Origin: Diplonema papillatum
Lineage: Eukaryota > Euglenozoa > Diplonemea > Diplonemida > Diplonemidae
Direction of reading: 5' to 3'
Assembly (NCBI GenBank): GCA_030068145.1
Contig: JAPJBO010000477.1
Coordinates: 108,168 to 172,167 of the forward strand
DNA: 64,000 nt
Under the pieces are notes generated by a model that had not been told where the DNA came from, made no database searches, and saw nothing but the letters and a program-made list of their open reading frames with translations. Below are positions 1 through 64,000 of the stretch, piece by piece; within the stretch, counting starts at the first letter, position 1, and the number at the start of each line of letters is the position of its first letter. The position numbers were made by a program, and so were the translations under genes.

Positions 1-42
1 GACACGAAGTCGCGGGCTGGGCGCCCGGCGGGGTACCCGGAC

Positions 43-2357
43 ATGCCGTTCAAGATCGAGACCTTCCAGCTGTTCGACGAGACCCTCCTCCGCTGGGTCG
101 ACCTGTACAACGAGCAGCAGCTCCGCCCGGGCGTGCAGCTGTGGTGCTTCCAGCCCGAGAGCATCTGGCACAGCGACGCGCAGGGCGTCATCCCGGCCGC
201 GGAAAAGCCGGCGTTCACGTGGACCACACCCCTTGGCTCCCCGCGCCGAGCGCGGATCGCGGCCGACGCCGGCGTGCCGCCGACGCTGTCGGAGAAGCTG
301 CGCTCCGTGTTCTTCCAGGTCGACGGCGACAACAAGGGGTACCTGCTGTTCCAAGACTTGGACAACGCCTTCCGCCGGTGCGACATGGTGTTCAACAACG
401 CGATCGCCGGCGACTTATTCGACATGGCGGACGCCAACAAGTCGCAGCACATCACCTACGACGAGTGGGTCAACTTCGCGGTTCGGTGTCCTTCGGTAGT
501 GGACGCGCTGTTCTTCCGCATGCGCGACATGTACCAGGACATGCCGCCCAACTCCCCGCCGACCCTCGACAACCAACGCGTTAGGCAGCAGGAGCTGCAG
601 CAGTACTACACAGACTCGTGGAGCAGCACGAAGAGGTTGGACCAGCAGGTCAACTTCGACGAGGCGAGACTGCACGAGGCCGAGCGGCGGAAGGACGAGG
701 CGGACCGGGCCGTGCACGAGCACAGCCAGGCGCTGGAGAACGCGCAGGCCGCCGCGGCGCAGCACGCGCAGCAGCACGCGGCCGCCCGGCAGGCCGCCAG
801 CGAGCATGGCGCCGCTGCCGACGCGGCGCAGCACGCGATCCACGCGGCGGACCAGGCGGCCGCCGAGGCGTCGGCGCAGATGGCGGCGGCCCGGCAGGCC
901 GAGGACCGGGCGCGCTCCGCGCGCGACGCGGCCGAGCGCGCGCTCGCCGATGCACAGTCGCAGCGCATGGCCGCCCAGCAGCAGGCCGACAGCGAGGCCG
1001 CGGCGCAGTACGCGGCCGAGCAGAACGCCGCCCAGCAGCAGCTCGCGAAGCAGCAGGCGTTCCAGGCCGCGCAGGCCGCGCAGCAGGTCTCGTGCCCCCA
1101 CCATTTCTTTTTGGATACAGCCATATGGGACACACTTGAGACAGGAAATTATCGGAAACTGGTACCGGTAAATAGTTTTGGGATAATGAGCGTAGGGCCA
1201 GCAAGAAACCTTCTATTTAGCTTATAGCCAAGCCAGCAGGTGCTGAAACTTGTTTTTTTTTAGCCTATCGCACAGTGCTCCCGCTAACCTCACTTTGGTG
1301 AGGAATTCAAAAACCTGTTTGGGCCTTTTTTTTTTGGTGCCCCCCAAATTTTCTACCCCCATGTTGTGCAGGTTATTAGCTTCGCTTTTGCCTTGGTTTC
1401 CCGACCAACTTTCTTTTGCCGCTCTGAGACCGAGAAGCTTTTCTCCAGGGGGGTTCCGGGGGGCTTTGCCCCCCGGCGAACGGTACGGTACAGGTGGAGA
1501 AAGTTTGCACTTCTCAGTCTGTTTGTCACAATAAAAACTGCACCTTCACTGGAGGCAACATCCCATTTCAAATTCAATCACCACTCGATACTGCGTGCTG
1601 GTAAATCATTGGCACGAGTAGACGCCGACCAGAGATCACGTGGAACAAAGCAGTTGTGTCGACTGGGAGAGAATCTGTCAAGAAATCCGGGGCTGCTTCT
1701 GATCCTCGACTCTCTCTTTCTCGGCTCCAGCCCCCGTGGCAGCCCCAGACTTCTGCCCGCCAGCCCACGAGACTGTGATGCAGTACTTTGGCTACACGAT
1801 ACCACCAACGGAAAAGAAGGTGAGGAATTCCCCATGAGGAATTCCTCACCCTCTTTTTTCGAGCCTCTTTTTTTTTGAGGAATTCCTCGCACTTTTTTCT
1901 CGTTAGCGGGAGCCCGCGAGGCGACCGCCTCCCGTGAAGGTGCCATGCACCAACAGTCGCAGCAGCAGCAACACTCGCAGTACGGCCCTCAGCTACGCAA
2001 ATCGTCGGAAACGCAAAACACCCACAGGAAAAATAGCAAGAAAGGTCGAAATATACCAGACTGCACATCAAACTCGTACGTCCCACGGGACCGTCGGAAA
2101 CACCAAATTAACATCACACAGGAGGCACTGCAGGCCGCGGCGGCGGCGAGCGCGGCGCAACAGGCCTCGCGGGCGGCGGCGGAGGCGGAGCGGGCGCAGC
2201 AGGCCGCGCAGCAGGCGCAGCAGATGGCCGCCCAGCAGCAGGAGGCCGCCCGGGCCGTCGCGCAGGCCGCCGCGCAGCGCGAGGCGCAGCAGTCGCGCGA
2301 GCTGCAGGCCGCGCGCGAGGCGGCCGCCGCCCGCGAAGCAGCCATGTACCAGCAGTC

Positions 2358-2402
<45 letters not shown>

Positions 2403-2586
2403 GCAGTACTCGCAGTACGGCCCTCCGGCCACGCAGATGCAGCCGCCGAGCCCCAACGGCGAGTTCGCCCGGCGGGAGTACGAAGAAGCCAAGCGACGGG
2501 CCGACGAGCTGCGCATGCGAAAAGAGGAGGTAGCGCCGCTTCCCCTTTCTTATCCTCACCCCGGCGGAAGCTGCGGGGAAACTTAA
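43..2586 (+). CDS. EF-hand protein with Ala/Gln-rich coiled-coil tail (two exons seen, 5' partial)
   Basis: Exon 1 runs to 1086 and exon 2 starts at 2122. The junction is phase 0, with donor AG|GTCTCG and acceptor CACACAG|GAG. The reading frame is open back to base 1, so the ATG at 43 may be internal and the gene 5' partial. Two EF-hand loops are visible: residues 94-105 (D-x-D-x-K-G, ending in D rather than E) and 130-141 (D-x-N-x-S, ending in E). A conserved-looking N-terminal block of about 60 residues precedes them. From about residue 190 the protein is a long Ala/Gln/Glu/Arg coiled coil that continues without a break in composition across the intron into exon 2, which supports the splice. 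Exon 2 contains a polyQ run and then a charged helix. After 2529 the sequence stops looking coding and a second AG|GTAGCG donor is present, so the stop at 2584-2586 may be intronic read-through. A calcium-responsive structural or cytoskeletal role is inference only. Confidence 0.72.
1274..1913 (-). mobile_element. MITE-like DNA transposon inside the EF-hand gene intron
   Basis: The left end is AGTGCTCCCGCTAAC and the right end is GTTAGCGGGAGC, its inverted complement with the last three bases lost. The interior matches, in reverse orientation, the intact element at 29641-30288: the GAGGAATTCCTC palindromes, the GGGGGGC/GCCCCCC hairpin and the CAGCCCCGGATTTCTTGAC-type stretch all recur. There is no coding capacity for a transposase. 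The element lies wholly within the 1087-2121 intron. The flanks show no clean target duplication; the right end abuts an exon-2-like duplicate. Confidence 0.8.
1914..2000 (+). pseudogene. Diverged duplicate of part of EF-hand gene exon 2, inside its own intron
   Basis: The stretch reads like bases about 2316-2440 of exon 2. Both give R-E-A, then a short Ala/Ser run, then A-M-(H/Y)-Q-Q-S-Q-Q-Q, then S-Q-Y-G-P. The copy has a much shorter glutamine run. It is in the same reading frame as exon 2, and the frame stays open from 1945 through the acceptor at 2121. It begins immediately at the degraded end of the transposon. It may be an exon relic, a transduplicated fragment or an alternative exon; the diverged tail after about 2000 does not look coding. 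Confidence 0.6.
2352..2400 (+). repeat. (CAG)n polyglutamine tract in exon 2
   Basis: About fifteen CAG codons follow TCG and encode a pure polyQ run in the coiled-coil protein. The absence of CAA interruptions suggests length instability. Confidence 0.9.
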
Positions 2587-2632
2587 CTTCTGTGGGTGGT
2601 GCCCACGTTTCACCAGAAAGAGCGTACACTCT

Positions 2633-2672
<40 letters not shown>

Positions 2673-2961
2673 GGCTAGACTCCGCTCAGGGGTTACCCAT
2701 TACTGAGATCACACACACGCACACACACACTACTACTTATAAAAGGTGTCACGGGACACGCCGTATCGCTTGAGCGGAGTGCTTGCTTCGTTTCATTTTG
2801 CATTCACTCAATCGATTAGTGTTTTTGACTGTGAATCACTGTATTCACGTTCGTTCTCCCTTTTAGTCTAGGTTGTTCTCGTTTTGGGGACCTCCATGAA
2901 GAGCACGACATGTACTGAGCCGGTGAAATGATCTTCGGGATTGTGAATTAACCTTCGTAAA
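2587..2961. repeat. Non-coding stretch with (CA)n microsatellites
   Basis: Two CA-rich tracts lie at about 2637-2670 and 2711-2730. Between and after them I see no gene. Bases 2731-2790 (TATAAAAGGTGTCAC...) resemble part of the repeat found at 52105-52150 and 53940-53985. Confidence 0.7.
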
Positions 2962-3110
2962 GGGGGGGGGGGGGTCGAATAATAACACCTGTGTTATTAT
3001 TTGATTTGTCGAATACTAAAAAAGGTTTCGAGTAGCCGAACAGTAGCAGGATCAAATCGTGGTAGTATTTTTAGACAACCAGACGTGTGTCAAATAACTG
3101 TTATTATTCG

Positions 3111-3142
<32 letters not shown>
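2962..3142. mobile_element. Small inverted-repeat element with poly-G / poly-C termini
   Basis: The left end is thirteen G followed by TCGAATAATAACA. The right end is TGTTATTATTCGA followed by thirty-one C, so the ends are inverted complements. The inside is about 130 bp with no coding capacity. A diverged relative of the inner part and right end lies at 43655-43745. I see no clear target duplication. Confidence 0.6.
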
Positions 3143-3148
<6 letters not shown>

Positions 3149-3813
3149 GGCACCCTACCTGTTTTTTTGTTTTTTTTTGTTTTTTTTTGTTTTTTTTTTT
3201 TTGCTGTTTTTTGCTCTGGAGGTTTGTGTTTTTTTGCCCTGGTGGTCTGCTGGTGCACTCTTGCTGGCTCGGGTGAGCCAGGGTCTTCCACGTGCAGGCC
3301 AGCGGTCTGGTGAGGTGGCATTTCGAGTACTTATCAGAAGCTTTTGAAGCAGTCTGCAGAATTATCAGGATTGTTGAGCAGTAGCTGGATGGTGTTGGCA
3401 GGCAGGATGTGAAAAGCTGGGCGTTTTTGGTGGCTTAGGTGCGGTGTAGCAAGGTTCGGCCGGGCGTGTGCACGAGTATTTGGGTTCACCAGGAGGGCCT
3501 TGTTTTTTTTTTTTGTTTTTTTGCGTTTTTTTGTTTTTTTTTTTTTTTGTTTTTTTTTCTGTTTTTTTGCTCCAGGATTCGTTTTTTTGCCTACATTGCC
3601 CCCCCCCCCCCTTTAGAACATTGCAATGTCGAAAACGAAAGAACACGGGTAACACGAAGAGCAGTCTATCCCATACACAACTCACAGGCGGAACGCGAGG
3701 AGAGAGAGGCATGGAACAAGCTCTACTACAGCCCAGGAAGCCCGCACTACGTCAACTAAGCGGCCGGACCGGCACCTTACTTACGGTCTTACAGTCTTGT
3801 GCCCCCTTCTTTT
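3143..3813. repeat. T-rich (T7-10 G) tracts and spacer
   Basis: Two long tracts of T-runs punctuated by single G (about 3161-3235 and 3501-3580) flank about 260 bp of unique spacer. A C-run and a short AT-rich stretch follow at 3600-3650. Reading frames across them give only Phe-rich or Lys-rich artefacts. No gene seen. Confidence 0.75.
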
Positions 3814-4296
3814 TGTATAAGCACCCGCTTTGTAGGAAATGCTTGAGGAGACTGCCAGTTGCGATAGATCAAAGGAGGTAAATGTGCTGTAGCCCACACG
3901 AAACACAGGTAAATCTGGGTTAGTGGCGGCGTAAGCGTTCAACAAAAAAGACACACTTTGTAGTTGTATTGTTTTCTCCCCCTCTAGCCTCCTTCGAAAT
4001 GAGCACAAGGCAGCCCCTCGAGTATTTCTATAAGCGCCTGCTTTGTAAGAAATACCTGAGAAGACTGCCAGTTGCGAAATCTCGAAGTATAGTGCGGTAC
4101 CCATCAGTATGCCGATGACTCCTCACTACGCAACAATATTCCAATCTCAAAGCAGGTAAATGTGCTGCAGCCCACACAAAACACAGGCAAATCTGGGTTT
4201 AGTGGCAAGCGTAGGCGTTCGGCAAGAAAGACCCACGCTGTAGGTGTATTGTTTTCTCCCCCTCTAGAAGTAAGCACAAGGCAGTCCCTCGAGTAT
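3814..4296 (+). repeat. Two tandem copies of the 215-bp dispersed repeat family
   Basis: Copy one (3814-4027) begins TGTATAAGCACCCGCTTTG and ends CCCCTCGAGTATTTC. Copy two (4028-4296) starts directly after it and carries about 80 bp of extra sequence near 4081-4150. Family hallmarks are AATGTGCTG-AGCCCACAC, AATCTGGGTT-AGTGGC, GCGTTC-GC/AAC and CCCCCTCTAG. Other copies lie at 22722, 35332, 35819 (minus), 46084 (truncated), 44968 and 31884 (both diverged). No coding capacity. Several copies are preceded by a T-run, which would fit a retroposon read in antisense. Confidence 0.8.
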
Positions 4297-4611
4297 TTCC
4301 TCTCTCATTTTCCACCAAAACCGAAGCATGCATGAGAGGCAGTGTTCAGCCTAAGCATTGAACCAGGACTTCCCCTCCCGCCCTTTCCCTTGTAGATTCC
4401 CTCCCCCCCTCGTCCATTTCTTTTCTTTGCCACTTTCTTCCTTTATTCACGCATTTTGTCGAACTTTTCCCGTCGTGATGTTCGCATCACCGACCGTTTC
4501 CTGAACAATCCTTCACTGAATCCGCGGTTAAAAAAAGCCTGGCCTCAGTGGTGCAAGCAACACGCGCTCTTCAAACCCAAGAAACCTTCCCCCCCCGAGA
4601 CGGATCGAGCC
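4297..4611. other. Non-coding spacer
   Basis: Pyrimidine-rich spacer with no gene or repeat that I can recognise. Confidence 0.5.
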
Positions 4612-6150
4612 TGGTCCTGACTGTGACGAGCTGTGAACAGCTACCGAACCCGACCGTCACCGGACGCTTTAGGTTCCGCGCTGATGATGGCCCGCCCAAT
4701 CTGCGGTGTCGCGCAAAGGAAGGACCGAAAAAGAAGGGAAGCAACAGCACGGGCAAATTCGACGACGAACGCAGCCTCCGAAATTGCTACCGAACCAAGG
4801 CGGGATGGTCCGCAGAGCCGCACGGCAGAGGAAAATGCTCGTCGTATTTACCCTCCAGCGCCTTCAAGTTTCTTCCTGAAACTGCCTGCAGAGAATATAT
4901 GGCTCAACCTCTTGAGTTTGTGCTGCTCACGATTGCGGGAGTCAGAAGCTCTCACGCGCTCAACAAAAAAAACAACAGGAGCGACTCCTCACCCCGCTCC
5001 TGTCGAGAAAATAGCGAAGAATGAAACCCTTTTCTCATTTTGCTATCTTTTCTTCGTTCTGTCAACAAGAGCTGCGACCCAACGATTTTTCCGCTTATTC
5101 CGCCTGTTGCTTCCTTTTCTGCGGTTCTTCCACTCCTTTTCTCCCCGCAATTCTCCACGGTTGTGAACCAGAAAAAGGTTGTGGCCTTGCGTTGTGCGTA
5201 ATTATGTATTCTATACTGCGTACGAGTTCAGTGCATCATTGAAATTAGTATGGGGCGGCCAGCGACATTGGTACACCCCAAACTTCCCAGTATTCTCTTG
5301 TCGTACAATCATCTATCTACCGATGCCAGGGGCCCTCAAACCTGTATCGGTTTCACAACGGTGGCCCGCTTTCTTCGTCTCTCGTCTTTGTTTCTTGCGC
5401 CTTGATGCCGCCCCGGAGGCTGATGATCCCTTTCGGCAGGGTTTCTCCACCGGCGGAAGTCGCTTGCGTCTCTCTTTTCTGTTGTACTGAAGGGAACATA
5501 TCCGGAACATGAGCAAATTAAACGAGCCCAGTTAAACAAAGCGCGACGAAGATTTCCCCGCTACATTAAGATCCCTTCCCCCAAAGAAGACACGTCAGTG
5601 CGGCCTAGCGAGTCGCAGCCACAATCAAGGGCCCCTGAGTTTTTTACCAGTAACTGATTTCTGGGGCCCTCTTCCCGTGACAGATTTTCCTGTGCTCCAG
5701 TAGCACGGGTGGCCCTGGCTGTGACGAGCTACGAACAGCCACCTGACAAACCAGACTCACACCGCTGTCCTCCACGCTGATGATGGTCCGCCTTATGTGT
5801 CCGAGACTTGAAGGACCGAAGCATGGCGCAGACGGGACCAGTGCGGTGTTGACACATTCCAAGCACGTTCTTGCAGTTCTCCTCCCGAAATAAGTTTTTT
5901 GTTCGCTGTACGCGCGAAGAACAAGAATCTTTTTCTTTCCCCTCCGAAAATGTTCCCTTGCCCCAGCCGCCCCCCTGTATCGCTCCCTCCCCAGTTAGTT
6001 TGTGTGTACGTAATCCATGTTCTCGTTGTAGTCTCCCCGCAATCCAAACCACCCCATGTGCACGTGTTGAAAGAGACGCGCGCAACAAACGCAGCCCCCC
6101 CCCCCCCCCCCCCCCCGCGAAGGTAACTAGAAGGCTCGACAAACCCGGAG
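4612..6150. repeat. Diverged dispersed repeat in two direct copies, with spacer
   Basis: Blocks 4612-4735 and 5714-5825 share TGTGACGAGCT, GAACAGC, GCTGATGATGG and CCGCC...AAGGACCGAA. The second continues into a GTGCGGTGTTG...TTCCAAGCACGTTCTTGCA block at 5851-5880, which recurs at 45668-45720 and 48546-48595. A C-run of about 22 lies near 6094-6116. No protein is supported; the frames through here are shadows or chance. Confidence 0.55.
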
Positions 6151-6227
6151 TTTCAAGCGAACTTTCGCTCTAAGAAGTCTTCCAATGGGACGGAGGTTCC
6201 CAGGAGACATGCTCCCTCGGGCTTTTA

Positions 6228-6530
6228 AGCTACCGTCTGGCTCCTATTTTATGTAGTTTTTAATTAATAAATATTGGGAAATTTGAAAGGGAAATAATTA
6301 ACGATTTATAAATTAAAAAATACATAAAACAAAGGCCTGTAAAACAGAGGCGCGCCGCACACTGCGCCGTACCGTGGGCCTGCGGCGCCGCTAACGCGGC
6401 GCCGCCAAAAAGAAATTAATTCATTGATCCACAAAGAGTGGTGCCGAGAATAATAGTTAAGGATTCGTAAATTAGCGGCCGATAAATTATAAACCACGCA
6501 TATGGTTGGCCTATAAATTGGAGGCTGGAC
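6228..6530. other. AT-rich island with a GC palindrome
   Basis: About 300 bp rich in TTAATTAATAAAT and TAAATTA motifs stand out from the GC-rich surroundings. A GGCGCCGC-TAAC-GCGGCGCC palindrome sits near 6385-6408. No gene seen; an old insertion, origin-like or matrix-attachment-like sequence are possible readings. Confidence 0.45.
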
Positions 6531-9302
6531 GGTAGCTTGCACTCTTTTGCTGTCGCGGTGACATCCGCGACGGGTCTCGACAAAGCTTCAAAGCTTTCAT
6601 CCCACAAACGACGCGCTTGTCTTTAGCAGAACCACCGTTAGGACGACGAACTTGGTCGCAGAGAGACAGCAGGAGCCGGCTTGTCACAGAAAACCCCGCA
6701 GACCACCCCCTACACAGGGGACTCGCTGCGAGAAGGTATTTGGGGATGAGAGCAAAAGTACTGATTACCAGATCTCTTGGCGGAACTACCCCACCCCTCC
6801 CCGCGCGCACGCTGTTCACCCCTTCACTCCCCATGCCATCTCCAACAAAAACAACAAAAAAAAAAACATGCAAACAACTTGTAGAGTCATTTTCATCCCC
6901 CCTCCCCCCTTCCCATCAACCTTTGCTTTTGTTCTTTTTTGTAAACCATCAGTGCTTGCGCCTGCGGTCGATCGCCGTGCCAGAAGAGACGATACCGAAA
7001 AATGAGAGGGGGTGGGCTTTTGGGCAGAAATACTCTGGCGAAGTACGAATGGAGGTGTGCGACCATCTGTGCAATCATTGGCCGCATAGGGTCTGTTTTG
7101 GGACCATCGAAAACGCTGACGCACCTTCGTGCCGCTGTCGGGGCTGCTCTGGTGCCTTGGACCTTCGCAGGGTGCACGACCATCATTCTCCCGGGGTACT
7201 GCTGCGCTTCCTTCTCTACCGATGTTCCGGACGCCGCGGGGGAAGACACCGCCCCCTTGGGAATCTAAGGACCGACAGGAACTTCTAAACCCAGAGAAAC
7301 GGGGTCCTGGACTTCTGGGTTTCGGGCTCCATTCGCATACGAGTTCTGGAGAGTGTAGGTCGCAGACCTACACTCTCAACATGCGCGGCATGTACTTTGC
7401 CAGATTCTTTCTGCCCGGACCCCCTTACTCCCCCTTTGGCATCTTTCCATATTTCTTTTGCCCCTTCTCGGACGAAGGACGAAGGGAAGGGAGTTGGTTC
7501 CAGGGCGCAGAGAGAAGCTCTCTGGGACGAAAATTTGAGAGCTTTATGACCCCCAGGCGACATCTTCGGGTTCTGGCCAACCTTTGATGCACCATCGGTC
7601 GAAAGCCACTCCAGTGAAAAGAAAGGTGTACCTCGTCGAAGCCGCCCCCTTGGCTGATGGAACTTAGCGGAAACCATAAACGAGAGAGAGGGGGGGAGAG
7701 AGAGAAGAGACAAGGGAGGTCTTCGCATTCTCCACACGATCTACGTAGCTGGTTGGAATGGAACGGTTGAACCAACTGTTCGGAAAAGGAGCTATGGGCC
7801 GCAGTTCAACTTAGCGTGGATGTCGACCTCCACCGCATGCGCTGCCGGCGGTATCGTCGTAGTGTATCCCATGCCAGGGCTTACGCTCCGTTTTCGGTCT
7901 CAGAGCAAATACGTGTGGTTCACATGTGGACGCTTAAGCCTTAAGGTTCGAGGGGAAAAAAACCTTTCCCCCTGTCCACAGGTGCGGCGCGGCAAAAAAA
8001 AAAAAAAATAGCGTCACCACTGGACTTGGCGACACCTGGCTGTGCAGCCTTGGCGCCTTGTCCCTGCATGTGGACCAACCTGTGGCAAGCACATGTGGGG
8101 GAAAAAACAAATCAAAATCCACATGCGGTACCTGTAGAAACTCACGTGGGGGAAAAAAATCCAAAAAAAAATTAACGTGTGGAAATCCACACGTTCCACA
8201 CGTGGAGCGTAAGCCCTGTCTCATGCACAAACGTACACGCCCTCTCTCTTTAGAAAACCGACCAGAGATGCCACGGCTTGCCTTTCTCTTTTTCTCTTCC
8301 TCCCCTACCCCTCACACCTTTCTTCTGAACGAGCACTTTCAGTCTTTGCCATGGCACTTTCTTCCTGTCTTCCAAATACTTTCCTCCCCACTTCCCCTCC
8401 AACTCCCCCAACCACTGTTGTTCACTATGGCAAAAAAGGAAAAAAAGGATACTGGAAAAAAAAAAAAAAAAAAAAAAAAAAAACTACCCAAAGAAGGGAA
8501 ACAAAGGAGGATGCTCCGAGCGGCCGTGCCTTTGCGTTCCATTGGCCACCTCCGTTTCCTCTGCTTGGTCAACAAAGCCGCAACGGCCAAATGCTACAAC
8601 TCTAAAAAGCTGTACCTGGGCAGATATCGCCGTGTGTCGCAGCCAGAAGGAAGAAAGGCATTCTGGCAACGACGTGGCGCGCTTCCAAGAAGAGTGTCGG
8701 GAAGCCTGGCAGATGGCCACACTGCTACTGGCCGGTCAGATCTATTGAATTAAAGCCGCGCATGAATGGACCAATGAGATTTCTTCTGTCCCTACCTACT
8801 ATCTGACGAAACAGCAGTCAAGGGAACGGACTTGAAACTGTCAACGCTTTTCCGAGGAGGCCTGCCTCAGCATCTCAATCGTCGCGTACCGAGAGTCCTC
8901 ACGCTTAGCTCGAACAACACGAACAGCGAAGGGATTCACCAGACCCACCCTTCTATCAAGGGGATGAAACCGCCCCTTGTCAATACCACCAACGACTGTG
9001 CAAATGTCGGACGCTAGCGTCTGTCAAGCGTCTGTCAAGAGCATGCGTGACTCAGCCGTGTTTTAAAGGTAAGGTGAGATGAGAGGGCATCGGCTCACTC
9101 TGTCAAAGGACCATACCAAGGGCGGCATTGCTCAAGCCTAAGCTAGCTCACTCGAAAATACATGTGTGCGCATCGGCTTGACGACTCGCAGGACGACAGA
9201 CCCAAACGCCGTGGCCGTCCAAAGTAGCACCAGGCCGTGAACAGTGCTTGCCTGCCTTCATAGTGCCTGCACTAAACTGCTCTCAAATCTTTTTATACCT
9301 CC
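6531..9302. other. Spacer without a supported gene; hairpin and palindromic motifs
   Basis: No convincing coding sequence. Items seen: a perfect 13-bp hairpin at 7349-7377 (arms GAGAGTGTAGGTC, 3-nt loop); a cluster of CACATGTGG / CACGTG / CCACACGTGG motifs at 7918-8215; a 25-A run at about 8457-8482. Open frames such as 7002-7268 and 8058-8753 have no recognisable domain and cross homopolymer runs. Confidence 0.5.
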
Positions 9303-9503
9303 CCCCGTGTTAGTGTCGCCTCCGTTTTGCTTGTCAGTGTCGCCTTTTTGCCTGAAAACGCGAGGCGACACTAACACGGGAAGACGGTTCTCAATAGGGT
9401 TCCCTGTATTTGCATGAAGAATGTCTCATCTTCACCAACGGCTTCCCGTGTTAGTGTCGCCTTTTAGGAAAAGGTGCCTTTAGGTAGGCGACACTAACAC
9501 GGG
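9303..9503. mobile_element. Foldback element with four alternating copies of an 18-bp end motif
   Basis: CCCGTGTTAGTGTCGCC occurs at 9303 and 9445, and its inverted complement GGCGACACTAACACGGG ends at 9380 and 9503. This makes two hairpins about 60 bp apart, or a 201-bp element with outer and inner inverted repeats. A diverged half-copy lies at 38423-38480. No coding capacity. Confidence 0.7.
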
Positions 9504-9521
9504 GGAGGGTAGGTACAGCTC

Positions 9522-10313
9522 TCAACTGTCACGCGATATCCCACGAAATTGCCCATGATGGGATAGCAATGTGTCCATTGCTTTTTCAAAAGCGCCTGCC
9601 GCCTTTGCTTGTCCCATTCCTATATACAAGGAGTAGTCAACCCTCTGTTGCTCTGTTTCTTCCCCTTCAGGCGAGCTGACATCTTCAAGAAAACTTGCAG
9701 TGAGATGCAAGGCGGACAGATTCCACGAAAGTGGTGTCGCGTCAGACTCGCATCCAACACCAGAGGGGGACAGCTCCGCGTCGGATGACGATACCATCCA
9801 GTCAAGGGTCCCTCGTCTTTCAGCAAAAAGCCCGTCCCTGACAAAGAGCTCCCTGAGGAGTTCCTTCCTGCAGGCTTTGTACGGGATGGGAGCGACAAGA
9901 GGCGTAGCTTCACTCAAGTCCTTCGAAGCAGCTTCTACTTGCCGGATACTCATGTATGCCAGGAGTGTCCTTGCAAGGAGCCGTTGCGAGATCGGTGTGC
10001 GCTTGACTGGCTCCGAGACCATCACACACGAGTACTCTGCGAGGGGTACATCGGGTCCCAAAGCAAGTACTTCTCCTGAAGTCTCCTGACTTGCAACAGA
10101 AGTTGCATCCATGTCGAACCCCAAGACGGCCAGCTTCCTCTGCAACCCTTCGATCGTCGAAGCACGGACGTGGAACTCGACGCCTTCATGCACGCACGAC
10201 ACCCAAGACATTTTGTTCTTTTGTGTTTCCTGCGATAGTCGCTCAGTCAGTTGCCTGTGACGGCGTTCATTGAGTTGTTTGTCGTCATGGTATAGTGTGG
10301 GCATCATGTACAC
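9522..10313 (-). CDS. Unrecognised single-exon protein of 263 residues
   Basis: The product has a soluble, mixed alpha/beta composition with no transmembrane segment or low-complexity bias, which favours a real gene over a chance frame. I recognise no family. The N-terminal part has a hydrophobic beta-like block (W-V-S-C-V-H-E-G-V-E-F-H-V-R), the middle has R-L-L-A-R-T-L-L-A-Y-M, and the C-terminal part is acidic (E-E-T-E). An alternative start is the Met at residue 35 (10211), just before W-V-S-C; the first 34 residues are charged and could be leader. The stop lies 18 bp beyond a foldback element, so the 3' flank may have been altered by insertion. Codon use is less GC-biased than in the metabolic genes here. 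Confidence 0.5.
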   Translation of the reverse strand: MYMMPTLYHDDKQLNERRHRQLTERLSQETQKNKMSWVSCVHEGVEFHVRASTIEGLQRKLAVLGFDMDATSVASQETSGEVLALGPDVPLAEYSCVMVSEPVKRTPISQRLLARTLLAYMSIRQVEAASKDLSEATPLVAPIPYKACRKELLRELFVRDGLFAERRGTLDWMVSSSDAELSPSGVGCESDATPLSWNLSALHLTASFLEDVSSPEGEETEQQRVDYSLYIGMGQAKAAGAFEKAMDTLLSHHGQFRGISRDS

Positions 10314-10620
10314 CGACTACCCCACTGACCTCCATTTCTGGGGGGGGGTCAAATTTTTTATCTGAGCAGCTCTTCGGAAAGATCTGTGGGCGACGCATCG
10401 ATTTGTGCCCAAAATTCCCGAATACCGACCATTAGGTGGCCTACAGATGGAAAAACCCGGCGCAAATCGACTACCCCACGGTTATGGGCCCAAGCAAAAA
10501 TTCCCAAAAGTTTCAGAAAATTCACGTCAATTCACAAAAATTCACAAAAATACGTCGTCTTGATGCGTTAGTGGGGAGTCATTTGCAAGCAAATGAGTAC
10601 CACACTATGCCAGCTTTTCG
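10314..10620. other. Spacer; short repeat shared with the THI4 intron
   Basis: A G-run is at 10341-10350. Bases 10566-10610 (GTGGGGAGTC...GCAAGCAAATG...GTACCACAC) are repeated with changes at 51555-51597 inside the THI4 intron. This may be the 3' UTR end of the adjoining minus-strand retroelement. No gene seen. Confidence 0.45.
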
Positions 10621-13294
10621 CTACGTGACTCCAGAAGGGTCACTTTTTCCGCGCTTTCGGCGCGGCGCAACTCTAGTCGGCTGCAACTGTTGTTGGCAGT
10701 TGCTCACGATCTCATAATCCGAAAAGGAATCGGAGTCTTCGCTTTCTCGCTTGCGCCGATAGGCACGCCGCGATGCGGAGGACGCGAGTAGCCGGGAAGA
10801 GCCGGCGGGAGGGCGCGATCGTTGTGTGACCCGTGGAGGGTCGGAACCAGAATCAGTAAAAGGGCCCGAGTCAGGGCCTGCCATCGAAGAGGGCCGGGCG
10901 GGGCCGGGTGGGCGCGGTGTGTTCGGGCCGGCGAGGCCAGTGCCGTCGTCGCCGAGATCGGCGCGTCGTCGTCGTCGTGCGCGCAGCGCGGCTGCGGGAG
11001 AGGCCGTGGGGGTGCATGGCGCGGGTCGCTTCCTGCCTGCTGGCGGGGGGGCGCGCTTCGGGGGCGACTTCGTCGTCCGCCTCCTCCGGCCACGGCTGGT
11101 AGGTGTTCCAGGTGGGGACGGCGCGCGCCGCTTCCGGCCTGTGAGGCCGTCGCTCTCGCCTAGGCTGCGACCGCCACCGCCGCCGCCGCCGCGATCCCCG
11201 CCGCGTCCGCTGCCGCGACCGCCGCCGCGTGCGCGGCCGCGACCAGTGCCGCGGCCGCCGCCACCGTCTCCGTCACTGTCGTCTCCGCCGCCTCGGCCGC
11301 CGCGGCCGCGGCCACGGCCGCGGCAGCGGCCGCCACGACCACCGCCACCCCCGTCGCCACTGCTGCTGTCGCGGCCAGCACCACCCCTGTGATGCCCCCG
11401 TCCGCAGCACGCGTCAGCGTTCGGGCAGGTCCCGCATCGCGTCAGCCGATGCGCCCGGCAGCACTGAATGCGCAGGCCGTCGTCCGGTTGGTGGTGCACC
11501 TGGCAGCACTGGTCCACTACAAGGCTGTAGTTTCTCCGCATGCCCGAGCACATTGCGCACTTCTGCTTCGCGCACGCGTGACAGACGGACTGTGAGCGGA
11601 GCAGGGGGTCTGCCTGCGACTCCGGGACGAGCACCGGGAGGCGTGGTCGTTGCGGCATTGGTGTGGGCTCGGCCCAGCGCGCCGAACGCTGCGCTCGCCT
11701 CGTCGCGTCATAGAGCGGGAACACGTCCCCGCCCCAGTTCTTCCCGTCCCCGAGCGCCGCACGCGGGAAGTTCATCTCCAAGACTTCGAACGTCTCCTCC
11801 CCCCCAGCGAAATGTGGCCGCGGTGTCAGACCACCCCACAGCATCGGCGCCCCCAGCGTCCTCATCGAGCCCACCCGGTCTTTCCGTTCGGCCGGAAGCG
11901 GCGACGGCAGCTGCAGTTCCCGACACAGGCGGCACAGCGTCGCTAGCATCGTCCAAAGGGTTTTCCCCCTTCGGTTGGCGGCGAGGTTCGGGGGGCCCAG
12001 GATGTCGTGCCCGGTGAAGACCTCGAAGTCGACGGCCAACTCGATGTTCGACACTTCGCCAGTGTCCGTCCACTGCAATGCCGACAGCCAGCCCTTCATC
12101 GCCCGCATCGTCCGTCCCCCATACGGCCACTTCGGCGGCTCATCCGGTAGGCGCCCGAAGTCAAACAGGTGACGGACCGCCGGCTGCGACGTTGCCGCCC
12201 TCCAGGGGTGGATCGGCTGTACCGCTGCCAGACGGCCACGCTCTGACTCTTCACGCGCCACGTACACCGACGCCATGAAATGGTGCAAGGCCGCCGCGTC
12301 GACCGGCGCGCCTTCCACGATTACCCCGTGCACGCGCGTACAAGACGGCCACCGCGCACGGTCCGCCCGCATGAGCTCAGCACGCTCGGACGACGTGGTG
12401 CCTCTCGCCTCGCTGCATGCCGAGAAGCCGACGACCCCCCAGCGCCGCAGAACAGAGATCCCCGCCCTCGAAGCCAATGCCCGCGACCGACACCCCATCC
12501 GCAATGGCGATCCCTACCGGCCCCAGGCGCGCCCTCGGCAAAAACGTTTCGTGCCGCTCGTACAACCTCACGATGTTCCGCATGCGCGCACACACGCGTG
12601 GCAGCCGCTCGCAGGTGTCGAATAACGCGCACAGAATCCTGTACGGCCGAGCGATCATCGGATCCAGACGGTGACCCTTCGCCAAGATCGATAGCACCGC
12701 CGTCACGTTCCTCGACGGGTGCTTGCTCCCAAAAGCGCCCCTCACGATCCGCGTCCGGAGTCCCTTCAGGCGCGTCTGCGTGTACGTCTCGTAGGAGCAC
12801 CCGGTAAGGACACTGCTGAGCACGTTCGAACTCGCCACCTCGCAGCGGACATCGAACGGAAGCTTCGAGGTGCCCAGCCTGTCTATCAGACCGTCATGTG
12901 CGCTCAGACGCGCATCGTTGGCCCGACCCGTTTAGACGCTCTCCACACTCGTTCGCACCCCGAGGATCTTCGCAGCCGTCGCCGTCGCTATGGCCTCGCC
13001 GTCCACCTTCACCGCGCTGGCGTACGGACGCCGCCTGCGCTGTTGCGTCGAGCCCGCATGGATGCCCATCGCCAAGGTTTTCGCCATGTTCAGGCGCATC
13101 CCGGTCAGGGCACAGAACCGCGCGACGATGTCGACCGCCGTCAGCTCCATGAGGACGTCGTCCGTCCGATGCCCTCTGCGGAAGCCGTGCGGAAGACTCC
13201 ATTTCACGCACGCGGAACTTCCTTTTGGAAGGTGGCTCATAGGCAAAGGATCGAGTCCAGGCCTCGCGGAACAGAAGGGAACCTGTAGTCCCAC
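10621..13294 (-). pseudogene. 5'-truncated, frameshifted non-LTR retrotransposon (reverse transcriptase to C-terminal domain)
   Basis: Read on the minus strand, 13294-12932 gives a reverse-transcriptase palm end: H-R-T-D-D-V-L (a degenerate [Y/F]xDD box), then G-M-R-L-N-M-A-K-T and K-I-L-G-V. After a frame change, 12838-12377 gives thumb/connection sequence with L-K-G-L-R-T-R-I-V and the block K-G-H-R-L-D-P. A further frame change leads into a 627-codon frame (12504-10621): an I-E-L-A-V-D-F-E block, a Cys/His-rich cluster (C-H-A-C-A-K-Q-K-C through C-G-R-G-H-H) and a Gly/Arg and Pro/Arg low-complexity tail. The order and the GH-x-x-DP block recall CRE/SLACS- or R2-like site-specific elements; that placement is inference. 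The N-terminal half of the RT is missing. The broken end lies near 13300, about 130 bp from a minisatellite. Confidence 0.7.
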
Positions 13295-13425
13295 CTGTCG
13301 GCATTCGGCAGCGGCGGAGACATGAAACTTGAATTTCTCTTTGAACCAACCACACCCTGAAGGCTGTGTTAAGTTCTCTAATCGACTTTTCGTGGTGCAT
13401 CAACTCCCTCAGTGAAACTGTGATT

Positions 13426-14312
13426 GTCCCACTTTTTTCGATCACCAAAACTGACGTTTGAGGGTTGTCCCACTCTCGAAAAAAGTGGGACAACCCTCAA
13501 ACGTCAGTTTTGGTGATCCAAAAAAGTGGGACAACCCTCAAACATCAGTATTGGTGATCCAAAAAAGTGGGACAACCCTCAAACGCCAGTTTTGGTGATC
13601 GAAAAAAGTGGGACAACCCTCAAACGTCAGTTTTGGTGATCCAAAAAAGTGGGACAACCCTCAAACGTCAGTATTGGTGATCCAAAAAAGTGGGACAACC
13701 CTCAAACGTCAGTTTTGGTGATCCAAAAAAGTGGGACAACCCTCAAACGTCAGTATTGGTGATCCAAAAAAGTGGGACAACCCTCAAACGTCAGTATTGG
13801 TGATCCAAAAAAGTGGGACAACCCTCAAACGTCAGTTTTAGTGATCGAAAAAAGTGGGACAACCCTCAAACGTCAGTTTTGATGATCGAAAAAAGTGGGA
13901 CAACCCTCAAACGTCAGTATTGGTGATCCAAAAAAGTGGGACAACCCTCAAACGTCAGTTTTGGTGATCCAAAAAAGTGGGACAACCCTCAAACGTCAGT
14001 TTTAGTGATCGAAAAAAGTGGGACAACCCTCAAACGTCAGTTTTGGTGATCGAAAAAAGTGGGACAACCCTCAAACGTCAGTATTAGTGATCGAAAAAAG
14101 TGGGACAACCCTCAAACGTCAGTATTGGTGATCGAAAAAAGTGGGACAACCCTCAAACGTCAGTATTGGTGATCCAAAAAAGTGGGACAACCCTCAAACG
14201 TCAGTATTGGTGATCGAAAAAAGTGGGACAACCCTCAAACGTCAGTATTGGTGACCCAAAAAAGTGGGACAACCCTCAAACGTCAGTTTTGGTGATCCAA
14301 AAAGGTGGGACA
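13426..14312. repeat. 41-bp minisatellite, about 20 units, headed by an inverted unit
   Basis: The unit is GTGGGACAACCCTCAAACGT followed by CAGT(T/A)TTGGTGATC(C/G)AAAAAA, with a 41-bp period (for example 13526 to 13567). Variation is concentrated at three sites: TTTT/TATT, CC/CG before the A-run, and G/A in GGTGAT. The left edge holds a unit in opposite orientation (13441-13473), forming a perfect 33-bp arm with 13485-13517 across an 11-nt spacer, plus part of a second inverted unit (13421-13440). No encoded protein: stops occur in each unit. Confidence 0.95.
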
Positions 14313-14892
14313 ACCCCAGTTTTTGTTGTCTGAAAAGTGGTCTAGCTGTAGATTTCTAAGTGAGAAACACCAACAGGATTGTTGAAATGGGGTTGAAAAG
14401 TTTATTGGAAAACCCGTACCGTTTGGGCGGGGGGCGTAGCCCCCCGCACCCCCCTGTTTTTCATGTTTTTTGGCGGGATATCTGAAAAATTTCTGAAAAA
14501 CTCGCGGAGAACACCAATCCGGAGTGATTCCAGAATTCTGGAAAACCGGACCCTCCTGGGGGGAAAAGGTGGGTCCCCCACCCCCCCCCTATAAATGGTG
14601 GGCTGGTGGCCCGCTCAGGAAAAAATCTGTGCTCCCTAAGCGAGGAACTTAATTTCATCATCCACGGCTGCCTCGTGCAGCTAGAGAACCCCGACTGTGG
14701 AGGACAACAAACAGTCAAACAAGGTACCTTTAATTTTTTTGTTCGAGACTGGAGGTCCTATGAACATGCAATGTGAATAGCCTCTATTCGAGCCAACCCG
14801 GCTTTTCTTGCAACAATTATGAAACTGTATTGTTTTTGGACTAGATAATCGTGCAGAGCAAGCTTTTTTCCCTTCTGGCAAAATGCACAGGG
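14313..14892. repeat. Spacer with G-run/C-run hairpin motif
   Basis: At 14413-14455 there is an ACCGT-type sequence followed by GGGGGGCG-TAGCCCCCCGC and a C-run. The same arrangement occurs at about 1447-1490 (reverse), 30061-30108, 30613-30652 and 30739-30783. No gene seen in the rest. Confidence 0.55.
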
Positions 14893-14957
14893 TGGCAGAG
14901 TGAGCGGGCGCCGGCCTTCAGGCCGGTCGGCCCGGGTTCGAACCCCGCCCCTCACAC
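14893..14957 (+). pseudogene. tRNA-like sequence with A- and B-box, probably tRNA-derived
   Basis: TGGCAGAGTGAGCGGG resembles an internal A box, and GGGTTCGAACCC matches the B box / T-loop. A strong CCGGCC-TTCA-GGCCGG hairpin lies between them. The order and the GGCGC...TTCAGG stretch recall a leucine tRNA. However, the putative acceptor strands (CACAGGG / CCCTCAC) pair at only four of seven positions, the anticodon loop has the wrong size and the long variable arm is absent. A pseudo-tRNA or the head of a SINE is more likely than a working tRNA. Confidence 0.4.
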
Positions 14958-15944
14958 TTTTCCGGTCGAAGATTGTTTTCGAGGTTTGTTGGGTTTCGGG
15001 GTCTAATGCGCCCGAAATTTGCGTTTTTGCGGAGTTTCTCATTATCTCGCGGTATTTGGGCACCACGGGAAACAGAGTCGAGGGTCTCCCCCCCGGGTAC
15101 TGGCGCTAAACTTGCTACCACACGCCGAACTCAGCGCGCGAACAGCGCAAGCGTAACCTACCACCTCCCCCGTATCCCGAGGACAGCCCTCAAAACCCCA
15201 ACTTCCCCTCTCCCCCCTTTTTTTTTCTCCCCCAGTTTTTTCCTTTTTTCCTCCCCTAATCCGTGCCGCGTAACACACAACCGCCGAGCAACACGAAACC
15301 ACCCAGAAGAAAAGCCAGGCACCGGGATCTTCCTGACGAGCATGCAACCCGGTGAACTTAATCAAGAGTCGAAGATTAGCGTCGAAACTTCCTGGCTTTT
15401 CACGCCGTAGCAGAACGACCACACCCTACCCAATCCCAAACACCCCCTAAACGCGTTATGGGACTTCACAAGGTTTTACAACGGAACGACACATCACCCG
15501 AAACGAGCGGCACCCTCTCACTTTTCTCAATCCCCTCCATACCCAAGCCTCTACGGTCAACCGGAGACTTTAAAATACCGACCTTCTAATCCACAAATAA
15601 CGCTAAAAATTTAACTCGCCACTGAAAAATTAAAAGGTTAAGTTTATCTCCAAAACCAGTCGACCTAAGATAGTAGGTCTACCTCCCCTTTACAACAAAA
15701 GTCGAAACTGCTCGTGCGTTTCGTTCATTGGCTGCGGATTCGAAGACTTTTCGGAAGGAGGACTCGCATGCGTGCGCAAAGAAATCCCAGAGCTGTTCAA
15801 AATGCCAAAAAACTCCCTTCCAAGGGGGCTCTCCCTCCTTTCCATTCATTGTGCCTTCCGCCGCCCGAAAAGCTTATACATCAACTTAGTTGCAGCCTAC
15901 ACTCACAGGTAAGAGGTGGGGCGAAAGATAACAACTGTATCATC
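14958..15944. other. Spacer and presumed 5' flank of the next gene
   Basis: No gene recognised. The 14958-15100 part could be the body of a SINE headed by the tRNA-like sequence. An acceptor-like CACTCACAG at 15900-15908 lies 37 nt upstream of the next start codon and could be a cis- or trans-splice site. Confidence 0.4.
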
Positions 15945-16625
15945 ATGCCACTTGTAGCAAGTGTTCTGAAGAAGAAGCAGAAGAAGGGAAAACATGACCG
16001 TTGGGACCACAACAACGCAGCGCTGACGGAATGGAAGGCTGGCGAGGATAAAAGGAGTAAAAAACGAAAGCGCGAAGAAGAAGAAGTGGAAAGAGAAGGG
16101 CTCAACCTTAAGCTTGACCGGCAAATGACTGATGTTTACAAACGCGTCGAAGCTCTTGATGAGGAGAATTGGACGAAGAAACAGAAGAAAGATCATGCAG
16201 AGCTTGAATTCGTGAGACTTGGGGGAATCGGTCTTAAGAAGAATAAGTGCTCGTTTACAAAGTACCTGGAACGTTCGAAGAAACAGAAGAAAGAAGATGA
16301 CGAAAAAGCCAAGTTAGAGCTTAAAACCGGTGTATACGACCTCGTCGAAGGGTCGAAGTTGAAGGAAAAGAGGACGAAAGACATCCTCCGTGGTGTTGAA
16401 GTAGAGCACAAGAAAAAGAAGGAAGCCAAACGACAGGGGAATATTCACGCTACTACCATCGGTCAGGCGAGGGCAAGCGAAGTTGTTCTTGACCGCAAAC
16501 GGGTAAAGCAGATGGAAATTCGCACACAGAAGAAGCTTCGCGAGGCCTCTTCTGAAGGCCGAAGTAAAAACCGCGGTTCCATGTGGGATGACAAATACGA
16601 TATCAATAAACACAACGTATGCTAA
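15945..16625 (+). CDS. Lysine/glutamate-rich basic protein, probably nucleolar (possible C1orf131/DUF4602-like)
   Basis: A 226-residue single-exon product. It opens with a basic K-K-K-Q-K-K-G-K signal-like cluster, continues with K-R-K-R-E-E-E-E, then a central conserved-looking block (E-F-V-R-L-G-G-I-G, about residues 90-98) followed by helical Lys/Glu repeats, and ends in a short M-W-D-D-K-Y-D tail. I chose the Met at 15945 because the upstream open frame (from 15714) is compositionally different and contains an acceptor-like CACTCACAG. The layout, with a charged N-terminus, one short F-V/R-x-G block and then basic helices, resembles small nucleolar ribosome-biogenesis proteins such as DUF4602; I am not certain of that family. 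Codon use is less GC-biased than in THI4 or transaldolase. Confidence 0.6.
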   Translation: MPLVASVLKKKQKKGKHDRWDHNNAALTEWKAGEDKRSKKRKREEEEVEREGLNLKLDRQMTDVYKRVEALDEENWTKKQKKDHAELEFVRLGGIGLKKNKCSFTKYLERSKKQKKEDDEKAKLELKTGVYDLVEGSKLKEKRTKDILRGVEVEHKKKKEAKRQGNIHATTIGQARASEVVLDRKRVKQMEIRTQKKLREASSEGRSKNRGSMWDDKYDINKHNVC

Positions 16626-18695
16626 ACCTGCCATTTCAGTTATTAGTGCCTCACGTGTTCTTGACTGTACATGTATGCTGCATACATTGTATCAGCGATG
16701 TAACAAACGGTCCCATGTAAATGACTCAGTAGGTCTTGGTCTCCTGGCCAATGGCAATGCCCGAATACCCTCAAAACCACAGGACGTGCGCATGCTACGA
16801 AGCGGAGCCTTTGACCAAATCGGGAGTCGTTCAGCGTCCTCGACCAACCGCGGTGGGCGCAAGGGAGGCAAAAAGCGCAAACGGTAATTGCTTCATTCAT
16901 GCCGACGTGTTCGTCAGAAAGGAGATCTTTCGTTGGAAACGAGTCGCTAGCTCGTCTCATGCCCAAACGTTTGACTCCGTTCCACGTTCAAAGGATTGGT
17001 CTGCGTATCACCCAGGACAAGCGATGCGTCTAGATCGCGTCCGCGTCAACGTACGCCAACGACGCAGTGCTAGAAGTGCTACAGAGTCCATCTACTGAAC
17101 GTCAACGCGGAATGAGTTGTGCAGGGAAGTGTCCTTCTCCGACAGAGTGATGCCTCTCAGCTCACCCTTTTATCCCGGCTGCGCCTGGCGCGCTGCCCTT
17201 TGCTAATGCGGCTTGCGCTGCGTGGTGCGAAGTGTAGTCGTTGGGTGAAAGTGGATTTCATCCGATACGAGTTATGTTGAGCAAGTGTTTCGCGAGAAAC
17301 TTAAGCCGCCTGTTCCTTCGCATTGCATTTCTGATTGATGCTATGCTTCGGTCGCTTCGGTAGCTTCAATGCCGAGACCAACCAACCTAGCCCCATCTCG
17401 CTACATCACGTGCCGTTCTTTCTGCTGCATTGCATCATTCTCAGCACACTATGTTCTGACGTGGCTCCTTGCCTCCGCCGCGTTGTGCCTGCTTAGGACG
17501 TTCGATGCTTCGCTCGTTCTTATCTTGCAAGAAGTTGCGAGTACCGAAGCAGTCCAGAGTTCGGCTCAAAGTACCAGGGACATCCATGGCGCCCTTAGGA
17601 CAAGCCCTCGGAGCGTCAGTTCCAACGCAGACGCCGAATAGCTCTCAAACTGTAGACTTCGACGATTTACGCGTGTTGAAACAACTAACTCTTGAAGTTT
17701 ACTCGAAAGTACATTGTGTTTTGCTCTGAGGCCTCGTGTTCAAAGCATTGTTGTCACCGTTTGAATTTTCTACGTAGTCCGAAGCTTGTTGGCTAAAAAG
17801 TGCAAGTTGAAATAGAGAAAGCAACGTGCAGCTAGCCGAGGGTGTGGGAGGGATACCGGGATTAAATGCGAGCCGCGCTTCGGGCGTGTACCACTGTTGC
17901 AGCAGGGACCCGAGCAAAAGTAGTCGGGTTCAATGGCGACAACAACGCATTGTTACAGTTTGGTGGAGCAGGTATACGAGAGGCAGCGCAAGTGGCAAGC
18001 GAAGAACAAAGAAAAAGGCTGTACTATGGGCAGGTGGTCACCGCAGTGCCCACGGGCTCCGATCCTCGCTGGCGTTTGGAGGAGGATGTAGCACCAACCA
18101 GTTCGCCAACAGGTCTCCCAGCAATTACCCAGCTCGAAGCCAAAACGCGTTACAACCAGATCACCCGTGGCGCCAACGCCGTAGGCCTCTACGCTTGGGT
18201 CAGTCGGAGGGTTCGCGCTGGAAACCGGCGATCCTGAGTCGTTGCCACAGCAACCGAAAGGCAACTTGCACGTTCCCGCCACGAGTCTGGCGCACCTTAA
18301 AAAGCGCTTGGTGCTGGGACAAGAAGATGCCACAGCTTGCAGCCATAGCTGCTCGATTATGCCGACGAGCCCGGCACTGGCTTGTACCTCTGGCTTTACT
18401 GTGAGTTCCTAGGCCTCATTGGCCTTATTTCATCGTTGCTTCGCGCATTCGTTCGGCTACACATGCTTTGTCTCAAATATGTTTCTTTGTCTACATTACG
18501 TCTTTGCGCAGATTCCGCTGAATCCGATGCAGAGCCATCCTGAAATACGCGCCTGTGTGCCTATGCTTTTCATGCTGCTTTGGTCTTCGTTACGCTGGCC
18601 TTGTGGAGCTAGTTTGTGTGCACCACATCATCAAGGAACCTTCTTTCAGGAACAAAAATTTCAAGCCTAAGAAGGGGGGCCAGAGAAAGACGAAC
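16626..18695. other. Two-kilobase spacer upstream of the receptor pair
   Basis: No domain recognised. The frame 17866-18237 has a protein-like composition but no family match, and GTTGTC(A/G)CC-type sequences at 17745 and 17935 form a weak inverted pair. A good acceptor-like TTCTTTCAG at 18642-18650 lies 45 nt upstream of the receptor start and may mark a 5' UTR (cis or trans) splice site. Confidence 0.4.
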
Positions 18696-21600
18696 ATGCA
18701 AGTATCTCTAAATGTCATCGGGAGCGGGAGCATCGTCTTCTGCTTGGTGGCCGCGGTAGCGCTGTCGGTGTCTTTGTCGTTTACGTCCGCAAATCGACAC
18801 TTGTCGGACCTGGAGAGTTATGGAAGTGAAAGTCTAGCCCTGTGCTACGAGAACGTCGTGAGCGACGCGGTCGACCTCGTGCGCAACATCATGCAAAAAA
18901 AAATTGACAAAACCCGCACTGTAGTCGTGTCCCTCCTGTCACAGTTCCGGAACATGGACAACACCATTCGTCAGTCCTTCGCAGACAGAGACGGCTCAGA
19001 GCGGGTTGAATTCTACCGGAGGCTCATGCCCTTGCTCGGTGCTATGTGGAACCACCACGACCTCGCATACCTTACCGTGTTTGACGAAACCTACGGCGTG
19101 GGGTTCATCGAGCACAGCTGGAGGTGGTCCGGAGACTCCAGAAAACCGCACCCACACGGTACTTTTCTCGCCATCAACGAGGGCAATTGGACATACTATG
19201 GTACAGAAAACGGTCAAGGCGGCTTCGCAGATGCACCGTGCAACCGGTTAGTCATGTTCATGGGAGCAGGAGCCGGACCGTGTGGAAAGTGTGCGATGCC
19301 TTCGTCATACTGGTCGAAGGATTCGATGCCAGTTAGGGAGGAGCAATACTGGAAACTGAAGGACGGTGAGACAATGTGGTCCAACATCGTGCCCTTTTCC
19401 ACGAGCACGGGGGTGCTGCTAATGTCCAGAATACACCAAGTCTACAACTCTTCCGTGTTCACCGGGCTCGCGTTCGGCCTCAATGCCGTAAGCAGGGCGT
19501 TGTCCCTCGCGGCTTCTGCTACAGAACGCCTATTCATAGTTGCTCGGGACCCAAGCGACAGGGGTTATCTCGTCGGGGTTTCTCACGGGGAAGCTGTTGA
19601 AAAGGGCTCGGCCATCGGTCTAAATAACGAGCCTGAGCCCGCCGCCATTCGCCTCCACTGCACCAATGCGTCCGATCCTGTGATCAGGGACACATCCCAG
19701 AACATGCAGGACTATTTTGAGTCACTCCCAAACGATACGAGAGTCCAGCTCGAAAACGATATCTTCCATCCCGTTTACGATGAACAGCAGAAGGACGCTG
19801 CCCTCGTCCGTATCTCGTTGCTGGTGAACACTACTTTGTCACCCGTGTTCTTGCACTCAACAAACGAAACTGTGAACGAAATGGAGATCACAGACTACTT
19901 CCTCGAGATTGTCCCCTTCAAAGACACCGCAGGTATCTCCTGGTGGGTTGTGCTGCTTGTAGAACGCAACACCATCTCTTACAGTATTGATGCCGCAGAA
20001 AAAAAAGGTAGTGTGAAGCAGGCAACGTACTTTGAAGAAGAGGAAGCTACCAAAAACAGTACCTTTCTGTTTGTTATTTTTGTCGTGTTGTGCCTGACAC
20101 TAATCAGCGCGGCACTCACTGTGGTCGCCACAATGCGGATGGTTGGGCCGCTGAAGGAGTTGGAAAAGAGAATGGCCGACGTCGCTAAAATGCGTTTGGA
20201 AGGAGCCACAGACCTGAAGAACACGTACATGACCGATCTCCGCAGCATGCAAGTCTCCTTTCGGTTGATGGTGGCCGCTCTGGAAGAGTACAGGCAGTTT
20301 TTGCCGGCATCGTTGCTAGCGAGGAATGACACAGCGGAGATCATCATGACCGAAGACGCAGCGGACAGGCGGATGGATTTGGACGTAATGCCATCGCCCG
20401 AGTCATCGCCGCAAGACATGTCGAGGAACGGACGCGCGAAGAAGTACCGTCTCGAAAATTCATCCTCGCAGAATTCATCTATAGCTGGATCGAACGCGAT
20501 GCCCCGCGCGAATACCTTCAGGAACCTAATGCGCGTGGGCCTGCACATGAAGACCCGCGTTGCCGAGGTCCTTATCGGTGCCCACGACTTCCCGCAGTTC
20601 CTCAAAGCGGTGCTGTCGAATTCCGACGCCGCCGCGGATGTAGCCGGCTTCCTTCAGAAGTACATGCTCGGCATTGTGCCCGAGGCGAGCGCCCACCACG
20701 GCTCCATAGTCTTCTTCAAAGCCGACCAGGTTCACGTCGACTTCAAAGGAATTCTCCCCTGCAGCGACGTGGTCGGGAAGGCAGCGCGCTTTTGCTGCGC
20801 GGTCCTGGCGAACTACAGGAAGCACGTCAACCGGCACGAGCAGTACTTCGCCAACGCGCACGTGTCCCTGCACGTGGGTGCCGCGTTGGTGACCGCGTTC
20901 GTGGGCAACATGGGGACGCCCGCGATGAAGGGCATTCAAGTGATCGGGGAAGGGGTCCGTTTGGCTAGCATTATGCAGACCGTCGCCAGCGAGATGAGAC
21001 TCGGCTTAGTTGCGAACGCCCCGTTCTGTGCGAGACTGCCGCAATTGGAGTATACTACAGGTCCAGCGGACTGCGTCGTGGTGGAGAGCATGGTGTACCT
21101 GGCGTCGGCAGTCATTGAACAACCTAGGTCTGGCGCGCCGAATTGGATGTACCGACCAGTTCAGACCGTCGACACGTCTTTCACGACGGCTTGGAACTTC
21201 ATTTATGCGGGAAGATTGCCGGAAGGCACGGAAAAGCTGGCCCACGTGTCTCTCGACTCCGACTACGCCTCGTTGGCGGGCCAGGTAGTAAAGCGACTGA
21301 CCCTTCACCGAAGAGAGACCTCTCTCCTCGGTTGTAAGGCCGTGCCGCAGGACACTGACCTCTACAGGTTCAGTGAGCCCCAGCTGTCTGGAGATACCAG
21401 CCCCTTGAGCTCCCCGGCAGCGTCAGCCGCCTTCTTCCTCCTCGGCACGTGCACATCGCAGCAGGGCTTGAACGACTCCGGCGTGCTCGAGGAGCTTGAA
21501 ACGCCCATCTTTTCGAGCGGAGCCCAGGCTTTGTCAGCTAGCGCCTATCACAGATACTATGTGGAAGCCTGCACCGTGCCGTCGCAACTAGCCGATCTGC

Positions 21601-21833
21601 ACGACCGAGCGCTGGACCTTGACCAACCATTGGAGTCCGCTCTTTCGTCACCCAGAACGGCGACCCCGCGGGGCAGCAGCACGAATATGCGTAACGGCAT
21701 CAAGCGTTTACGCATTGGCAGAGGTGTGGGGTCACCCCGGCTTGTTAGCAACAGAAGCCAGAGCCAGTCCAGCGGCACTGCCTCGCTGGCCAGCCAATCA
21801 TCTCTTCGCGTTGCGTCGCCCTGTCGGGAGTGA
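18696..21833 (+). CDS. Receptor-type protein with Cache-like ectodomain, HAMP-like linker and degenerate class III cyclase domain (copy 1)
   Basis: The product is 1045 residues from the Met at 18696, chosen because similarity to copy 2 begins there (M-x-(V/I)-S-L-N-x-x-G-S-G-S-I-V). A membrane segment lies at about 9-30, followed by a long extracytoplasmic region with Cache-like blocks. A second membrane segment (about 452-475) leads into a HAMP-like helix pair (G-P-L-K-E-L-E-K-R-M). A class III nucleotidyl-cyclase fold covers about 611-815. Catalytic positions are altered: the first metal Asp is Gly (L-I-G-A-H-D-F, Gly628); the second metal Asp is kept (A-D-Q-V-H-V-D-F); the transition-state Asn and Arg of V-N-x-A-x-R are Arg755 and Ile (G-E-G-V-R-L-A-S-I-M-Q). 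It is therefore probably a non-catalytic signalling receptor. The Ser-rich tail ends in a motif shared with copy 2. No introns. It lies 2.1 kb upstream of its paralogue. Confidence 0.85.
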   Translation: MQVSLNVIGSGSIVFCLVAAVALSVSLSFTSANRHLSDLESYGSESLALCYENVVSDAVDLVRNIMQKKIDKTRTVVVSLLSQFRNMDNTIRQSFADRDGSERVEFYRRLMPLLGAMWNHHDLAYLTVFDETYGVGFIEHSWRWSGDSRKPHPHGTFLAINEGNWTYYGTENGQGGFADAPCNRLVMFMGAGAGPCGKCAMPSSYWSKDSMPVREEQYWKLKDGETMWSNIVPFSTSTGVLLMSRIHQVYNSSVFTGLAFGLNAVSRALSLAASATERLFIVARDPSDRGYLVGVSHGEAVEKGSAIGLNNEPEPAAIRLHCTNASDPVIRDTSQNMQDYFESLPNDTRVQLENDIFHPVYDEQQKDAALVRISLLVNTTLSPVFLHSTNETVNEMEITDYFLEIVPFKDTAGISWWVVLLVERNTISYSIDAAEKKGSVKQATYFEEEEATKNSTFLFVIFVVLCLTLISAALTVVATMRMVGPLKELEKRMADVAKMRLEGATDLKNTYMTDLRSMQVSFRLMVAALEEYRQFLPASLLARNDTAEIIMTEDAADRRMDLDVMPSPESSPQDMSRNGRAKKYRLENSSSQNSSIAGSNAMPRANTFRNLMRVGLHMKTRVAEVLIGAHDFPQFLKAVLSNSDAAADVAGFLQKYMLGIVPEASAHHGSIVFFKADQVHVDFKGILPCSDVVGKAARFCCAVLANYRKHVNRHEQYFANAHVSLHVGAALVTAFVGNMGTPAMKGIQVIGEGVRLASIMQTVASEMRLGLVANAPFCARLPQLEYTTGPADCVVVESMVYLASAVIEQPRSGAPNWMYRPVQTVDTSFTTAWNFIYAGRLPEGTEKLAHVSLDSDYASLAGQVVKRLTLHRRETSLLGCKAVPQDTDLYRFSEPQLSGDTSPLSSPAASAAFFLLGTCTSQQGLNDSGVLEELETPIFSSGAQALSASAYHRYYVEACTVPSQLADLHDRALDLDQPLESALSSPRTATPRGSSTNMRNGIKRLRIGRGVGSPRLVSNRSQSQSSGTASLASQSSLRVASPCRE

Positions 21834-23913
21834 CCCCCCTCCATCGAAATGCCCTCGCTCTAGCCACTAGAACTCGTCCGGCTGAGTTTCCTCAGATCAC
21901 CTATTGCTCCTCCCGCGCTTCTAGCTTCCAAGTATAATGGAACATCGCCAGCTTGCGCTCTTCATCGAATAATTAGTGGCGCGACGAATCCGAAACGAGC
22001 CAAATGCGTTCAGGGAGCTGTTTCAAGTCTTTGTTTCCTTCTACGAGGCTTACCTGCAAGCTCGGACGCTGGCACTGGCTGCGTGCATAGCGAAGGTACG
22101 GAAGGTTCCGCCTTCTCATTAACTTCATTTTTGCTCTTGCGTTTCTGTTTCATTCGTCTGGCTGTCTCTGAGACATCTTTCCGACAATGTGCACTGGCCA
22201 ATGGAAGTTTTCCGGCTCAACACCGTTTTCAGCACTTCGGGGACTAACTTGGGGTGAGTCACATAAACGACACAAGCGCCCACCAACCTTCCGGTGGTAG
22301 ACAAGTCAGTCACTACCGTGTCAGCCAAGCCGCCAAGCCGCCATGACGTCCTCGTTTTTTTTTCGTGCATAGTGGGTCGGCTAGTCTTGGCTGGTCGCCA
22401 TGAGAGAAACGGCCGACCTATGGCCGATCATTTCCCCACGTAAAATGGTCGTTTTCTTAACGATGTCATGACCTCAGTCAGTTTTGGCTGGTCAGGACTG
22501 CCGGTTTCTGACCCCACCGTACGCAGATGCACCAAATTCCACGGTGCATACCGCCTCAGCATTCGCATTACTGCATTTGCCTTGGGCGTTGGCGATGTAT
22601 CAAAAACACAGCCGCGCTCTCATCTAGCGAACCTTCGAAGGTCAGTGTCACCATGTCGTTGTTCATGCAGCAAAGACTCAGCTTTCGAGTACCTCTGGCA
22701 CGCCTTCTCGTGCTGTTTTTTTGTATAAGCACCTGCTTTGTAGGAAATACTTGAGGAGGCTGCCAGTTGCAAAAGATCAAAGGAGGTAAATGTGCTGTAG
22801 CCCACACGAAACACAGGCGACTCTGGGTTCAGTGGCGGGCGTAAGCGTTCAACAAAAAAGACCCATTTTGTAGTTGTATTGTTTCTCCCCCTCTAGCCTC
22901 CTTCGAAGTAAGCACAAGGCAGCCCCTCGAGTATTTTGGTTTCCCCAGTCTTTCTCGTAGCTGTTTTTGGCAGTCAAGCCGACAAACAGCAACATCGATT
23001 CGAAGTGCGAGCTGTGAATTCCACAAGCTGCCCCGTAAAGGACTAGCGATCGCAATGCGCTAACCGAACACCAGGTGTCCTGGAGATGCAAATGAAGACT
23101 GCCGGGGACAGTCTTCACTTTCCTTGTTGGGGGTCCCGCGATTGCGCGCCTTACAAAAGGTCGCTCATTTACCAGCCTCACCGCCCGCTTCAGCATTTAC
23201 CCTCATCCTGCCCGCCCTACACTTCGTCCTCTCTCATTTCTTCGGCTCCGCGAGTCAGCGCTAAAAAGAAACCTGAATAGCCAGAAAACAAAAGCCATCT
23301 CTCTTTTTCTGCCTCATGCCATCTTGAGATGACCTGGCGCACGCGCAGCTGAGCGAAGCACATGCCGTGGCCGGTGCCCATGCCACCTTGCAAGGGGAGC
23401 TTTCGTACGAGTTGCTAAGCACAGTTTAGAGAAGCCTCGGCGTGCTATCGACGATTGCTTCTTCGCACGGTCGAGCGCCGCGCGTTCGATGCGCCAGGAG
23501 GTGGTGTTTCTGCAAAGACACCTGCGTGTAAAGTTGCATTCCCACATCAGCACTGACAGGGACTGGGATATTCAGGCCGACAGCAGGTATCCTGACAGCC
23601 GTTGTAGCTGAGTTACGCTTGCATTCTTGTTCGGTGCTTTCGATGCGATCATTTGCGGAGGATGCAAAATACCGGTTGCAAAAGCTGTGACCCTCGTCCT
23701 CTCGCAATTCAAAAGCCGCACTTGCTGAGACACTGCAGCACTGCTATGTGGTGCTTATGTGATCCTTGTGGTGCAGACTTTCGGCGCCCAACTGAACTAA
23801 ATGATTCTGCAAATCACCCCGAACCAGGTGGAAACAAAGAGGCAAACAAAAATACCCAAATAAGCGAGAGCCAACCGACAAGCACATCGAACGCAGAAAG
23901 TCCGGAGGGAAAG
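21834..23913. other. Intergenic spacer between the receptor paralogues, with one 215-bp repeat
   Basis: A full copy of the 215-bp family lies at 22722-22937, preceded by a T-run. The rest shows no gene. The open frame upstream of 23914 (from 23653) is continuous with the second receptor but has unrelated, low-similarity sequence and is better read as 5' UTR. Confidence 0.55.
22722..22937 (+). repeat. 215-bp dispersed repeat, full copy
   Basis: It begins TGTATAAGCACCTGCTTTG after eight T and ends CCCCTCGAGTATTTT. It is collinear with the copies at 35332 and 3814. Confidence 0.85.
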
Positions 23914-26900
23914 ATGCCTCAGATATCACTGAATCTCGTGGGAAGCGGGAGCATCGTGATCTGCCTGATCGGCGCAGTCGTGCTCACGATCTCGCTTTCG
24001 TTCACTTCTTCTAAGAATCACCTGGACGAGCTGCAGAGCTACGGATCTGGGAGTCTAGACCAGTGCTATGAGACAGGAGTGTCCGACGCTGTGGACATGG
24101 TCCAGACCATCATGAACCGCAAGATGAAGCACATGCAAACCCTCATGTACAATCTCGTGGGGGAGTTCCATCGGATAGACGCAACACTCCGAGCAGCCTT
24201 GAAGGGGCGCGATGACGCCACACAAAACGAGCTCCTGGCAGACCTGATGCCCCTGCTTGCTTCGATGTGGAGTGAAGAGTCGATCTCCTACCTGACAATC
24301 ATGGATGACGTGGGCAATGGCGTTGGTTTCTTTGAGCAAGCCTGGATGTACACCGACGACCCCTCAGTGCGCGCGCCGCATAGCACGCTACTTGTGACAA
24401 CAGCCAGACCGATTAGTACCTTTGGCACGCTCGGCGATCATGGGAGATACTACAACGCTAGCTGCAACCTTGCCGGGCTGTTTGGAACCCGGAACCCGAG
24501 CGGAGGGTGCCCCTTCCCGTCATCAGCGTGGAACCTGACGAACATCCTGACCAACAGTCAGTATATGAAGGCGCTTCGCGTCGGAGACACCGTGTGGTCC
24601 GACACCATTTCGTTAGCGTCGTCCGTAGGAGTCATGCTGCTCAGTAAGTTCCCGTTGCGGCATGGGACTCCGCTACTGACGGGCGTTGCGTTCGGCCTCA
24701 CGGCAGTGACGAATTCGTTGTCGGAGGTCGTTGACTCTGTGACGGAGCGACTGTTCGTGGTCTCCCGCAGGCGCAGTGAGACGGGGTTCCTAGCAGGCGT
24801 GTCGCACGGTGTGGCAGCGAAGCTTCGAGAAGGGAGGAACCCGTTCACTGGGGGGATGGAGAACCGTACTTTCCCGATCCACTCCACCGAAGCCTCGGAC
24901 CCGGTTATCAGACTGGCGTCGCAGATCGCCCATGACGAGTTCAACGCCCTGAACCCGGCCGTCCGGGAGGCGTTCGACGCGGACATCTTCCACCCGATGT
25001 ACCTCCGGCAGCAAGAGTCCGTGACCCCCCTCGAAATCACTCTTTCGATCAACACCACGGAGTCCCCCGTCTTCCTCCATTCCCTCGGCGAAACCCTCAA
25101 CGAGATCGAACCGACCTCGTACTACATCGAAATCGTCCCGATGAAGGACACCGCGCAGCTGAACTGGTGGATTGTCCTCTGCATCGAGAAAAACGTCGTC
25201 ACCCGCCACCTGGAGACATCCGGCACCGCAGCCCTCGCGCGGCAGGCCGTCGCGTTCGACGGCGACAAGTCCGACGCGGAAGAGTCATACCTCATCAACA
25301 TCGCGATCGTCTTCTTTTTGACGCTGCTGGCCGCCATCTTCAGCATCGTGGTCACGCTCCGCGTGACCAAGCCGCTGAGCGAGCTCGAGAAGAAAATGAT
25401 GGACGTCTCGTCGATGAAGCTGGAGGGCGCGACCGACCTCGCGTCCACCTACCTGACCGAAGTGCACAGCATGCAAGGGTCGTTTAAGAAGATGGTTGCA
25501 GCCTTGGAGGAGTACAGGCAGTTCCTCCCGGCTGCGTTGCTCGCGAGAAACGAGACGGGGGACGACGAAGACGACGGCAAGTTGGAAGGCGGCATCGTGC
25601 CGTCGCCCGCGTCCTCGGCGAACCGGTACGGAAAGCCGGGGCAGCAAGGAAAAGCGTACTTGATTGACAACGACTCGTCGCAGCAAGCGTCGTCGGCCGG
25701 GAACTCGCACGCCGCGGGCGGGAACAACATCCGAGCCATGCTCCGCGTCGGCATCCGGGTGAAGGCGAAGGTGGTCGAGCTGATGCTCGGCATGTCCGAC
25801 TTTCCGACGTACCTGAAGCAGGAGCTCTCCGCCGGCGACGGAGCCGCGTCCGTCACCGATTTCCACTCGAAGTACCTGCAGCTGGTGTTCACCGAGCTGC
25901 AGCTGAACCAGGGATCCCTCGTGTCTTTCCAGGCCGACGAAATCCATGCCGACTTCAAAGGCATCCTCCCGTGCAACGGCGTCTCCGAGAAGGCAACGCG
26001 CTTCTCGTTCTCCGTCCTGGCGGGCCACCAGAAGCACCTCGAGGCCCTAGGCGAAGGGCCGACCGGGAAGCGCAGCTTGCACATCGGCGCCGCGCTGGGC
26101 CCGTGCTATGCGGGGAACATGGGAACGGCGTACATGAAGAATATCCAGGTGCTCGGCGAGGCTGTGCGCCTCGCGTCGATGATGCAGACCGTCGCTTCCG
26201 AAATGGGCGTCGGCATTGTTGTGAACGTGCCGCTGTCGGACCAGCTCCCGCAGGAGGAGTATTTCACGGCGACCGTCGACTGCATCGTACTCGACAGCAT
26301 GGTTTACCAGGCCATCGCCATCGTCGAGAAGCCGAAGAACCGCGGCACGCCCAGCTGGATGTACGCGTCGGCGCCGCCGGTGGATACCACCTACGCCGCT
26401 GCGTGGAGCTTGATCTACGAGGGGAAGCTGGCGGAGGCGCAGGAGAAGCTGCAGCAGACCCCCGCGACCTCGGAGTACGCGTGGTTCGCAAAGAAGGTGG
26501 CCGACCGGCTGACGCTCGGCAAGCGCGAGGCGAAGGTGCTCGGCGGGAAGTCGCGGAGGGACGACGACCGCAGCGGAACCGGCCTGCTGTCGACGGTCAC
26601 GTCGGCTTTGTTCAAAGAAGGTGGCACCAGCCCTCGAAGCTCGCCGGCCGGATCGCCGTCGCCCGTGCAAGTGCTGGGCACGGTGGGTGCTATGGTGCAC
26701 GGGGAAGGCAGCACACCGGCTGGCTCTACAGCCGGCGACATCGCGCCGTACATGGGGGCGGGCGCGCAGGCGCTCTCGGCTAGCGCGTACCACCGGTACT
26801 ACGTCGAGCACTGCACAGTTCCGACCGAGCTGGCAGACCTGCAAGACCGGGCGGCGAACTTCGCCGCCAACATCGACGACGAGGCGTTGGCCGCCGCCGG

Positions 26901-27087
26901 CAGCGCGGGCAACGTCCGCCGCGGCAAGCGCTCGAAGCGCCAGGAGGGCAGCAAGTCACCGCGCCCGGGCCGCCCGTTGGCCCGCAGCGGCAGCCAGTCG
27001 AGCGGCACGCCGTCCGTGGTCAGCAGCCACCCGTCTATCAAGGAGTCCCCGTTCCGCGAGGCGCCCCTCGGCGCCCGCGGCAACTAA
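23914..27087 (+). CDS. Receptor-type protein with Cache-like ectodomain, HAMP-like linker and degenerate class III cyclase domain (copy 2)
   Basis: The product is 1057 residues, collinear with the 18696-21833 protein along its whole length. The first membrane segment is at about 10-31, the second (I-A-I-V-F-F-L-T-L-L-A) at about 459-480, followed by K-P-L-S-E-L-E-K-K-M HAMP-like helices and the shared A-L-E-E-Y-R-Q-F-L-P-A block. A cyclase fold lies at about 610-815 with the same losses: the first metal Asp is Gly (M-L-G-M-S-D-F), Asn to Arg752 and Arg to Met (G-E-A-V-R-L-A-S-M-M-Q). The second metal Asp (A-D-E-I-H-A-D-F) and G-N-M-G are kept. The tail has Y-H-R-Y-Y-V-E and a terminal S-Q-S-S-G-T-x-S motif. 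Codon use is markedly more GC-rich than in copy 1, so the duplication is old or the two have different expression demands. Sensing of a small ligand by the ectodomain is inferred from the Cache-like architecture. Confidence 0.87.
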   Translation: MPQISLNLVGSGSIVICLIGAVVLTISLSFTSSKNHLDELQSYGSGSLDQCYETGVSDAVDMVQTIMNRKMKHMQTLMYNLVGEFHRIDATLRAALKGRDDATQNELLADLMPLLASMWSEESISYLTIMDDVGNGVGFFEQAWMYTDDPSVRAPHSTLLVTTARPISTFGTLGDHGRYYNASCNLAGLFGTRNPSGGCPFPSSAWNLTNILTNSQYMKALRVGDTVWSDTISLASSVGVMLLSKFPLRHGTPLLTGVAFGLTAVTNSLSEVVDSVTERLFVVSRRRSETGFLAGVSHGVAAKLREGRNPFTGGMENRTFPIHSTEASDPVIRLASQIAHDEFNALNPAVREAFDADIFHPMYLRQQESVTPLEITLSINTTESPVFLHSLGETLNEIEPTSYYIEIVPMKDTAQLNWWIVLCIEKNVVTRHLETSGTAALARQAVAFDGDKSDAEESYLINIAIVFFLTLLAAIFSIVVTLRVTKPLSELEKKMMDVSSMKLEGATDLASTYLTEVHSMQGSFKKMVAALEEYRQFLPAALLARNETGDDEDDGKLEGGIVPSPASSANRYGKPGQQGKAYLIDNDSSQQASSAGNSHAAGGNNIRAMLRVGIRVKAKVVELMLGMSDFPTYLKQELSAGDGAASVTDFHSKYLQLVFTELQLNQGSLVSFQADEIHADFKGILPCNGVSEKATRFSFSVLAGHQKHLEALGEGPTGKRSLHIGAALGPCYAGNMGTAYMKNIQVLGEAVRLASMMQTVASEMGVGIVVNVPLSDQLPQEEYFTATVDCIVLDSMVYQAIAIVEKPKNRGTPSWMYASAPPVDTTYAAAWSLIYEGKLAEAQEKLQQTPATSEYAWFAKKVADRLTLGKREAKVLGGKSRRDDDRSGTGLLSTVTSALFKEGGTSPRSSPAGSPSPVQVLGTVGAMVHGEGSTPAGSTAGDIAPYMGAGAQALSASAYHRYYVEHCTVPTELADLQDRAANFAANIDDEALAAAGSAGNVRRGKRSKRQEGSKSPRPGRPLARSGSQSSGTPSVVSSHPSIKESPFREAPLGARGN

Positions 27088-29630
27088 AAAAAAAGAAACC
27101 GCCCGGGAAAAAAAAAAAAGAACGCCAAAAAAATCACCACCCTGGACCACCACCCTCACTCCCATTTCCCGCGAAAAGGAAAGAATTTTGCTGCCCCTTT
27201 GTAGAAACGATGGTGCCCATTCAAAGGAGGAGGGGGCATAAGCGTAGGAGCGTCCTGCCGTATAGCATCTGAACTAAAGCCCTGTTTCGTTCCCTCGCAT
27301 GGACACCTGTGGAAAAAGTTGTCACTCGTTGAAGTTAGTCTCTTTTTTTGCCGACCCGAAAAATCCCGAGGACCAGACACGGCCGGTTGATAACGTTATA
27401 CAACGGCCATCTGATGTCTCAGGACGGTTTTCAGTTGTGTAGCTCTCCTCTTTTCAGTACAAAACAGTTAGCGTGCTTGCTTTTGTACGTGCGCACGAGC
27501 GGGAGTGCCACTTTTGAGCGTTTCGAAAGTGCCGAACAACAGGGAGTCCCGACCTATCAGCGGCGGAAGAATGCAACTACTAGCGTTTGAGGACGGAAAG
27601 AAGCTGCACTGCACCCAGCTTCTTTTTGTCTGCGGAATAATCAAACACCCCCGGGAGCACTCTTCGTCAGCGAAACGATAGTTGGCAGCGGGATCCAGTG
27701 CAGAATAGTAGGTACTGAAGGAATGGTGAGTTGTCATTTCTTTTTGCGATAACCAGTAACTGCCTCCTCAGAGTGCATACTTGTCACAGCTAACAAGGAA
27801 CATTGGCAGCGGTTTAACCTGAAACGCGTGCAGGCAAATCGCACAAGCAAAACGTTCCGTGTTCTAGTATTTTCTCTCGAAACGACCACTATCTTTTCCG
27901 GGACTTCACCAAAGACCATCAGCTTTGAAACCTTGCAAGGTCTGTTTTGAAGGACCTGCTAGGGCGTTCTGGATGGTTGTTTCCTCAGAAATACCCTCAT
28001 AGTACGGGGAAGTGGACAATTGATCGCAAACAGGCTGCTTTCCATAGAGAACCTCTACAGGCCAACTACGCGCAAGATTCCGCCAACAGAAAAACTGCTT
28101 GCACAGTCGAATACCCAGGAAAACAACTCAAGGTCGACTGTGAAAAGGCCGTTTCTTTTACCCCCTCCGAGGACAATCCCGTTGTCGCGTCAAAATGACC
28201 GCTGGAAGCGATTTGGGAAACTGAGTATACATGTTCCCAGGGGCACAAGCAACCCCGCTTGTGCACCCAAACGATCACCGCCAGGGGTCCTTTTTCGACC
28301 TCCGAGCAGGGCGGGGTTTTCCGCATACGCACTCGCGAACCACTCGCAAGTTCTTTGCTTCGTTTCCGACGTTTGTTTCGTTTTCTATCAATCTACGGCA
28401 CCCCTGTTTAAAAGGACGTTGCTCATTCAGAGACAGTGCAAGTGTATCTGTACGTTTTTAATCGTGTTGTGTGTGGCGAAAGAGTGATACCGCGCACCCC
28501 GTCGTCGACGACATAGCTCAATTCTACGCGCAAGATCGCGAAAGTAAAGAAGGCACCGTTAGAGGACTGCCCGAGTTCTTTTCGGTAAACTGCTCGGGCT
28601 TCCTTCTGCCCACTCTCCGTCGTGGGTAAGCGCGAACGCTTTCGCGGGACCTGCATTTGCATTGCCCGTCTCCCTTTCTCCATCTTCGGAGCGGTCTTCG
28701 GTCTGGCCGAGAAGAAATCCTGTTCCAATCCCCCCGTTAATGATTATGAATCTAGAAGGAAAATGAAACCGAAAAAAAGTGAGAAAAAACAAAAGGAAAG
28801 AACCAAAAAAGAACGAGTTTAGGCTACCAGCTTCAAGCAGGCTGCGGCGGAAAGAAACCCGCTGGGATCCACTTTCCGCTGAGTTCTTGCAGTACAGGCC
28901 GCATATGATACAAGAAGATTGTGGACATCACAAAGGTTGGAAGTTACACGACTTTACTATTTTAAAGGGCCCGGTCCGGTCTGCTAAGTACGCACTCTCT
29001 GTTACCGAGGGGCGTAGGTGTTTTCGTCCCTCGCGGACACAGGTCAGCATCTTCAACGGCACCTCACCTGTACTTCGCCGCGGTTCTCGTGCGAACTGAC
29101 CCTGGTTGGCGGGTGTTGTGCGGGCAGAAATCTCTGACAGTGAGACGACTGTACAATCTGAGATTTCCAAACCCAAAAGTCAAATTTCTTAAAGGGCAAA
29201 CCCCCAGATTGCGCAGACCAAAAATCTCCACGCAAACTGAAATTTTACTCTCGAGCTTTACGAACGCTGGGGGGGGTGATGAACCCGCGACTTGCGCACT
29301 GTGCCCAGTCCCAACCACGTTATATAGCGACTCTGTAGAAAGCTAGCCCACACACCCCGCATTCTCCCCGCGAAGCTTTCGGTGGTTAGCACTCTCGCTT
29401 TTTCCATTTCAAGTGCTCTCCACCAGCGACGCGCCCGACCCCCGTTCATCCTCTTCCCGCAAACCCACATCCATATGCAAGCTCGAACGACCCCGTATCC
29501 CTTTCGCGGAAGTCTAAAGGAGGTCATCACGACTGCATTTACTACCAAGCAACACAAAATGCAAAAAATAAAAAAGACCTTGCCACACAAACGAAGTCGC
29601 AAGACACCAAACTGATCGTCCTTCGGGATC
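27088..29630. other. Spacer with no supported gene
   Basis: A-rich stretches directly follow the receptor stop (27088-27130) and recur at about 28765-28815. Short open frames show no domain or coding-like composition. No repeat family recognised. Confidence 0.5.
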
Positions 29631-29640
29631 GACGGTAACC

Positions 29641-30288
29641 AGTGCTCCCGCTAACAAAAAAGTGCGAGGAATTCCTCAAAAAAAAAGAGGCTCGAAAAAA
29701 GAGGGTGAGGAATTCCTCATGAGGAATTCCTCACCTTTTCCCCATTGGTGGTATCGTGTAGCCAAAGCACTGCATCACAGTCTACTCATGGGCTGGCGGG
29801 CAGAAGTCTGGGGCTGCCACGGGGGCTGGAGCCGAGAAAGAGAGTCGAGGATCAGAAGCAGCCCTGGATTTCTTGACAGATTCTCTCCGAGTCGACACAA
29901 GTGCCTTGTTCCACGTGATCTCTGGTCAGCGTCTACTCGTGCCAATGATTCACCAGCACGCAGTGTCGAGTGGTGGTTGAATTTGAAATGGGCTGTTGCC
30001 TCCAGGAATGTGCAGTGTTTATTGTGACAAACAGACTGAGAGTGCAAACTTTCTCCACCTGTACCGTACCGTTCGCCGGGGGGCAAAGCCCCCCGGACCC
30101 CCCCCCTGGAGAAAAGCTTTCTCAGTCTCAGAGCGGCAAAAGACAGTTGGTCGGGAATCCAAGGCAAAAACGAGGCGAATAACCTGCACAACACGGGGGT
30201 GAAAAAATTTGGGGGCACCAAAAAAAAAAAAACAAGCCCAAAACAGGTTTTTGAATTCCTCACCAAACGTGAGGTTAGCGGGAGCACT
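29641..30288 (+). mobile_element. Intact MITE-like DNA transposon with 10-bp target duplication
   Basis: The element is 648 bp with 15-bp perfect terminal inverted repeats AGTGCTCCCGCTAAC / GTTAGCGGGAGCACT. GACGGTAACC stands on both sides (29631-29640 and 30289-30298), a perfect 10-bp target-site duplication. There is an internal GAGGAATTCCTC palindrome repeat and a G-run/C-run hairpin at 30061-30108. It does not encode a transposase. A TSD of 9-11 bp is typical of Mutator-like elements, so a non-autonomous MULE-type element is plausible, but the TIR is short for that group. Confidence 0.9.
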
Positions 30289-30298
30289 GACGGTAACC

Positions 30299-30800
30299 AG
30301 GGGGTTATGCACTGCAGCGGTTGGGTGAGGTAACTCACCCCAAAAAAAAAAATCGAAAATCGGGTGGGAGGTTGGGTTGATTTACACTACCTCGGATTGG
30401 GTTGGGCAGGAGTTTGGTGTCAGTAATCTTGGGTTGGGCAGAGGTTTTGGGTGTCTGTAGTGGGAAAAATTTCTCCTATTCTGGCTGTGCTACAGAAGAA
30501 GGGTGAGACCTTTCATCAGAACAATCATCAGTAGGCTAGGTGTCTTCTTGAGGAGAACACTGGCTGCAGAAGGTCCTGCCTTAGCCAGGACATCAGATTC
30601 TGAGGCACCATCTACCATACCGTCTCCCAGGGGGTGGTGCCCCCTGGACCCCCCATAAACTTCGAATTTTCGCCAGAGGCCTGTTACCAGGTATCAGTTT
30701 CCTTACAGGTTCCGAACAAGACAGAATCTGAAGTGCCATGTACCGTACCGTCTCCCGGGGGGCGGTGCCCCCCCGGACCCCCCCTGCATTAAGACTCACT
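30299..30800. repeat. Spacer with two further G-run/C-run hairpin motifs
   Basis: CATACCGTCTCCC-AGGGGG-TGGT-GCCCCCT-GGACCCCCC lies at about 30613-30652, and a near copy at 30739-30783. Each is preceded by a TTCTGA-type stretch. TGGGTTGGG repeats occur at 30362-30445. No gene seen. Confidence 0.6.
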
Positions 30801-33518
30801 AGAGAAAATGGGCTTGGCGTCTAGTCTGATGGAGAAAATGGGCTGCATAAGGTCCTGACGGTAACACAAAAAAAAAAAAAAAAACACCGAAAGCTCAAAC
30901 AAAACGAGTGGCCATTCAAAACCCCCCGAGAAGAAAAGCTCCCTTTTTTTGAAGTTTCCTCGGAACGGTCACTTCGGTTGGCTTGGAAAGTGGGTCGAAT
31001 GCCGACGAGGGACCGCGGGACATCCTTGTTGGGATAGGACAAGCAATCTTCGCACATTCATAAACGAAAAGGACAACAGCAGTATTCACCAGAACACCGT
31101 GTCGCTGCACACCCGCTGGTTCCACACCGATATTTCCGGTGGCTTCCCCCTCCAGGGGCTGGCAGTCAGGCCTTGTACCGTACTACTGTTCCTGTCTGCT
31201 GAAGCTCAGGCTCCCTTTTTACGAGCTTCCACACAGGCACCTCCGTGCCGAACGCCCACCGGATTCACAGCGATTACCCCGGCGATTTCTAGGACGGATA
31301 AGACGCCTGTCATTGTACTGTCAGCAGACGCCTGGGCCAACGGGGTTGTTTTCGGAGGGACAAGGTTTCAAACCATTATACGCGGCGAGGGGTCATCCGG
31401 AGACTATAAACCTCCGGATCTCTAAGTGAACTTGCACTCTAAAACCCCATCCCCGGAAGAAAGATGGAAGCTTGGGTGGTCCCGCATGAGTCCTCGATCA
31501 GGACACGGCTACGCCGCCTTTTGCACGAGAACATGCATAAGGCGCTCGCCGGCACGTAGAAAGTAGGCCGTTCCCAGAACGGTGTTGCGCGAAAAAAGAG
31601 ACCCCTTTCTTCCCTCCGCGCAATTGCACCGGGGGGCAACCCCTGCTTTTTGCGCCCTTGTAAATAAGTAGAAGAAGGCGGCGCGAGCCTGCGTCTCTCT
31701 CACCGTTGCCTTGTAGAAGCACTGAACTTGCATAGCATCGCAGAAAAGCGTTCGACCTTCCGGCCTACAGTTACAACCGCCTTCGGATTTGCCGAGGAGG
31801 GCCTTCCTCTTCTCCTTCGCAGCGGCACTCCGCACTTTTCTTCCGTTCTCGTTGCTCAAGACGCACGTTGGCGATCTTCGCGGTTCCTTTTGGACAAGCA
31901 CCCGCTTTTTGCAGGAAATCCCGGTTGGAAATGCCGGTTGCAGACCAAGGGGAAAATGTGCTGTAACCCACACGAACCGCCGGGTCAATCTGGGTTGGAT
32001 GCTGGTGTAAGCGTTCAACGGAAACAAATACCGCGATCTTTCCGACACTCGAAAGGGAGTCAGAATTGCTTCTATCAATCTCATGCATCAGAATTGCAGT
32101 TTGCAGCTTTTAAGCCTCTGGTCGGGTTCTCTCATTGTTGCTCTTCACGCGTGGATTGCGACGGATTATCGTTATTATTTCTGGAATTTTGGGTTTGTCA
32201 CCCGCACCTCTCGCTCAGGCATGGCCAACACGCAATCGCTCTCTCACGCAACGCCACGATGACGCCGCCGCTGTTAGGCCTGTCCATCCAATGCTTCACG
32301 AGCCGACTCCGAGGATTCGCGTGCGAAAACGTCGTGCCTCGGCCCGAGATCGTCATCGTCTTTCAGCGCCTTCTTCTCGAGCGAGTGCCTTCTTTGCACG
32401 TCGGAGGGTCTGCTTTTGTTGGACGGTGGACATATTGGCAACTCTTCTCGAGATTGAGCCGTTTAGCGCTTGCGCTGGAATAAGGCCGTAACATGCAGGG
32501 TCAAAACCTTGTGTCTTTTTGGTAAACAGGGGTCCAGACCCTAAGAAAATGGCTACCCATTCTTTCCAGAAAAAATTGGGGTCAAAAAAAATCTGGAACA
32601 AAAACTGCGGTGTTTTTTGATGAAATTGAGCAATTTTTTTTGTCCAAATTCTTTTCTTGGTGGCCGTCGGCCCCGCGGCAGCGTTTACCAAAAAGAAAAA
32701 GACACAAGGTTCTGACCCTGCATGGTAAACGGAACACAAGCCCCATCGGGGTGCAAGCACGATCGGAACCGTACTCGCAAAACGACGACAGACGACGCAT
32801 CCACGGTCCTCCGCCTCTTGCTTCTCGTCGTCCATCTAGGTCGTTCCGGGCGTTCGTCCGAAAGCGCGATATCACAATGAGGGAGACAATCAAACAAGCG
32901 AGTTTCGGCAACCGGCGGAACGCGGGAAAAAGAGCCTCGCAGCGGGAGCCAACCCACCTTCCCCCCACTGACTATGTTTTGTCCTCCATCCCTTGTCTTC
33001 TCCCAACGAAGACTTGATGCGAGCATAAAACTTGTCCGAACGGCAGACAGTAGTGCCTAAACATCAACCCCTTACGGACGGAAGAGAAGAGGGTTTGTCG
33101 GGGCGCAGAAAGCCTTCCGGCAAACTTTGGGTCAAACTCAAGAGTTTCATGGCTCCAAAATGGGGAACTTGAGGCTCCTAGGAAAGGTTTCATAACCCAT
33201 GTATGCACCGCAGTCTTTTTTGACGTCTCGACGTCGAAGCTTCACCAGCTTCGGCTGACACCATTTGCGCACTTAACCATGGCTAAGAAGACGGACGAAA
33301 ACCTAGACACAAATATAGCTCAGAGCATCTGCAAACCAACACGAGAAGCCTCCAGGCAAACCCCCGTTTTCACATCTCTTCAGGCATTGTGTCCGAGCAC
33401 CGGTTCGGGTTCTGACTATCTCGACATAAAATACAAGACCCCCGTCCGTACAGGGATACACCAAGACGTCCTCCCCTCTGCCGCCAATTGACGGGAGATC
33501 CCGACAACATCAAATTTT
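30801..33518. other. Spacer; one diverged 215-bp family copy
   Basis: Bases 31884-32013 are an old, partial copy of the 215-bp family (GCACCCGCTTTTTGCAGGAAAT, then AATGTGCTGTAACCCACACGAA, then GCGTTCAACG). An inverted pair (ACCTTGTGTCTTTTTGGTAAAC near 32509 and its complement near 32687-32710) encloses about 180 bp. No gene recognised. Confidence 0.5.
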
Positions 33519-33710
33519 TTAGCCACATGCAATGTGTGAGGAAACTGAACCGCCCAAGTAGGACCTTCTGATCATGATCATTTGCCAAATTATCCACCTG
33601 AAACGACGTCCAGGATTTGGGCTCCAGGTAGTGCGGTCAACGAAACCTCTAGTTTCCCTTTCTACTTTCTCCTACTCTCGCGGTGTACGGTTTTTTACCC
33701 TTCCTATTTC
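33333..33710 (+). repeat. Dispersed repeat, copy 1 (copy 2 at about 43580-43970)
   Basis: Shared blocks: AGCCACATGCAATGTGTGAG, CCAAGTAGGACCTTCTGATC, and CCAGGATTTGGGCT followed by AGTGCGGTCAACGAAA. The shorter AAGCCTC-AGGCAAA-CCCGTTTTCACA block lies upstream in both. The copies differ by small indels. No coding capacity. Confidence 0.75.
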
Positions 33711-34639
33711 CTTAATCCAATCACAACGACCCTCCCCGCAACGATATCCACGGAGCCACGGAGCGAAAACACCGCACCGCGTTTTATGAGTCCGAGCGGG
33801 GCTGGGCGCTGGCTATGTCTAGCGATCAAGCAACACGTACCGTCTACACGGCGCCGGCCCACGCTTCGTCCTTCGTCCTCCTTCTCAGAGCTCTTGCAGC
33901 ACCCAAAACACAACAAGCAGCCCCGCACAACAAAGAGAACCTGAAAGGATAGCGAGCCGGATAGAGCGCCCTATTGCAATTAAATCAAAAACACCGTCTA
34001 AAAACTTGCACTCTAAAAAAAAAAAAAAAAAAAACCCGCAAAGAAATCAACTGCCTTCGGGTAGGCTAGTCTGACACTAGTTGTCGTCGGAAAAAAAAAA
34101 AAAAAAAAAAAAAAGGATCGTCGGAAACACAAAGCAAAGCGATCCAATTTTGTGAAAAGGGAACACCCTTTCTTTTTGCCAAGTTTCGACCCAATGCAAC
34201 CCGAACGGGAGGGACCCTACCCAGACGGCACCGACCACCAACCACCCCCTGGGTGGGCTAGTCTGACACATGCTGTCGTCGGGGAAAAAAGGAATCCAAA
34301 AAAGAACCGTAAAAGCCAACCCCGTGGTCGAAACGCATGTTGATGCACCGATTCTAGACTCCGCTTCCTTCAATTCCGCCAGCATAAGTGAGTGCAAATG
34401 AAGACCCGGTGCTTTCAAAATCAATGTTCTTGAGAACTTCTTGTTGCCATCATAAAGAAGGAAAGCAAATAGTTGAAGCCAAGGATCCACTTTTCACATT
34501 TTGCATTCAAAAAGAGCGTCGTATGGTAAAGTGCGATACAAGTCAAAGCGCGTGGTATACTGATAGGACAGGGAGGGTTTCCGCCTTCTCCGTTGTGTAC
34601 GATAAGACGATACTTGGTCGCTGTGTGGTGGCAATCTTT
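33711..34639. other. Spacer with long A-runs
   Basis: A-runs lie at 34014-34035 and 34091-34114. GGCTAGTCTGACAC is repeated at 34064 and 34257, followed in both cases by a TGTCGTCGG-A-run arrangement. No gene seen. Confidence 0.5.
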
Positions 34640-35331
34640 CATTTACATGCGTGCCAAGAGGGGTCCTCTCGGAGTCGTCGGCTTTCACGCGGAAGCCGTA
34701 TATGATTACACAACTCGCACCCACTGCGCAGGGAACCGTCACAACAAACCACACCGCCGGCAGGCCGGTACGGCCTGAAAGCCTTGTACACCCCCAATAA
34801 TCCAAGGAAACCCTGCTGCCAAGGCGTTTCTCGATAAAGAGCATCGGGATGGGGATCCGACTTCTCTTTTTTGCGGCGTGCCGTGTCCGCGGAGTCGTCG
34901 GCTTTCACGCGGAAGCTGTATGTGCACAACACCCACCCACTGCGCAGGGGGCCGTCACAACAAACCACGCAAGGCAGCCGGCACCGGCAGGCCGGTACGG
35001 CCTGAAAGCCTTGCACACCCCCAATAATCCAAGGAAACCCTGCTGCCAAGGCGTTTCTCGAAAAGGAGCATCGGGATGGGGATCCGACTTCTTTTTTTTT
35101 GCGGCGTGCCGTGTCCGCGGAGTTGTCGGCTTTCACGCGGAAGCTGTATGTGCACAACACCCACCCACTGCGCAGGGGGCCGTCACAACAAACCACGCAA
35201 GGCAGCCGGCACCGGCAGGCCGGTACGGCCTGAAAGCCTTGCACACCCCCAATAATCCAAGGAAACCCTGCTACCAAGGCGTTTCTCGAAAAAGAGCATC
35301 GGGAAAGGGATTCGACTTCTTTTTTTTTTTT
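34640..35331. repeat. 228-bp direct tandem repeat, three copies
   Basis: GCGGCGTGCCGTGTCCGCGG occurs at 34873 and again at 35101, giving a 228-bp period; a diverged first copy occupies about 34660-34872. Each unit contains a GCCGG...GGCCGGTACGGCC palindromic stretch and ends in a T-run. The third unit is interrupted in its T-run by a 215-bp family element, after which the unit resumes at 35550. Confidence 0.85.
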
Positions 35332-35547
35332 TTTGTATAAGCACCTGCTTTGTAGGAAATACTTGAGGAGGCTGCCAGCTGCAAAAGATCGAAGGAGGTA
35401 AATGTGCTGTAGCCCACACGAAACACAGGTGAATCTGGGTTCAGTGGCGGGCGTAAGCGTTCAACAAAAAAGACCCACTGTGTGGTTGTATTGTTTCCCC
35501 CTCTAGCCTCCTTCGAAGTAAGCACAAGGCAGCCCCTCGAGTATTTT
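35332..35547 (+). repeat. 215-bp dispersed repeat inserted in the 228-bp tandem repeat
   Basis: It begins TGTATAAGCACCTGCTTTG after a run of T and ends CTCGAGTATTTT. Directly after it, GCGGCGTGCCGTGTCCGC of the host repeat resumes. The flanks therefore give the insertion boundaries: insertion into a T-run. Confidence 0.85.
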
Positions 35548-35818
35548 TTGCGGCGTGCCGTGTCCGCTTATTGTCAACATCTTTTGGTGTACCGTGCGTA
35601 GCCTACGGCAGCTGTGGCATCTCTCATCTATCCACGGGTAGGATGACCGAGAGTCATCTACCCTGAAAGTGATTAGGTATAGATCCAACTACACGCGCGC
35701 GCGCGAATCTACGCCTGGCACCTACTATACCATCTGAAGATGGACCTCAAGACTGCGTAGACACTTCACAAACATTGGAAGACGAGACGCAGCGACTTTC
35801 CTCTAATCAAACAAACAA

Positions 35819-36042
35819 AAATACTCGAGGGACTGCCTTGTGCTCATTTCGAAGGAGGCTAGAGGGGGAGAAAACAATACAACTACAAAGTGGGTCTTTT
35901 TTGTTGAACGCTTACGCCCGCCACTAAACCCAGGGTTACCTGTGTTTCGTGTGGGCTACAGCACATTTACCTCCTTTGATCTATCGCAACTGGCAGTCTC
36001 CTCAAGCATTTCCTACAAAGCAGGTGCTTATACAAAAAAACT
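35819..36042 (-). repeat. 215-bp dispersed repeat, opposite orientation
   Basis: The full-length inverse of the preceding copy starts with AAATACTCGAGGGACTG and ends GGTGCTTATACAAAAAAA. Together with 35332-35547 it forms an inverted pair 270 bp apart. Confidence 0.85.
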
Positions 36043-36239
36043 GTCTATTTCAGCGCTTCTTTATTCAGCACTTCGTTGGGCCACTCTTACAAAAGGTCGG
36101 AAGACACCGATCTGTACGCCCATCTCGGATCGTCAGAAACGCAAAGAACCAAGCACCGCCGCGGTCGAACCGAACTTGGTGAGCTCCAGCCTTAGAAGCT
36201 GGAGCTGGTTCTTGGCGAAACTATTGAGCACTCACAAGG

Positions 36240-36745
36240 TTCGAAGTTGAAGTCCAGCCTCAGAAGCTGGAGTTAAAAAGCGGGTGTCACACACCCGCTT
36301 TTCGGGTGTGGATTTACACGCGTTTTGATTGTGGTACACCCAGGATCGGGCTGTGCTGCGTCCTCAAGGATTGGCACATCTCCCTTTCAGTGCGGCTTGT
36401 GGGTTTGACACCCTAAGCCTCGCACACGTGTTAGACTCCTTGGTCCGTGTTTCAAGACGGGTAGTAGAAGATCGCTGTGTCTGACATGAGCCTGCGAGCG
36501 TTTAACCACGTCAGGCCAGCGGGAGCAAGGACGTTGTCCGAAGACGCCGACACTTACCCTTCGCTGACGATGCCGCGGGTCACCTCCTCAACTCATTCCT
36601 ATCCAGGTCGATCCGAGCAAAACTGAGGCAGCCGGCAAGCCGTCTCGCAACAGAAGCTTGGACGATCCCGCTTTTCGGGTGTGACTCGGGCACACCCTCT
36701 TTAACTCCAGCTTCTCAGGCTGGACCTCACCGTGTAGCCGAAAAG
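36240..36745. mobile_element. Inverted-repeat element with TCCAGCCTCAGAAGCTGGAG ends
   Basis: The left end has CCAGCCTCAGAAGCTGGAG, then TTAAA and ACACCCGCTTTTCGGGTGTG. The right end has the inverse: CCGCTTTTCGGGTGTGACTC, CACCCTCTTTAACTCCAGC, then CTGGACCTCACCGTGTAG. About 300 bp without coding capacity lie between. A compact 180-bp relative lies at 39707-39890. Confidence 0.65.
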
Positions 36746-37039
36746 CGAGGGCCACCCCCTTTTCCCCAGCATCTTTCACTCTATTTTGTGTGGCTGGGGT
36801 TCTCCGTGAAGGAGAGGCGGCCGCTAGGAAGGAGGAAATCGCGCGGTAAAAAGAAGAGAAAGCACTAAGAAGAATGCGGAAAAAGAGAGAGATAGCGCCC
36901 GAAACGGAACACTCCCCCCCACCTTACTGTGCGACCGAGCCTCACCTTTGTGAACTCATTGTGTCTTCTTTTCGGATAGTCTTCTGCACACCCCACTGTT
37001 GCGCACATTCTTTCAAGGAGCTCGTAACCCCCCCACCGA

Positions 37040-37240
37040 TGTTGTCTTGTCACATGAAGGTAGCACGGACTACCAGACCAGCGGAGACCACCGCAAAAAA
37101 GAAACCCCCTTTTTTTTTCTTGATCGGGAAAAACACGCAGTCTTTTATCCCCGAGGTTTTATTATCCCGCAATCGAACCAGGTTGTAATACCTAAGCACA
37201 TACACACCTTCTCCGGTAGCTCCCGGCTCAGCCGATTTAA
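37040..37240 (+). repeat. Dispersed repeat shared with 60912-61203
   Basis: Both contain a T-run, AAACACGCA-CAGTCTTTT, CGAGGTTTTATT-TC, ACATACAC and CTCCGGTAGCTCC. A separate CGATGTTGTCTTGTCACATGAA sequence at 37037 recurs at 37482. No gene seen. Confidence 0.65.
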
Positions 37241-39706
37241 AAGGGTGCTTCTTTCCAGGGCAGGTATTCTCATCTTGCAAGGTGGCCGGTGCTTCCTCAC
37301 GGGCCCCGACGCACGCCTGCGTCCTCTCCATCCAACCCTCTGTTTTTCTTCTTTCTCTGTATCTCCAAATTCTCCCCTCGTGCTGGCACCACGAAGCGAG
37401 GTCCGTCGCTGCTAGCGGGCCCAGAGAAGGGAAATAAAACCTCACCTTATCCCACAAATCAGCACCAATAACAACGACCCCCGATGTTGTCTTGTCACAT
37501 GAAGCTGGCGAAGCCGTGGAAGTTCAGCTGATGCAGGCCACACCTGGCCCTTCACCTGAGGCCTTTCTGTTGGTGTGAAAGAAGCTGCACATCATCAAGA
37601 AGTCCTACATTACATCTTGCACATTGTGACCTTTTTCCAGATTCCAGTGCGTCACCTGTGCTTCACCTAAATACGTTCAGGCTCAAGACCCAGGGACAAC
37701 ATTGCCCCCCCCCACCCATATTAAACTAGTTCAGACACATTGCATGGGGCCATTCGACTGTTGACAGCAACTACCAGAAGCCAACGTTCATGTGAAGAAC
37801 CCCTAACGCTCCCCAGAGTTGTACCGAAGTGGAGAGTGTTGGGCAAATATAGTACCATGTTGGCTCGACGCGGGCCAAGCGTGTGCAGAAGCTGCGTTTT
37901 GGCCTGTCCCCCTATTTCCTGGGACTTCGTCGACCATGGTCTCCCGTGGTTTCATGGTCGATCACTGGCTCACGGTCAGATTGGCCCGAGTCCATATTAC
38001 CATATAGTTTCCTCATCCATTCCTCCCTCCCAGTTCTTCACAACTACGCACTTCTTTTCAACGCCGCGCCCATCTGATATATATAAAGAGGTCCTTTGCC
38101 GAAGCCAAGAGTTGCCCGTTTCTTTGCGATCGTGACGAGAATAAAAGTGGACACCATCAAAGAACGCAGACCCAGCAAGAAGGGGACCTTGCGCGCTGTG
38201 TGTGGCCAAGCCGTCGACGTTTCTTGTTCAGTTCTTTTTTTTGGCCGGCGTGTGTCGATAACGAGGCATGCAGGCAAGATGCAGAGAGCTGGAATTGCCT
38301 CTTGCGAGCCCACGTGCAAGTATTCGTAGCCCAAGTCTTCTCCTTCAGCCACTTCGAAAGACGTAGCGTATATATGGCTCTTTGTTTTTATGTAAGGAGA
38401 GTCCGAAAAAGCAATTACCACAGTGTCGCCTTTTAAAAAAAGGCGCCTTTAGGTAGGCGGCACGAACACGGGGAGGGGTAGGGTACGGTATTAATGCGGA
38501 AGACGTTGGTCATCCCATATGTTCATAACTAGCAACTGCACAAGCAAAGTCCCGTACGACATGGGCGTCCCACACCGTTCCAACAGACCAGGCCCGATAT
38601 TCCGTGCCGATTGTGAGCTAGCCATTGGGGTGATTAGGGTGCTCAAAAAGTACGTTGCCAATCGCGCTAAACGATGTAAGCGCGACGATGCGTACACGAA
38701 ACGAAAGAGGAACCTACAAAAACGGTCAGACGGACCAAGAAGACAGGCAGTCACCTACTGCGGCACCAGTAAGGTATGTGGACAATGGCCGAAACCACCA
38801 ATGACCAACGACCAAGGTACCCACCGATCCTCTTACCTCGTGTAACCACCACTCTTACGACACTCAGAGCACAAAGAATATCTTCCCTTAACGACGAAGG
38901 TCACCCGGAAACTTTGAAACCCCGGAGTTTGAAGCGAACTTTCACACCCCGCCGCTCGACGGTCAACCGGAGACTCAAAAAACTCCGGCTCCTTGCAACT
39001 CGAAACAGTCTAGAAAAAGACGCCAATCTGCACGCCCATACGGGATCGTCGGTAACATAAAAATAACATCTGTACGCGATTTGTGAACGTCAAACAACCA
39101 TTTCAAGAGTCTCGAAAAGTGACGCAGTGGCTCGGCTCGGAGGACGGCATACCAAATATCACGTCGGTAGATCGTTCGGTAACGCAGAAGCGGCAGCGAG
39201 CATGAAACGACGAAACGAGAAAATGATAACCAAGCCGCTCCTTCGTGTCGTGGCAGTCATCGCCGAGTATTTCTGTATTGTATCAGAAAAAGCCAAGAAA
39301 ACGCGAAGGACGGTGCTACAGCATGATTCGGCAACCGCTGCTAAACGCACGACAGTGCATGCTAATCCATGTGGTTCATGTACTTACAAAAGAACTCAAT
39401 GCTAAACGGAAAAGCCCAGAAAATCCATCGTAAAGAAAGAAAACCAAAAATACCATCACTAAAAGGCATGAAAAGACGCTGAAAGTAAATAATGTTGTCG
39501 ACAACGAAAAGCAAAAGAATAAACCAAAACTATGCATTTCTTGTGTGGGGCGCACTCTTGCCAAACTTGCAAAACCAATAACACTGCTCAATCAAGGAGC
39601 ACCAACCAACCGAGCTTTCTTCATGCAGTATCCTCATTATCGTCCGGTCGTTTTCTTTGTTGATCAGCCTCGTGTGGCCCCCCCCCTTGGAAATTGACGC
39701 TTGTTG
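37241..39706. other. Spacer; half foldback element near 38423
   Basis: Bases 38423-38480 (GTGTCGCCTTTTAAAAAAAGG ... AGGCGGCACGAACACGGGG) are a diverged copy of half of the 9303-9503 foldback element. Bases 39352-39410 carry a GTGCATGCTAATCC-TGTGGTTCATGTACTTA block found again at 42586, 52165 and 53988. No supported gene. Confidence 0.5.
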
Positions 39707-39890
39707 CCACACGGTGGTGTCGAGCCTCAGAAGCTGGAGCTAAACCTGGGGTTAAAGTGTGTTGTCACACCCGTTTTTCGGGTGTGGATTTACACGCATT
39801 TTGGCTGCAGCACACACCCGCTTTTCGGGTGTGACTTGGGCACACCCTCTTTAACTCCGGCGTCTGAGGCTGGACCCCACGGTGTGGCTT
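39707..39890. mobile_element. Short MITE-like element with about 38-bp inverted ends
   Basis: The left end is CCACACGGTGGTGTCGAGCC then TCAGAAGC(T/C)GGAG. The right end is its inverted complement with a few changes, finishing CCCCACGGTGTGG. Two internal CACACCCG-TTTTTCGGGTGTG hairpins. It is related to 36240-36745. Confidence 0.7.
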
Positions 39891-40687
39891 GCCAGTGTCG
39901 CTAACTCCTCGTCGAACGAGATCTGCCGTTCCAAGGCTAAGAGCTACTGCTCCGAAATGTGGCATATCGCAATGGGGCCTGTTCTACGCAGTTCAAGCGA
40001 CCTTTGTTCGGCCGACATGTACGGCTCATATTTGTGAAAAACCTTGTGGGTGACATCAACCGGCACGCGCAAAACACCACGAAACCATGGTTGATTTCCC
40101 AGTGTGACCACTGCTGGTCTTATCATCACCCTCGCACCGACGTTCTTCGAAACGAACCATGTTTGCCCCCCTGACGAACAGGGGCTTCATCGCCTGTGAC
40201 ACAGTTCAAGCGACCTTTTACTACTACTACTACCACCATCACCAGTCACACTTTTTTCATGCCCGATAGTCACGCGCCCCCTGCATTCTTCTTGTTTGTT
40301 TTTGTTCAACGTAGGTATCCCTATTTTTGTGTGCCAGACGTCGACGAGGCGGGCGGACAGTGCACGGCTCCGAGACTGGCTCTGCAAGCAAAAAAAAAGG
40401 CAACCACAACTTCGTCGCTTTGCGCAGAGGCACCACGGGGAAACCGTTGCTCGTTTATTGCGTTGTACGGACCCGCTCTCCCCCCTGCTTCCCCTCCTTC
40501 TTTTTCTTGATCCTTCGCTTCAGGGCAAAATATGCACAGGCGTGTTTGCGTAGCCACCGCGCAAAAACACTCTAAAAATTGAAATCCAAAATTTGAAAAG
40601 GAAAACGGCCTACGCCCCAAGGAAAGCTTGCCCCACCAGTGCAGCCAGAGAGAGTGCAAACTCTCGTCACAGGTGGCCAATCGTGCC
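39891..40687. other. Spacer with no supported gene
   Basis: GTTCAAGCGACCTTT recurs at 39992 and 40203. Open frames here show no domain and mixed composition. Confidence 0.45.
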
Positions 40688-41215
40688 CCAAAGTTTTTTT
40701 TTCGTGCCCGTTGGCGCAGGGATTTTCCCCTTTAGTGAAAAAAAAAAAAATTCACTAAAAAAAAAAAAAAATTCCCAAAATGGGCTTGGTGAAAAAACTT
40801 TTTTCACTAAAGGGATTTTGCGTTGCTGGGTGTAGGTGGTCAGGGCGCGGGTTGTGGTGGACAGTGTGGGTGGGCGTGGGTGGTGGGCGCTGGTGGTGGA
40901 GTGGGTGCGTGTTGTGTGTGGTCGGGGGTGGGTTGTGTGGTAGCGCGGGAAAGTTGAGTGGGGTGGTGGGCCAGAGGGAGGGGCCGGTTGTGTGTGGTCG
41001 GGCGTGGTTGTGGGTGGTAAAGGGCGCGGTTTGGTGGACAGTGTGGGTGGGCGTGGGTGGTGGGCGCTGGTGGTGGAGTGGGTGCGTGTTGTGTTGGTCG
41101 GGGCGTGGGTTGTGGGTGGTAAGGGCGCGGGTTGTGGTGGACAGTGTGGGTGGGCGTGGGTGGTGGGCTGGTGGTGAAGTGGGTGCGTGTTGTGTGTGGT
41201 CAGGGTGTGGTTTAA
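40688..41215. repeat. Inverted repeat followed by a GT-rich strand-asymmetric minisatellite
   Basis: CCCCTTTAGTGAAAAAA (about 40728) and TTTTTTCACTAAAGGG (about 40799) form a foldback with A-runs between. From 40830 to 41215 the top strand is almost free of C and A. It is built of GTGGACAGTGTGGGTGGGCG-type units spaced 103 bp (41034 to 41137) and 177 bp. The long open frames on either strand are by-products of this composition. Confidence 0.8.
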
Positions 41216-44200
41216 GCGGCCCAACAACAGGTCTGTATGATGCGGACCGTATCCAAGGAACGTGAACCATCCGAGTGACTTAACATCTTCTACTTACATC
41301 GTTCACGGCATCATGTGTAGCTGTTCTGCATGTTCTCTGAATCCGTTTCCTGCTTGATCTGAAGAGGAGCAAGAGGGTAGGGAGTGAGCTAGCACCCCAA
41401 ACTTGAGTGGGGTGAAGGGCCAGAGGGACCCCCGCTTATGGGGCTACGAGGTCAACGACGCGTACCACACACAGACAGACACAGGCACGTGTCGACTGGC
41501 ACCCACACCACACCACACCGGCAGAAAAACTTTTCTGCCGGAGTGAAATTTTTTTTCACCACGGGTTTGGCCCGAAACTGGTGAGTGGAAAAACCCCTGC
41601 GTTGGCGCAGGAAAAAAAAAAAAAAAAACCAGTACAGCAAGCTGGTGGCCACGTGCTGCCAACTGGAACCCACTACGCAAACTCAGCGCCGCCGGAAAAC
41701 TGAAGCTTTTACCCTGCCTCGTTGTGAGAACAAAACAAAACCTACACATTTCTTCCCCGAGTACGCCAAAAAAAAACCCACCAGCCTACTTGCGCTTTGC
41801 GCTCCAAGCCCGGCGGGAAAGCCGCACTACAATGCCGGGGGTTCTCCCCTTCTCCCGAAGTTTTTATTCTCTCTTTTCAGGTTGAAGTTTTGACCAGTTA
41901 TTTGTGTGGCTGACAGCTACGCCACTGTAGCTGGTCAGGCACCGACTAGCCGCGCATGTATGCACGGCTAATGCAAAATGGTGTGGTGTTCAGTTTTCGG
42001 TCGGGTAAGTGCCCGGCCTCGGGATGAATTGGAAAGACTCCTAAACCAGTCTACCCGGTAGATGTCTGACCGTACAAACGCCGGACCGTACAGTCCGCCA
42101 ACATACCGCGTACCAGCTGCACCAGTGCACTGGCTCGTATGAGCACGGGGCCCGACACAATCCCTGCACTCTTCTGCTGCGGCAACGAAAAAGGAGACGG
42201 CGACGACCGGACGGGCGACCAAGAGGCCGCCACCAACGCCAGGAACCAGCGAACGACCAGCGCTGAAGAAGAGGGTGCTCGGCACCCCGAGGGAAGGCCC
42301 GATCGCCGGCCGCAAGCGGAAGAAGACGAAGGCGACCACACCCGACTCAGGGGTGCATCGAAGGAAGAAGAAGGTACCGAGGGCAAGCAGCTCTCAGAAA
42401 CGACTGGGGGACCACGGGCACACCAATGCCCTCGAAAGTGGAAAACGGGCCCACGTGCCCGCCCTCGTACTCGCCGACTCAGTCTCTGGAATCGCAAGAA
42501 AGCCAAACCCCGCTAGCTCCACAAATGCTCGACCTTGACGACGCAATGGCAGGTGACGACGTCATCCGATAACCTGACTTTCAAGGCAGTGCATGTTAAT
42601 CCGTGTGGTTCATGTACTTAAAAGAACTCAATGCTAAACACCCGAACGGTCCCAAACAGTGTTGCTACGTCCGGGTTTAGTCGCGCGCTTCGTTCGTCGT
42701 GGCTCCGGTGGCTGAAGGCACACCGGGTGGCGGCAGCTTTTGCCCCGGCACTTGTTTGTGCGCACTTCCTTCAAACCCGTTTTGTTCATCTAACGAGAGT
42801 GAGGATAGTACGCTACCATCGATCTGTTTTTGCTCTTGACAAATTGCATTTGTTAGACACAAAAGCACCGACGGCCGCCCCGCGTTGCGGTCGTCTTCCG
42901 CCGTCAAGCACCGGAGGGTTCCCCGCGGCCCCAAATTCGGGGTTAATAAACCTTAAAAACGAACCTCTAAACCACAATAAACGCTAAAAAGCCTGCTTCC
43001 CGAAAAACACGGCCTTCGGTTAATTAATCGTCGTTAACCAAGAGGGGACGCGGGACAACACTGCGCAGCAGGTCAAGAGGCAATACCGCCCGTGAGCGTG
43101 GCCTAGTTTGCTGGGCATCAGCGTACTGCTGGTATTCAGAAGGCTGGGATAAACCCCTCTCGCATCAAGACCTGTGCTCTATGAACGGTGGTTTGCAAGT
43201 AATCTCTTCATCGGGATGAAAACGCTTACGCGTACACCATACGCATACGGGTCGACCACCGATGTTACTGTGAACAAACCAGCGTGCAAAGCAGGCGTTC
43301 GCCGTGAATTGGGCGTCAGGCGTTCGGGCGTCGCGGAGCCTAGAACCGCTCTTCTCACTCAATTTTGTTCAAAAGGTGGCGTCGGCACTGTTTTGCGCAC
43401 AACCGGAAACGATACCATTTCGCACCCGTGCACAGCCACGTTAAATCCGGATCCCAGGGGGCGACGCTTCATTGTTTCAAGACTTCGACGAAAAAGAAAA
43501 AGAGAAACCAAAAACGTTCTTTCCTTCCGTGCGAGACTTCGCCTTCGATGGCGTACTAGCGGCGTCATCCTTCTATATATAAATAACACGAAAAGCCTCT
43601 AGGCAAATACCCGTTTTCACACTTCTTCTGCGGAGGTGAATTCTTCCACAGCTCGCTACTAAAAAATGTTCCGGGTAGCCGAACAGTAGCGGTGGTGTTT
43701 TCAGACAGCCAGACGCGCGTTAACTATCTGCTATTCGACCCCCCTTTACCAAAATTTGGTCAAAAAGAAAACCACACATTTTTGTTTTAGCCACATGCAA
43801 TGTGTGAGGAAACTGAACCGCCCAAGTAGGACCTTCTGATCATGATCATTTGCCAAATTTGCCACCTGAATCCACGTCCAGGATTTGGGCTAGTGCGGTC
43901 AACGAAAACTCTAGTTTCCCTTTCTTCTACTTTCTCCTACTCTCGTGGTGTACGGTTTTTTTTCTTTTTACCAAACATGAAATGTTGGAGGAAATGAAAA
44001 GCTCGTCGCCGCAAACCGTGGCGTTTTCACTTGCGTCCTGAATCCAGCTTTACGTAAAAAACGATCAGGCACTGCGTTCAACGAAAACAACTCTATCTTC
44101 CCATCACACATCATCATTAGTTTTGTATCAGCCGCGGTTGTGCGAGTGACGAGCTCTTATTTTTTTTGCCTGGAAAACTAGTGGTAACACGGCTTTTCAG

Positions 44201-44967
44201 CGTTCTACGAATGTCATACGAATGCACGGCGCCCAGAGGAGCCTAGCAGCAAATGACAATTAACTTGAATCAATGCGGTGCTACCCCTGCCATTGTAAGT
44301 GGCCAACGGCAGCGTACGTCGCGGTTGATCGGTCCTGCATGAACCTTTCTATCAAACAAAAGGGCCATTTAAAACCGAACCCCCCGCTGAACAGAGCAGG
44401 GCAGCAGAACTGTCAAACCAGCAAAAGAAAAGCAAGGAAAAAGAGGGAGAAAAAAAAAAGTTAACCCAAGCCACTTCCGTCGGTAGAAAAAGACGTGCCT
44501 CAAGGGATTACAACCGCCTTCGTTCGGAGGGGATGGCCAATCTGCCGAATGGTAGGGAGCCTCCATGGGTGCCCGTGGGTGTGCTGGTCTGCAAAAACTG
44601 CCGTCGGGGTGGGGGAGGGGAATAAAGCAAGAACGCAATCCAACCTTTGGAGCTCTGTTAACACAGAGGCCCCAGTCTTTCCTTTGGCAAAGCACACCTC
44701 ACCACTTTCCTCCTGACTTGTAGAGCCCTTTCGTCTTCCTCCGTATCACCTATCGCCTGTAGTTCACATATCGAGTCTTACTCTTCGGGACTTCAACATC
44801 GAGAGGGAGGTTCTCGTCCATTTGACACACCCAAACCCCCGGTTTGCCTTCCCACACCCCCCCACCCCAGCGATTTTCCCTTTAATATCCCGATACCCGC
44901 GTTCTAGAGGTTCGTTGCAAGGGAGTACAATTGCGGCCGCTTTTCTGAACTGCGCACACCCTCTTTA
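41216..44967. other. Spacer; several dispersed repeats and one GC-rich coding-like block
   Basis: Bases 41636-41720 (CTGGAACCCACTACGCAAAC TCAGCGCCGCC) recur in transaldolase intron 1 at about 56575-56660. Bases 42139-42520 are GC-rich and codon-like in more than one frame (K/R/E-rich), possibly a decayed ORF of a retroelement; no family recognised. Copy 2 of the 33333 repeat occupies about 43580-43970, with a relative of the 2962-3142 element's right half just before it (43655-43745). No intact gene supported. Confidence 0.45.
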
Positions 44968-45260
44968 TTTTTACATAAGCGCCAGCTTGAAAGGAAATGC
45001 TCGACGATGCTGCCCGACACAAAGAACAGAAGGGATCCCACGTGCTGTAACTACCGAACCATGTGTTGAACGGACGTGAGGTCATGCGGGTCTACCCCTA
45101 CACGACAGCAACGGGTCAACATCCTGAGTGAGAAAACAACATACACGGTGGTGTAAGCGACGAACAAATCAGATTGTGTTTGTATTGTATTTGCCCCTCT
45201 ACCCCTATAGTCCCTCCTTCCATTCGGAGTCGAAGCAGCTACGTCGAGTATTTTCTCCTG
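44968..45260 (+). repeat. Old, diverged copy of the 215-bp family
   Basis: Collinear landmarks: ACATAAGCGCCAGCTT, GGAAATGCTCGA, ACGTGCTGTAAC, GTGTAAGCGACGAACAA, TTGTATTG, CCCCTCTA and TCGAGTATTTTC. It is about 290 bp long owing to extra sequence in the middle. Confidence 0.6.
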
Positions 45261-46083
45261 AGTAGAATCGACACGCACATCGAGCACGGCCCGGCCAGCA
45301 CCTGCGCAGGCTTGTTCGACGCTGGTTATAAAGCCGGCAGCCTATGAAGTGTAGCAGACTTGCTGCGGCAGTTCGTGCGTGCTGGACGTGGGAATATACA
45401 AACCATACGCATCGCCGATCCTGTGGCAGCGCGCATGTGCCATACCCGTGTGCCCCAGGACGGACGCGACACTACCGTCGGCAGCCAACTTGGCCATGCA
45501 TCCCCGAACGGTGCCGAGCTTAAGAAGACTCGAACTGAAGACAGATGCGGCGAGGTGTCAATTGTTGCGCGCTGAAAATTCTCCCGGTGCTGATGGGCCA
45601 TGCGTCCCCGAACCGTGCCGTTGCACCCTCCACCCCCTGCTGATCGTGGCTTACACGGCGCAGGCGGGACAGTGCGGTGTTGTGCACACATCCATTCCAA
45701 GCACGTTCTTGCAACCACCCCCTGCTGATTGTCATGTCTGCCTCGCAGTAGGCAAGCATGTTGGCCTTCAACGCTTCCCCGGACGTAGCGAAGCTTTAAC
45801 TTTCAGGAAAGGGCGAGTGAGCCGCACTGCCGACGCTACTTCGTAGAAGAACGTGTTGGAGCTAGCATCTTCTGACCTCATCGCGCTGGCTTCGGGTTTC
45901 GACTGTTCAGGGCTCGTTGTGTCAACCTTTTCTGTAAAAAAATAACGAGGAAAGAGTGACTGCCATTCTTTGATCCTGTTTGGCACGGGCTAGTGTATGT
46001 GTACCAGAAAAAGGTCAGTTATTGTCGCCATTTCGCCGTGTTCGCCGGAAAGCCGGCCAGTTAGGGTAGGCGGGGGGTTTTTT
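45261..46083. other. Spacer with dispersed repeat block
   Basis: GTGCGGTGTTG...CCATTCCAAGCACGTTCTTGCA at 45672-45716 belongs to the family also at 5851 and 48546. The nearby ACGGTGCCGAGC / CCGTGCCGTTGC stretch is duplicated within 100 bp. No gene supported. Confidence 0.45.
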
Positions 46084-46217
46084 TTTGTATAAGCACCTGC
46101 TTTGTAGGAAATGCTTGAGGAGACTGCCAGTTGCGATAGATCAAAGGAGGTAAATGTGCTGTAGCCCACACGAAACACAGGTAACCCTGGGTTTAGTGGC
46201 GGGCGTAAGCGTTCAAC
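46084..46217 (+). repeat. 215-bp family copy truncated at its 3' side
   Basis: It begins TGTATAAGCACCTGCTTTG after a T-run and stops at GCGTTCAACAAAA. The sequence then passes abruptly to a CGCGCGCGTAAATTT-containing A/T-run region that resembles 47755-47822. Confidence 0.8.
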
Positions 46218-46989
46218 AAAATGTCCGCGCGCGCGTAAATTTTTGGGAACCCCCGGAAAAAAAAAACTTTTGCCAAAAAAAAACTTTTGGGATCTGTGCA
46301 TTGGAACCGGTCGTGAGAGCGACTGCAGGCGTAGTCACGAGCGTGTCCGGCTCGCGAAAAGTCGAAAACCTGTTCATCACACCGATACTTCACGGCGATG
46401 CAAATCGCGTCGACTTCGTTTACCTCAGTGTGTATTGACTTTGAAGCTGACTATGCCCGGTGCTGGGTTGGTGCGCTGGGCAAGCAATATCGTGCTACTT
46501 TGACGTTGGTGTCAATCTAAACAGCAAGATTTGCGTAGCTACTGCTGGACGCAGTCGAAGCACGCGGGATACAAGCACAGCCTCAGCCTCGAAAGTGTGC
46601 GCGGTTTTACCGGCAAGGCATGTCGGGAGGTTTTGCCACTGTGGTGCGATTATCACACAGAACCAGTCCGGGGCAGTGCACGCGTCTATGCCTTCCGACG
46701 CCTCAAGCAGCTACTAGTATCTGAGACTCGACTGAGGAGGCATGAAAAGGACGCGGGGCAAGCGATGCGTTCACGGTGCTTGCGACTTAGTGCACTTGAC
46801 CGGCGGCAATGCCTTGTGCCGCGGTATATTTGCGAAGAAAACGGCACTCGTCGCCTGACAGTCTAGACCGCACATCCCTGAGCATAACTGCCTTCGTTGC
46901 ACACGGCGTCTAACCAATTGCCGTGTGCTAGAAGCACCTGCCCTCCGTGCGGATGTCGAGACATCAATGGTCTCTTTCGATGTGGGTGA
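46218..46989. other. Spacer, possibly holding decayed coding sequence
   Basis: From about 46440 the base composition is even and codon-like, but frames are short and no family is recognised. It may belong with the open stretch at 46990-47253. Confidence 0.3.
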
Positions 46990-47253
46990 GGTACATCTTG
47001 TGAGTCCGGCGCCGTTTGCTACGCATCAGAAGGTGGCCACTGGCTAAAGCTTGCTGACAGGAGGGTCGGCAGAGTACCGACAAACTCCGTTTACACCAAG
47101 CAGGGCATCTTTGTGTACTCGGGTAATATTGACAAAGCCACTACACCCGAAGTGACGGTGTCGACGTCCGCCTTTGGGGGTTTCAACAGCAGACCGCCGC
47201 AGAAGCCGCGAGAGCAACCATCCTTGCACAAGGTGGAGGAAAGCAGAAGTTGA
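46990..47253 (+). pseudogene. Coding-like open stretch without start codon
   Basis: Eighty-seven codons are open between a stop at 46987 and a stop at 47251, with a protein-like composition (for example G-H-W-L-K-L-A-D-R-R, G-I-F-V-Y-S-G-N-I-D-K, S-T-S-A-F-G-G-F) and no initiating ATG. It could be a last exon or a remnant. No family recognised. Upstream frames to 46440 are also codon-like but broken. Confidence 0.25.
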
Positions 47254-49383
47254 AGTTCACCATACTATCTGCGGGTAGCTGGCGCTTATTCTCGCCGATG
47301 GAAATGCCACCGACCAGCCGTCAGTAGGCTCTCGCACGGTGGTTCGGTAGGACCGTGACATCGCAATGGGGCATGTCAGAAGAGAGATAAGAGATTGACG
47401 GACACCCGCGCAATCGACAGTCCTCTGGGTCACTGCTTTATTGTTCGCAGCGTACCCAGCGAACCGCGATCTCGAGTTCAAACCCGAGTGTTTTTTCTCC
47501 TGTGGCATCGTCTATCATCTGCAGCCTCCGACTATGAAAGGTTTTGTCGAAACGCACCCCGCGCGGCGTTCAGGACTGTTGAACTCTAGACTGCCACCGC
47601 AACCCCTCGGACACATCAAGTTCATCTTCACACTCACCTTTGAGCTCATCGTCCAGAAATTCTACCAACAACGGGCACAAAAGTGCCAACAGCGGACTGG
47701 CCAGTAGTATAGCCGGCACATATGGTGTGACATCCAGTAGCAGAAAGTCTTGTGGCAAAAGTTTTTTTTTTCTGAAAAGTTTTTTTTTTTTGCGCGCGCG
47801 CGCGTAAATTTCTGTGGGCCGACGGACATGGGCCAAAAAAAAAAAAACCGCCTACCCTTAAGACAAGAAATACGTTTCCGCTTCCAACAAAACCCACATT
47901 GTTACGACCATTTCTCTCTGGAAACCGTGCACAGTTCCAAAAAGGTGTCCTAACAGAAGTTAACATCAGAAACAGTCTGGCAAACACACACACGCACACA
48001 CCTCCCCCCAACACACATACCCACTCACACAAACCTAAAGCCAGCCTCCCCGTCTTCCCCCTTTTGCCCCTTTCTTTCCCAGCACTCCCCCGCTCGCGTC
48101 TCTCCCGTTTTCTTTTTTTTCCCTTAAGACAGCTCCTGCTGGGAATAAGTTGGCTAGCCCACCTCCTGTTATTATTAGCCTGCCCGCGAAACACGGGACG
48201 CGGAAGTCGCACCCCAAGACAGGGCCGACCTCCCCTTCTTCGTGAGAAGGGAACAGAAAGAGCCAGCTGAGTTAGTTCTTTGTCTCCCCCGGGCAACTCC
48301 CCCCCACACGCTCACACCCACGGCCACTTGTTGTGGGGTTTCACACGTTACGGAACGTGTGAAAAGACATGGCATGGTGATCACGTGTAAAGACAGTTTA
48401 CAACACATGGGTTGTGTCACATGTTATCAACCGAACATGTGGAATCTTCCCGTGGCAAGAAAGGTCGTGCACCTGACTGGTTCCCGCGCTGATAGTGGTC
48501 CGCCTAATGGTCGTGGTTTAGAGGACCGAAACACGTGCAGGTAAGGACCGGTGCGGTGTTGCGCAGGTATCCATTCCAAGCACGTTCTTGCATTCCCCGC
48601 CCCCTCCCCAAAAAATTCAAACTTTCCACCCCACGAATTCTTGCGGGTTGCGCACGCTGCCCCTGCGTTTGCAGACGCTCAGGCTCCACGCAGACGAGGC
48701 CCACCTGAACCGCTGCGGCAAGGCGAAGAACTTCCAGGGATTGTCCGTCCAAATTTGGAAAAGCCGGCGGGGGAAAATAGGAAAGAAAGTGCACGAGACC
48801 ATCACCCAGGCCCCCGGCAGAGGTGGCAAATGCGCAATCCGAGGCACTCAGGGCCCAGCATTGTCGTGAAGATATACGCCGCGCTGTGTTGAGCCCATTC
48901 CTGAGTGAGGACGCAAAAAGCCGTTGGCAGTCCAAATATGGAACATGGGCCGGAGACCAAGCTAGTGCCCTGGAAGAACCGCAAAAAATAAACGGAGGGA
49001 CACAGCGCACCTGCTCAAGGGAGTCCAATACAAACACGGTTTTGCAATCCCCGCCCCCCTACACCACCCACCCATCCACTTCTTCCCCCCCCGACCCTTT
49101 CCACCCTTCCAACCCTTTGCCCGTCTCTACACGTACTTTTCTTCATTTCTCCTGCTGTTGCTCCTTCGCCGCTTCTTCTCTAATTCTTCCAAAATACTCC
49201 TTTGCCAATTCTTCCCGCCCAAGTCCCTTGCTTTCAGAGCCCGTAGGGGAGCGCATAGAGCCGATATCCTTCGACGAAGGGAAGCGTGGGGTGTGGTCCA
49301 GCAAACGGCGAACTTGCTGTTGATCGAAAAGATCCAGACCATGAACATGCAACCGCGTCGGCGAGTCCAAGTTTCGGTGGTCG
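47254..49383. other. Spacer with repeats and palindromes
   Basis: Bases 47757-47822 have T-runs and (GC)n then TAAATTT, similar to 46220-46245. Bases 48338-48360 contain the palindrome CACACGTTACGGAACGTGTG and lie in a cluster of CACATG/CACGTG words (48336-48445). Bases 48488-48598 are a copy of the GCTGATAGTGGTCCGCC ... CCAAGCACGTTCTTGCA family. No gene supported. Confidence 0.5.
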
Positions 49384-50842
49384 CCCATGGGCCACTCGCT
49401 ATACAGTGGGCACCCATGGACCAGGCAGACTCGCTTTACAGCGGTCGCCCATGGACAAAGCAGGAGTCGACCCCTGGTCGGCCACAGCGGTCGTCCATGG
49501 GCCAAGCAGGGGTCGACCACTGGTCGGCCACCCGCTTTACAGTGGGCACCCATGGACCAGGTAGTGGTCGATCACTGGTTGGCCACTCGCTTAACAGTGA
49601 TCGCCCATGGGCTAGGCAGGGGTCGACCACTGGTCGGCCACCCGCTTTACAGTGGGGACCCATGGACCAGGCAGAGGTCGATCACTGGTTGGCCACTCGC
49701 TTAACAGTGGTCGCCCATGGGCTAGGCAGGGGTCGACCACTGGTCGGCCACCCGCTTTACAGTGGGCGCCCATGGACCAGGCAGAGGTCGATCACTGGTT
49801 GGCCACTCGCTTAACAGTGGTCGCCCATGGGCTAGGCAGGGGTCGACCACTGGTCGGCCACCCGCTTTACAGTGGGCACCCATGGACCAGGCAGAGGTCG
49901 ATCACTGGTTGGCCACTCGCTTAACAGTGGTCGCCCATGGGCTAGGCAGGGGTCGACCACTGGTCGGCCACCCGCTTTACAGTGGGCGCCCATGGACCAG
50001 GCAGAGGTCGATCACTGGTTGGCCACTCGCTTAACAGTGGTCGCCCATGGGCTAGGCAGGGGTCGACCACTGGTCGGCCACCCGCTTTACAGTGGGCACC
50101 CATGGACCAGGTAGTGGTCGATCACTGGTTGGCCACTCGCTTAACAGTGATCGCCCATGGGCTAGGCAGGGGTCGACCACTGGTCGGCCACCCGCTTTAC
50201 AGTGGGCACCCATGGACCAGGCAGAGGTCGATCACTGGTTGGCCACTCGCTTAACAGTGGTCGCCCATGGGCTAGGCAGGGGTCGACCACTGGTCGGCCA
50301 CCCGCTTTACAGTGGGCGCCCATGGACCAGGCAGAGGTCGATCACTGGTTGGCCACTCGCTTAACAGTGGTCGCCCATGGGCTAGGCAGGGGTCGACCAC
50401 TGGTCGGCCACCCGCTTTACAGTGGGCACCCATGGACCAGGTAGTGGTCGATCACTGGTTGGCCACTCGCTTAACAGTGATCGCCCATGGGCTAGGCAGG
50501 GGTCGACCACTGGTCGGCCACCCGCTTTACAGTGGGCGCCCATGGACCAGGCAGAGGTCGATCACTGGTTGGCCACTCGCTTAACAGTGGTCGCCCATGG
50601 GCTAGGCAGGGGTCGACCACAGGTCGGCCACACAGCGGTCGTCCATGGGCCAAGCAGGGGTCGACCACTGGTCGGCCACCCGCTTTATAGTGGGCACCCA
50701 TGGACCAGGCAGTGGGCGATCATTGGTCGGCCCGCCGACGTCGTACGCAACCAGCTTGCGGAGTGCTGCGGCTTCTTTTTGCACGCCTGCCGTCATCACT
50801 GACCACTGCCTGGTCCATGGGCGACCACTGTAAAGCGAGTGC
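49384..50842. repeat. 110-bp higher-order minisatellite of paired 55-bp monomers, with inverted end unit
   Basis: The basic monomer is GCCCATGGRCYAGGCAGRGG then TCGAYCACTGGTYGGCCACY then CGCTTWACAGTGG (about 55 bp). Two monomer types alternate, giving an exact 110-bp period from about 49550 to 50620. A block of three dimers is itself repeated: the GTAGTGGTCGATCACTGG variant recurs at 49560, 50110 and 50440. The right end carries one monomer in reverse orientation (50802-50842) after about 80 bp of unrelated sequence. Because 110 is not a multiple of 3, each frame reads the same peptide in turn and then stops; I do not regard it as coding. Confidence 0.95.
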
Positions 50843-52826
<1,984 letters not shown>

Positions 52827-53879
52827 ACAAGAGGCCCACCCCCCGTGCGAGAAAAGAGTGACCCAGCCAACGACTTATGCAGGTTGCAGTTTTACACATC
52901 CACAGCCAGTCCTCCATCTACCTTCGCAGCTTTACGCACGCTACCCTGCGGCCCGTGTTGCGTTCTGTCCGTAGTCCGCTAGGAAACTATGGGAGCGACC
53001 AGTGTTACCTGCGTCGCTCACTCCAAAGACGTCGCACCGTGTCATGGATCAAGTCCGCCTTGTCCCTCCGTCTACTTGTCGAGAGGCAGGTCGCTCTGGG
53101 CAAAGGGACGCGGTATCGATTTGAGGCATCTGCCTTGCTTTTGGTGTGGCCTCCCCACCCGGGGTGCGTGTTCGCTTCGCCCTTCCCTCCTACAAAGAGC
53201 TGCAGAGCATGGTCTTGCAAGTCTTTCAGTTGTTGTGGGCCGCATGATTACCGCGCATGCCACGGAGGCCGAGTTTTCTCTGCGTCCGCACGACTACGGC
53301 TCACCTGCAGCATGTCTCCCCCCATCACACACCCTCTCTCTGTCTCGGTATATAGGTCAGCGCGGTAGCGGTGCCTAAGCGAACACATGCGGGTGGGTGG
53401 GGAGAGGCACCGGGACTGAGAAAGCGTGCCCGCCCTTTTGACTTGTTTTGATGTGTTCTCTCTTTTCCACTTTCTGTCTGTCGGTCTGTCTCTTTCTCCC
53501 CTTAATCACGGATGCTCTGCCACCCCCTCCTAAACGAAACGGGCTCCTCTGCAGCAGCCTCGCCGACGGTGCGACCTGCCGATAGCCCTCTGCCTCAACC
53601 TCCGAAGAACGTCTGAGAATATCATAAGCCTCTTTCCCTTTCTTTTTTTGTGTGGAACCGCTCCACCGCCAATGCCCTGCTGGGGGGGCAGTGACTCCTT
53701 AGTGCTCGAGCTCGTCACTCGCCCCGAGGGTTGTCCCTTTTTCTTTCCGATGTTGTTTTCACGCCTTTGCCCCTGCTGTAGCGCTGCGGTGCGCAACCAA
53801 GGGACCTAAGGCTAGCTCCGCTCCTCGCCTTCCGCGACGTTTATACCTCGCATCACAATTTGGACTTTCATCTTGGAGA
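52827..53879. other. Spacer downstream of THI4
   Basis: No gene supported. Pyrimidine-rich TCTGTCTGTCGGTCTGTCTC stretch near 53472-53498. Confidence 0.45.
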
Positions 53880-54430
53880 ATTTGCTCTCCGCACTTTGCT
53901 ACTCTTTCTACAATGTAGTCTATTCATGATAACCAACTACATCTAAAAGGTATCACAGGATAAGCCGGCAGCCGCTGCTTAACGGTAGTGCATGCTGATC
54001 CGTGCGGTCCGTGTACTTAAAAGTTCCCAGTGCTTAACGGCTTTATCACGCGGGCGGCCCTGAGATTACCCCCCTCAGGTGACACCACTTTATCTTTAGC
54101 CATGCTTCAACGCTCTTCACACCGATCTCTTCACACTTTGCACGTCAAAATTTCACGCGTCACACACATTTACGTACACATTTCACGCCGAGTCGTTTGA
54201 CTCACTTTGCACTTGACACAATTTCAAGTTCACTTCTTCGCCCGCCAGACTCCATGCTTCAGACTTTGCACGTCAAATTTTCACGCGTCACACACATTTA
54301 CGTACACATTTCACGCCAGGTCGTTTGACTCACTTTGCACTTGAAACAATTTCCAGTTCACTTCGTACTTCGCCCGTCAGACTCCATGCTTCAGACTTTG
54401 CACGTCGGAGTTCGCGTCTCACAGCCACCA
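53880..54430. repeat. Second copy of the THI4-intron repeat and a 130-bp tandem repeat
   Basis: Bases 53880-54075 match the THI4-intron repeat. After it, TTTGCACGTC recurs at 54137, 54265 and 54397 (128- and 132-bp spacing), with the intervening TTTCACGCGTCACACACATT, TACGTACACATTTCACGCC and CTCACTTTGCACTTGA blocks shared. The third copy is cut short. Confidence 0.8.
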
Positions 54431-54759
54431 TCCGCCGAACTGCCGACTGATCCACGTCCATTTGCGGCACGCAGCGTCCTTTTCGCTTTTCTACTCTGAC
54501 ACAAGCAAAAGGTCAGCCCCCCCCCCCCGGCACCCATGCGTGTCGAAACGCGCCGGGGCCGTCTCTCAAGCCGCCGTCTCCTTTCTCTTCGCAACGTCTG
54601 TTTTCTTTTGTATTCCCACCGCCCCCGGCCCCCTGCCTTTGAACGGTCCACGTGAGGGACGCTGTGCGGATGAAAAGACACAGAGAGACTGGGGGTAATT
54701 TTAAGCTTCCGTTTTCCTTTACACGCCAGGGCTTGCGGCATCAGGTAGATCGTCAAACA
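54431..54759. other. Spacer
   Basis: C-run at 54518-54530. Nothing else recognised. Confidence 0.4.
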
Positions 54760-55253
54760 GCTGACGCGTGTAGCAACCTACCACCCAGAGACTCAAGGCC
54801 TGACGCAGTAACATCTGTAGAAAGATCCAGTGCCCCGAGCCTTTTTCTGATTTTGCTGGGAGGCCCGCACTACTTTATTTCATGGTTCCATTCGACGCCA
54901 ATAAACTCATGTATCTTGACCTGGTTTCTTGTGTCTTGCGGCTTCCATGTGAGTCGGCCGATGTCTGGAGTAGGTACCAACGCACTCTGCTCTAATCGGC
55001 AGGGAAAAACGTGCGTTGATACACCCCCGATCCGGGAGTGTATTAATTCAGCGCGCAGCTTCTCTATTGTTCTACTGCCCAGAACTCGCCATCGGGTCCA
55101 CTGGTCAATCAGAAAGGGTGGCGATCCTCGGAGATCATCCCTCTGCTGAAATGGGATGTTGGCCCCAGTCGTCCTGGCACATATTGACCCTATCAGGCCC
55201 TGCTGAGGGGTTTCCGTATCACGGGGCAGTACTTTGGAGACCTTGAAGACCAA
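54760..55253 (-). pseudogene. Probable reverse-transcriptase fragment with in-frame stop
   Basis: On the minus strand the frame gives, near its end, H-E-F-I-G-V-E-W-N-H, one in-frame stop (about 54867-54869), then G-P-P-S-K-I-R-K-R-L-G-A-L-D-L and L-E-S-L-G-G-R-L-L. The F-(L/I)-G-V-x-W then P-S-x-K-x-x-K-L then L-x-x-L-x-G-R-L pattern is typical of the segment after the RT catalytic core in LTR- and DIRS-type elements. The catalytic YxDD region is not recognisable upstream. It is a decayed fragment and is not closely related to the 10621-13294 element. Confidence 0.45.
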
Positions 55254-55458
55254 ACCGACTGGGCCGTCGTCGCCGACGAGTCGTCAAGTACGAATGATAC
55301 GAAGGACCGAGAAACGAAACGAGACGGGTTGTCGGAACACGGTTCCGTAGCTCGGACACTTTCCGAGCTGTCCCAAGTACAAGCGTTTGCAACGAGCAAG
55401 CGAGTCTACGCACCCGATCCCAAATCGAAGCGAGATCGGTCGAATCCGGTCGGAGGTC

Positions 55459-55805
55459 GTGAAGCGGAAAACCCGGACTCCGCTCTACATTCGAAGGGTG
55501 CGAGGAGGGGACCTGCCGAGCGGGACGAAGCAATGGAAGGGCCGCATCCCCAAACGCGCGGCTGCCGAAGGCGGACGTTGAAGCCCAACCAGCGGCCCAA
55601 CAGGGCGACAAGGCACCGAGCGTGAAGCGGAAGAACCGGACCCCGCTCTACATTCGAAGGGTGCGAGGAGGGGACCTGCCGAGTGGGACGAAGCATTGGA
55701 AGGGCCGCATCCCCAACGCGCGGCTGCCGAAGGCGGAAGTCGAAGCCCAGCCAGCGGCCCAACAGGGCGTCAAGGCACCGAGCGTGAAGCGGAAGGCGGA
55801 CGAGA
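55459..55805 (+). repeat. Two tandem 163-bp GC-rich coding-like repeats
   Basis: GTGAAGCGGAA occurs at 55459, 55622 and 55783. Both full units encode K-R-K-x-R-T-P-L-Y-I-R-R-V-R-G-G-D-L-P-S-G-T-K in one frame. A single-base difference (CCCCAAACGCG versus CCCCAACGCG) shifts the frame in unit one. The second unit lies in an open frame 55622-56065 that runs to 26 bp inside the transaldolase first exon, in another frame. Likely retroelement- or gene-derived; not recognised. Confidence 0.55.
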
Positions 55806-56039
55806 TGGCGAAGGGGCCGGAGGCGGTGGAGGGCCGAGAAATGGAGGTCGACGTACACGTTCACTTGACCCACAGTCGTGGGGGATCAAAACACCCGCGA
55901 AATTTGTACCGCGGGCATGGACTTACACCCGCGCTGTCCGACTCCGACGCGGGTTTCAAACAAATCGTCCGTGTGAATAGGCGTCTCAATCTGCTGCAGG
56001 GACCAATACCGCACCGTATCAACGAAAGAAATCAAAACA

Positions 56040-58300
56040 ATGTCCAAGCGCGCATCCGACGCTGAGAGCCCGGCGAGCAAGAACGCCGCGAACGACTGCC
56101 TGAGCGTTCTGAAGAAGTACACGACCGTTGTCGCAGGTACCGGTTTTGTTCTTTCCGTCCTTGACCGACCCACTATTTGTCGAAGTCAGTGCGACTCTCG
56201 TCTGGCGCTAGTCTGACTCGATTCTGCCTGTTTAGCTGTTTAGAAGAGACTTGCACTGAGCGGTGTAACGTCAGACTAAAGTCAGACCGGAAGCAAAGCC
56301 AGCACCTGGGATTCCCCCCAGCCGGAACAGGCTTGTACACTACAACGCAGCACGGTGCCCCCCTACTCTGCAACTACGCGTACGTCAGATACTAAGTGTT
56401 TTCGTGGGGCCTGGGCGCGGATAGGTCTCGCAGAGAACCGACCAACGGGGAATGCTTTGTGCGCTTCACTCGTTGACAATCTTTTCTCATTAAGCTCGAT
56501 GAAAGGGAGAAAACTAAATGGGTTTACACCCATTAACTTTCCGATTCCTTTGGAAGCCCACCAGTGCTGCACAAAGCTACAAGCCATGCAGCTGGCACCA
56601 CTGTGGTGCAAACTGCACGCAAACTCAGCGCCGCCCGAAAACGGAATTTTTGCCCTGGAAAACGAAAGAGCAAACGTCTGTCACCTGCTGTCGTTGGGAA
56701 AAATATTGTAGCCTGCCCACCTATTGTAACCTGCCCACCTGCACGCGATCGTCGGAATCTGAACCCGACCCTCATACAAAATAACATTCCAGACACTGCC
56801 GACTTCAACCTGATCGCGAAGTACAAGCCGCAGGATGCCACAACGAACCCGTCCCTGCTGTTGGCCGCCACCAAGATGGACGCGTACAAGAGCCTGACTG
56901 ACGATGCCGTAGAGTACGGCAAGAAGGAGGGCAAGACCCCGGAGGAAGTGTTGGACAAGACGGCGACGAAGCTCGCCGTGAACTTCGGAGTTGAGATCCT
57001 GAAGCACGTCCCGAAGAGAGTGTCGACCGAGGTCGACGCTCGCCTGTCGTTCGACAAGGAAGGCAGCATCAAGAAGGCGAAGGAAATCATCGCTCTGTAC
57101 AAGGCCGCTGGCATCGAGAAGGAGCGCGTCCTCGTCAAGCTGGCGTCGACGTGGGAGGGCATCCAGGCCGCCAGAGAGCTCGAGAAGGAAGGCATCCACT
57201 GCAACCTGACCCTGCTCTTCTCCTTCGCGCAGGCCGTCGCCTGCGCACAGGCGGGCGCCACCCTCATCTCGCCGTTCGTCGGCCGTATCCTCGACTGGAA
57301 CAAGCAGTTCAAGCCGGAGGCTGACTACAGCGGCAAGAACGACCCGGGTGTCGTGTCCGTTACCAAGATCTACAACTACTACAAGAAGTACGGCTACAAG
57401 ACGACCGTCATGGGAGCGTCGTTCAGAAACACTGACGAGATCAAGAACCTGTGCGGGTGTGACTACCTCACCATCGGACCCAAGCTTCTCGAGGACCTCA
57501 AGAACGACAACGGCGCCATGACCCCGGCCCTCAACGTCGAGGACGCCAAGAAGTGCGACCTTGAGAAGATCCCGGAAATGGAGCAGAAGGACTTCCTCTG
57601 GATGCACAACCAGGACAGAATGGCCGTCGAGAAGCTCAGCGACGGTATGCAACAACTTCCGCTTTCCGCTTCCCTCCATTTTTTCCTTCTCGTCGTCTTG
57701 CCATGCGATAGGCGATTGACACTGTCCCGACGAGTACCATTTTCTTGCCCAAAGTTATCACCCCGTTACGAAGCCGAGAAAGTTTATCGCTAGTTGTTGC
57801 ACCCCTCGCTTGCCCACCCGCCCTTGCCCCTGTTTTCGAGTCCAGTGCACTGCACGAAATGCGACCCTCGTCGCTCCCATATTGCAGGTGGTATCCCGGA
57901 CGTCTTTGGGGTGGAGAAGAACCATCCGAAGCCAGTTGCTGACAGTCGACGCCACGTGAAGAGTAAACTGCACAAACATGTGGACACGGTGTCAGAACAC
58001 CCGAAATGACGAGGCACCATAGGAAATGAGAGCGCTCTAAATAGGTCGAATAGTCGATGGGCAGCAACGACACGCATACACATACACCGATGCTACCAGA
58101 TACGATTTTCATACCAGTATCTGTCACCTTCAAGTCACCTGGAGACCTTAAGCCCCCCGGTCCTCAAACGAACTTTAACTCTAAAATGCAACCTCGTTGC
58201 GAACCCGTCAAACCCACCCATCCCCCCTGCAGGTATCCGCAAGTTCGGCGAAGACGGCGAGGAGCTCCTGAAGGGGCTCAAGAAGATCCTCGGACAGTAA
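56040..58300 (+). CDS. Transaldolase, three exons
   Basis: Exons are 56040-56136, 56793-57644 and 58233-58300, with introns of 656 and 588 nt, both phase 1 and GT-AG. The product is 338 residues, normal for the TalB/TAL1 family. It transfers dihydroxyacetone units in the non-oxidative pentose phosphate pathway, in the cytosol. The first exon gives K-K-Y-T-T-V-V-A. The Asp that follows (Asp17 of E. coli TalB, an active-site acid) is encoded by a codon split across intron 1. Exon 2 carries [11 protein letters not shown], the Schiff-base Lys148 in [18 protein letters not shown] and P-F-V-G-R-I-L-D-W. Exon 3 supplies G-I-R-K-F and the C-terminal helix. Intron 1 includes sequence repeated at 41636-41720, and its 3' half stays open in the exon 2 frame, so a single-exon reading from 56564 would be wrong at both ends. 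Confidence 0.96.
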
Positions 58301-59649
58301 AAAGGGTAGACGCCCCGCAACTGCCTGCCGGCAACTACTACAACGAGACCGACAAGGCTTCTTCCCCGCCTCCTGTCGCATCAGGCCAAGAGTTCCAAGC
58401 GCGCAAACCAGCGGCTGAGCACCGCGGAATGGGCGCTCGCACGCTTTCCCTTTCGAGAAACATACGCACCTTTGCATTTTCCTTCCTAGCATCCGATGCT
58501 CCGGGCCTTCCTCCGTGAAGGCGCACCATCCCCCCCCCCGTCTGCCGATGACAGCAAAGTCGCCAGCGCCCCTTTCATTTTTTCCTTCTTTCCTCGTCAC
58601 ACGCATTGCGCCGAGAACTGTGGAGAAGAACCGCGTGGCGCGACCTCTTTTCTTGCGTTAACAAACGCGTTGTTGGCACTGCAAAATCAGTAGTTGGCAG
58701 CGTACTGGATGATGCTTAGGCGAGTCTCTCACTGCGCAAATGCAAGTCTAAAGGCACCTTGTTCTGCCTAAGCTTTTCTTTGGCACCCTTTTCCGAAAAA
58801 AGATCGCGTCGCATTGTCCTCCACTTTGTGCATCCGTTGCAATGCAGTGGAAGAGGGCCCCCACCCTCTCCCGTCCCATTCTTGCTTTGAAGCACGGTTT
58901 CTTCGTTTCCTTCAGGCCGTGGCGTGTGGCTTGGGACACTCGCACCCCCGCACGATTTTTGGCCTGGTGGGTCTCTCTCTCTCTCTCTCGTCCCTTGTGT
59001 CGACCTTCCTCGACCGGGCTCGCATTCGACGTATGTTTCTTGGGTTCTTCTATCTTACTTCCGACGAGAGCGAAAGCAAACGCCTTCCGCTTTCCCCTCT
59101 GGCGCGTCGAGAAACCGGGCGCTTTCTCATCGTCACGACCAGTTTTTGCAATGTTTGCAAGCCCCGTCTCCCCCCCCCCCCCTGCAATAGGCGTCTGGGC
59201 CTACACGTTCTTGGATGGCTCCCGACCCATCCTTGATCCTTTCGCCGGCCTTCTTTTTTTCTCTCTCTTTTTTTTTGCATTTCTTCTTCCGCTTCCGGTT
59301 CATTGAATTTTTCTAGTTTTCTGGGGGTCTTTTCCAGTTCTTCTGTTTCTCCGCCCGCGTGTTTCCAGGAATTTGCCGTGTGCACCCAACACCCCGGGAC
59401 TCACACGCAAACACCAAAGGAAGGAAGCCTAGGCCGAGGAAGAAGGACCAAGCGATTCGGAAGTTACAGAAAACGAACAACAGATGACGGACGTAAAAAA
59501 GGAAAAAAGAGGAATCAAAAGAAAAGGGAAGGTCGCCAAGAGAAAATGTTCCCAACTTTTTTCTTTTCGCCTTCTTGTTCAATGCTGAAGAAGGACTCGT
59601 GTTTGGAGCTTCTTGTCCGCCAAAGTTGTGCTTGTGTGCCTCCAGCAAA
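58301..59649. other. Spacer downstream of transaldolase
   Basis: No gene supported. A (CT)n tract is at 58975-58990 and a C-run at 59170-59181. Confidence 0.45.
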
Positions 59650-60602
59650 CGCTCACCCTGAAGAGACTGTGCCCAACGACAGCGAGGGATGGCTCTGAAA
59701 AGACTGTGCAAAACGACAGCAGGGGGGCCCCAAACTCTGAAAGGACTGCACAACGACAGCAAGGGAGCCCCAAAGAACTCTGAAAAGACTGTGCACAACG
59801 ACAGCAGGGGAGCCCCAAAGGACTCTGAAAAGACTGTGCACAACGACAGCGAGGGATGGCCCTGAAAGACTGTGCACAAGGACAGTAAGGGAGCCCCACA
59901 GGATTCTGAAAAGACTGTGCACAACGACAGCGAGGAATGACCCCGAAAGGACGCATGGAAAAACGCACCTACACAAGGCAGAAGACATCATCAGGAAGAG
60001 GGAAGGGACCCATGTTCAAGAGCCTCACAGGGCGGTCGCCCAACAGGTTTAAGTGAACACTCCCTTGCAAGGACTGTAAACAAAGCCAGCAAGGGATACC
60101 GCACTCCAACACAAGGCAGAAGAAGCTGCAGGTGACAGCATCGGGGTGGAAGCCATGTTCAGTGGCCTCCGTCCAACAGTTTCAAGCGAACACGGAACCG
60201 ACTGTGAACAAAGCCAGCAGGGATGACCCCCAAAGACACGTGCACAAACGCTTTAACACAAGGCAGAAGAACCAGTAGATGACATCATCGGGAAAGAGCT
60301 CAAGAGCCTACAAGGGTGGCCACCCAACAGTTTCAAAAGGTCACAGACTCAGAAAACGGATAGACCCCAAAGGACGCATGGACAAACGCTTCTCACAAGG
60401 CAGAAAAACCCGGTAGGCAACATAATCGGGAAAGAAGAGCCCAAGAGCTTCATAGGGCTGCTACCCAACGTTGTCAAGCGAGCACAGACTCTGAAAGAAT
60501 GCGCAAAAAGCAAGGGACGGCCCCCCAAAGGACACGAAACACAAGGCAGAGAGAACCCGCAGGCGACACCTTCGAGGAGGAAGGGGGGAGGGGACAGGGC
60601 CC
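59650..60602 (+). repeat. Irregular tandem repeats including copies of the next gene's 5' end
   Basis: Bases 59655-59940 hold about seven copies of a 40-60-bp unit (AAAAGACTGTGCACAACGAC AGC-(A/G)GGGGAGCCCC). Bases 59940-60602 hold longer units of about 120-150 bp beginning ACACAAGGCAGAAGA. At least two contain a gene-start-like AGGGACCCATGTTCAAGAGC (about 60003) or GGAAGCCATGTTCAGTGG (about 60151), matching GACAGGGCCCATGTTCAAGA at the real start (60603). The last unit runs directly into the gene. Confidence 0.7.
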
Positions 60603-60932
60603 ATGTTCAAGAAAAGCAGCCCGCTGCTCAGCGAGTGGCGGTATGACTGGAAGCCGGATTTCTACGACTGGCTGACGGACCGACCGGACCCCATGCGCAG
60701 GCGAGTCTGGAGGTTCAGGGGGAAAGCGCCGACGCAATGGTTCCCGAGGGCGTACCTGAACCCGTCGGGGTCCGGCTGCACCGGCGCCTTCCAGCACGTC
60801 GTCAAGTGCATCGACGGCACCAGCGGCGGCCGCACGTACCTCCCGGCCAGCGACTGCGCGCAGGAGCTGTCGAATTACTTCCAGTGCATGGAGTTCTCGA
60901 AGAAGTGTGCTTCCCGCTTTTTTTTTTTTTAA
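60603..60932 (+). CDS. Twin-CX9C (CHCH-type) mitochondrial protein with repeat-derived C-terminus
   Basis: The product is 109 residues. Two CX9C motifs are visible (C-T-G-A-F-Q-H-V-V-K-C at about 60-70 and C-A-Q-E-L-S-N-Y-F-Q-C at about 86-96), the signature of small intermembrane-space proteins folded by the Mia40 pathway. The N-terminus is rich in Trp/Tyr/Asp/Arg (W-R-Y-D-W-K-P-D-F-Y-D-W-L). It could be a subunit or assembly factor of cytochrome oxidase (COX6B-like) or of complex I; COX6B proper has CX9C-CX10C, so I do not assign it. Alternative Met codons inside are unlikely. The end, S-R then four Phe, is encoded by a poly-T run that starts a dispersed repeat. The native stop may have been lost, or an intron may begin after K-K-C. 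Confidence 0.7.
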   Translation: MFKKSSPLLSEWRYDWKPDFYDWLTDRPDPMRRRVWRFRGKAPTQWFPRAYLNPSGSGCTGAFQHVVKCIDGTSGGRTYLPASDCAQELSNYFQCMEFSKKCASRFFFF

Positions 60933-61203
60933 ATAAAATTTATTGAGAGGGATAAACACGCACGCAGTCTTTTTCTCTCCGAGGTTTTATTGTCGCAAAC
61001 GGATCCCCGTGTGCAGCGGGCGGTGCCCACGGCACACGGCACCAAGCATCCATGCGGAGCATCAAGCTCGTGTAACAGCCAGCGCACACGTATCAGGCTG
61101 CCACACAAACCCACATCATCGCACACACACGTATCAGGTTACCACACAACGCACATACACCCTCTCCGGTAGCTCCGGTCCGCTGACCTCCGCGGCCTTT
61201 GAA
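60912..61203 (-). repeat. Poly-T-headed dispersed repeat abutting the CX9C gene
   Basis: It starts with a T-run followed by AAATAAAATTTATTG, then AAACACGCACGCAGTC, CGAGGTTTTATTGTCGC and CTCTCCGGTAGCTCC. It resembles 37100-37240. The T-run suggests a poly-A-tailed insert in reverse orientation. An internal CACGTATCAGG-ACCACACAA block is duplicated. Confidence 0.6.
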
Positions 61204-61383
61204 AAATTGTCGCGACAATGCACGCATGCGGAGCGGTGATTTGTCTACACATTTTAACTAATGGCTACCTCCGTCGGTCGCAGGAGTCTCTTTAGTACTA
61301 ACAATCTTGCGGGTTGATCTTCAATATGCAGGCTAAACAGACGTAGGCAGCGTGTTTTGGTGGTTGATCAAATTCCTTACCTA
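61204..61383. other. Short spacer
   Basis: Contains the palindrome TTGTCGCGACAA at 61207-61218. No gene. Confidence 0.4.
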
Positions 61384-62689
61384 CCCCCCCCCCCCGTGAA
61401 CATGTCACCCCCTTTTGTGCAAAAATCCGCTGGGGGGTGACATACTCAAGGGGGGTGACATACTTAAGGGTTTGCAGAGGTCATCTGAGCCTCGGCTGGG
61501 GGGAAACGTCCTTAGCAGCCCTTCTAGGACACGACCGAGGCAGAACGCTGGGCCCATGGCAAGGTACCAGATGCTGAAAGACCCGCCCGACTTCCAACCC
61601 CAGTTCCTCAGGACCCCCTGCCGGCAGGGAGACCCTGCCGACGCGCTGGACCTCAACGCAACAAGCAGCAACAAGCTCGGACGACTGGGCATAACGCGTC
61701 GCAAGCCGAACCAATGTGCCACATTGACGATCGGACGCGTACAAAGCAGACCAGGCACGAACGTGAAGAGAGTGATGATTGAACCGTTGCGCAAAGCAGA
61801 CCAGTGGCATGAATGACGTAAGTGATACGTGATTGTCATCATATCCACTGCTCTCCTTCTCGCGCACAGCAGACATAATGGCCGCTGTGTCCAGGCCGCT
61901 GCTTCCGGCTCAGCATTCGCTCAAACTTCTGCATTGAACGCCCCTCAGATTGCAAGTGCAAGACACTTGCAACAATTTTACAAACTTCCTTCTCCTGTTC
62001 ACAGTCCGTGTACTTCAGCAAATCGTGTTGGCAGAATGATAACATTGCGAGGTCTGGATGTGTTTCGAAGTAGGTCGTTCCATCAGTTGCAGCCACCGGG
62101 AACAAGCCGAACAATCCACTCTCAAGAAGTTCCGATGCATCCTGATGGGTGTTTCCTTGAAATTTCTCAGGCATACACTTGCGGATTCGGGACAATATGG
62201 CGGACAGTGTTCCTGTCTCGACGTCTTGCTGAAGAAAAGTCGTGAGGTCGTTGCAAGCGTCATTCGCAACCGACGCAATGTGGTTGACCATGTTGTGCTT
62301 TGAAGGAACTCTAGGATGGCCCCAATTAGCAGCTGTTGCCCAAATTTTGAATCGCGCGAAACCTCTCATTTACAACGTTGTTGGCTGCTTCAAGACCACG
62401 TGTCACTTTGGCGGTCGCGCAAGCAACCAAAGAGGCGAGGATGACCGCTCTGATTGTAGTCTGCTGCTGTGCATGCTCACTGGTGCGGAAGGTGGCGGTG
62501 AAAGCGGGAAACTCACAAAAAACGCTAAAAAAAAAAACCGTTCAAAAAAAAAATTTCCGCTGCGCGGGGCCACTCCCCACTGGGACAACAGGACAAACCC
62601 TTGAGTATGTCACCCCCCCCTCTCAGGCCTTGGGGGGTGACATACTCAAGGGGTTTTTGGGGGGTGACATGTTCACGGGGGGGGGGGGG
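61384..62689. mobile_element. 1.3-kb inverted-repeat element with poly-C / poly-G ends enclosing a broken USP-like gene
   Basis: The left end is twelve C then GTGAACATGTCACCCCC, followed within 60 bp by GGGGGGTGACATACTCAAGG. The right end is the inverse: CCTTGAGTATGTCACCCCCC, then GGGGGGTGACATGTTCAC and thirteen G. The compound inverted repeats are about 85-90 bp on each side. There is no obvious target duplication. The interior holds the USP-like pseudogene and a plus-strand open frame (61558-61816) that I do not recognise. Confidence 0.7.
61830..62360 (-). pseudogene. Ubiquitin-specific-protease-like (peptidase C19) pseudogene, internally deleted
   Basis: On the minus strand, 62356-62328 gives A-I-Q-N-L-G-N-S-C followed by a stop, matching the C19 Cys box (x-x-N-L-G-N-T-C-Y). 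In another frame, 62157-62104 gives G-N-T-H-Q-D-A-S-E-L-L, like the Q-Q-D-A-(H/Q)-E-F block. Then 61893-61849 gives H-S-G-H-Y-V-C-C-A-R-E-G-E-Q-W, matching the His box. A further frame change gives Y-D-D-N-H-V, the usual sequel. The gap between the QDA and His blocks is far shorter than in functional enzymes, so the finger/palm core is deleted. The longest open frame (62369-61839, 176 codons) reads the Cys-box region out of frame. Not expected to be active. Confidence 0.6.
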
Positions 62690-62804
62690 CAGCGCTCTTG
62701 TTAAGGATCAGCCACTTTGGCCGGATGGCCGGATAAACCAGAACCCCCCCCCCTCCCCCCCCCCCCCTCTACAGTGCAGTTGCCTTGGAGGCTGGGTGGT
62801 CAAA
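62690..62804. other. Spacer with C-runs
   Basis: C-runs at about 62744-62767. No gene. Confidence 0.5.
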
Positions 62805-63245
62805 TTCTCTTTCCACCCCCCGACAAAAATTTCCACCCCCCGAAAAGTACTTTCCACCCCCGAAAAGTACTTTCCACCCCCCGAAAAGTACTTTCCACCC
62901 CCCGAAAAGTACTTTCCACCCCCCGACAAAAAATTTCCACCCCCCGAAAAGTACTTTCCACCCCCCGACGAAAAATTTCCACCCCCCGAAAAGTACTTTC
63001 CACCCCCCGAAAAGTACTTTCCACCCCCGACGAAAAATTTCCACCCCCCGAAAAGTACTTTCCACCCCCCGAAAAACACTATCCACCCCCGGACAAAAAA
63101 TTTCCACCCCCCAAAAAGTACTTTCCACCCCCCGATGAAAATTTTCCACCCCCCAAAAAGTACTTTCCACCCCCGGACAAAAAAATTTCCACCCCCAGAA
63201 AAGTACTTTCCACCCCTCGAAAACTACTTTCCACCCCCCGACCAG
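62805..63245. repeat. 21-bp minisatellite with two palindromic unit types
   Basis: About twenty units of TTTCCACCCCCCGAAAAGTAC or TTTCCACCCCCCGACAAAAAA (with GACG/GATG variants), mostly 20-21 bp. GAAAAGTACTTTC is self-complementary across the unit junction, so each AGTACT unit boundary is a hairpin. All frames are open because the unit is close to 21 bp without stops; the resulting Pro-rich peptides are artefactual. Confidence 0.95.
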
Positions 63246-63690
63246 ATACGCAAACTCTTTCGAACGCTGCACACGGGTATCCTTCAAGTGACCTCTAACT
63301 ATCTGTTGCATACGCGTATCCGGATCTGAAAGCCGAAGACTTTGTAACACTTTACCGCAACCGAAGTCGCGAACCGGGTTCGGCTTGCACTGCAAAAGCA
63401 GCATAATTGTGTCTTGCGCCCGAGCGCGGAAATCCGCCACCCGCCATTCGGCTAGAGTGCAAGAACACAATTGCGAAGCGTACTACAAACGGATAGTGTT
63501 ACAAAGGCGAACGAATCATGCGAGAACCTATGGAGGGGCCCCTCGACAGCTTTCAGAACACGGCATAGTAAGTCAAGAGTCGGATAAGCGTGTACACGTT
63601 TTACTCCCGTTTGATCTGCATTTTCCACCTTTCCCCCCTTTCTTTGATTTGCTGTGTGTATTTGCAAAAACAGTTCCAGCCACAATCTGC
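63246..63690. other. Spacer
   Basis: No gene or repeat recognised. Confidence 0.4.
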
Positions 63691-64000
63691 AGGTCTGCGG
63701 TTTGCGGGTATGCGGGGTTTGCGATTTCGGGTTTGCGGGAACGGGTATGCGGGTTCGGGTATGCGGGTATGCAGGTATGCGGGTTTGGGTACGCGGGTAT
63801 GCGGGTTTGGGTATGCGGGTTTGGGTTTGCGGGTTTGCAGGTTCGGGTATGCGGGTTTGCGAGAAACGGGTATGCGGGTTCGATACGCGGTTTTGCGGGT
63901 TTGGGTACGCGGGTATACGGGTTTGGGTTTGCGGGTTTGCAGGTTCGGGTATGCGGGTTGCAGGAACGGGTATGCGGGTTTGCGAGAACGGGTATGCGGG
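63691..64000 (+). repeat. Degenerate G-rich repeat (GCGGGTATGCGGGTTTGGGT), continues past the window
   Basis: Built of 6-9-bp words GCGGGTAT, GCGGGTTT, GGGTTTGG and GAACGGG in irregular order. It is strongly G/T on the top strand, with C almost limited to GCGGG. It runs to the window end, so its full length is unknown. Confidence 0.9.

Follow-up and report, generated by a model that had tools for sequence, protein, structure and literature searches.

Can a receptor signal through a cyclase domain that has lost its active site? The question is raised by two adjoining genes of Diplonema papillatum that encode transmembrane receptors, each with a cyclase-type inner domain without an intact active site (Table 1). 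The window, meaning the whole stretch of 64,000 nucleotides that was analysed, is C477:108168-172167 of a eukaryotic assembly of 271,365,524 bases in 2910 contigs. The two proteins align end to end, with 470 of 1071 positions identical (44%). Neither a spliced leader with up to 3 mismatches nor an Rfam match was found in the window. Across the genome, a 22-base piece of the diplonemid spliced leader occurs 342 times in forward and 303 times in reverse orientation with at most 1 mismatch (645 in all; 0 for the reversed control). The portion of the published genome description available to us gives 280,293,864 bp in 6181 contigs, with a spliced leader of 39 bases; its count of 110 SL RNA genes (PMC10161547) is well below our 645 pattern matches. 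Fragments, a different way of counting or a different species may lie behind this gap.

Table 1. Features of the receptor pair, in positions of the window
Feature	Position	Strand	Remark
Receptor copy 1 (P0001)	18696..21833	+	1045 aa, single open frame without stops
Receptor copy 2	23914..27087	+	1057 aa counted from the MPQISLN start; P0002 is one codon longer in front
Copy 1 ectodomain, residues 31-452	18786..20051	+	Predicted double Cache, made of a long helix and two PAS-like lobes
Copy 2 ectodomain	24007..25275	+	By alignment to copy 1
Copy 1 TM helix 2 (assigned by eye) and HAMP-like helix pair, residues 453-546	20052..20333	+	
Copy 2 TM helix 2 (assigned by eye) and HAMP-like helix pair	25276..25557	+	By alignment
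Copy 1 pseudo-cyclase domain and helical tail, residues 608-872	20517..21311	+	
Copy 2 pseudo-cyclase domain and helical tail	25729..26523	+	Matches CyaB when searched on its own (E=0.0027); member of the 18-row dead-domain profile
Codon G628, first metal Asp position, copy 1	20577..20579	+	
Codon F673, purine-contact Lys position, copy 1	20712..20714	+	
Codon D677, second metal Asp retained, copy 1	20724..20726	+	Kept in 35/38 dead domains
Codon G746, base-contact Asp position, copy 1	20931..20933	+	
Codon R755, transition-state Asn position, copy 1	20958..20960	+	
Codon I759, transition-state Arg position, copy 1	20970..20972	+	
W-M-Y 817-819, family-wide motif opening the helical tail, copy 1	21144..21152	+	W 36/38, M 34/38, Y 35/38
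Copy 1 Ser/Pro-rich C-terminal tail with YHRYYVE and SQSSGT	21312..21833	+	Putative role
Copy 2 Ser/Pro-rich C-terminal tail	26524..27087	+	

Scans of the two window proteins with Pfam and NCBIfam gave no cyclase, and Pfam gave no Cache model even at E<=1, so that the original prediction of a cyclase fold behind a Cache-like ectodomain required independent proof. Copy 1 alone, searched against the PDB with phmmer, found three chains at E 1.1-1.8, none of them a cyclase, and PF00211 matches only 3 of the 18 members of a dead-domain profile (best E 0.012). The profile itself reaches CyaB in the PDB at E=2.7e-17, as does the domain of copy 2 alone at E=0.0027; the homology to class III cyclases is thus beyond chance, and the window domains have the class III fold. 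In the predicted structure, the ectodomain, set between two transmembrane helices, combines a long helix with two PAS-like lobes, which is the arrangement of a double Cache (dCache) domain, although among 16 members no Pfam Cache family was found at E<=1. The HAMP model PF00672 matches weakly in 8 of these 16 at E<=1 (best E=0.0087; copy 1 reaches 12.6 bits, below the cut-off of 25), and HAMP chains are among the weak PDB matches of the profile (E 0.31-1.6). The inner domain is a class III homology domain, in a receptor anatomy that is partly drawn from predicted structures, and the proposed cyclase fold held, as did, in the predicted structure, the Cache-like ectodomain.

The catalytic positions were mapped onto CyaB. 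At the first metal Asp, the Lys, the second metal Asp, the base Asp, the Asn and the Arg, copy 1 carries G628, F673, D677, G746, R755 and I759, and copy 2 carries G, S, D, N, R and M. The second metal-binding Asp is kept in both copies and the first is Gly in both; the purine-selecting pair (Lys/Asp, or Glu/Cys) is replaced by F and G in copy 1 and by S and N in copy 2, and the transition-state Asn and Arg by R and I and by R and M, respectively. The mapping bears out the shared substitutions and the retained Asp that had been read from the sequence. The same loss was found in the 38 domains tabulated as dead, where the first Asp and the Asn are each kept once, the Lys, the base Asp and the Arg never, and the second metal Asp, as the sole catalytic position of the six to be retained, in 35 (the first-Asp column and the Lys column of the table have a single gap apiece). 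No residues replacing Lys, Asn and Arg together were seen in the dead domains. That both genes encode a receptor with a non-catalytic class III domain is in our judgement very probable.

In mammalian C1/C2 and in soluble guanylate cyclase, each non-catalytic half keeps one complete half-site. The window domains share with these halves a class III fold with missing catalytic residues, but here both half-sites are broken within one domain: neither the half with both metal Asp nor the half with the Lys/Asn/Arg set is complete in either copy. Pairing with an active domain can therefore not complete a site in the C1/C2 fashion, and complementation by an active partner was dropped as an explanation. 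In this form the proposed dimerisation with an active cyclase fails, the cyclase type of the active receptors being also very different.

The window pair is part of a large family in the genome and no special case. A search with one query domain found 97 matching places at E<=1e-3, with 145 of 163 candidates scored. Among the 35 that were read, 34 look dead (29 in the catalytic table, five judged by eye) and one, at C549:94413, is active; this PF00211 cyclase with intact motifs was grouped with the comparison cyclases. Since the matches are places and not genes, the total of dead domains is only an estimate, several dozen to about a hundred. The first 18 of the 38 tabulated rows are open frames with a cyclase-like region from part of the 44 matches of P0001, several of the fetched places having the cyclase part outside the frame or outside the fetched DNA, and the further 20 were hand-picked, hence non-random, across the ranks of the 97 matches. 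Entry to the dead group was by similarity search and the residues were not used. One frame, L093, is a longer version of L073, and very long low-complexity inserts lie within the domain in L089 and L090.

Several columns are conserved throughout the family. Gly is present in 38/38 at the G737 and G740 columns, in 37/38 at G669 and G751 and in 35/38 at the V732 column, where copy 1 has Val, and W817 (36/38), D677 (35/38) and Y819 (35/38) are nearly as constant. The GNxG loop is common to dozens of diverged members. As for the C-terminal tail, the predicted conserved motifs YHRYYVE and SQSSGT proved to be confined to the pair or to its subfamily, and the mark of the tail across the family is instead E-W-M-Y (W in 36/38, M in 34/38), which is present in the dead clade and absent from the L049, L052 and CyaB rows.

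An unrooted tree was built from 66 rows. All 38 dead domains fall on one side of a single branch (100/99) and 28 others on the opposite side. The latter are 20 of the 146 PF00211 matches, taken across the ranks, seven active receptors with a dCache-HAMP-like front end, which are PF00211 matches as well, and CyaB; by eye, L042, L048 and L059 of these comparison rows also deviate at catalytic residues. When the six catalytic positions were removed together with two columns on either side, and the long rows L078, L027, L029 and L032 were dropped, the remaining 34 dead rows still separated (99/94). The window pair belongs to a subfamily of nine domains (100/97), and the same nine top the related search list. 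As judged from sequence, the loss of the catalytic set has a common origin across the 38 domains of this genome. The earlier argument took two diverged copies as proof that the loss preceded duplication; this was dropped as superseded, since a loss shared by 38 domains makes the case for early loss stronger and independent of the pair, and the conclusion itself stands.

The 38-row profile was compared with 21 domains, namely 20 PF00211 domains of the genome and CyaB, and the E-values hold for that small set. L052 (5.6e-29), L049 (6.5e-28) and CyaB (2.9e-25) score far above the other tested domains, so that the dead clade most probably descends from a CyaB-type cyclase. Six further domains lie between 1.5e-7 and 8.9e-5 and presumably resemble transmembrane-type cyclases, and the 12 of the 21 with no match at E<=10 we take to resemble the cyclases of yeast and trypanosomes. 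A bacterial source of the dead domain is possible; a pattern scan for prokaryotic relatives with one member, which detects close relatives only, gave five pattern matches, none of them confirmed.

Selection was estimated as dN/dS counted by Nei and Gojobori. In a triplet of genes on C212, the dead domain gave 0.24, 0.29 and 0.38 at dS 0.26-0.35 and the ectodomain 0.47-0.58 at dS 0.76-0.94; the lower dS of the dead domain suggests gene conversion, which complicates its dN/dS there. For the window pair, the ratio was 0.30 in the dead domain at dS 1.45 and 0.26-0.28 outside it, and as the copies are near synonymous saturation these values alone are weak. Taken as a sequence-based estimate, the dead domain is under purifying selection, in agreement with the prediction that it has been kept. 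The opposite reading, in which these genes are decaying leftovers on their way out and intact by chance or gene conversion, could draw on the wide sequence divergence and on the inserts in L089 and L090, but it is highly improbable: both copies stay open over about 1050 codons, the dead domain has a dN/dS under 0.4, and W817, D677 and the GNxG loop recur in dozens of diverged members.

The dead domain follows dCache-like ectodomains and varied other sensors. It lies, by eye, behind multi-TM regions in L081-L083 and L090, and in L084 behind a DOMON-b561-b5 chain, in which Pfam places DOMON and Cyt-b5 above their cut-offs and b561 below; L088 and L093 have a similar front by eye. In L027, a Ser/Thr kinase domain (Pkinase, E=7.9e-48) stands directly behind the dead domain. 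This fusion was seen once among about 25 dead-domain frames read at full open length, a count from open frames in which introns could conceal or split further domains. Seven receptors of the genome join a similar dCache-HAMP-like front end to an intact cyclase domain. They carry the canonical F-T-D-I, K-T-I-G-D and V-N-x-A-x-R motifs, so front ends of this kind are also found with intact sites.

The best explanation, as a whole statement about evenly balanced between right and wrong, is that these receptors use a non-catalytic class III domain as their output module. The receptors would probably be dimeric, and the double-Cache ectodomain would bind a small molecule. The second TM helix and the HAMP-like helix pair would transmit the change inward, and the Cache and HAMP-like parts would set the relative position of the two dead cyclase domains. 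The dead domain would then serve as a dimerising, shape-changing module that makes no cyclic nucleotide, with the E-W-M-Y motif, the helical tail and the Ser-rich end exposing or hiding a binding surface and relaying the signal to a bound partner. This partner may be a protein effector, probably a kinase; the kinase behind the dead domain in L027, a single example, suggests such a partner for other cases. The retained second metal Asp may mark a binding pocket or a structural latch that has been preserved. The mechanism of output is the more tentative part and falls a little short of an even chance. A still wider version, in which a CyaB-type domain was inactivated once and spread behind many sensors as a universal cyclic-nucleotide-free output that hands the signal to kinases, beside many ordinary cyclases, is conceivable and on balance doubtful.

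Alternatively, the dead receptors could be regulatory subunits, dominant-negative or tuning, that bind active receptor cyclases by way of the shared dCache-HAMP-like front end and turn them off or on allosterically. The seven active receptors with such a front end reside in the same genome, and the 146 PF00211 places offer many possible partners. In its HAMP-like segment, the window pair is on average 37% identical to the seven active receptors, no less than to other dead receptors (35%); for the ectodomain the identity to the active receptors is 14%. However, with the first Asp, Lys, Asn and Arg all lost, the dead domain offers no half-site of the kind found in C1/C2 or soluble guanylate cyclase. 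The active receptor cyclases are moreover of a distant type: a profile-profile comparison with the dead domains gave no signal (the active profile consisting of 7 sequences), and in the tree the seven group (100/100) with the 12 domains that the dead-domain profile misses. By sequence, the dead domains and the active receptor cyclases, both class III, are far apart. As the cyclase types are distant and the half-sites absent, a cyclase-cyclase heterodimer is unlikely, and any pairing would need to be made by the front end; we regard regulation of this kind as unlikely.

Similarly, the former site could act as an intracellular sensor of nucleotides or other ligands, one that would bind but not turn over ATP, GTP, a cyclic nucleotide or phosphate and so gate the receptor from inside. 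The second metal Asp is kept in 35/38 despite the loss of the remaining site, a basic residue is adjacent to the base position in 31/38 and at it in 25/38, and an Asn after strand 3 (27/38) and a Cys (28/38) are conserved. On the other hand, the purine Lys and the base Asp are lost, the window pair itself carries the non-basic Gly and Asn at the base position, and the conservation of Gly, Asp and aromatic residues may be purely structural. We consider such a sensor unlikely. A working cyclase with a rebuilt site, for example with D631, three residues downstream of the first-Asp position, taking the place of the first metal Asp and R755 serving the transition state, is a theoretical and very remote prospect: Asp occupies the D631 column in 8 of the 9 subfamily members, and L076, a dead domain outside the subfamily, retains both metal Asp, but that column has Asp in only 3 of the other 29 dead domains, the model places D631 at the start of the first helix, and Lys, base Asp, Asn and Arg are jointly missing in the window pair.

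The preferred reading, a non-catalytic output module, can be set beside known systems. The closest cyclases are those of the CyaB type (CyaB of P. aeruginosa, 3r5g; cyanobacterial CyaC, 1wc1; and the GAF cyclases L086 and L087 of this genome), in which the catalytic set is intact, whereas in the window family it is lost. Their front end is GAF (in L087 by eye), in contrast to the dCache/TM/HAMP-like front end of the window family. Kinetoplastids are the sister group of diplonemids, and their receptor-type adenylate cyclases carry an intact cyclase domain behind one TM helix and an ectodomain that resembles periplasmic binding proteins. The window pair resembles these in being transmembrane receptors with a C-terminal class III domain from an expanded gene family, and differs in its dCache, two TM helices and HAMP-like linker and in its dead domain, the intact cyclase being what the pair lacks. 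Bacterial chemoreceptors and cyclases with a dCache-HAMP architecture exist, and the dCache between two TM helices and the HAMP-like segment are shared with them; the output differs, being here a dead class III cyclase. Pseudoenzymes are familiar among kinases and phosphatases, whereas class III cyclases are generally regarded as enzymes. The persistence of an enzyme fold beyond its activity is shared with pseudokinases and pseudophosphatases, on a different fold, for example PHLPP2 as described in the accessible part of PMC12002173.

Among the matches listed in the literature searched, which was mainly open-access, no dead class III receptors and no diplonemid cyclases were reported, and no described class III cyclase pseudoenzyme clade of this size was found. 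The word 'cyclase' occurs 0 times in the genome paper (PMC10161547), 0 times in PMC12697944 and twice in PMC12699882. As far as we have seen, the receptor and the fold are known and a large non-catalytic clade as a receptor output is apparently undescribed. The accessible parts of two papers describe D. papillatum as genetically tractable (PMC12697944, PMC8611851).

A large dead clade would add a receptor class, one that is nearly invisible to the standard Pfam model. Counts of cyclase genes would mislead if they were taken as cyclic nucleotide capacity, and dead members are easily missed. Diplonemids are among the most abundant groups of marine flagellates. The family would give a genetically tractable test of the non-catalytic uses of the cyclase fold, in an organism where a dead enzyme seems to have become a common component of signalling.

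Matches to the class III cyclase family (PF00211) numbered 146 in the D. papillatum genome assembly, counted as places and not as genes and with 150 of the 166 candidates scored, and many of them are clustered, for example on contigs C21, C1036, C45 and C221. Dead cyclase domains, which keep the class III fold and have lost most of the catalytic residues, were also found joined to other domains. In the receptor-like protein of locus L027, on contig C37, the domain is directly followed by a Ser/Thr kinase domain, and at L084, L088 and L093 it comes after a DOMON segment and cytochrome segments of the b561 and b5 types. The Pfam scan for this arrangement covered L084, where b561 scored below its cut-off; L088 and L093 were assigned by eye, as was the resemblance of the start of L088 to a haem peroxidase region. 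The products of these three loci are possibly redox-sensing receptors. Two further dead domains, in L089 and L090, are split by several hundred low-complexity residues, which in L089 include a long poly-Asn run.

The window also holds other genes and three tandem arrays. By eye, the transaldolase frame may have its start in a separate exon.

Coordinates of the features in the window and at other loci of the assembly
Feature	Position	Strand	Detail
EF-hand protein	window 43-1227		long, coiled, Ala/Gln-rich tail
Tandem array	window 13479-14316		41-base unit, 20.4 copies
Lys-rich protein	window 15903-16622		40S processome assembly factor FSAF1 match, E=5.5e-6
Tandem array	window 49484-50732		110-base unit, 11.4 copies
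Transaldolase gene	window 56564-57790		Pfam TAL_FSA, E=1.3e-89
Tandem array	window 62809-63241		21-base unit, 20.7 copies
Dead domain, kinase	L027:970-4548
Dead domain, DOMON	L084:48-3878
Dead domain, DOMON	L088:2461-6501	-
Dead domain, insert	L089:1723-5499	-
Dead domain, insert	L090:660-3695
Dead domain, DOMON	L093:601-4863
Receptor cluster	C212:92390-140690		three receptors

The receptors clustered on contig C212 share 80-89% identity in their dead domains but 44-54% in their ectodomains. Gene conversion is perhaps behind this pattern of identity, and the trio is one in which the output is conserved while the sensor is diverging.
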